Part shown: positions 1 through 25,834 of the stretch, in pieces | Position numbering within the stretch: the first letter of the stretch is position 1 | Layout of the letters: every line of letters starts with the position of its first letter | Source of the DNA: a virus | IMG/VR virus record: IMGVR_UViG_3300003883_000048 | Span: 1-25,834 of that record | Length of the DNA: 25,834 nucleotides | Strand: one strand, 5' to 3' | Program-made: the position numbers and the translations under genes | The notes under the pieces: generated by a model | The model's database searches: none | What the model saw: only the letters and a program-made list of their open reading frames with translations | Told to the model about the DNA's origin: nothing

Positions 1-969
1 ATGGCAAGCTTTATCAAGATGAGCGGGGGGCGCTGGCGGGCCATGGTCGCCAGAAAGGGAATCCGCAAATCCCGTGTCTTTGGCAGTAAGCAGGCGGCTA
101 AAGATTGGGCTGCGCGGCAAGAATACCTCATCCTTCACGGCCCAGACGAAGATTCAGGCGTGACCTTTGCCGATGCCTGCAAGCGCTATGCGCGCGAGGT
201 GTCACCGCAACGCCGTGGTGAGATTTGGGAGGGGCATCGACTTCGCCGCTTTGCCGCTGATCCCATTGGTGCGCGCAAGCTGTCAGAACTCCGCCCTATA
301 GACCTTGCAGAATGGCGGGACTCTAGGTTGATGGACGTAAAACCCGCCTCGGTCGCACGAGAGATGAATCTCATGTCATCTGTCCTGACGCAGTGCCGCA
401 AAGAATGGGGCTGGATCAGGGGAAATCCGCTAGAGGATGTTCGTAAACCCAAGAAGCCCGCGCCACGCACGCGCACGGCAACACAGGAAGAGATTGAGGC
501 GCTCGCTCTGTCTGCAGGTCCCGATCTAACTAACAGCACAGCCAGGGCGTTCCATGCGTTCCTTTTTGCGTGTGAGACTGCCATGCGGGCTGGAGAGATA
601 GTCGGTCTAACGTGGGATCGTGTGTCACTGAGTGATAGAACACTTCACATTCCCATGACAAAGAACGGCCACCCACGCGACGTGCCATTGACCAAACGAG
701 CCGTAGAATTGTTGCAAGAGTTGCCCATCTCGAACCCCGTTTTTGACCTAGACGCAAAGAGCCTAGACGCTCTCTGGCGCAAGCTGCGTGATCGCGCGGC
801 GGTGAATGACTTGCGGTTTCACGACAGCAGGCGCATGGCTACGGTGGCTTTGTCTAATAAGTTGTCGCCTCTGGAATTGGCCAAAGTGACCGGTCACAGG
901 GATCTGAATATGCTGCTCAACACGTACTATAAAGCGAGTGCGGCGGACATTGCGAAGAAGCTGGATTAG
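1..969 (+). CDS. int: Tyrosine-recombinase phage integrase
   Basis: Site-specific tyrosine recombinase that would integrate and, with a directionality factor, excise the phage. The N-terminal part (about residues 1-45) is a basic arm-type DNA-binding region, residues 50-145 fit a SAM-like core-binding domain, and the rest is the catalytic domain. Catalytic residues can be placed: Arg196 in AMRAGEI, Lys221 in TKNGHPRDVPL, His274 and Arg277 in FHDSRR, His299 in TGHRD and the tyrosine nucleophile at Tyr309 or Tyr310. The 322-residue length is normal for a compact phage integrase, so it looks intact. It is convergent with the leftward operon, with only three bases between the two stop codons. The start codon is the first base of the window, so its promoter, its RBS and any attP upstream are not visible. 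Confidence 0.95.
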   Translation: MASFIKMSGGRWRAMVARKGIRKSRVFGSKQAAKDWAARQEYLILHGPDEDSGVTFADACKRYAREVSPQRRGEIWEGHRLRRFAADPIGARKLSELRPIDLAEWRDSRLMDVKPASVAREMNLMSSVLTQCRKEWGWIRGNPLEDVRKPKKPAPRTRTATQEEIEALALSAGPDLTNSTARAFHAFLFACETAMRAGEIVGLTWDRVSLSDRTLHIPMTKNGHPRDVPLTKRAVELLQELPISNPVFDLDAKSLDALWRKLRDRAAVNDLRFHDSRRMATVALSNKLSPLELAKVTGHRDLNMLLNTYYKASAADIAKKLD

Positions 970-972
970 CTC

Positions 973-1224
973 CTACTGTAGCGCCATCTTTTGCTGAGTC
1001 TTGACGGTCTTGAGTATCTTCACTGCCCGCGCAAACCTAAACCCGTGCCAAGGTCCAAAACGGGTAACAAACGGCGCATAGACACCGTAACAAAAGAAGC
1101 CGTTGGATATCCAGAACTCCATCCCGGACTTGGTGTCTTTCATGGTGATATCGCCAATGGTGAAGTCTTGTGGACGCGATGCCATTGCCGCTATCACTGC
1201 GTCAACTTGCGCTTTAGCACTCAT
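973..1224 (-). CDS. Small hypothetical protein, last gene of left operon
   Basis: Unrecognised protein of about 83 residues. Its start overlaps the stop of the excisionase-like gene upstream; either ATG at 1224 or GTG at 1227 could be used, and both couple it to that gene. The chain has a short helical N-terminus (MSAKAQVDAVIAAMASRP), then a Phe/Tyr/Gly-rich middle that looks like beta strands, then a basic tail. No signal peptide or membrane segment is evident. Being the distal gene next to xis-like and int genes, it could belong to the integration module, but nothing in the sequence proves that. Confidence 0.6.
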   Translation of the reverse strand: MSAKAQVDAVIAAMASRPQDFTIGDITMKDTKSGMEFWISNGFFCYGVYAPFVTRFGPWHGFRFARAVKILKTVKTQQKMALQ

Positions 1225-1457
1225 CACACATCATCCCTATGCACCATGCGCTCACCAAAGCGTTCCGTCACCGGCAGCTTACCCTCTGAGATATAGCGCT
1301 GGATCGTCCGCACACTTTTCCCGTGGTGTTCTGCCACCTGACGGATCGAGTAGTATTCCGGGCGGTTGTCCTGCTGTAGCGCTGCCAGAGTCGCCTTGAT
1401 CTCCGCAAGCGAGCGCATGACCTCATCAATGCCGATTTCTTGACGTAGGGCGCTCAT
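1224..1457 (-). CDS. Helix-turn-helix protein, excisionase-like (HTH_17/AlpA type)
   Basis: A 77-residue DNA-binding protein. Residues 36-77 (YYSIRQVAEHHGKSVRTIQR, then a GKLP wing and a terminal HRDDV) have the layout of the MerR/AlpA-like winged HTH (HTH_17) seen in many phage excisionases and small regulators. The N-terminal 30 residues are probably a short coiled coil. It ends a few bases from the gene that abuts the convergent integrase, which is where recombination directionality factors often lie. The excisionase role is inference; a transcriptional regulator of the same fold is the alternative. It shares an ATGA overlap with the gene upstream. Confidence 0.75.
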   Translation of the reverse strand: MSALRQEIGIDEVMRSLAEIKATLAALQQDNRPEYYSIRQVAEHHGKSVRTIQRYISEGKLPVTERFGERMVHRDDV

Positions 1458-1654
1458 TCTTCGTTATACCCCGAATAGTCAAAGTTGTTGCTGTCAGGAT
1501 TTACATCGTCAATCAAACGCCCAGCAGTCTCGACCCCAATTACATTAGATGACCAAGCGATCAGAGTCCGCAAAACATCGCCCTGGCGGTCAACTTGTCG
1601 CTTGAGTTGGTCGAAATCATCCTGATCCACAGGCTTTAAAGGGCGGGCGCTCAT
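1454..1654 (-). CDS. Small acidic hypothetical protein
   Basis: A 66-residue protein in the leftward operon, with four-base overlaps to both neighbours, which is the main support for it being real. Residues 10-40 form a heptad-like helix (DFDQLKRQVDRQGDVLRTLI) and the C-terminal 20 residues are acidic and Asn/Tyr-rich, probably disordered. There are no cysteines, signal peptide or membrane segment. Function unknown; its place between a membrane protein gene and the xis-like gene gives no firm clue. Confidence 0.6.
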   Translation of the reverse strand: MSARPLKPVDQDDFDQLKRQVDRQGDVLRTLIAWSSNVIGVETAGRLIDDVNPDSNNFDYSGYNEE

Positions 1655-1914
1655 GCTGGTGGCTCCTTCCCCGCGCGCTCAAATTCGTCAATTTTCTGAC
1701 GCGCTTGATCCGGTGTCAGGGCGTCGCCGCCAAGTTTCAGGACTGAACGCATCGTCATGTAGATCAGTACAAGCACTCCGAGGAATGTCATTGAAGCCAT
1801 GCCAAGATACCAGCCAGGCAGGAAGCAAGCGAAGGCCAAACAGAAGGTTGATGCATCACGCTTCCAGCTTTGCGCAGTGGTCTCTGTCAGCAATATCCAT
1901 TTTGTCTCACTCAT
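1651..1914 (-). CDS. Small membrane protein, one hairpin of two TM helices
   Basis: An 87-residue protein with two adjacent hydrophobic stretches at about residues 22-38 (TFCLAFACFLPGWYLGM) and 40-57 (SMTFLGVLVLIYMTMRSV), separated by a very tight turn. A soluble charged C-terminus of 30 residues (ALTPDQARQKIDEFERAGKE) follows. The topology resembles small phage inner-membrane proteins. A holin is possible on topology alone, but its place in an early-type leftward operon among recombination genes argues for an accessory or superinfection role instead. It is coupled by four-base overlaps to both neighbours. Confidence 0.65.
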   Translation of the reverse strand: MSETKWILLTETTAQSWKRDASTFCLAFACFLPGWYLGMASMTFLGVLVLIYMTMRSVLKLGGDALTPDQARQKIDEFERAGKEPPA

Positions 1915-2306
1915 GCTGCACCTCTCAGTATCGTTGCAATAAATCCGCGATCAGCCCTTGCCTGCATGTCGGCCAATAGATCGTCGGGGGATTGGTTTGT
2001 TTCGAACAGGTCAAACAGCCGCTCGGCGAAATCCAGGTGATCGGGAATGCCCGCGCCCTCCCAAAACCAGCGGCGATTGCGTTCCTCGGCTATGTGTAGC
2101 CCGTGGTGTAGCGGCAAGACAGTCTTGAGCGGGGCCTTGCGAGCCATCGCCTTTGGCCCCGTGTGTGCGCAGTGGATGGGTGTCGAACCCGTGAGGCAGC
2201 AGGCACAGCTATCATGGAGCCAAGTGTAATAGGCCCGCTCCGTTGCGGTGAAGCGCAGGTTTGGTTCCTTTTGGCGGACAGACTGCGTGGGAATGATGCG
2301 TGTCAT
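1911..2306 (-). CDS. HNH-like nuclease-fold protein (DUF968/YbcO-like)
   Basis: A 131-residue protein with a CxCC pair near residue 34 (CACCLTG), followed by HCAHTGPKAMARKAPLKTVL, PLHHGLHIAEE and FWEGAGIP. This order (Cys cluster, His-containing loop, PL..HH..H, then FW..AGI) matches the compact HNH-type zinc nucleases common in phage recombination modules. It lies just after genes for a zinc-finger protein, a NinB-like protein and ERF in transcription order, so a role in recombination or DNA processing fits. Nuclease activity is inferred from the motif and not certain. It has ATGA overlaps with both neighbours. Confidence 0.6.
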   Translation of the reverse strand: MTRIIPTQSVRQKEPNLRFTATERAYYTWLHDSCACCLTGSTPIHCAHTGPKAMARKAPLKTVLPLHHGLHIAEERNRRWFWEGAGIPDHLDFAERLFDLFETNQSPDDLLADMQARADRGFIATILRGAA

Positions 2307-2689
2307 GACAACTCCTCGCGGATTTCAAGCCCGGCTCGGTAGGCGGCGCGTGCTTCCTCAATCGTACGCAGGTTGGCGGTGTGGTAATTCCACCCCATCT
2401 TTTCAGACATCCGGGCATATAGCTGGCCCCGGTCAATCTGTTTTGACTTCCAAAGCGGATCGATCAGTGCATGAATGTGTCCGCGTGCGGCCTTTAGTTC
2501 TGGGCTTGGGATATTGCCGAGAGGTTTTGTACGGTTCTTCGTCTTGTGATGGCAGCCAACCCAATTGCCGCATGTGTCACAGCGCCAAAATGGAAGGCTC
2601 GCCAAGTCTTTTCGGTGTGGGTAAACCTCAGCCCCATCTGTCAGCCGAGCCTCCACGTAGTCGGCGCATTTGCAGCACCAGAGTTTCAT
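2303..2689 (-). CDS. Zinc-finger-containing phage protein (DUF3268-like)
   Basis: A 128-residue protein. The N-terminal 50 residues hold metal-ligand pairs (CCKC at 5-8, CDTC at 37-40, then C46-H47-H48), a zinc ribbon. The rest carries the block NRTKPLGNIPSPELKAARG, then HALIDPLWKS, RGQLYARMSEKMGW and a C-terminal helix. This combination is typical of the DUF3268 zinc-finger family carried by phages and prophages. The molecular role of the family is not established; a nucleic-acid-binding helper in recombination or replication is a reasonable guess from the ERF/NinB neighbourhood. It has four-base overlaps at both ends. Confidence 0.75.
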   Translation of the reverse strand: MKLWCCKCADYVEARLTDGAEVYPHRKDLASLPFWRCDTCGNWVGCHHKTKNRTKPLGNIPSPELKAARGHIHALIDPLWKSKQIDRGQLYARMSEKMGWNYHTANLRTIEEARAAYRAGLEIREELS

Positions 2690-3138
2690 GCTGCTGTGTC
2701 CTGATACTTGAGTGTTTCGGGATCAGTCAGACGAACACCCATTTGCCGATAATCGCGCGCCATGGGTTCCATGTATTCGCTCAACTCACTGACAAGCATT
2801 GCGCTGCTGACGTTCATCACACCGCTCGCCAGGAATGCGCACTGTTGTTCATAAGACAGGCCAAGACTTGCGCGCTTCCAGACGAATGCAAACTGCGGAT
2901 CACGTAAGCGGATAGCCAAGCCGTATTTTCTGTGGCACTGGCCCTTAACGTCGGTCATAGACAAGTCGCCTATCTGAGCGGCGATTTCGCCAAACCACTT
3001 ATGCAACAGGGCATTCTGCGAGAGCGTGCGCCCTTTGCCCTTGGCCACGGTGACCGTGTAGGGCATCGGCATGTCACCCAAGAACGCGTGAAAGCGCGTA
3101 GCGTCCTGCGGGGTTTCTATGACGCGTCGGCCCTGCAT
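2686..3138 (-). CDS. NinB/Orf-like recombination protein
   Basis: About 150 residues. The segment TVAKGKGRTLSQNALLHKWF (residues 29-48) followed by GEIAAQ matches the opening of NinB-like phage proteins, whose lambda relative (Orf) binds DNA and helps load or replace host recombination mediators. It is directly coupled to the ERF gene, the expected partner for such a protein. Two starts are possible: GTG at 3141 (GTGA overlap) or ATG at 3138 (TGATG overlap). ATG is preferred here, and the choice changes only one residue. Family assignment is moderate and rests on the N-terminal motif and context. Confidence 0.6.
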   Translation of the reverse strand: MQGRRVIETPQDATRFHAFLGDMPMPYTVTVAKGKGRTLSQNALLHKWFGEIAAQIGDLSMTDVKGQCHRKYGLAIRLRDPQFAFVWKRASLGLSYEQQCAFLASGVMNVSSAMLVSELSEYMEPMARDYRQMGVRLTDPETLKYQDTAA

Positions 3139-3839
3139 CACGCGGCCTCTTGGACCTTAGCCATGCAGTCATGAAAGCAATCAAAGACGCTCTGATAGAG
3201 GTCGTTATGCTTTGCGTCGAGGGCGTCGATAATCCCTGACCGCTTTTCCCAAACGCCATTAATACCGCGCTGTGACTTTGCTGCCTGCATGTCCTTGATG
3301 ATTTGATCGGCAAACGCATTCGCCTTATCCCGATCTGTCGCCCCTTCCGGTAGGCTATCAAGGACACCATCTTTCCAAGCGTCCTTGAGTGCCTCACCCA
3401 TTGAGTTGCTGCCGGTGTTCCGCTGTACCAAGTCCACATCGCTCGCATCAACGTCTGCATCTGCCGCAACACCAAGGAGGGCGGTGAGGGAGTAGCGACG
3501 GGCGTAGGTGAGAGCCGCGCCGATGCGCTGGATATTGTTCATGCGGCCCGTACCGTCCTGCACAAGCGGGTAGGTTGACTGGAGCGTTGCCCCACTCTTG
3601 TGGGCGAGTGTTGTGATCAGCTTGTCGCCCTCAATACTCTGAAAGATGGCGAGGCCATTTCTGGAAAGTATCGGTCGAACCGCCTTTAGGATGTCGGCAA
3701 TATCCGCATACTTGTAGCCGTGCCCGGTTTTGTTCTTAGCGATCTCCGGGAACTCTCCCTGCGCCAATGCCAGTGCCCCGTACAGGTCGCCCATGTTCGC
3801 CCCACGGGCCGCAAGTTCAGATGTGTTCAAGATGCTCAT
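3138..3839 (-). CDS. erf: ERF-family single-strand annealing protein
   Basis: A 233-residue phage recombinase mediating strand annealing (P22 Erf type). Hallmarks are ALAQGEFPEIAKNKTG followed by YKYADIADILKAVRPILS, then the core segment AALTYARRYSLTALLGVAAD with acidic residues after it. This is the usual ERF order, and the C-terminal 100 residues are the variable tail. It would act on replicating phage DNA together with the SSB and RusA resolvase encoded in the rightward operon. Coupled to the NinB-like gene downstream by a short overlap and to a membrane-protein gene upstream by ATGA. The length is usual for the family, with no sign of truncation. Confidence 0.92.
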   Translation of the reverse strand: MSILNTSELAARGANMGDLYGALALAQGEFPEIAKNKTGHGYKYADIADILKAVRPILSRNGLAIFQSIEGDKLITTLAHKSGATLQSTYPLVQDGTGRMNNIQRIGAALTYARRYSLTALLGVAADADVDASDVDLVQRNTGSNSMGEALKDAWKDGVLDSLPEGATDRDKANAFADQIIKDMQAAKSQRGINGVWEKRSGIIDALDAKHNDLYQSVFDCFHDCMAKVQEAA

Positions 3840-4150
3840 TGTGCGTTCTCCGTGAGTGTTTCAATCGCGTACAGTGATGCCTCAGCGGCCAACCCAGACC
3901 CCACTATGGTCAGGGTCACTAAGACCCAAAACCACAGGGATTGGTGCGGCGGGCGGTCAACAAGGAAGGGACAGTCCCGCCCGCCGCTTGCCTGGGGAGG
4001 CAACTCGTTAACTGGTTCACTGGCTGAAATTTCGGAAGACGCGGGCGGGTAGGGAGGAGGACAGCCCCGCCCGCGTCTTAGACCGCCAGAGGACAACGCC
4101 TCATTCTGGAACTCGATAATTTCCTCTGGGGTCGTTCTTGTGAGCATCAT
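3836..4150 (-). CDS. Small single-pass membrane protein with Pro/Gly/Arg-rich linker
   Basis: A 104-residue protein of unknown function. An N-terminal helix (TPEEIIEFQNEAL) is followed by a low-complexity region of about 55 residues (GGLRRGRGCPPPYPPAS and a second, diverged Cys/Pro/Arg stretch around GGRDCPFLVDRPP). A membrane helix follows at about 73-95 (WFWVLVTLTIVGSGLAAEA) and then a short tail. The low-complexity part is encoded by DNA holding three perfect inverted repeats (listed separately), which is unusual inside a gene. ATGA overlaps at both ends and the clear TM segment support translation despite this. Start at 4150 gives the overlap; the next codon is also ATG. Confidence 0.6.
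   Translation of the reverse strand: MMLTRTTPEEIIEFQNEALSSGGLRRGRGCPPPYPPASSEISASEPVNELPPQASGGRDCPFLVDRPPHQSLWFWVLVTLTIVGSGLAAEASLYAIETLTENAQ
3946..3987. repeat. 11-bp GC-rich inverted repeat inside a small gene
   Basis: GCGGCGGGCGG at 3946-3956 is perfectly complementary to CCGCCCGCCGC at 3977-3987, with a 20-base purine-rich spacer ending GGGACAGTC. It resembles the 14-bp inverted repeat at 4036-4079, which has the same stem core and a similar spacer end (GGACAGC). Confidence 0.85.
3988..4003. repeat. 6-bp perfect hairpin between two larger ones
   Basis: TTGCCT, a GGGG loop, then AGGCAA. It starts at the base after the preceding inverted repeat ends, making a chain of three stems within about 135 bases. 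Confidence 0.75.
4036..4079. repeat. 14-bp perfect GC-rich inverted repeat
   Basis: AAGACGCGGGCGGG at 4036-4049 pairs perfectly with CCCGCCCGCGTCTT at 4066-4079 around a 16-base spacer. On the transcribed (minus) strand this is a very stable stem inside the coding region of the small membrane protein. It looks like a second copy of the 3946-3987 element: the 16-mer GGACAG(T/C)CCCGCCCGC occurs at 3969-3984 and 4059-4074. Confidence 0.9.
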
Positions 4151-4617
4151 GACTGGGGCTCCAATTCAAAAGTGAACCCGGCGGTCACGATGCCGTCGAA
4201 GTATTTGGTGTCAGGCGAGGGCATCCACTGCACGAAACGGCTGCCGTAGCGGGCCTGCGCGCCGCCCAGCCAGATATCGCCCGCGCCAAGCGGCTCACCA
4301 TCTCGGAACCCCCTGTCAGGGTAGTGGGCCACGCCAGCGAATAAACCAACGTCCCAATTCTCGCCCTGCAGGACGTCGAAAGACGCCGTGGCTATTGGTG
4401 AAATGTCCTCAAAGCTGTTGAGGTAGACACCAAGATCAACGCCCCACCGGCCACAATCCCAACCCACAAACGCGCCTTGGATGTTGTCGGATAGGTAGTT
4501 CTCGACCTCACCGCCGTAGTGCTTGCCTGCGGCAACATATGAGACGCGATCCGGTGCCGTATCGCAGGCAAGGGCGGGGCATCCGACAAGGGCGATTAAA
4601 GCGGCTGCGCGGGTCAT
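4147..4617 (-). CDS. Exported beta-rich protein, possible lipoprotein
   Basis: A 156-residue protein with a short signal sequence (MTRAAALIALVGCPALAC). Two processing sites are possible: a lipobox-like LVGC ending at Cys13, or signal peptidase I cleavage after ALA at 17. The mature part alternates aromatic and glycine residues (AFVGWDCGRWGVDLGVYL, NWDVGLFAGVAHYP, ARYGSRFVQW) and ends in GIVTAGFTFELEP, a pattern of amphipathic strands as in small outer-membrane or periplasmic barrels. No family is recognised. An envelope protein in an early phage operon is most easily explained as lysogenic conversion or superinfection exclusion, but that is inference. ATGA overlaps with both neighbours. Confidence 0.6.
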   Translation of the reverse strand: MTRAAALIALVGCPALACDTAPDRVSYVAAGKHYGGEVENYLSDNIQGAFVGWDCGRWGVDLGVYLNSFEDISPIATASFDVLQGENWDVGLFAGVAHYPDRGFRDGEPLGAGDIWLGGAQARYGSRFVQWMPSPDTKYFDGIVTAGFTFELEPQS

Positions 4618-5351
4618 GTATCAACCCCCTCTTTGGTGGGCGCAGCGGGGCAAAGTTCAATCGTGTTGAAAATCCAGTCTTTGTACTTTCGCCAGAATTT
4701 CAGTGCTAATTTGCCGTCCATCTGAATGATGCGCCCATCATCAAAATCACGCCATTCCGATATGCTGTGCCGCTCGCACCCTATCTGCATCACTTCACTT
4801 GTGTAGGTGATTGGGTAGGTCTCAATCTGGATGCATTTCACATGGGGATTGAGACCGTGAGCGTTCCGCAGGTTGGCGTTCCACAGGTCGGCGTTCCGCA
4901 GGTTGGCGTTCCACAGGTCGGCGTCCGACAGGTAGGCGTTCCACAGGTCGGCGTTCCGCAGGTTGGCGTTCCGCAGGTCGGCGTCCGACAGGTCGGCGTT
5001 CCGCAGGTCGGCGTTCCACAGGTCGGCGTTCCGCAGGTCGGCGCTCGACAGGACGGCGTTCCGCAGGTCGGCGCTCGACAGGTCGGCGTTCCGCAGGTTG
5101 GCGTTCCGCAGGTCGGCGTCCGACAGGTCGGCGTTCCGCAGGTCGGCGTTCCACAGGTCGGCGTTCCGCAGGTCGGCGCTCGACAGGACGGCGTTCCGCA
5201 GGTCGGCGCTCGACAGGTTGGCGCTGTTCTTGACCGCCCACTTTGCGGCGAGGCCGACCTTGAGTGAACGCGATGCCATTTCGTCACAATCAATTTCGGC
5301 TGTGAATTGAACTTGGCCGGAAAAGCGGTTTAGAATATCAAACTTGATCAT
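4614..5351 (-). CDS. Pentapeptide-repeat protein
   Basis: A 245-residue protein. Residues 1-43 form a non-repeat head (MIKFDILNRFSGQVQFTAEI), residues 44-163 are 24 uninterrupted A(D/N)LxN/S pentapeptides (ADLRN, ADLWN, ADLSD, ANLRN and so on), and about 80 residues of non-repeat C-terminus follow with a short Cys/His-containing segment. Pentapeptide repeats fold as a right-handed quadrilateral beta-helix; some family members mimic DNA and inhibit gyrase (Qnr/MfpA), but most have no known function. The head and tail are not Qnr-like, so a gyrase role is only a possibility. The repeat DNA contains a nearly perfect 135-bp tandem duplication, so repeat number may vary. ATGA overlaps at both ends; start at 5351. 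Confidence 0.85.
   Translation of the reverse strand: MIKFDILNRFSGQVQFTAEIDCDEMASRSLKVGLAAKWAVKNSANLSSADLRNAVLSSADLRNADLWNADLRNADLSDADLRNANLRNADLSSADLRNAVLSSADLRNADLWNADLRNADLSDADLRNANLRNADLWNAYLSDADLWNANLRNADLWNANLRNAHGLNPHVKCIQIETYPITYTSEVMQIGCERHSISEWRDFDDGRIIQMDGKLALKFWRKYKDWIFNTIELCPAAPTKEGVDT
4861..5220. repeat. 24 tandem 15-bp units with a 135-bp higher-order duplication
   Basis: Exact 15-base units of the type GCGTTCCGCAGGTCG tile this span 24 times with no indels. Units 7-15 (4951-5085) and 16-24 (5086-5220) are the same nine units in the same order and differ only at one base (5084 C versus 5219 T). The period is a multiple of three, which also keeps long open frames on both strands that are not genes. 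Confidence 0.95.
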
Positions 5352-5653
5352 GCCGCCAACTCCCGGCGCTTCTCAAAATACATCTGCTCCCACTTCGCGA
5401 CGGTGACCGAAGAAGTGATCGCAACAAGCGCGTCGCGGGAAATCATGACGTTTCCACCGATGTGCAGGCCCACGATTTCTGCGGACTGGACGTCTGTAGG
5501 GTAGGTTTCATCACCGCTAGAAATGCCAGCTTCGTCGTAGTTGATCAGCATCTCGCCGCCCAATGATCCGAAGTCCGTTTCGGCCTCGAACTCGGTATCG
5601 ACGTCATCTGTCACCGGCAGCTTGGCTGGGGTGATTTCCGTATATGCGTTCAT
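5348..5653 (-). CDS. Small acidic protein, first gene of left operon
   Basis: Hypothetical protein of about 101 residues (MNAYTEITPAKLPVTDD...). The N-terminal half is acidic and Gly-rich; the C-terminal half reads as a small folded domain (GLHIGGNVMISRDALVAITS) with a charged terminal helix. The frame is open to ATG 5683, but that codon lies in the operator/-10 region of the proposed PL promoter, so it would not be transcribed. ATG 5653 is preceded by GAGAGG at a good distance and is preferred. It is the promoter-proximal gene of the leftward operon, so it should be the first protein made from PL. It has no recognised family; in lambda this position holds N, but no Arg-rich motif is present. 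Confidence 0.6.
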   Translation of the reverse strand: MNAYTEITPAKLPVTDDVDTEFEAETDFGSLGGEMLINYDEAGISSGDETYPTDVQSAEIVGLHIGGNVMISRDALVAITSSVTVAKWEQMYFEKRRELAA

Positions 5654-5658
5654 GTCGT

Positions 5659-5681
5659 GTCCTCTCTTGTGTTGAGAGGAC
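5659..5681. repeat. 8-bp perfect inverted repeat between PL -10 and first RBS
   Basis: GTCCTCTC at 5659-5666 and GAGAGGAC at 5674-5681 are perfect complements with a 7-base spacer. On the leftward strand the downstream arm contains the GAGAGG ribosome-binding sequence of the first gene; the upstream arm overlaps the proposed -10 end. If transcription starts inside it, it acts as DNA (a binding site) rather than as an RNA hairpin. Confidence 0.75.
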
Positions 5682-5708
5682 ATTGCGATAATCGCAAATA
5701 AAGGTCAA
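5680..5708 (-). promoter_or_regulatory. Proposed early left promoter PL
   Basis: Read leftward: TTGACC (5708-5703), a 17-base spacer, then CAATGT (5685-5680). The -10 is weak by E. coli rules. The support is geometry: the 15-bp operator begins five bases after the -35 and its last CAA forms the start of the -10, exactly as at the rightward promoter at 6288-6316. Start of transcription would fall near 5673, about 20 bases before ATG 5653. Confidence 0.55.
5683..5697. promoter_or_regulatory. Operator OL1 (overlaps PL spacer)
   Basis: TTGCGATAATCGCAA, a perfect palindrome around its central base. It fits the consensus TTGCGA-N3-TCGCAA shared by five sites flanking the repressor gene. Lying between the proposed -35 and -10 of PL, binding would block RNA polymerase. 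Confidence 0.85.
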
Positions 5709-5716
5709 GACATAAA

Positions 5717-5731
5717 TTGCGATATTCGCAA
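5717..5731. promoter_or_regulatory. Operator OL2 (upstream of PL)
   Basis: TTGCGATATTCGCAA, both six-base half sites perfect. Its centre is 34 bp from OL1, and it sits eight bases upstream of the proposed -35, which would permit cooperative binding or looping. Confidence 0.85.
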
Positions 5732-5916
5732 ATTAGTTTCTAGCGAGATGCTGCATGATGTCTTGATGTTTACACTTTGTTCTGGTAAGAATCATCCACC
5801 GGCAGGACTTAGTATCCCGGCGGCCAGGGTACATGCGGTCACGTGAAATTCGTGGCCCCCCGTTTGTTTTAAACACAGATGGGGAGACACTGCCATGTCG
5901 CACCAAGAAGCCGTAT

Positions 5917-6228
5917 CTATTCTTCGTCAGATTTCTCAGGAGCCGAATTCCGAGCGGCGATTTGAGCTCTTGCAGCGTTTATCAAAAATGCCCGCTCTTG
6001 TTCCTCTAGTTCGCTCCATACAGCCACAAGCTCTGGATCGGGGGCGCTAGGGCTTTGCTCAAAGAACTTTAGTATCAGCGGTATTTCTCTGGCCTGAGGC
6101 TGGCGCACACCGGACAGCATCTTTGAAATAATATCCGGCTTGACGCCAAGCGCCTCGGCTAGGGCCACTCTCGCCCCGCGCTCGCTCCCCAAGCGTTCTT
6201 TTAGCCAATCTGCTGTGATCACTTCCAT
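5917..6228 (-). CDS. Short XRE-family repressor (CI-like), no peptidase domain
   Basis: A 103-residue DNA-binding protein from ATG 6228. Residues 5-60 are a Cro/C1-type HTH (WLKERLGSERGARVALAEAL, GVKPDIISKMLSGVRQP), followed by a helical segment and a charged Glu/Arg-rich tail. It lies between two divergent operator/promoter clusters, the classic place of the lysogeny repressor. The frame is open to ATG 6270, but that start would lie within one operator and encode another, so 6228 is preferred. No S24/LexA-like autocleavage domain is present, so RecA-triggered self-cleavage seems excluded; induction may need an antirepressor or simple dilution. No strong RBS precedes it. A leftward TATTAT at 6263-6258 could serve as the maintenance promoter -10. 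Confidence 0.8.
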   Translation of the reverse strand: MEVITADWLKERLGSERGARVALAEALGVKPDIISKMLSGVRQPQAREIPLILKFFEQSPSAPDPELVAVWSELEEQERAFLINAARAQIAARNSAPEKSDEE

Positions 6229-6237
6229 GCCGTGAAC

Positions 6238-6252
6238 ATGCGATTTTCGCAA
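6238..6252. promoter_or_regulatory. Operator just upstream of the repressor start (OR3-like)
   Basis: ATGCGATTTTCGCAA, one mismatch from TTGCGA-N3-TCGCAA. It ends ten bases before the preferred repressor ATG (6228), a position suited to autorepression. Confidence 0.75.
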
Positions 6253-6263
6253 CGAAAATAATA

Positions 6264-6278
6264 TTGCCATTATCGCAA
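6264..6278. promoter_or_regulatory. Middle operator of the right cluster (OR2-like)
   Basis: TTGCCATTATCGCAA, one mismatch from the consensus. It covers the alternative repressor start codon at 6270 and lies between the other two right-hand sites (26 and 35 bp away). Confidence 0.75.
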
Positions 6279-6287
6279 ACTTTGTGC

Positions 6288-6316
6288 TTGCAAGTGATTT
6301 GCGATTATCGCAATAT
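6288..6316 (+). promoter_or_regulatory. Proposed early right promoter PR
   Basis: TTGCAA (6288-6293), a 17-base spacer, then CAATAT (6311-6316). The operator at 6299-6313 sits five bases after the -35 and runs into the -10, the same arrangement as PL. The expected transcript start is about 6323-6324, at the ATG of the Cro-like gene, so that mRNA may be leaderless. Confidence 0.6.
6299..6313. promoter_or_regulatory. Operator in the PR spacer (OR1-like)
   Basis: TTGCGATTATCGCAA, a perfect match to the five-site consensus and the mirror of OL1 in both sequence and position relative to its promoter. Confidence 0.88.
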
Positions 6317-6323
6317 AACCGCC

Positions 6324-6563
6324 ATGATGAATCCAGCTAAAACAGTGATCAAGATTTGCGGCGGCGTGGATGCGGTCGCGGAAATGACCGGGCGGCACAG
6401 GTCGCGTGTTCATCGTTGGGCCTACCCAAAGGAAAAGGGTGGGTCTGATGGCTTTATCCCTTCTGAGGTTGCGGCAACGCTTCTTGAGAAGGCATCGCAC
6501 CTCGGCTTGAGGCCTGAGCATTTCTTCAATGCAGATCATTCAGATGTTGAGGCCGCGCAATGA
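6324..6563 (+). CDS. Cro-like HTH regulator (carph-isopro-type)
   Basis: A 79-residue protein. It starts MMNPAKTVIKICGGVDAVAE, then MTGRHRSRVHRW and GFIPSEVAATLLEKA, ending with PEHFF: the pattern of the small Cro-type proteins with a carph-isopro HTH common in alphaproteobacterial prophages. It is divergent from the repressor gene and the first gene of the rightward operon, the position of Cro. Start is ATG 6324 or the next codon at 6327; an in-frame upstream extension to 6264 exists but crosses the promoter. No Shine-Dalgarno is visible (ATAACCGCC precedes the ATG), in keeping with a leaderless transcript. Presumed to bind the same operators. Confidence 0.8.
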   Translation: MMNPAKTVIKICGGVDAVAEMTGRHRSRVHRWAYPKEKGGSDGFIPSEVAATLLEKASHLGLRPEHFFNADHSDVEAAQ

Positions 6564-6892
6564 ACGCGGCCCCTCACTCCTTCTCCAATGCGGTTCCAGT
6601 TTCGTCGTCACAAGCGAAACATAAGGAGACCGCTTTGAAAAATCTTGCCCGTTTTCATGGTGACAACATTGCGCCAGCCAGAAAGGCGTTTGCTGCACTT
6701 CTGTGGCGTGCATTTCCATCGCCATCCGAACGTGAGCTAGCCCACAAGGCAGCGCGCGTTCTCGACGTATCACCCCGCCAGGTCAAGAACTGGCTCCGCT
6801 GCGAGAATAGTGCGGCGATCCATTACTTCTTTGCTGTTGCAGCTATCGCTGGTGCAGAGGTGGTGTTTGAGCGCGTGGAGGGTCGGCAATGA
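6560..6892 (+). CDS. HTH regulator, second gene of the right operon
   Basis: A 110-residue protein. The first 35 residues look disordered (Ser/Ala/Pro-rich), then residues 36-85 give a helical bundle with a likely HTH in SERELAHKAARVLDVSPRQV followed by KNWLRCE, and the C-terminus is hydrophobic (FAVAAIAGAEVVFE). By position (directly after cro, ATGA overlap) it is where lambdoid phages carry cII, and the fold guess is compatible with a DNA-binding regulator. No clear sequence match to CII is seen, so the assignment stays general. Confidence 0.7.
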   Translation: MNAAPHSFSNAVPVSSSQAKHKETALKNLARFHGDNIAPARKAFAALLWRAFPSPSERELAHKAARVLDVSPRQVKNWLRCENSAAIHYFFAVAAIAGAEVVFERVEGRQ

Positions 6893-7008
6893 GGCCCTTC
6901 AACTACATCCTTGCAAGGTTCTATCAAGCCCGCTCACGGCGGGCCTTTCGCACCTATGTGAAGCTAGCGAAAGAGGCTGAAAAATTTTTCTCGAGGGTTG
7001 GTCTGTGA
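6889..7008 (+). CDS. Tiny basic protein (39 aa)
   Basis: ATG at 6889 overlaps the TGA of the HTH gene by four bases, the same coupling used throughout this operon. The product (MRPFNYILARFYQARSRRAF... ending EKFFSRVGL) is a basic amphipathic helix with regular aromatic residues. Its DNA contains a GC-rich hairpin (6928-6944), which could instead mean this stretch is a regulatory spacer. Function unknown; evidence is coupling only. Confidence 0.4.
   Translation: MRPFNYILARFYQARSRRAFRTYVKLAKEAEKFFSRVGL
6928..6944. terminator. Hairpin resembling a weak terminator, possibly for the reverse-strand moron
   Basis: GCCCGC, a TCACG loop, then GCGGGC. Rightward it is followed by CTTTCGC, leftward by TTGATAG, so neither direction has a strong U-tract. 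Leftward it lies about 70 bases past the stop of the reverse-strand membrane gene, where its terminator would be expected. Rightward it could attenuate the early operon after the regulators. Confidence 0.35.
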
Positions 7009-7010
7009 TG

Positions 7011-7352
7011 TCATTCAGCAGTTCGGCCCTTTTGCCGCAGTACCATGAAGGCCAGCACAATGATGGACCCCGGAAGGTACAAAAGCCAGTCAGCCCGCGC
7101 GTGCATTATTTCCCAAAAGCTCAATTGGGAGGCCAGTTCATCAGCATCGCCGTATGCGAAGGCAATTGTGGCCAGAACATAGCATATACCGACTGCGATC
7201 ACGTACTTAAGTACGTCGGATTTCCAACTCTTCAATGGCCACAGAATCAACCGAGAAACGAGTGGAAAGAGTATGACGGCTCCAAGGGTTGCGCCAATAA
7301 ATGTGCCCACGGTGTAAATCTGACCACTCCCATACCTAACGAGATTGACCAT
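7011..7352 (-). CDS. Three-TM membrane protein on the opposite strand (moron candidate)
   Basis: A 113-residue integral membrane protein. Hydrophobic helices lie at about 15-40 (TVGTFIGATLGAVILFPLVS), 49-67 (VLKYVIAVGICYVLATIAF) and 88-106 (WLLYLPGSIIVLAFMV), with a basic C-terminus (RQKGRTAE). An opposite-strand frame of similar length exists but lacks protein-like character. This is the only gene facing left inside an otherwise rightward, tightly packed operon, typical of an independently expressed moron. Start ATG 7352 is used; no good RBS is seen and an in-frame TTG at 7376 is possible. TTGACC at 7376-7371 could be a -35. Function unknown; superinfection exclusion is a common role for such proteins. 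Confidence 0.65.
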   Translation of the reverse strand: MVNLVRYGSGQIYTVGTFIGATLGAVILFPLVSRLILWPLKSWKSDVLKYVIAVGICYVLATIAFAYGDADELASQLSFWEIMHARADWLLYLPGSIIVLAFMVLRQKGRTAE

Positions 7353-7387
7353 GCAAAGACTGTGTCGGCTGGTCAAGGAGTGTTTTC

Positions 7388-7522
7388 ATGACCCTCGCTC
7401 AATCCCGCCGGGAAATCCTCGCCGCAGAATACGCACGCCTTCGCAAGATCGGGGATCGGGCAGGGGCAAAGCGCATCTGGGCAGAACTTCACGCAATCAC
7501 CAATGAGTGCCTGAACCCATGA
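7388..7522 (+). CDS. Tiny helical-hairpin protein (44 aa)
   Basis: ATG 7388 is preceded by AAGGAG with seven-base spacing, one of the best ribosome-binding sites in the window, and its stop overlaps the next start (ATGA). The product (MTLAQSRREILAAEYARLRK, then IGDRAGAKRIWAELHAI) reads as two charged helices with a Gly-Asp turn. It resumes the rightward operon after the reverse-strand membrane gene. Function unknown. A similar-sized helical hairpin is encoded at 10377-10508. Confidence 0.65.
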   Translation: MTLAQSRREILAAEYARLRKIGDRAGAKRIWAELHAITNECLNP

Positions 7523-7785
7523 GTAACCCAGGACCCGACAACGGAAAAAAAGCTGGCCGTCGTATTCCGACGCGGCAAACGACGTACCCCGTTGCGCATG
7601 TCACATTTCGCATAAGCGAGTACGCGGACGGCCAAGAGACATTCGCGCTTTACGCCGGTGATCCTGACATGCGTGAGCGCCCCTTATTCACGGGCTTTGT
7701 TGAGGCAGAGATGGGCGGCCAGTTACGGGACCTCGCCAAGAAGGTCGATGCGCTGGCCGCCAAGCGAAAGATGTTCACGACATGA
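7519..7785 (+). CDS. Hypothetical protein (88 aa)
   Basis: Starts at ATG 7519 inside the stop of the preceding tiny gene; the frame is open to a GTG at 7507, but the coupling favours 7519. A basic N-terminus (SNPGPDNGKKAGRRIPTRQT) leads into strand-like segments (YPVAHVTFRISEY, ETFALYAGD, RPLFTGFVEAEM) and a C-terminal helix rich in Lys (LRDLAKKVDALAAKRK). No family recognised. Position between tiny genes upstream of rusA suggests an accessory early protein. Confidence 0.6.
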   Translation: MSNPGPDNGKKAGRRIPTRQTTYPVAHVTFRISEYADGQETFALYAGDPDMRERPLFTGFVEAEMGGQLRDLAKKVDALAAKRKMFTT

Positions 7786-7967
7786 CCCTAATGACACAAC
7801 AAGAAGCCTGGACATTCGAGCAGTTAGAGGCAGGCATCCTTCCCCGCGATATGAGTTCACACGTACTCGATTCACTCGCGGGGAAGGGCTTCATCGACCA
7901 CCTGGACCGCCCCACCACAAAGGGGCGCCGCGCGCTGATCTTTACGAAGGGGGCGAGCTATGGATGA
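7782..7967 (+). CDS. Small winged-helix-like protein (61 aa)
   Basis: Coupled by ATGA to the gene before it and overlapping rusA by eight bases. The sequence (TFEQLEAGILPRDMSSHVLD, LAGKGFIDHLDRPTTKGRRA) reads as helix, helix, then a basic hairpin, compatible with a minimal winged helix with the wing at PTTKGRR. No specific family is assigned. Confidence 0.55.
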   Translation: MTLMTQQEAWTFEQLEAGILPRDMSSHVLDSLAGKGFIDHLDRPTTKGRRALIFTKGASYG

Positions 7968-8364
7968 GCCGACCTTCATAGAAATACCCGGAAAGCCATT
8001 TGCCAAGCAACGTGCCCGTGTCGGCAAGTGGGGGGCGTACACCCCCAAGCCTACAGTGGACCATGAGGCTGACATAGCTGCGCGCACCAAGGATGCGTTC
8101 GCAGAGCCGCTAGAAGGCCCTGTCAGCGTGGAGATACGTGCCATTTTTGAGCCGCCTAAGTCATGGACCAAGAAGAAGACGCAGGAGCTTCTCTGGCGCG
8201 CTCACACGCAGCGGCCGGACCTAGATAACGTCGCCAAATCCATCTTGGACGGCATGAACGGAATCGCCTTCAATGATGACAGCCAAGTCGCAGACCTGCG
8301 GGTTATTAAGCTGTGGGGGGCGCCTGCAAAGACACTGGTTCGGATCGAGGGGTTAGCGGGATGA
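7960..8364 (+). CDS. rusA: RusA-family Holliday junction resolvase
   Basis: A 134-residue endonuclease that would cut four-way junctions formed during phage recombination and replication. Family marks are the N-terminal IPGKPFAKQRARVGKWGAYT and the acidic active-site region RPDLDNVAKSILDGMNGIAF followed by NDDSQV, giving Asp87, Asp89 and Asp106/107 as likely metal ligands. The size matches RusA proteins. It acts downstream of ERF-type annealing encoded in the leftward operon. It overlaps the small gene before it by eight bases and the replication gene after it by ATGA. Confidence 0.92.
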   Translation: MDEPTFIEIPGKPFAKQRARVGKWGAYTPKPTVDHEADIAARTKDAFAEPLEGPVSVEIRAIFEPPKSWTKKKTQELLWRAHTQRPDLDNVAKSILDGMNGIAFNDDSQVADLRVIKLWGAPAKTLVRIEGLAG

Positions 8365-9071
8365 GTATTATCCATGTCGCCTTTTACCCCTCCGACTGGC
8401 TTGCCGGGACGCGCGGTCTGTCTGCAGAGGAGACTGGCGTCTACATCACCCTCATTGCCCGCATGTACGAGATGGCGGGACCTATTGAGCGAGACGATCA
8501 AAGGCTTGCCCGTCTATGTGGGTGCAAGACTAAAAATGCCTTCGTGAAGGCCCTCGAATATCTGATCGAGGACGGCAAGATATCGGTCGGTCCAGAGGGT
8601 ATTTTCAACAATCGCGCTCAAAAAGAAATCGAAAACGCGACACAAAAGTCATCCAAGGCGAAACAAGCCGCAGAGGCAAGATGGGAAAGAAAATCGAATA
8701 AAATCAATGGGGGCAGTGATGCGAATGCACCGCCGGAGCATATGCCCCAGCCATGCCATCCAGAACCAGAGCCATATAATACGCTACCTAACGGTAGCGA
8801 CGGGCAAGCCGTCGATTTCACCAAAGAGGTGTTTGACCGGGGTGTTGCCTTTCTCGGCAAGTACGGCACGAGCGAGAAGCAAGCCCGAAGCCTGATCGGC
8901 ATGTGGCGCAAGGATGCTGGTGACGTCCAAACCTTCAACGCATTTCGAGACGCCAATCGGGAGGGCGTGACCGAGCCAGTCGCCTGGATCACGGCCCGCT
9001 TGAAGCCTCAAGAGGCGCCAAACTACGTGCCTGATTTCAACCTTTCAGACTTCGAGGGAGACGCGCAATGA
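8361..9071 (+). CDS. YdaU/DUF1376-type replication-module protein
   Basis: A 236-residue protein from ATG 8361 (coupled to rusA). The N-terminal 90 residues carry the DUF1376 signature: FYPSDWLAGTRGLSAEETGV followed by YITLIARMYE and RLARLCGCKT, a winged-helix domain typical of phage replication initiators. A basic, low-complexity linker (about 100-150) separates it from a C-terminal domain (TKEVFDRGVAFLGKYGTSEK..., ending PDFNLSDFEGDAQ). It probably binds the phage origin and recruits replication proteins, much as lambda O does; that is inference. The linker DNA is AT-rich and holds a perfect inverted repeat at 8782-8799. A frame extension to 8313 is rejected in favour of the coupled start. 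Confidence 0.85.
   Translation: MSIIHVAFYPSDWLAGTRGLSAEETGVYITLIARMYEMAGPIERDDQRLARLCGCKTKNAFVKALEYLIEDGKISVGPEGIFNNRAQKEIENATQKSSKAKQAAEARWERKSNKINGGSDANAPPEHMPQPCHPEPEPYNTLPNGSDGQAVDFTKEVFDRGVAFLGKYGTSEKQARSLIGMWRKDAGDVQTFNAFRDANREGVTEPVAWITARLKPQEAPNYVPDFNLSDFEGDAQ
8782..8799. repeat. 7-bp perfect inverted repeat within the replication gene
   Basis: CGCTACC, TAAC, GGTAGCG. It falls in the linker-coding part of the DUF1376 gene, the part that holds the origin in lambda-type O genes. AT-rich tracts lie just upstream (8618-8660 and 8690-8710). Confidence 0.6.
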
Positions 9072-9664
9072 ACGTCAAGACCCAAACCATCGCTGGCATT
9101 TTTCAGGGCTGGCTCAAGCGATACAGCCCGCCCAACGTGATGAAGAATGACGCTGACGTGATGAAGGCCGAGAGGGATTCCCTGCTTCGCGTATTGCTCA
9201 AGTTTAGCCCCGACACAGACTACGATGGATGGGTTAATCGAGTCCTTGATCAGCTTGAGTACCAAATGAAAACGCGGGCATGGCCGACCAAGGGCGAGTT
9301 GGGCGCGGTATGCTCAAATCTGCGCAAGATGGGGCACGGCGATAAGCCGATGGATATCGAGCCGCGTGACCCCGATGAGGTCAACGCCGAGCGGATAAAC
9401 AACAATCAGGCAGTGGGTGATGAGTGGATATACGGCGCCAACGCTGTGCGCTTGAGTCGGACGGGGTTAGTCAGCGAGGCGCAGTTTCGGCGGTATCGTT
9501 CGGCGCTATACTTCGCGGCCAAGGACGCGGTTGGCGAAGAGAGGGCTAAGCGCCAAGAGGCGTCCTGGATTAAGCGCCACGAAGCGGCTGAAAGGGTGTT
9601 TGCGGGCGGCGCAAAGTTCCATGCGCCTACCTACGAGCCTAAGCGGTTTGGGGGTGCGGCATGA
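9068..9664 (+). CDS. Hypothetical early protein after the replication gene
   Basis: A 198-residue protein, coupled by ATGA to the DUF1376 gene and to the DnaA-like gene. The N-terminal half is helical (IAGIFQGWLKRYSPPNVMKN, ADVMKAERDSLLRVLLKFSP, then WVNRVLDQLEYQMKTRAWPT), and the C-terminal half is basic and Arg/Ala-rich (EERAKRQEASWIKRHEAAER). No cysteine cluster or nucleotide-binding motif is visible. In lambdoid phages the slot after the O-type protein often holds the helicase loader; this could be one but shows no Walker motif, so it would be of the P rather than DnaC type. Function is not recognised from sequence. Confidence 0.65.
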   Translation: MNVKTQTIAGIFQGWLKRYSPPNVMKNDADVMKAERDSLLRVLLKFSPDTDYDGWVNRVLDQLEYQMKTRAWPTKGELGAVCSNLRKMGHGDKPMDIEPRDPDEVNAERINNNQAVGDEWIYGANAVRLSRTGLVSEAQFRRYRSALYFAAKDAVGEERAKRQEASWIKRHEAAERVFAGGAKFHAPTYEPKRFGGAA

Positions 9665-9978
9665 CCTTATCGCCGCAAAGCATCATCCGCGCTTCCGCAG
9701 CAGTTCACTGCATGCCTGTGGCTGACGTTGTTGGACCAAGCCGTGAACGCAAATACTCGCCAGCGCGGCAAACCGCAGCCTACCTCATGGATGATGAGGG
9801 CTACAACTTTACGCAGATAGCGCGCGCACTGAATCGCGCGCACAACACCGCCGCCAGCGCGCTGATTGACAGCATTGAAGTTGGTATGACGCCCGAACGC
9901 CAAGCCCAGGTTGATGTCGCCCGTATGGCGGCGGTCATTTTTGAAACAGAAGCACGAAACGAAGCGAAGGAAACGTAA
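9661..9978 (+). CDS. DnaA domain-IV-like HTH protein
   Basis: A 105-residue protein whose core matches the C-terminal DNA-binding domain of DnaA: SIIRASAAVHCMPVADVVGP, SRERKYSPARQTAAYLM, then NFTQIARALNRAHNTAASAL. The last part corresponds to the DnaA signature helix (GRDHSTVxHA in typical DnaA), with AHNT in place of DHST. There is no AAA+ domain, so it cannot load helicase itself. It may bind DnaA-box-like sites at the phage or host origin, or act as a regulator; such stand-alone domains occur in alphaproteobacterial phages. Coupled to the preceding gene by ATGA and to ssb by a TAATG overlap. Confidence 0.75.
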   Translation: MTLSPQSIIRASAAVHCMPVADVVGPSRERKYSPARQTAAYLMDDEGYNFTQIARALNRAHNTAASALIDSIEVGMTPERQAQVDVARMAAVIFETEARNEAKET

Positions 9979-10373
9979 TGCAGTTACTGACAATTGCTGG
10001 AAATGTTGGAAAAGACAGCGTTCTGCGCCGCACGGGTGATGGCAAAGCTGTACTTGGGTTCAGCGTAGCGGTGGACAACGGGAAGGATCAGAACGGAAAC
10101 AAGCGGGATTCAACTTGGTTTGACTGCTCAATCTGGGGGCCGCGTGCAGAGAAGCTAGAAGCCCACATCAAGAAGGGCACGAAGCTGGTTGCATGGGGTA
10201 GGCCGACAACCAGAGAGCACGCCGGCAAGGCATATCTTGGTCTATCTGTTGATGACTTCACGTTCATGGGTGGCAGCAAGCGCCAAGAAGGCAGCCCGTC
10301 ACAGGGCTATGGCGGTGGGTACGGTGGTGGCGCACCGGCAGGCTCAGTTGGTGACGATGAGATTCCGTTCTAA
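9978..10373 (+). CDS. ssb: Single-stranded DNA-binding protein
   Basis: A 131-residue SSB. The OB-fold domain (about 1-105) starts MQLLTIAGNVGKDSVLRRTG and contains STWFDCSIWGPRAEKL and KKGTKLVAWGRP, the usual SSB landmarks. A short Gly-rich linker (GGGYGGGAPAG) leads to the acidic tip DDEIPF, the conserved tail that binds SSB-partner proteins. It would coat phage ssDNA during replication and help ERF annealing. Start ATG 9978 overlaps the previous stop (TAATG). Intact and of normal length, though the linker is short. Confidence 0.95.
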   Translation: MQLLTIAGNVGKDSVLRRTGDGKAVLGFSVAVDNGKDQNGNKRDSTWFDCSIWGPRAEKLEAHIKKGTKLVAWGRPTTREHAGKAYLGLSVDDFTFMGGSKRQEGSPSQGYGGGYGGGAPAGSVGDDEIPF

Positions 10374-10376
10374 GGC

Positions 10377-10508
10377 ATGAAGCCCAGCACAGAACAATTG
10401 CTGGCCATCTATAGGCAAGCGCTTCGCAAGTACGAGGCGGAAGGCGACCCAAAGGCCGAAGTTCAACGCAGATTGATTGCACGGCTAGAAAGCGAGTTGA
10501 AGAAATGA
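10377..10508 (+). CDS. Tiny helical protein (43 aa)
   Basis: Begins three bases after the ssb stop and overlaps the next gene by ATGA. The product (MKPSTEQLLAIYRQALRKYE, AEGDPKAEVQRRLIARLESE) is two charged helices around a Gly-Asp turn. It resembles in size and shape the tiny protein at 7388-7522. Function unknown. Confidence 0.5.
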   Translation: MKPSTEQLLAIYRQALRKYEAEGDPKAEVQRRLIARLESELKK

Positions 10509-10684
10509 CCCGAGAGCAAATGAAAAACCCAGAGGGCAGGGACTCCGCCATCGGTCTGCTTGAGAAATGGGTGGAGTTGGCTGAGCGCACAATGAAGGAC
10601 CACCCATACGCTCTGCATGCGAACCGCATGGCCGACTTCCGCCAAGCGGTGAGAGAGACGAAGGAGTTTCTGAAAAATGCTTGA
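10505..10684 (+). CDS. Small helical hypothetical protein (59 aa)
   Basis: Starts inside the preceding stop codon and overlaps the next gene by eight bases. The product is almost entirely helical (DSAIGLLEKWVELAERTMKD, NRMADFRQAVRETKEFLKN) with His/Tyr in the middle. Unrecognised; supported by gene packing only. Confidence 0.5.
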   Translation: MTREQMKNPEGRDSAIGLLEKWVELAERTMKDHPYALHANRMADFRQAVRETKEFLKNA

Positions 10685-11021
10685 GTACCAACAAGACGCC
10701 AAGGCCTACCCGCTGAAATACACCCTCAAGCACCCAGGCATGAGTTGGGCCGAGATGGCAAAGCGCGAAGGCCACAAGAAACGCCACCCCAAGTCACCAC
10801 GAGAGGGATCAGGGCGCGCCATGGGTGTTCCCAGTAAGCTAGAGCGCATCATCGCGGGGTTTGGGCCTGATCCACTGACCAGAGAGCAAATCGCGGACAA
10901 GCTGGGCATATCTGTTTGGTCTGCAAGGGACTACGTGCGGATCGCCCTTGAGGCGGGCGCGATCCGCAGCGCGGGCGAGGTCAACAAGGTACAGGTTTTT
11001 GTACTTGTAGAGGATAAATGA
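10677..11021 (+). CDS. Winged-HTH-like protein (up to 114 aa)
   Basis: The C-terminal half (LTREQIADKLGISVWSARDY, VRIALEAGAIRSAGEV, then VQVFVLVEDK) reads as an HTH followed by a beta wing. The N-terminal half contains a possible second HTH-like segment (HPGMSWAEMAKREGHKKR), which resembles DNA-binding tails of phage regulators. The start is uncertain: ATG 10677 overlaps the gene before by eight bases, while ATG 10740 or 10821 would give shorter forms. Lying a few genes before the NusG-like gene, it may regulate the late switch; this is inference. Confidence 0.6.
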   Translation: MLEYQQDAKAYPLKYTLKHPGMSWAEMAKREGHKKRHPKSPREGSGRAMGVPSKLERIIAGFGPDPLTREQIADKLGISVWSARDYVRIALEAGAIRSAGEVNKVQVFVLVEDK

Positions 11022-11200
11022 TGGCAGACCTCCACATCCTAAAAACTGGCATAAGGCGCGATGAAGCTGCAGAGCAATATCTGCGGGATGTGGAGGATCG
11101 CACATATGAGGCCCTTGATCACCTTGGGTTGGCTGAAATCATCGGCATTCTTGAGGCCATAAAGACAACAATAATCATGAACGCAGCAGGAGACGAATAA
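11018..11200 (+). CDS. Small acidic helical protein (60 aa)
   Basis: ATGA overlap with the HTH gene and TAATG overlap with the next tiny gene. The product has two helices (RRDEAAEQYLRDVEDRTYEA, then LAEIIGILEAIKTTIIMNAA). No family recognised. Confidence 0.5.
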   Translation: MMADLHILKTGIRRDEAAEQYLRDVEDRTYEALDHLGLAEIIGILEAIKTTIIMNAAGDE

Positions 11201-11337
11201 TGGCAAAAACCTTGTATGAAGGCGTGCGTGGTGACGGTAAGGGGCTGCGGGTGTTTGTTCTCGGGAAGCCAGTAATCCCAAATTTGCCCGCCAAAGAACC
11301 TAAAGGTGGTAGCGTTATCAAGGGGTGCGGCAAGTGA
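11200..11337 (+). CDS. Tiny basic Gly/Lys-rich protein (45 aa)
   Basis: ATG 11200 shares a base with the previous TAA, and its TGA overlaps the GTG start of the NusG-like gene. The product (MAKTLYEGVRGDGKGLRVFV, LGKPVIPNLPAKEP) looks like a small beta hairpin with a disordered basic tail. It may exist mainly to couple translation into the NusG-like gene. Function unknown. Confidence 0.5.
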   Translation: MAKTLYEGVRGDGKGLRVFVLGKPVIPNLPAKEPKGGSVIKGCGK

Positions 11338-11921
11338 CCAACACATACGCAATAAATGTCACGCGCGGTAAAGAGTTCGCAGTTGAGGCAGAGCTGCAGG
11401 AAATGGGTCTACACCCGTGGGTGGCGCGCCGACTGGACAGCAAGAAGATCACGCAGCAAAAAGAACGTGTGTGGTTTGACACCCCTTATGTGTCCAAGCT
11501 GGTGTTCTGTGTCTTTCCGGCTGTTTACTGGAATGACGTCGTGGCCCTGAAGCATGTCATAGGTAAGCCATTTGAGATGACGCGCCTCGGCATATCGGGT
11601 GCGCCCGCGTTTCGGATTGAGCGCAAAGACGGCAGCTTCAAGGATGTGCCGCAGGTTTTCGGCCTGAACGACTTCAAGTCTGCAGTAGAGGCGGAATACA
11701 GGGACGCAGAGCGCAAGAGGGCGAATAACCTATATCAATGCGCCTACACCCCAGGTCAGGCGCTAGAGGTGCTGTCTGGGCAGTTTGCTGGCCTGCCTGT
11801 TGAGTTTAAACAAGCAATCCGGCGCGCGCACCAAGACTATGCCCGGTTGGTTGTCGAAGTGGATATCATGGGGGCCAAGCGCTCGGTCGAAATGGACCCG
11901 GACCAACTAGGTGTTGCGTAG
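11334..11921 (+). CDS. Phage NusG-family transcription (anti)termination factor
   Basis: A 195-residue protein with the two NusG parts. The NGN-like domain (about 1-110) opens TYAINVTRGKEFAVEAELQE and includes WVARRLDS and SKLVFCVFPAVYW. A KOW domain (about 139-192) reads YTPGQALEVLSGQFAGLPVE, then VVEVDIMGAKRSVEMDPDQL. Specialised NusG paralogues (RfaH, LoaP) bind the elongation complex at a nucleic-acid signal near the promoter and make it ignore pauses and terminators. As the last gene of the early operon, directly before a structured leader with a terminator and the late genes, it sits where lambdoid phages encode Q. Late antitermination is therefore the likely job, but is inference. Start GTG 11334 is coupled to the previous stop; GTG 11325 is possible. 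Confidence 0.85.
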   Translation: MTNTYAINVTRGKEFAVEAELQEMGLHPWVARRLDSKKITQQKERVWFDTPYVSKLVFCVFPAVYWNDVVALKHVIGKPFEMTRLGISGAPAFRIERKDGSFKDVPQVFGLNDFKSAVEAEYRDAERKRANNLYQCAYTPGQALEVLSGQFAGLPVEFKQAIRRAHQDYARLVVEVDIMGAKRSVEMDPDQLGVA

Positions 11922-11985
11922 TGTCGCAATCTATGGTATTGCCTTCGGCAAGTTGTATCCCCCATGTGCGAGAATGGGGCAGCTT

Positions 11986-12028
11986 ACGGTCGGAGCGCAC
12001 CCGAAAGGGTTAGGCAGCGCCAGACCGT
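11986..12028 (+). promoter_or_regulatory. Nested hairpin with GAAA tetraloop, just before a terminator
   Basis: ACGGTC (11986-11991) pairs with GACCGT (12023-12028); inside it GCGC (11995-11998) pairs with GCGC (12017-12020), and directly inside that ACCC-GAAA-GGGT (11999-12010) forms a GNRA-capped stem. Its last two bases are also the first two of the terminator stem, so the two structures compete slightly. A candidate recognition element for the NusG-like protein. Confidence 0.55.
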
Positions 12029-12051
12029 TGAACCTATGTTCAACACTTTTT
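12027..12051 (+). terminator. Intrinsic terminator upstream of the late genes
   Basis: GTTGAAC (12027-12033), CTAT loop, GTTCAAC (12038-12044), then ACTTTTT. A perfect seven-pair stem with a tetraloop and a five-T tract. The stem is not GC-rich, so strength is moderate. It stands between the early operon (ends 11921) and the terminase genes, so late genes read from upstream must pass it. Confidence 0.65.
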
Positions 12052-12384
12052 CGGTTTGTTGTGCATTTGAGATAGCATCAGCGAGGGACCCAAGGGGTCT
12101 CAATCTGTGCAGTTGTTGATGCTTTCTGAGGTGCGGCGCCGGGGCAAAGGTGCACTGACCGCGAGACAGGTCGTACTGGCTGCAACGGGTCTCTCGCATC
12201 TCAACAGGTCATCACTCGTAAGGGGTGATAGGGCGCCTGACCCGATGCGCGTGTCACCGCTAAAGGGTGAAGGCATCAATTTCAGGAAGTCGGATGCATG
12301 CGGCGACAGGGGTGCGACTGTTCAACGCGCAGCTAACATAAACCATCAGGAGGCCAACAACCCCGCAAGGGGACTGGACCGATC

Positions 12385-12630
12385 ATGGCAACACGCGGCA
12401 GAACAGCAGGTTTTAAGATGTCCGACGAGCATCGGACTAAAATCGCAAACTCTCAAATTCTCAGGCGTTTAATAGGTCACGTCGAGGGGACAGAGGATAT
12501 GACATCGACGCAGGTTACAGCGGGCATCGCGCTTCTCAAGAAGGTGTTACCCGATGTGGCCTCTGTCGAGGTGACAGGCAATGAAGACGCACCCTTAGCC
12601 ATGAAGGTAGTCATTGGCGGGGACGCTTAG
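12385..12630 (+). CDS. Terminase small subunit-like protein, short
   Basis: An 81-residue protein directly before TerL. The sequence TRGRTAGFKMSDEHRTKIAN, ILRRLIGHVEGTEDMTSTQV, then TAGIALLKKVLPDVASVEV resembles the short TerS-like proteins of alphaproteobacterial podovirus-type prophages. It would recognise packaging DNA and guide TerL. It is much shorter than typical small terminases, so it may be only the DNA-binding/oligomerisation core. The nearest SD-like sequence, AAGGGG at 12367-12372, is 12 bases from the ATG and buried in the CCCC-GCAA-GGGG hairpin; AGGAGG at 12348-12353 is too far. Translation may therefore depend on RNA structure. Its 3' end overlaps TerL by 17 bases. Confidence 0.7.
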   Translation: MATRGRTAGFKMSDEHRTKIANSQILRRLIGHVEGTEDMTSTQVTAGIALLKKVLPDVASVEVTGNEDAPLAMKVVIGGDA

Positions 12631-13894
12631 CGTCGAAATCATCCCGCGCAAACCTTTCCGGTCCTTCCTGTTATCAACAACGCGGTGGGCCTGTCTTGTT
12701 TGCCATCGGCGCGCCGGGAAAACAGTCGCCTGCATTCAAAAGCTCATCAAGGAGGCTTTGGAATGTGAGCGCAAAGAGGGGCGCTATGCTTACATCGCCC
12801 CGACCTACATTCAGGCCAAGGACGTCGCCTGGGCGTACCTAAAAGAATACACCTACATGATCCCCGGTGTGCGGGTCATGGAGAGCGAGCTAAGCGTCAC
12901 GTTTCCCAACGGCGCGCGCATCAAGCTCTACGGTTCAGACAACTACGATCGCTTGCGCGGCCTGTATCTTGACGGTTGTGTCATTGACGAGGCGGGAGAT
13001 CAGCACCCTAGAGCATGGCCGGAGGTTATCCGCCCAGCTCTGGCCGACCGTCAAGGGTGGGCGGTATTTATCGGCACCCCAAAGGGCAAGAACGGCTTTT
13101 ACAAGATTCACAAGGCCGCTCTAGACAAAGAAGATTGGTTTTCTCTCGTTTTAAAGGCAAGCGAGAGTGGCTTGGTTGATCAGGCCGAACTTGATGACGC
13201 TAGGGCGATGCTGACGGCCAACCAATACGAGCAAGAATTTGAATGCTCTTTCGAAGCCGCAATCGAGGGTGCTTACTACGCCGAGCACATCAAAAAGGCT
13301 CGCAAAGACGGACGCATAGGCAGGGTAGCGGAAGACCCGCTGATGACGATGCGGGCAATATGGGACATCGGCGGCACTGGCCAGAAAGCTGACGCAACGG
13401 CGATTTGGGTTGTGCAGTTCATTGGCCGGGAAATCCGGTTCTTGGATTACTACGAGGCGCAAGGGCAGCCGCTTGCAACGCATGTGTCGTGGCTGCGCGA
13501 AAACGGATACGGCAAGGCGCTGTGCATCCTGCCGCATGACGGCGCGACGAATGACAAGGTGCATGACGTATCCTTTGAGAGCGCGCTAACGGATGCAGGA
13601 TTTGAGGTCGAGGTCATTGCCAATCAGGGCAAGGGCGCGGCGATGAAACGTGTTGAGGCCGCGCGGCGGCTGTTTCCGCTCATGTGGTTTAACGATGACA
13701 AGTGCTCAGCCGGGTTGGATGCCTTGGGCTGGTATCACGAAAAGCGAGATGAAGAGCGTGGGATCGGCTTGGGGCCGGAACATGATTGGTCATCTCATGG
13801 CGCAGACGCATTCGGCTTGGCTGCGGTGGCTTATGAGCAACCTAAACCAGGCAAAGGGCCTGAAGTGTTTGTGCGCAGGAAGGGCATTCTATGA
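12614..13894 (+). CDS. terL: Terminase large subunit (packaging ATPase/nuclease)
   Basis: A 426-residue motor protein. The ATPase domain has a Walker A-like CHRRAGKT (residues 30-37), a Walker B ending GCVIDEA with Asp125-Glu126, and the coupling motif GTPKGKN (154-160). The RNase H-like nuclease domain follows, with likely metal ligands Asp251 (AIWDIGG), Asp309 (LPHDGATND) and Asp398 (SSHGADAFG). It pumps DNA into the prohead through the portal encoded next. The first in-frame start is TTG 12614, overlapping the TerS-like gene by 17 bases; no ATG or GTG lies nearby before the Walker A motif. Slightly short for the family but all motifs are present. Ends in an ATGA overlap with the portal gene. 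Confidence 0.93.
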   Translation: MAGTLSVEIIPRKPFRSFLLSTTRWACLVCHRRAGKTVACIQKLIKEALECERKEGRYAYIAPTYIQAKDVAWAYLKEYTYMIPGVRVMESELSVTFPNGARIKLYGSDNYDRLRGLYLDGCVIDEAGDQHPRAWPEVIRPALADRQGWAVFIGTPKGKNGFYKIHKAALDKEDWFSLVLKASESGLVDQAELDDARAMLTANQYEQEFECSFEAAIEGAYYAEHIKKARKDGRIGRVAEDPLMTMRAIWDIGGTGQKADATAIWVVQFIGREIRFLDYYEAQGQPLATHVSWLRENGYGKALCILPHDGATNDKVHDVSFESALTDAGFEVEVIANQGKGAAMKRVEAARRLFPLMWFNDDKCSAGLDALGWYHEKRDEERGIGLGPEHDWSSHGADAFGLAAVAYEQPKPGKGPEVFVRRKGIL

Positions 13895-16185
13895 CCTCAA
13901 TCGCTACAGTTGCAGAAATGGTCCGGGAGGCCGAGCGGTATACCGACGACACGGCAGACGACCGCCTGCGCGCGATTGAATACTATCAGGGCAAGATGGT
14001 GGACGTTCCTTACGAAGAGGGGCGTTCTCGCATGGTTACGCGAGATGTGCGGGCGCACGTCAAGAAGGTGTTGCCTTCGGTCATGCGGACAATCTTCGGA
14101 TCTGACGAGGTGGTGGAGTTCCAGCCGAGTGGCCCTGGTGATGAAGAAGGGGCCGATCAGGCAAGCGATTACATCAATCGCGTTGTTATGGAAGAGTGCG
14201 GGGCGCGCAAGGCGGTTTATTCAGCTATCCACGACGCACTTTTGCTGCGCAATGGCATTCTCAAGTGGTGGTTTGAAGAAAAGCAGTGCGTCAAGTTCTC
14301 TAAGCACACTGGCTTGACTGACGATGAGGTAGCAATACTCATTCAAGGTGAGGGCGTCGAGGTCATCGAGCATGACGGATACGAGCAGCAGACCGACCTT
14401 GGGCCGGTCATGCTTCATGACGTGAAGATCAAGCGCACATTCTTGGATCAGAACATCAAAGCCGCTGCGGTGGCGCGTGAAGACTTCCTGATCCACCCAG
14501 ATGCGTTGTCCATCGAAGAGGCCACGCTAGTGGGTGAGAAGACCACAGTGCGCCGGTCAGACTTGATTGCGATGGGTTACGACCGTGATCTGATTGAAGG
14601 CTTGTCGCTGGCCGATGACGACGACTACGAGGAAGACGCTCGCCGGGATAAGGTAAGGGAACACGCCCACAATCACCGGGCAAATGACCTGATTGATTAC
14701 TACGACGTTTACGCCCGCGTAGACATGGATGACGACGGCATCGCAGAGCTACGCCATATGTGCTTTGCGGGCGGTTTGATGGAAGATAACCTCTTGCTTG
14801 ATGAGGAATGCGACGAGGTTCAGCTTTGCGATATCGCGGTGATGCGTCAGCCCCACCAGTGGGAGGCTATATCGCTCGCCGATGATTTGATGGACATTCA
14901 GCGCGGCAAGACCGTGTTTTTGCGTCAGACGCTTGACAACCTCTATTGGCAGAACAACCCGCAGCCGATCATGGGCGAGGGGGATATTGTCAACCCGGAT
15001 GCGGTCCACAACCCGGAGTTTGGCTTGCCTATCAAAGTGCGCAAGGGCGTCGATGTTCGCACCGCCATGGGTTTCAACACTGTTCCGTTCGTAGCCAAAG
15101 ACAGCTTCGGCATGATGGAATACCTCGATCAGGAGGCGCAGGATCGCACGGGTGTTTCCGATGCCTCTGCGGGGCTTGCACCAGACGCACTGCAGAACAT
15201 GACGGCCAAGGCGTCCGCTATGATTGAGCAGGCGGGCATTGGCCAGACCGAAATGATGGTGCGCACTATCGCAGACGGCTTGCAGGTGTTCTTCAAGGGT
15301 TTGCTGAAGCTGGCTATCCGCCACCAGGACAAGCCGCGCACGGTTCGCTTGCGTGACGAGTGGGTGACATATGACCCACGCCACTGGAACGCCTCTATGG
15401 ACTGTAAGGTCAACACGGGCCTCGGCGCCGGTACGCGCGAGCGTGACATGATGATGATGCAGCAGGTGATCACGCTGCAAGAGAAGATGCTTGCGGGCTT
15501 TGGGCCGGACAATCCGTTTGTGAAGCCTGAGAATGTGTCCAACGCGGTCACCAAGCTGGCCGAGTCCGCAGGCTTGAAAACACCGTCCCTGTACTTCACG
15601 GAGCCTGACCCTGAAGAGATTGCAGCCAAGATGGAGGCGATGCGCAACGCGCCCGACCCTGAACAGGTCAAGATGGAAATGCAGATGCAAATCGAGCAGG
15701 CCAAGATGCAAAACGACATGCAGAAGGCCGAAATGCAGATGCAGGTTCAGCGTGATAAAGAAGCAGCGCAGATGGAGGCTGACTTGCAGGTCAAGCGCGC
15801 TGACATAGAGGCGGGCAAGATTGCGCGTCAGGAGGAGTTCGCTGCTCAGATCATGTCCAAGGATCGTGATGTGTCCTTGGAGCGCGAGAAGATGGCCATG
15901 CAGGAAGGCTTGAAGCGTCTGGAAATCGCCACCAAGGCCAGAATTGAGGCTGCGAAACTTACCGATAAAGAGCTTGCTGCTGAAGTTGATGCGCTGGCGA
16001 CAGACCTTGATAGCGATGGGCTGTCCGATGTCCTGCGCGAGCGCCCCGACCCGAACAGAGGGATTTTGGAGGCCATGGCCCGCCTGACAGAGGTTATTGC
16101 GGCTAACTCAGGTCCGCGCGCTATGCGTGTGGTGAAAGATGAAGACGGTGAAATCATCGGCGCTGCCCCTGAGGTGATGCAGTGA
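13891..16185 (+). CDS. Portal protein (P22-like, large)
   Basis: A 764-residue portal, the dodecameric ring through which DNA enters and leaves. The N-terminal part (ADDRLRAIEYYQGKMVDVPY, SRMVTRDVRAHVKKVLPSVM, then RTIFGSDEVVEF) is typical of P22-type portals, and the middle contains AQDRTGVSDASAGLAPDALQ, also usual. From about residue 581 to 690 there is a long Met/Gln/Lys-rich coiled coil (KMEMQMQIEQAKMQNDMQKA and on), which probably forms the portal barrel or a disordered tail inside the head. Coupled to terL by ATGA. No frame problems; long reverse-strand open frames across this gene are shadows. Confidence 0.9.
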   Translation: MTSIATVAEMVREAERYTDDTADDRLRAIEYYQGKMVDVPYEEGRSRMVTRDVRAHVKKVLPSVMRTIFGSDEVVEFQPSGPGDEEGADQASDYINRVVMEECGARKAVYSAIHDALLLRNGILKWWFEEKQCVKFSKHTGLTDDEVAILIQGEGVEVIEHDGYEQQTDLGPVMLHDVKIKRTFLDQNIKAAAVAREDFLIHPDALSIEEATLVGEKTTVRRSDLIAMGYDRDLIEGLSLADDDDYEEDARRDKVREHAHNHRANDLIDYYDVYARVDMDDDGIAELRHMCFAGGLMEDNLLLDEECDEVQLCDIAVMRQPHQWEAISLADDLMDIQRGKTVFLRQTLDNLYWQNNPQPIMGEGDIVNPDAVHNPEFGLPIKVRKGVDVRTAMGFNTVPFVAKDSFGMMEYLDQEAQDRTGVSDASAGLAPDALQNMTAKASAMIEQAGIGQTEMMVRTIADGLQVFFKGLLKLAIRHQDKPRTVRLRDEWVTYDPRHWNASMDCKVNTGLGAGTRERDMMMMQQVITLQEKMLAGFGPDNPFVKPENVSNAVTKLAESAGLKTPSLYFTEPDPEEIAAKMEAMRNAPDPEQVKMEMQMQIEQAKMQNDMQKAEMQMQVQRDKEAAQMEADLQVKRADIEAGKIARQEEFAAQIMSKDRDVSLEREKMAMQEGLKRLEIATKARIEAAKLTDKELAAEVDALATDLDSDGLSDVLRERPDPNRGILEAMARLTEVIAANSGPRAMRVVKDEDGEIIGAAPEVMQ

Positions 16186-18035
16186 AGGCGTTTGCACAGC
16201 AGCCGGGGTCGGATGGCGTAACCGGCTACGCTCAAACAATCTTCGCAGAGGAAAGCGGCTCTGTCGCCACAACCGTAAACAGCGGCTTTCAGTGGTCATT
16301 CGGGAACGGCGATGAAACACCGCAGGCGAACGGTGTCATCGCCATGTTCACCGGAACGCTCACCACTTTGGGTCTTGAGACAGAGGGCGGGTCAGCAACG
16401 ATTGAAGTTTATCTCAACGGCGTAGCAACAGGAGTCACGACATCAAACGGCACGTCAGACGTTAGTCTATCGGTCAATAAGGGCGATATTGTCAATTTCC
16501 GCACAACGGCAGGCACGGGCACAACGTCAGGCCGTATCACGGCTCTCATTGAGCGGGGCGCGCCTGTTACTGGTGTCGTCATCAATCCCGGGGGCACCAC
16601 AGGACAAGTTGCGACCCTCCAAGCGGATGGGAGCTATTCGCCAGAAGACGCATCGGGCGGTGTAGACGCGGATGGTGTGGTTGCTATCGCAGAGGGCCTA
16701 GATATCATCGCGGCGGACGCCGCCAAGGCCGCAGCGGGCAACGGTGGCGCAACAACAAGTTTCATTCCCAATCAGCTTTGGACAGGCGCAAACCCGAATG
16801 CCTCGATTGTCAGCCTTGATAACGGGAACAGTATTTTCCTGAACGATACTTTCGTCACAGGCTTGAACCTTGGCGAAACATACGAATGGAACGCCTCGCA
16901 AGGTGACAAGATTGTCAGCACATTCGGGCACTCGGGTGTATCGAGCTTGGTAGGCGGCAATGAGAGGCCCGTTGAGTTGGCAACTGCGGCCAATGCGGGG
17001 CGTCAATTCTTCTGGTTCGCCTTTCGCAGCACTCCGCATCGCCACTTTGTGCAGACGTTGGCGCTTTCGTCGCGCGTTCGTGTTTACGGCCCAAACCCAA
17101 ACGTAAACGCAGATGGCACGAGCCCTGACACGCCGATCCAAGACGTCACCCTTAATGCCTTTTCGGTTCTGGAATTTACCACCCCGACCAACGGCGAATA
17201 CTACATTTTGGCATCACAGCCAGTTGTGGTCCTCACGTCTAACAGCAATGGTGGCCAAGATCAGCGCGTTCTTGCTCCCCTTGGTAACCGTCTGATCGGT
17301 GGTGTTGCTGGCGCGGGTTCTGGTGACGCGCGGATTTCCGCCCTTTACGCGAACACAAGCATTACGGTCTACACATCGCAAGGGGTTGTTGCGACGGGCA
17401 CAGTTAGCCCGGGAAGTCCGCTCAGCCTTCACGGTCAAAGCGGCAGTCCGATCAACCTGACGAAGGTGACAAACTACGGTGATGGACATGCCGTGATCGT
17501 GATCGCAAACGCACCGATTGCTGGTTTTGCCGGTGCCGACGCAGCGGGTACGAACGCGACCACATTCCAGCTTCTCGGAGCACAGGCGCAGCGCGGCGGT
17601 CTTGGATACAGCATTCGTGACGCGGGGAACGCCAACGTGGCCCTTTCCTTTGCCTCACAATACGAAGGAACCGTGAATATCTTCCAGAATGACGGCACGC
17701 TGCTCGCAACGCGCAACTTGATCCGGCGCGGCACGCTACCAAGCCCCGCAACAACACCAGCGCAGCAACTTCACCCGGCGGACGCGGCCTATCGTTCAAA
17801 CGATGCGGACTTCACGACCGCGCTTAACAGAGGGGCGTACTGGGAGGCCAATGTACCAGTGCGGTGTGTTGCTCAGTTTGATGAAAGTAACGGGTCGGTG
17901 GCGCAGCAAGACGAAACAGATGTCGGTGGTATTACGCCCGAAGACATCCGCGCAGAGTTCCGGCTTGACGCGAATGGCTTGCGTCGTCGCCGCGATATAG
18001 ACGGAACTGGCGCTGAAACATGGGTCGAGGCATAG
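16182..18035 (+). CDS. Large Gly/Thr-rich virion protein, possible decoration or fibre protein
   Basis: A 617-residue beta-rich protein starting at GTG 16182 inside the portal stop. Residues 1-130 form a small beta domain (IFAEESGSVATTVNSGFQWS, IEVYLNGVATGVTTSNGT), followed by a Gly-rich joint (VINPGGTTGQVATLQADGSY), a helix, and a large repeat-like domain (200-560) with strand pairs such as TFGHSGVSSLVGGNERPVEL and YYILASQPVVVLTSNSNGG. The end (TPEDIRAEFRLDANGLRRRR) is distinct. Placed between portal and scaffold it could decorate the capsid or be a head fibre; a receptor-binding protein is the alternative. No enzyme motif was seen. The exact role is unknown. Confidence 0.65.
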   Translation: MKAFAQQPGSDGVTGYAQTIFAEESGSVATTVNSGFQWSFGNGDETPQANGVIAMFTGTLTTLGLETEGGSATIEVYLNGVATGVTTSNGTSDVSLSVNKGDIVNFRTTAGTGTTSGRITALIERGAPVTGVVINPGGTTGQVATLQADGSYSPEDASGGVDADGVVAIAEGLDIIAADAAKAAAGNGGATTSFIPNQLWTGANPNASIVSLDNGNSIFLNDTFVTGLNLGETYEWNASQGDKIVSTFGHSGVSSLVGGNERPVELATAANAGRQFFWFAFRSTPHRHFVQTLALSSRVRVYGPNPNVNADGTSPDTPIQDVTLNAFSVLEFTTPTNGEYYILASQPVVVLTSNSNGGQDQRVLAPLGNRLIGGVAGAGSGDARISALYANTSITVYTSQGVVATGTVSPGSPLSLHGQSGSPINLTKVTNYGDGHAVIVIANAPIAGFAGADAAGTNATTFQLLGAQAQRGGLGYSIRDAGNANVALSFASQYEGTVNIFQNDGTLLATRNLIRRGTLPSPATTPAQQLHPADAAYRSNDADFTTALNRGAYWEANVPVRCVAQFDESNGSVAQQDETDVGGITPEDIRAEFRLDANGLRRRRDIDGTGAETWVEA

Positions 18036-18941
18036 ATGGCTGACGAGCTTCAATTCTATGGCCTGACCACGCAGACGGGCCTGACAGTCACCGCGCAGGT
18101 GTACGACACCGCAGGCGCACAGGTGGGTGCTGACGTGGCATGCGCGGAAGTGGGTTCAAGTTCAATCTACATCGGCGACATGCCAACAGCATCCGCTGGA
18201 TCTTACGGCGTTCGGTTCTTCGCAAGTAGCGAGGTAATCGGGTTTGGTGAAATTGAATGGGATGGCTCCGCAGAGGTGACAGAGCGCATCACGAAAGCGG
18301 CAGTGGATACCAAGCCAACCTTGGCCGATATGGAGGCATCTTCACCGCTCACGACGGTTGCGGATGTATCAGGGCTTGCTACATCGGCCAGCATCGCCGC
18401 ACTGAATGACTTTGATCCTGATAACGACACTGTCGCCCGTGTAACGCTTGTGGACACAACAACGACAAACACGGACATGCGCGGTACAGATGGTGCAGTG
18501 ACATCGGCAGGTGATGCTACAGCAGCGCAGCAGACAGCCATTCTCAGCGCCATCTCAGCCCTGAATGACCTGTCAGCCGCAGACGTAACAGGGGCGGTGC
18601 CTACGGTCGCTCAGATCGAGGCGGCGTTGCTAGACGATGGGGATGGGCAGGCACTACTTGCAGCCATCGCAACAGCAATTGGCAATCAGAACGTAGATGA
18701 GATCGCCCTTGTCGCGGCTATACGAGCAGACCTAGAGCGCGCGGGCGGATCATTGGATAACCTGCCGACGCTGGCGGAGATGGAAGCGAGCGCCGCGCTG
18801 ACGGCGGCAGGGGCAACACCGCAAGCCATTGCGGCTGAGATTGTTAGCGGTTCTCAGGGAAAGGTGCCCGCTGACATTCAGTGCGTAACAGGACAGCCAA
18901 TCAGTGGAGCGGGAACCAAGGCCGACCCTTGGGGGCCATAA
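18036..18941 (+). CDS. Ala/Thr/Asp-rich virion stalk-like protein
   Basis: A 301-residue protein starting directly after the preceding stop. The N-terminal 85 residues form a beta domain (ELQFYGLTTQTGLTVTAQVY, then YGVRFFASSEVIGFGEIEW). The rest is a helical, Ala/Thr-rich stalk with FDPDNDTVARVTLVDTTTTN followed by TDMRGTDGA, a block frequent in structural proteins of marine phages and prophages. It ends in a turn-rich tip (GQPISGAGTKADPWGP). It probably works with the 617-residue neighbour as a fibre or decoration complex; this is inferred from composition and adjacency. No enzymatic motif is present. Confidence 0.65.
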   Translation: MADELQFYGLTTQTGLTVTAQVYDTAGAQVGADVACAEVGSSSIYIGDMPTASAGSYGVRFFASSEVIGFGEIEWDGSAEVTERITKAAVDTKPTLADMEASSPLTTVADVSGLATSASIAALNDFDPDNDTVARVTLVDTTTTNTDMRGTDGAVTSAGDATAAQQTAILSAISALNDLSAADVTGAVPTVAQIEAALLDDGDGQALLAAIATAIGNQNVDEIALVAAIRADLERAGGSLDNLPTLAEMEASAALTAAGATPQAIAAEIVSGSQGKVPADIQCVTGQPISGAGTKADPWGP

Positions 18942-19367
18942 ATGCTTGATTATAGCACTTGGGGCGATGCCTGGGGCTTCTCATGGGGTGACGCTTGGGG
19001 CTGTGTTGAGGCCGACACACCGCAACAGATTGGCGATGACGCACCGGGCGGCAAGCGCATCATCCGGCGGGATCTGGAAAAGCGCAAGTATGAGCGGATG
19101 CAGCGTGCGCTCAAGGATTTAGAGCAAGCCGAAAGATCAGACACACCAAGGGCCCGCAAGAAGGCCGCAAAGGCTGTTGAGCGTATCAACGCGATCGAGC
19201 CGTTTACAGTGGCCCCTGTGGAGCGTGCAGCGCCCTACAAGAGCCAGATAAAGCAGATCAGGGCTGCGCAAGTGGCCGTCGCAGAGGCTATCGCTGCCTA
19301 CGAGGCGCGCGAGCGTAAGCGAAAACGGAACAACGACGCCGTTATGGCTCTGCTTTTGGCAATGTGA
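18942..19367 (+). CDS. Small WGDAWG-motif, coiled-coil protein
   Basis: A 141-residue protein. It opens with a doubled Trp-Gly motif (STWGDAWGFSWGDAWGC), known from small phage structural-region proteins, followed by a highly charged helical region (RRDLEKRKYERMQRALKDLE and more) and a basic C-terminus (YEARERKRKRNND). The tryptophan motif may dock onto another virion protein while the coiled coil oligomerises. Function not established. It follows the stalk protein with no gap and precedes a small gene by six bases. Confidence 0.65.
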   Translation: MLDYSTWGDAWGFSWGDAWGCVEADTPQQIGDDAPGGKRIIRRDLEKRKYERMQRALKDLEQAERSDTPRARKKAAKAVERINAIEPFTVAPVERAAPYKSQIKQIRAAQVAVAEAIAAYEARERKRKRNNDAVMALLLAM

Positions 19368-19373
19368 GGCATT

Positions 19374-19601
19374 ATGTCACCAGACGAAAAGAAAGCACTG
19401 GTTGAGCAAATCCTTGTCAACCCGATGTTTGACGAAATCATGAACACTATTGAGCGTGAAGCCACAGAGTTGTGCATCTACGCGCAAGACGAACAAGAAC
19501 GCGCCTACCGCGCCCTAGAGGTGCAGGCCGTTAGAGCTTTCCGGTCGAAGTGCGAGGCATTTGCCAGCACCACCCCGACCCGGAAAGGCGCACCAGCATA
19601 A
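19374..19601 (+). CDS. Small helical protein before the scaffold (75 aa)
   Basis: Helical throughout (DEKKALVEQILVNPMFDEIM, TIEREATELCIYAQDEQERA, then RALEVQAVRAFRSKCEAFA). Small proteins of this type are common between portal and scaffold genes of podovirus-like prophages; the role is unknown. Followed by a 35-base gap that includes the palindrome TGAGCGCTCA (19604-19613). Confidence 0.6.
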   Translation: MSPDEKKALVEQILVNPMFDEIMNTIEREATELCIYAQDEQERAYRALEVQAVRAFRSKCEAFASTTPTRKGAPA

Positions 19602-19636
19602 GCTGAGCGCTCACACTAGCCGGAAGGCACATTTAA

Positions 19637-20566
19637 ATGACTATCGAACCCGATAACGCGCCGGACGGCGTGACCGATAACGATGTCGAACTCTCACAAG
19701 ACGACACTCTGGAAGATGAGACGCTAGAGGAACTTGAAGAAGACACCCTCGAAGACGACGAATTGGAAGGAACCGATGATGAGGCGGATGAGGTCGAAGC
19801 CGAAGATGAGGCAGAAGACCAAGAGGCCGAAGATCAGACCGAAGAAGAACCCGCCGAAGTATCAGTCACTTTGGATAGTGGCGAAACGGTATCTTTGGAT
19901 GAGTTGAAGGGCGGCTATCTTCGCCAGTCTGATTATTCTCGGAAAACGCAAGAGGTGGCAAACACCCGCAAAGCGTTGGAAGAGCAAACGCAACTGATCG
20001 AAAGCGTCACAAACGCATTTGTGCAGCAGATGCAGGCAAATCTGCCTCCTGAGCCGCCAATGGAGTTGATGGCGACAGACCCACAGAAACACTACCTCAT
20101 GTCGGTGCAGCGCCAGCAAGCGATTGCGCAAATGCAAGAGGTGTTTGCCCAGGCCGACCAAGCCAAGCAGGTCACGACGCAGCTATCCCAAGAGGACAAA
20201 GTTGCCCGTGCACGCGAGGCCAATGACAAGCTGGTGCAAATGTTCCCGGAAGCTGCAGGCGGTGAAAGCCGCAAGAGGTTCTTCGATAATGTCCAGAATG
20301 TGGCCGAGAGTATCGGCTTCACTACGGACGAACTGAACAGTGTTGATGATCCTCGCATCTTTGCGCTCGCGCATTGGGCGAAAAAGGGTTTGGACGCCGA
20401 CAAGGCCAAAAAGACGGTCAAGGAAAAGGTGCAAAAGGCTCCGCCCGCAAAGGCGACAAAGCCCCAGCAAATCGCCCGCAAAACCCGTGCAAAGGCAAAG
20501 GCGCGTGAACGGTTGCTCGCAGACGACAGCTTGGAAAACGCAATCGCGTTGCTGTCTGACGATTAA
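19637..20566 (+). CDS. Capsid scaffolding protein
   Basis: A 309-residue protein directly before the major capsid gene. The first 75 residues are extremely acidic (EDETLEELEEDTLEDDELEG and on), then comes a conserved block LDSGETVSLDELKGGYLRQS followed by DYSRKTQEVA, a long Gln-rich helix (100-190), and a basic C-terminus (KPQQIARKTRAKAKARERLL). Acidic N-terminus, central coiled coil and basic capsid-binding tail are standard for scaffolds that guide procapsid assembly and then leave or are degraded. GGAAGG upstream serves as RBS. High confidence from position and composition, though scaffolds have little sequence conservation. Confidence 0.85.
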   Translation: MTIEPDNAPDGVTDNDVELSQDDTLEDETLEELEEDTLEDDELEGTDDEADEVEAEDEAEDQEAEDQTEEEPAEVSVTLDSGETVSLDELKGGYLRQSDYSRKTQEVANTRKALEEQTQLIESVTNAFVQQMQANLPPEPPMELMATDPQKHYLMSVQRQQAIAQMQEVFAQADQAKQVTTQLSQEDKVARAREANDKLVQMFPEAAGGESRKRFFDNVQNVAESIGFTTDELNSVDDPRIFALAHWAKKGLDADKAKKTVKEKVQKAPPAKATKPQQIARKTRAKAKARERLLADDSLENAIALLSDD

Positions 20567-20590
20567 CCCATCATCAAAAGGTAAAAACCT

Positions 20591-21580
20591 ATGCCTACAT
20601 CAGCAAATACCTTCGTGACCAGCACGGCAAAGCTGAACCGCGAAGAACTGTCTGACGTTGTGGACCTTACACAGCGTTCTGACACCCCGATCTACTCAAT
20701 GATCGAAAACACGTCAGCGTCTTCTGTGTTCCCGGAGTGGGGTGTGGAAGAATTTGATACGCCTGGCGACAACATTCAGTCTGAAGGCCGTGACTATGCG
20801 TTCACGACTGAAACGCCGAATGATCGCTACGGCAACCACACGCAGATCATGGAAAAGGAAGGCAAGTTTTCGAACACGCAAGAAGCTGTTTCGAACGCTG
20901 GTCGCTCTGAACGCATCAACCGCAAGAAGGTTCTCAAGGGTCTTGCTCTGAAAACTGACGTTGAGTTCTCCATGGTCACGGCTAACCCATCGCTGGGCGG
21001 CGCGGATCGACAGTCTGGCTCTCTGTCCACTTGGGCAGAAACCAACGTCTCGCGCGGTGCGGGTGGCGCAAACGGCGGCTATAACGATGTCACGAAAGTG
21101 ACTGCGGCGCCAACGGACGGCACACAGCGAGCGTTTACTAAAACGCTTCTGGATGACCTTCTGCAGAGTGCGTATTCGTCTGGCGCGAAGCTTGATCACA
21201 TGTTCTTCTCGCCGTACAACAAGCGTGTGTTTGCAGAGTTCATGTCTGACACCAACGTTGCGCAGTTCCGCTACGCAGCCAAGGCAGGCAAGAACACGAT
21301 TGTGGCAGATGCTGAGGTCTATCTTGGACCTTTGGGCACTGTCTACGCGCACCCGAACTTTGTCATGGGCGGTTCTGCCGCCGTGGCCCGCAACGTGTTC
21401 GTGCTTGATACCAAAAAGATCAAGTGGGCATGGCTGCGCAAAGTCCAAGAAGACAAGGACCTCGCCAAGACTGGTGACTACAAGCGCTTTGTCCTTCAGG
21501 GCGAAGGCTGCGTGAAGGTCATGAACGAAAAGGCGGTCGGCGTAATCGCTGACACCTTCGGCATTGACGCCGCAACCTAA
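20591..21580 (+). CDS. Major capsid protein (SU10/DUF5309 type, HK97 fold)
   Basis: A 329-residue capsid subunit. The N-terminus (TSTAKLNREELSDVVDLTQR, SDTPIYSMIENTSASSVFPE, then WGVEEFDTP) and the ending (DLAKTGDYKRFVLQGEGCVK) are typical of the SU10-like major capsid family. The segment around 105-135 (NAGRSERINRKKVLKGLALK) fits the spine-helix region of the HK97 fold. The codon choice looks more uniform than in neighbouring genes, as expected for the most abundant virion protein. A stem-loop terminator follows immediately, which would limit downstream expression relative to capsid. Confidence 0.92.
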   Translation: MPTSANTFVTSTAKLNREELSDVVDLTQRSDTPIYSMIENTSASSVFPEWGVEEFDTPGDNIQSEGRDYAFTTETPNDRYGNHTQIMEKEGKFSNTQEAVSNAGRSERINRKKVLKGLALKTDVEFSMVTANPSLGGADRQSGSLSTWAETNVSRGAGGANGGYNDVTKVTAAPTDGTQRAFTKTLLDDLLQSAYSSGAKLDHMFFSPYNKRVFAEFMSDTNVAQFRYAAKAGKNTIVADAEVYLGPLGTVYAHPNFVMGGSAAVARNVFVLDTKKIKWAWLRKVQEDKDLAKTGDYKRFVLQGEGCVKVMNEKAVGVIADTFGIDAAT

Positions 21581-21587
21581 TCACAAG

Positions 21588-21612
21588 GCGGGGCTGTAGC
21601 GGCCCCGCTTTT
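21588..21612 (+). terminator. Intrinsic terminator after the capsid gene
   Basis: GCGGGGC (21588-21594), seven-base loop TGTAGCG, GCCCCGC (21602-21608), then TTTT. GC-rich perfect stem followed by a short T run, eight bases after the capsid stop. Head-completion and tail genes lie beyond it, so it is probably partial or antiterminated. Confidence 0.75.
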
Positions 21613-21630
21613 CCATACCGGAGAATGAGA

Positions 21631-21792
21631 ATGGCAGAGAAGAAAATCAAATGCCGCCTTTTGCGCGCGCGCTGGGATGAAAAGGGCATTCGCCACGACA
21701 AGGGCGAGATTGTCGAGCTTCCGGCAGAGTCCGCAATGGACGCAGTAGAGGCGGGACTTGTGCAGCGGGTGAAAGATGCACCCTCTAAATGA
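21631..21792 (+). CDS. Small SH3-like hypothetical protein (53 aa)
   Basis: ATG 21631 preceded by CGGAGAATGAGA. The product (KKIKCRLLRARWDEKGIRHD, KGEIVELPAESAMDAVEAGL) is a short beta-barrel-like pattern with a closing helix. Tiny proteins of this kind often follow capsid genes in phages. Role unknown; possibly head completion. It overlaps the next gene by 17 bases. Confidence 0.6.
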   Translation: MAEKKIKCRLLRARWDEKGIRHDKGEIVELPAESAMDAVEAGLVQRVKDAPSK

Positions 21793-22096
21793 ATGGATCA
21801 AGATAGACGAGAACGCCCAATCGGGCGTCTCTACGTGGCTGTACGATGACGGCGAGGAGCTAACGATCCAAACCCGTCAGGACATGGGCGCTCTGCTTGA
21901 TGAAAATCGGGCAGAGGCCAACCTCAAAGATGATAACTGGCAGGGCGATTGGCACTCAGTGGCGCGCATTCCGGTTTCCATGCTGCACGACACCGCATTC
22001 GGTGACGCTATCCGTGCGGGTGACGATCAATGGATCACCGGCAAGCTGAATGATAGCGACTTCGAATATCTGCGGACCAAGAAGGGCAAAATCTAA
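21776..22096 (+). CDS. Hypothetical head-region protein (106 aa)
   Basis: Starts at ATG 21776, the only suitable in-frame start, overlapping the previous gene. The product (MHPLNEWIKIDENAQSGVST, WLYDDGEELTIQTRQDMGAL, HSVARIPVSMLHDTAFGDAI) is rich in Trp and Asp and appears soluble. The location between capsid and adaptor genes suggests a virion-assembly role. No family is confidently recognised. Confidence 0.6.
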   Translation: MHPLNEWIKIDENAQSGVSTWLYDDGEELTIQTRQDMGALLDENRAEANLKDDNWQGDWHSVARIPVSMLHDTAFGDAIRAGDDQWITGKLNDSDFEYLRTKKGKI

Positions 22097-22674
22097 TGGC
22101 TTTTGCTGATTTCCTAGACCTGCGCACCGCTGTTATTGAGCACGTCGCGCGGCCAGACATTGCGGATGTAATGCCGCGCCTGACTCAACTGGCCGAGACT
22201 GATTTCAATCGGTGCTTTCGGTTGCGGGATCAGATCACGACCACCACGATAACGCCAGTTGATGGACTGGCGCCTCTACCCGCAGACTACCTCGAAATGA
22301 TTGGGGTTTTTGACGCCAATCGCTGTGAGTACATTCAACAGCCACTGCAGCCTGTGCGCGCAGAGAACGAGTATTACTCAATTGACGGGGCAAACATCGT
22401 CATTCCCGGCGTGCAGTCGGAACTGACGGTTCAGTATTATGCTCAACTGCCCACAATATCGTTGAACATGACCGACACGAATTGGCTCTTGCAAAAGCAC
22501 CCTGACGTTTACCTATACGGTGTGGGCTTGGAGGCCGCGAAATACATCCGTGATTTGGATTTGGTCGCAGCGACCCGCCAACTTTACGACATCGCCAAGC
22601 AAGAAGTTTACACGCAGGATGAGCGCGAGCGGTATTCGCGTGCGCGTGTCCGCGTGACGGGGGTTACGCCATGA
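22096..22674 (+). CDS. Head-tail adaptor protein (phage adaptor, gp4/SU10 type)
   Basis: A 192-residue protein following the previous gene by a TAATG overlap. An N-terminal helical part (FADFLDLRTAVIEHVARPDI, LTQLAETDFNRCFRLRDQIT), a central beta insertion (VDGLAPLPADYLEMIGVFDA) and C-terminal helices with LLQKHPDVYLYGVGLEAAKY follow the pattern of the adaptor proteins that sit beneath the portal in short-tailed phages. The phrase HPDVYLYG is a frequent mark of the family. It probably forms the first connector ring. Confidence 0.75.
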   Translation: MAFADFLDLRTAVIEHVARPDIADVMPRLTQLAETDFNRCFRLRDQITTTTITPVDGLAPLPADYLEMIGVFDANRCEYIQQPLQPVRAENEYYSIDGANIVIPGVQSELTVQYYAQLPTISLNMTDTNWLLQKHPDVYLYGVGLEAAKYIRDLDLVAATRQLYDIAKQEVYTQDERERYSRARVRVTGVTP

Positions 22675-23273
22675 CATTGCTTACTATCGCGCAAGACCTT
22701 GCAAACAACGTGGGCCTAGAAGTGCCTACCGCCGTGGTGGCGTCTGGCCTGCGCGAACACCAAGAGATTGTTTCCCAGGCCAACTTGGTGGGCGAAGAGT
22801 TGGCGCGGCGCGCTGATTGGGGCGCGCTGCAGAACACGCTGACGCTCACAGGCGACGGGACAAATAAAATCCACGACCTTGGGGCGGACTTCTCGCGCAT
22901 TTCCAGCGGCATCGGCGTTCTAGCGGACACAAACATCGTCAGACCCCTTACACGCGCTGAGTGGGGTTCTCTGGTGCCGATTGAGGGCACTCCGCGCTAC
23001 TTCTTGCTTGAAGGCAGCGAGTTGACGCTCTGGCCTTACCTAGCCAGCGCAGAAACCGTCACGGTAACGACTCAAACGGTGAATTGGTGCTCAAACGGCA
23101 GCGATGCATGGTCTGCGGACACCGAAACATCCCTGATTGACGAAACACTCTTTCTTAAGGGGCTGATCGTCCGGTGGCGCCGTCAGAAGGGTATGGAATT
23201 TGCCGACTACGAGGCGGAGTACGAACAGGCGCTGATTGACCTTGCCGGGTTCGATGACAGGCAGCGCCTATGA
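22671..23273 (+). CDS. Second adaptor/tail-connector protein
   Basis: A 200-residue protein with the same gross architecture as its neighbour: N-terminal helices (LLTIAQDLANNVGLEVPTAV, ANLVGEELARRADWGALQNT), a beta insertion (GTPRYFLLEGSELTLWPYLA) and C-terminal helices (ETLFLKGLIVRWRRQKGMEF). Proteins of this type are found between the adaptor and the tail-hub genes of podovirus-type prophages, so a connector or nozzle ring component is likely. ATGA overlaps at both ends. Confidence 0.7.
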   Translation: MTLLTIAQDLANNVGLEVPTAVVASGLREHQEIVSQANLVGEELARRADWGALQNTLTLTGDGTNKIHDLGADFSRISSGIGVLADTNIVRPLTRAEWGSLVPIEGTPRYFLLEGSELTLWPYLASAETVTVTTQTVNWCSNGSDAWSADTETSLIDETLFLKGLIVRWRRQKGMEFADYEAEYEQALIDLAGFDDRQRL

Positions 23274-24868
23274 ACGTCCGGCCCAAGAAGTTCGCGCCTG
23301 CGGCCAAGGCAAATGTGCCGCCAAAGCCGCCCGCGCAGACATTCACATTCCCCGCGCCAACACTTGGTTGGGTGCTGAACGAAAACCTTGCCACACCGTC
23401 ACCGGCGGGCGCTTCCATCTTGGATAACTGGATTTGCACAACAAAAAGCGTCCGCGTGCGTGGGGGAAGCCAAAAGTGGGCCAACCTGGGCGGGCCTGTC
23501 ACATCGCTCATGCGCTACCGGAACGGGGCAAACGAAACACTCTTCGGCGCAACGATCAACGCAATATATGACATTACCACTGTTGCAGATGTAGAGGTAA
23601 CGCCGCCTGCCGATGTCTCCGGGCAAGCGTCCGGCCTTTACTCCTATGAGCAGTTTGGCACAGCGGGCAGTGATTTCCTCTATGTTGTGAACGGCGCAGA
23701 TGATGCGCAGCTTTACGACGGCACATCGTGGCAGGCTGTCAACTCCGGCTCGTCGCCTATCTCGGTGACTGGCGCCACAACCTCGGACTGGTCGCATGTT
23801 TGGTCATACGCCAGTCGGCTGTTTTTCGTGCGCAAGGGCACCATGACGGTCGATTATCTGTCTGTTGACAGCCTCGGGGGGGCGGCTTCTCAGTTTTCTC
23901 TTGCCGGTGTGTTCAAGCGCGGTGGATCAATCTTGTTTGGCGCTACTTGGTCTCTGGACGCTGGCGATGGGCTTGATGACAAGTGCGTTTTTGTCAGCAC
24001 GGAGGGCGAAGTTGCGGTATACCAAGGCACCAACCCCGGAACAGCGTCGGATTGGGCGAAGGTTGGTGTTTACGACATCACAGACCCAATTGGCCAGTTT
24101 GGCACCATGCGCGCGGGTGGTGATCTTCTGATCGCAACGAGGATCGGGCTTGTTCCAGTGTCTGAGGCCGTCAACAAGGACGCCGCCGCGCTTTCACTAG
24201 CCGCAGTCTCGGCGCGCATTGACCCTTATTGGAGGGAGCAAGCAGAAACCGTCACAACCTCGTGGGAGATTCTGAAGTGGCCCGAAAAAAACATTATGGT
24301 TGTTTCGCAACCTGATTACGTGGGCGGTGCCGCTTTGGTGTGCAATCTGCAGACAGGCGCTTGGTCCCGTGTCACTGGGTGGGACACGCAATGCCTAGAG
24401 ACCTTTGAAGGACGCGGCTTCTTTGGCGCTGCCGATGGCTATGTTTATGAGATGGATGTCACCGGGTCAGATGACGGCTCTGTGTACACAACAGTCTATC
24501 TTGGCCAGCATGAAGGCTTGGGCGTGCCGGGTATTGAAAAGACCGTAAACCAAATGCGGCCGATTTTTGAGTCTGCTTCGCCGATTTCGCCGCTTGTGAC
24601 CGCGACAACGGACTTTAGCCAAGAGGTCAGCGCAGCGCCGGACGCGCCTGCAGATGATGGCACTGAAGGCTGGGACATCGGTGTCTGGGACACAGCCGTG
24701 TGGGATGCAGAAGCCGCTTCTGCCATTTTCCAAAGGTGGCGTGCGGTGGGGCGGACTGGTAGAACCTTCGCGCCAGAGCTTCAGCTCAGCTTTAACAGCA
24801 CTGCGGCCCCATCGGTTGAGTTGGTGGCAATTGATGCGACCTTCGATGTGGGTGCTGTGGTTACGTGA
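23270..24868 (+). CDS. P22 gp10-like packaged-DNA stabilisation / tail-hub beta-propeller
   Basis: A 532-residue beta-propeller protein. After a Pro/Ala/Lys-rich N-terminus come propeller-type strands: SVRVRGGSQKWANLGGPVTS, SLYVVNGAD-like blades (FLYVVNGADDAQLYDGTSWQ), SYASRLFFVRKGTMTVDYLS, NIMVVSQPDYVGGAALVCNL and FEGRGFFGAADGYVYEMD. Such proteins close the portal after packaging and anchor tail fibres in P22-like virions. The final 150 residues form a separate domain with a Trp-Asp repeat (GWDIGVWDTAVWDAEA). ATGA overlap with the connector gene; GTGA overlap with the GNAT gene. Confidence 0.75.
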   Translation: MNVRPKKFAPAAKANVPPKPPAQTFTFPAPTLGWVLNENLATPSPAGASILDNWICTTKSVRVRGGSQKWANLGGPVTSLMRYRNGANETLFGATINAIYDITTVADVEVTPPADVSGQASGLYSYEQFGTAGSDFLYVVNGADDAQLYDGTSWQAVNSGSSPISVTGATTSDWSHVWSYASRLFFVRKGTMTVDYLSVDSLGGAASQFSLAGVFKRGGSILFGATWSLDAGDGLDDKCVFVSTEGEVAVYQGTNPGTASDWAKVGVYDITDPIGQFGTMRAGGDLLIATRIGLVPVSEAVNKDAAALSLAAVSARIDPYWREQAETVTTSWEILKWPEKNIMVVSQPDYVGGAALVCNLQTGAWSRVTGWDTQCLETFEGRGFFGAADGYVYEMDVTGSDDGSVYTTVYLGQHEGLGVPGIEKTVNQMRPIFESASPISPLVTATTDFSQEVSAAPDAPADDGTEGWDIGVWDTAVWDAEAASAIFQRWRAVGRTGRTFAPELQLSFNSTAAPSVELVAIDATFDVGAVVT

Positions 24869-25347
24869 ACCGCGCTTGGTTTCACCACACACAACCAGAA
24901 TATCGCGCTGTGTGTGATTTTGTAGCGCAGAGAATTTGGGGGCGGTCTGAAGAGATGCCCCTCGGCACTGCGCTCGCCTTGGAGCGTGATGGCAAGCCAA
25001 TCGCAGGTGTCATCTTCACCAACTACGACACTGATCGCGGAACGATAGAAATAACAGCGGCAAGCGACTGTAAGAGGTGGCTTTCCAGATCCGTTTTGTT
25101 CGAAATGTACAGCTACTGTTTTGACGAAATGGGGTGTCAAGCGGTTGTTCAGCGCAACGACCCCGACAACACAAGCCTCGCCCGCATTCTGACGGCTTAC
25201 GGGTTTGAGAGATACGACATCCCCCGCCTTCGGGGGCGGGATAAAGGCGAAGCCATATTCGTTCTGACAGACGACGCATGGCGAACGAACGGATTCCACA
25301 AGGAGCACGCAAATGGGAAAATCAGCGCCCAAACCGACAAGCCCTAA
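24865..25347 (+). CDS. GNAT-like acetyltransferase in the tail module
   Basis: A 160-residue protein from GTG 24865. The sequence shows the GNAT outline: helix 1-2 (PEYRAVCDFVAQRIWG), strands (ALALERDGKPIAGVIFTNYD, GTIEITAASDCKRWLSRSVL), a helix and then the C-terminal motif VVQRNDPDNTSLARILTAYG followed by FERYDIPR. The usual acetyl-CoA loop (R/QxxGxG/A) is weak here, reading CKRWLSRSVL, a variant seen in phage members. GNAT-like proteins in structural modules are common in podovirus-type prophages, but their substrates are not established. It ends overlapping the next gene by 35 bases. Confidence 0.7.
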   Translation: MNRAWFHHTQPEYRAVCDFVAQRIWGRSEEMPLGTALALERDGKPIAGVIFTNYDTDRGTIEITAASDCKRWLSRSVLFEMYSYCFDEMGCQAVVQRNDPDNTSLARILTAYGFERYDIPRLRGRDKGEAIFVLTDDAWRTNGFHKEHANGKISAQTDKP

Positions 25348-25834
25348 AGCGACAGCTTCCGCCCAAACCGGGTCTAATGTTGCCACGGGGGTAGCAAACG
25401 CATTTATGCAGAATGTCAACGAAGTGGGGCCGGACGGTTCGCGCTCTTTTGAGCAAACGGGCACGCAGTCCTACACAGACCCATATACCGGTCAAACCTA
25501 CGACATTCCGACATTTACCAGCACCACAACGCTGTCAGATAGCCAGCAGGCAATCAAGGATCAGAATGACGTTACAGGTCTCAACATGGCTACGCTCGGC
25601 GCTGATCTGTCAGGAACGCTGGGCGATCAGCTAACCGGCAACTTCTCTATCGGCAACGAAGAGACTGAGGCGCGACTGTTTGATCTGGGCCGGAAGCGGC
25701 TTGACCCCATGATGGCGCAGAATGAAGAAGCGTTGCGGACACGCCTAGCGCAGCAGGGCATTAAGGCTGGATCAGAGGCCTATGATCGCGAGATCAACAA
25801 CTTCAACCAGGGCCGCAACGACGCCTACAACCAG
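25313..25834 (+). CDS. Virion protein, partial at window edge
   Basis: Open from ATG 25313 (AAGGAG upstream) to the last base, 174 codons without a stop. The N-terminus (MGKSAPKPTSPKATASAQTG, SNVATGVANAFMQNVNEVGP) followed by DGSRSFEQTGTQSYTDPYTG and TSTTTLSDSQQAIKDQND is characteristic of a family of podovirus-type structural proteins, usually annotated only as hypothetical and possibly internal or ejection proteins. A helical, Gln/Arg-rich region follows (EEALRTRLAQQGIKAGSEAY). The rest lies outside the window. Function is inferred from family context only. Confidence 0.75.
   Translation, partial: MGKSAPKPTSPKATASAQTGSNVATGVANAFMQNVNEVGPDGSRSFEQTGTQSYTDPYTGQTYDIPTFTSTTTLSDSQQAIKDQNDVTGLNMATLGADLSGTLGDQLTGNFSIGNEETEARLFDLGRKRLDPMMAQNEEALRTRLAQQGIKAGSEAYDREINNFNQGRNDAYNQ

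Follow-up and report, generated by a model that had tools for sequence, protein, structure and literature searches.

The region described here lies within a 25,834-nt stretch of viral DNA, called the window below. On its left side, the window has genes for an integrase and an Erf-type annealing protein as well as a repressor-like gene, so this marine phage is probably temperate. Further right, an early operon ends in a gene for a NusG-type protein, whose GTG start (11334) overlaps the stop codon of the ORF upstream. A 463-nt untranslated gap separates this gene from the packaging genes, the first of which codes for a putative terminase small subunit with no family match of its own in Pfam or PHROG. 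The original prediction had the packaging genes following an intrinsic terminator; their order was as expected, but they begin at 12385, past the untranslated gap. Overall, a temperate podophage, probably of Rhodobacterales, seems to switch from early to late gene control in this region. The features are listed in Table 1.

Table 1. Genes and predicted elements of the control region and of the late operon
Feature	Position	Strand	Description
NusG-type protein gene	11334..11921	+	195 aa, GTG start; stop codon 11919-11921; final gene of rightward early operon
Predicted late promoter	11914..11942	+	sigma-70-type; TTG, TG and TA invariant across 7 lineages
-35	11914-11919	+	TTGCGT; overlaps stop codon of NusG-like gene
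Spacer and -10	11937-11942 (-10)	+	17-bp spacer, extended -10 TGG, -10 TATTGC
5-bp dyad	11939..11951	+	TTGCC-TTC-GGCAA; from sequence comparison; at predicted transcript start
H1, first leader RNA hairpin	11950..11985	+	outer AAGUUG/CAGCUU, inner CCCCAU/AUGGGG
H2, nested hairpin	11986..12028	+	GAAA-capped inner stem; from folding; same place in relatives
Weak terminator-like hairpin + U5	12027..12051	+	from pattern search; not above chance
Domain D, overall	12075..12202	+	diverged version of a 142-161-nt unit, read by eye
Domain D, P2	12075-12122	+	GCAUCAGC/GUUGAUGC; by eye against L021 unit 1
Domain D, P3	12128-12202	+	GAGGUGCG/CGCAUCUC; by eye against L021 unit 1
Domain E	12210..12331	+	AUCAC/GUGAU hairpin, CCUGA/UCAGG helix
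Possible H-type pseudoknot in domain E	12306-12321 with 12313-12331	+	ACAG/CUGU with UGCG/CGCA
Structured ribosome-binding site	12348..12387	+	AGGAG, GNRA-capped hairpin 12352-12380, AUG 12385
Putative terminase small subunit	12385..12630	+	first late gene, 81 aa; directly before terL, as in phiGT1
Terminase large subunit (terL)	12614..13894	+	phrog_2, 2e-34
Portal	13891-16185		phrog_1216
Major head protein	20591-21580		phrog_1328

Predicted NusG-type protein

NusG is a universal elongation factor of transcription. Its paralogues are known mostly as bacterial regulators of long capsule, toxin and antibiotic operons, and some are found on plasmids and prophages. In a PHROG search, the window protein matched phrog_23142 (1.9e-14) and phrog_6386, 'transcription antiterminator' (7.8e-8). 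The Pfam NusG model PF02357 had no match in the window, and the relative on viral contig L009 reached an E value of 0.051 at best; a sequence profile matched the NusG C-terminal domain (1nz9) weakly (E 0.0013). An AlphaFold model (mean pLDDT 84, pTM 0.61), built from a shallow alignment of seven sequences, i.e., the window protein and six viral relatives, has an N-terminal NGN domain, a helical linker of about 24 residues and a C-terminal domain modelled only as a beta KOW. The predicted fold therefore shows the NGN-then-KOW arrangement of NusG/Spt5 proteins. The top PDB matches in Foldseek were NusG (9a56, 3e-9) and RfaH (8phk, 2e-7); whole-chain TM-scores against both were low (0.3-0.4) and rmsd was high, as expected if the two domains are oriented differently. 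Given the profile and Foldseek matches, the missing Pfam match likely reflects sequence divergence rather than another fold. Judged by its modelled structure, the protein is a diverged NusG paralogue; the PHROG matches and the NGN-KOW model thus agree with the original prediction that the early operon ends in a NusG-family protein.

Relatives of this protein are present on seven viral contigs. Among annotated phages, homologues are limited to the Sulfitobacter phages pCB2047-A, pCB2047-C, NYA-2014a and phiGT1. Those of the pCB2047 phages and phiGT1 (phiGT1_67) are 27-30% identical to the window protein and occupy the same slot before the late leader. phiGT1_67 is annotated 'RfaH/NusG transcription antitermination protein', a name given by similarity alone, and two phiGT1 papers contain no discussion of it. 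A search of plasmids yielded no homologue, and neither did two scans of bacterial genomes (one per species) with short exact peptide patterns, which can miss relatives. Since no bacterial-genome relative was found, the comparisons are among viral records.

A gene-free stretch of about 0.5 kb follows the NusG-like gene in pCB2047-A, pCB2047-C and NYA-2014a, and next come a GIY-YIG gene and the terminase genes. phiGT1 has one small gene between the NusG-like gene and the leader and a second annotated ORF within the leader itself; its terS/terL lie beyond the leader, across the start of the record. These four phages share the order NusG-like gene, promoter element, leader and terminase; promoter and leader were also found in L006, L009, L010, L021 and L022. 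In the relatives, the NusG-like gene is located directly, or within about 1 kb, upstream of promoter and leader. A search for the predicted order had been proposed for related prophages; among the viral relatives, gene, signal-like hairpin and packaging genes recur in this order wherever the record extends far enough, with the terminator mostly missing. pCB2047-A and pCB2047-C are described as temperate podoviruses (PMC4047441), and phiGT1 as a lytic podovirus (PMC10386132).

Conserved promoter element and start-site dyad

Side-by-side reading of the relatives revealed a common element 3' of the NusG-like gene: TTGCG(T), 17 bp and TGGTAGCC. The corresponding window sequence is TTGCGTAGTGTCGCAATCTATGGTATTGC. 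The positions invariant in seven lineages coincide with the sigma-70 -35 (TTG), extended -10 (TG) and -12/-11 (TA) contacts, and a GCC...GGC dyad is likewise invariant across these lineages. In L021, the -35 is TTGACG and lies inside the 3' end of its NusG-like gene. The pattern TTG-N17-TGRTANCC, searched for in up to 42 kb per record, has exactly one occurrence in each of the eight matching records, located downstream of the NusG-like gene; its reversed control was found in none of them. This single copy is kept even where small genes are inserted between the NusG-like gene and the leader. The window promoter is a looser variant; TTG-N17-TGNTA has two occurrences in the whole window, both strands included. 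The element is absent from L007, whose record ends about 650 bases past the NusG-like gene.

A promoter scan with the E. coli consensus misses the site, as expected for a -10 that lacks T at -7. More than 60% of sigma-70 promoters in Alphaproteobacteria lack this T (PMC8407463). We infer promoter activity from the conservation of the element: the late transcript is predicted to start near 11949, and late transcription probably begins here instead of by read-through from the early operon. The original prediction listed no promoter between the NusG-like gene and the hairpin, and has to be corrected in this respect.

The dyad overlaps the -10 and the start region in the relatives (TAGCC-nnn-GGCTA) and is offset by 2 bp relative to that of the window; it may represent either a protein site or a bubble hairpin. 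Most relatives contain GGTAGC, which we take to be an ops-like core, and the window does not (GGTATTGCC). An RfaH ops site was also considered for the promoter-like element and dropped, since the window does not retain GGTAGC.

Leader hairpins

The 466 nt after the NusG-like gene fold better than dinucleotide shuffles (z -2.9; 0 of 100 as good). In each of the seven leaders compared, whose sequences are not all independent, the 120 nt that begin at the predicted start fold better than the shuffle average (z -0.86 to -2.11). Two hairpins account for the start of the leader. H1 can form at the equivalent place in the other six leaders, with arms that are different yet complementary: AUCCGG/CCGGAU in pCB2047, GCGC/GCGC in L009, CAUCC/GGGUG in L010 and UGAGGC/GCCUCA in L021. 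In phiGT1, its arms were read by eye, and it is not part of the minimum free energy (MFE) structure of the 150 nt folded.

H2 is the GNRA-capped nested hairpin of the original prediction, now placed exactly. Its loop varies among phages (GAAA, UCCG, AUU and others), the GNRA cap being found in the window and L006; a UNCG-capped hairpin is not conserved across the leaders compared. H2 was compared using hand-chosen arms, as MAFFT misaligned it across lineages. The MFE structure has a 3' bulge or asymmetric loop of 5-6 nt in L021, L009, phiGT1, pCB2047, L013 and L010, i.e., in six of the eight NusG-group leaders; L013 is included in this group although its record is truncated upstream and does not show the gene. 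The window and L006 have the bulged form as a suboptimal structure, 3 kcal/mol above the optimum, and for the window this counts against the proposed switch. In L011, L014 and EBPR podovirus 2, for which we detected no NusG-like gene, H2 is a plain, terminator-like hairpin with a U-rich tail and a bulge of 0-1 nt; the absence of the gene is less certain for L011 and L014, whose contigs are short. This difference in H2 according to the presence of the gene points to an RNA rather than a DNA signal, and we tentatively propose H2 as the recognition hairpin of the NusG-like protein, a candidate role that is possible though short of probable.

Terminator-like site

The intrinsic terminator of the original prediction exists as a pattern; it is weak, occurs at chance frequency and has no counterpart in most relatives. 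Between 6000 and 25834, we counted 25 terminator-like sites, compared with 20.8 +/- 4.5 in shuffles. Three of the seven pairs in its stem are G-C. The site shares its first two bases with the 3' arm of H2, so the two hairpins cannot both form fully. A U-tract after H2 is absent in pCB2047, phiGT1, L006 and L009; in L021, the sequence after H2 is GCUUUUGC. L011 and L014, which have another gene in the regulator slot, possess a GC hairpin followed by a U-rich stretch, and the corresponding hairpin of EBPR podovirus 2 is annotated as a terminator. No strong terminator conserved across the NusG group was found, which also weighs against the switch. A role of this terminator as the conserved target is not supported, as most relatives with the gene lack a comparable U-tract terminator, and it is doubtful that the NusG-like protein acts on the window site. 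From the few sequences available, the layout of promoter and terminator may be ancestral and altered in the NusG group.

Downstream domains and ribosome-binding site

The leader has no Rfam match: the covariance models of Rfam 15 gave no gathering match in the window, and only a tRNA in the relatives. A DNA-level search for the leader among phages detected only the ribosome-site hairpin and no near match. Domain D resembles a unit of 142-161 nt, composed of a U-loop hairpin, P2 and P3 with CAUAAGCGCGG...CGCGCUUAA, that is found in L001, L006, L011, L014 and L021. Domain E, with its GUCAUC hairpin and possible pseudoknot, is common only to the window and L021/L022. An alignment of the window and L021 over the downstream domains (52% identical) gave a consensus fold energy of -48.7; its column shuffles averaged -30.4 +/- 4.7, and 0 of 200 reached the observed value. 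The 19 compensatory pairs in this alignment were matched by 5 of 200 shuffles and are less decisive than the fold energy.

The structured unit (CCGCUUUUAUGUGG hairpin...CAUAAGCGCGG...CGCGCUUAA) is repeated: late leaders hold between one and three copies, and L006 has at least two (2477-2635, 2706-2864 and about 2866-2960). The L009 leader contains a tRNA-Trp gene (5989-6065). A tRNA hidden in the window leader was ruled out, as none was found.

The fold of the ribosome-binding site is kept in seven phages with changed inner stems. By bridging the intervening sequence, the hairpin would give the Shine-Dalgarno normal spacing to the AUG. The site gave only sub-threshold matches to CRISPR-repeat models in Rfam, probably by chance. 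This layout, i.e., AGGAG, a GNRA-capped hairpin, 4-7 nt and AUG, with conserved flanks GGAGGCCAACA...GACTGGACC, also occurs in L001, L002, L011, L013, L014, L015 and L016. Since phages with no NusG-like gene have the element as well, we assign it to the first late gene and not to a NusG-based switch. Domain D, too, is found in phages with no detected NusG-like gene (L011, L014 and others); part of the leader therefore serves something else.

A candidate late switch and its alternatives

In phages lambda and P22, the antiterminator Q is encoded last in the early operon and is followed by the late promoter pR', a short leader with terminator-like hairpins and the late operon. The window resembles Q-pR'-tR' in its order of putative regulator, predicted late promoter, leader and late operon. 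It differs in that the regulator is of the NusG type, a strong conserved terminator is absent (it is the one part of the layout not conserved in the NusG group) and the leader is about 430 nt long and highly structured. We moderately favor a Q-type late switch in which a NusG paralogue would occupy the slot of Q. The paralogue would be produced as the last early gene, and host RNA polymerase would initiate at the dedicated late promoter overlapping its stop codon and transcribe an untranslated, heavily folded leader of about 430 nt. Within the first 100 nt or so, the NusG-like protein would load on the polymerase, most likely via H2 and alternatively via the dyad at the transcript start. It would then stay on the polymerase and make it resistant to pausing and to termination, both by Rho and at hairpins, across the whole leader and then the long late operon. 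A NusG-based late switch was the core of the original prediction; the gene slot and order on which it drew recur in relatives, which gives the idea good grounds, and the switch having its own promoter was not anticipated.

The closest precedent is LoaP, a NusG paralogue for which a leader hairpin alone suffices to overcome NusA-stimulated termination, showing that such a protein can act through one leader hairpin (PMC12691694). In both cases, the paralogue adjoins its putative target operon and a small RNA hairpin lies in a long untranslated leader (PMC12691694). LoaP, however, binds a UNCG-type hairpin in the setting of a Gram-positive antibiotic cluster, whereas the hairpin here, in a phage of Alphaproteobacteria, has a 3' bulge and a cap that is of the GNRA type in the window and L006 but varies in other phages. 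RfaH shares the NGN-KOW fold, and RfaH-elongation complexes are among the Foldseek matches; sequence identity in these alignments is 13-15%, and the window lacks the GGTAGC motif.

RfaH loads on non-template DNA (PMC12691694), and the late-operon antiterminator might similarly be recruited by the DNA dyad (TGGTAGCC...GGCTA, non-template strand) rather than by H2, in the manner of RfaH at ops or Q at pR'. A dyad is located near the start site in all lineages, yet that of the window is shifted by 2 bp with a changed sequence (TTGCC/GGCAA), and the variation of H2 with the presence of the gene points to the RNA; we regard this route as unlikely. A further step away from the switch, the leader could be a cis-acting RNA, or one that controls translation or packaging, independent of the NusG-like protein, which would then act elsewhere, on early or host genes. 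Such RNAs have a precedent in HK022 put, a structured nascent RNA that by itself counteracts pausing and termination (PMC9378689). put serves early genes and is not known to use a phage protein; its resemblance to the leader lies in being structured nascent RNA. This possibility is in line with the finding of domain D and of the ribosome site also in phages with no detected NusG-like gene (L011, L014 and others), and with the size of the domains, which far exceeds what a recruitment signal needs. The proximity of the gene to promoter and leader in the relatives, and the variation of H2 with gene presence, make it quite unlikely.

The region might also be an ordinary operon boundary, at which the 12027-12051 hairpin and its U5 end the early transcript and the late promoter lies further downstream. 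A terminator-like site does exist at this position, but such sites occur at chance frequency and this one is not conserved, the conserved promoter is upstream of it, and the E. coli-consensus scan, weak for this host, called no sigma-70-like promoter in 12051-12385. We consider this explanation very unlikely.

Returning to the late switch, its fullest version combines several parts: the NusG paralogue would replace Q and be recruited to, and co-evolve with, a bulged leader hairpin beside a dedicated late promoter; sister phages would retain this layout of promoter and leader but combine it with another regulator and a terminator hairpin of plain form; and the leader would belong to a new family of large structured RNAs, modular and repeated in part. 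This combination as a whole is possible, and we put it forward tentatively. If true, a phage NusG paralogue acting as a late switch would join the fields of phage antitermination and of NusG/RfaH. It would also offer a compact test system for target finding, in which some 120 bp contain the end of the gene, the promoter and the hairpins.

Other proteins fill the slot upstream of terminase in L011 (3659-4177, minus strand), L029 (3688-4404), L034 (1231-1875) and L032 (3908-4426), those of L034 and L032 matching phrog_15385. Non-coding leaders come next in each case, and these proteins are candidate alternative late regulators of related podophages.
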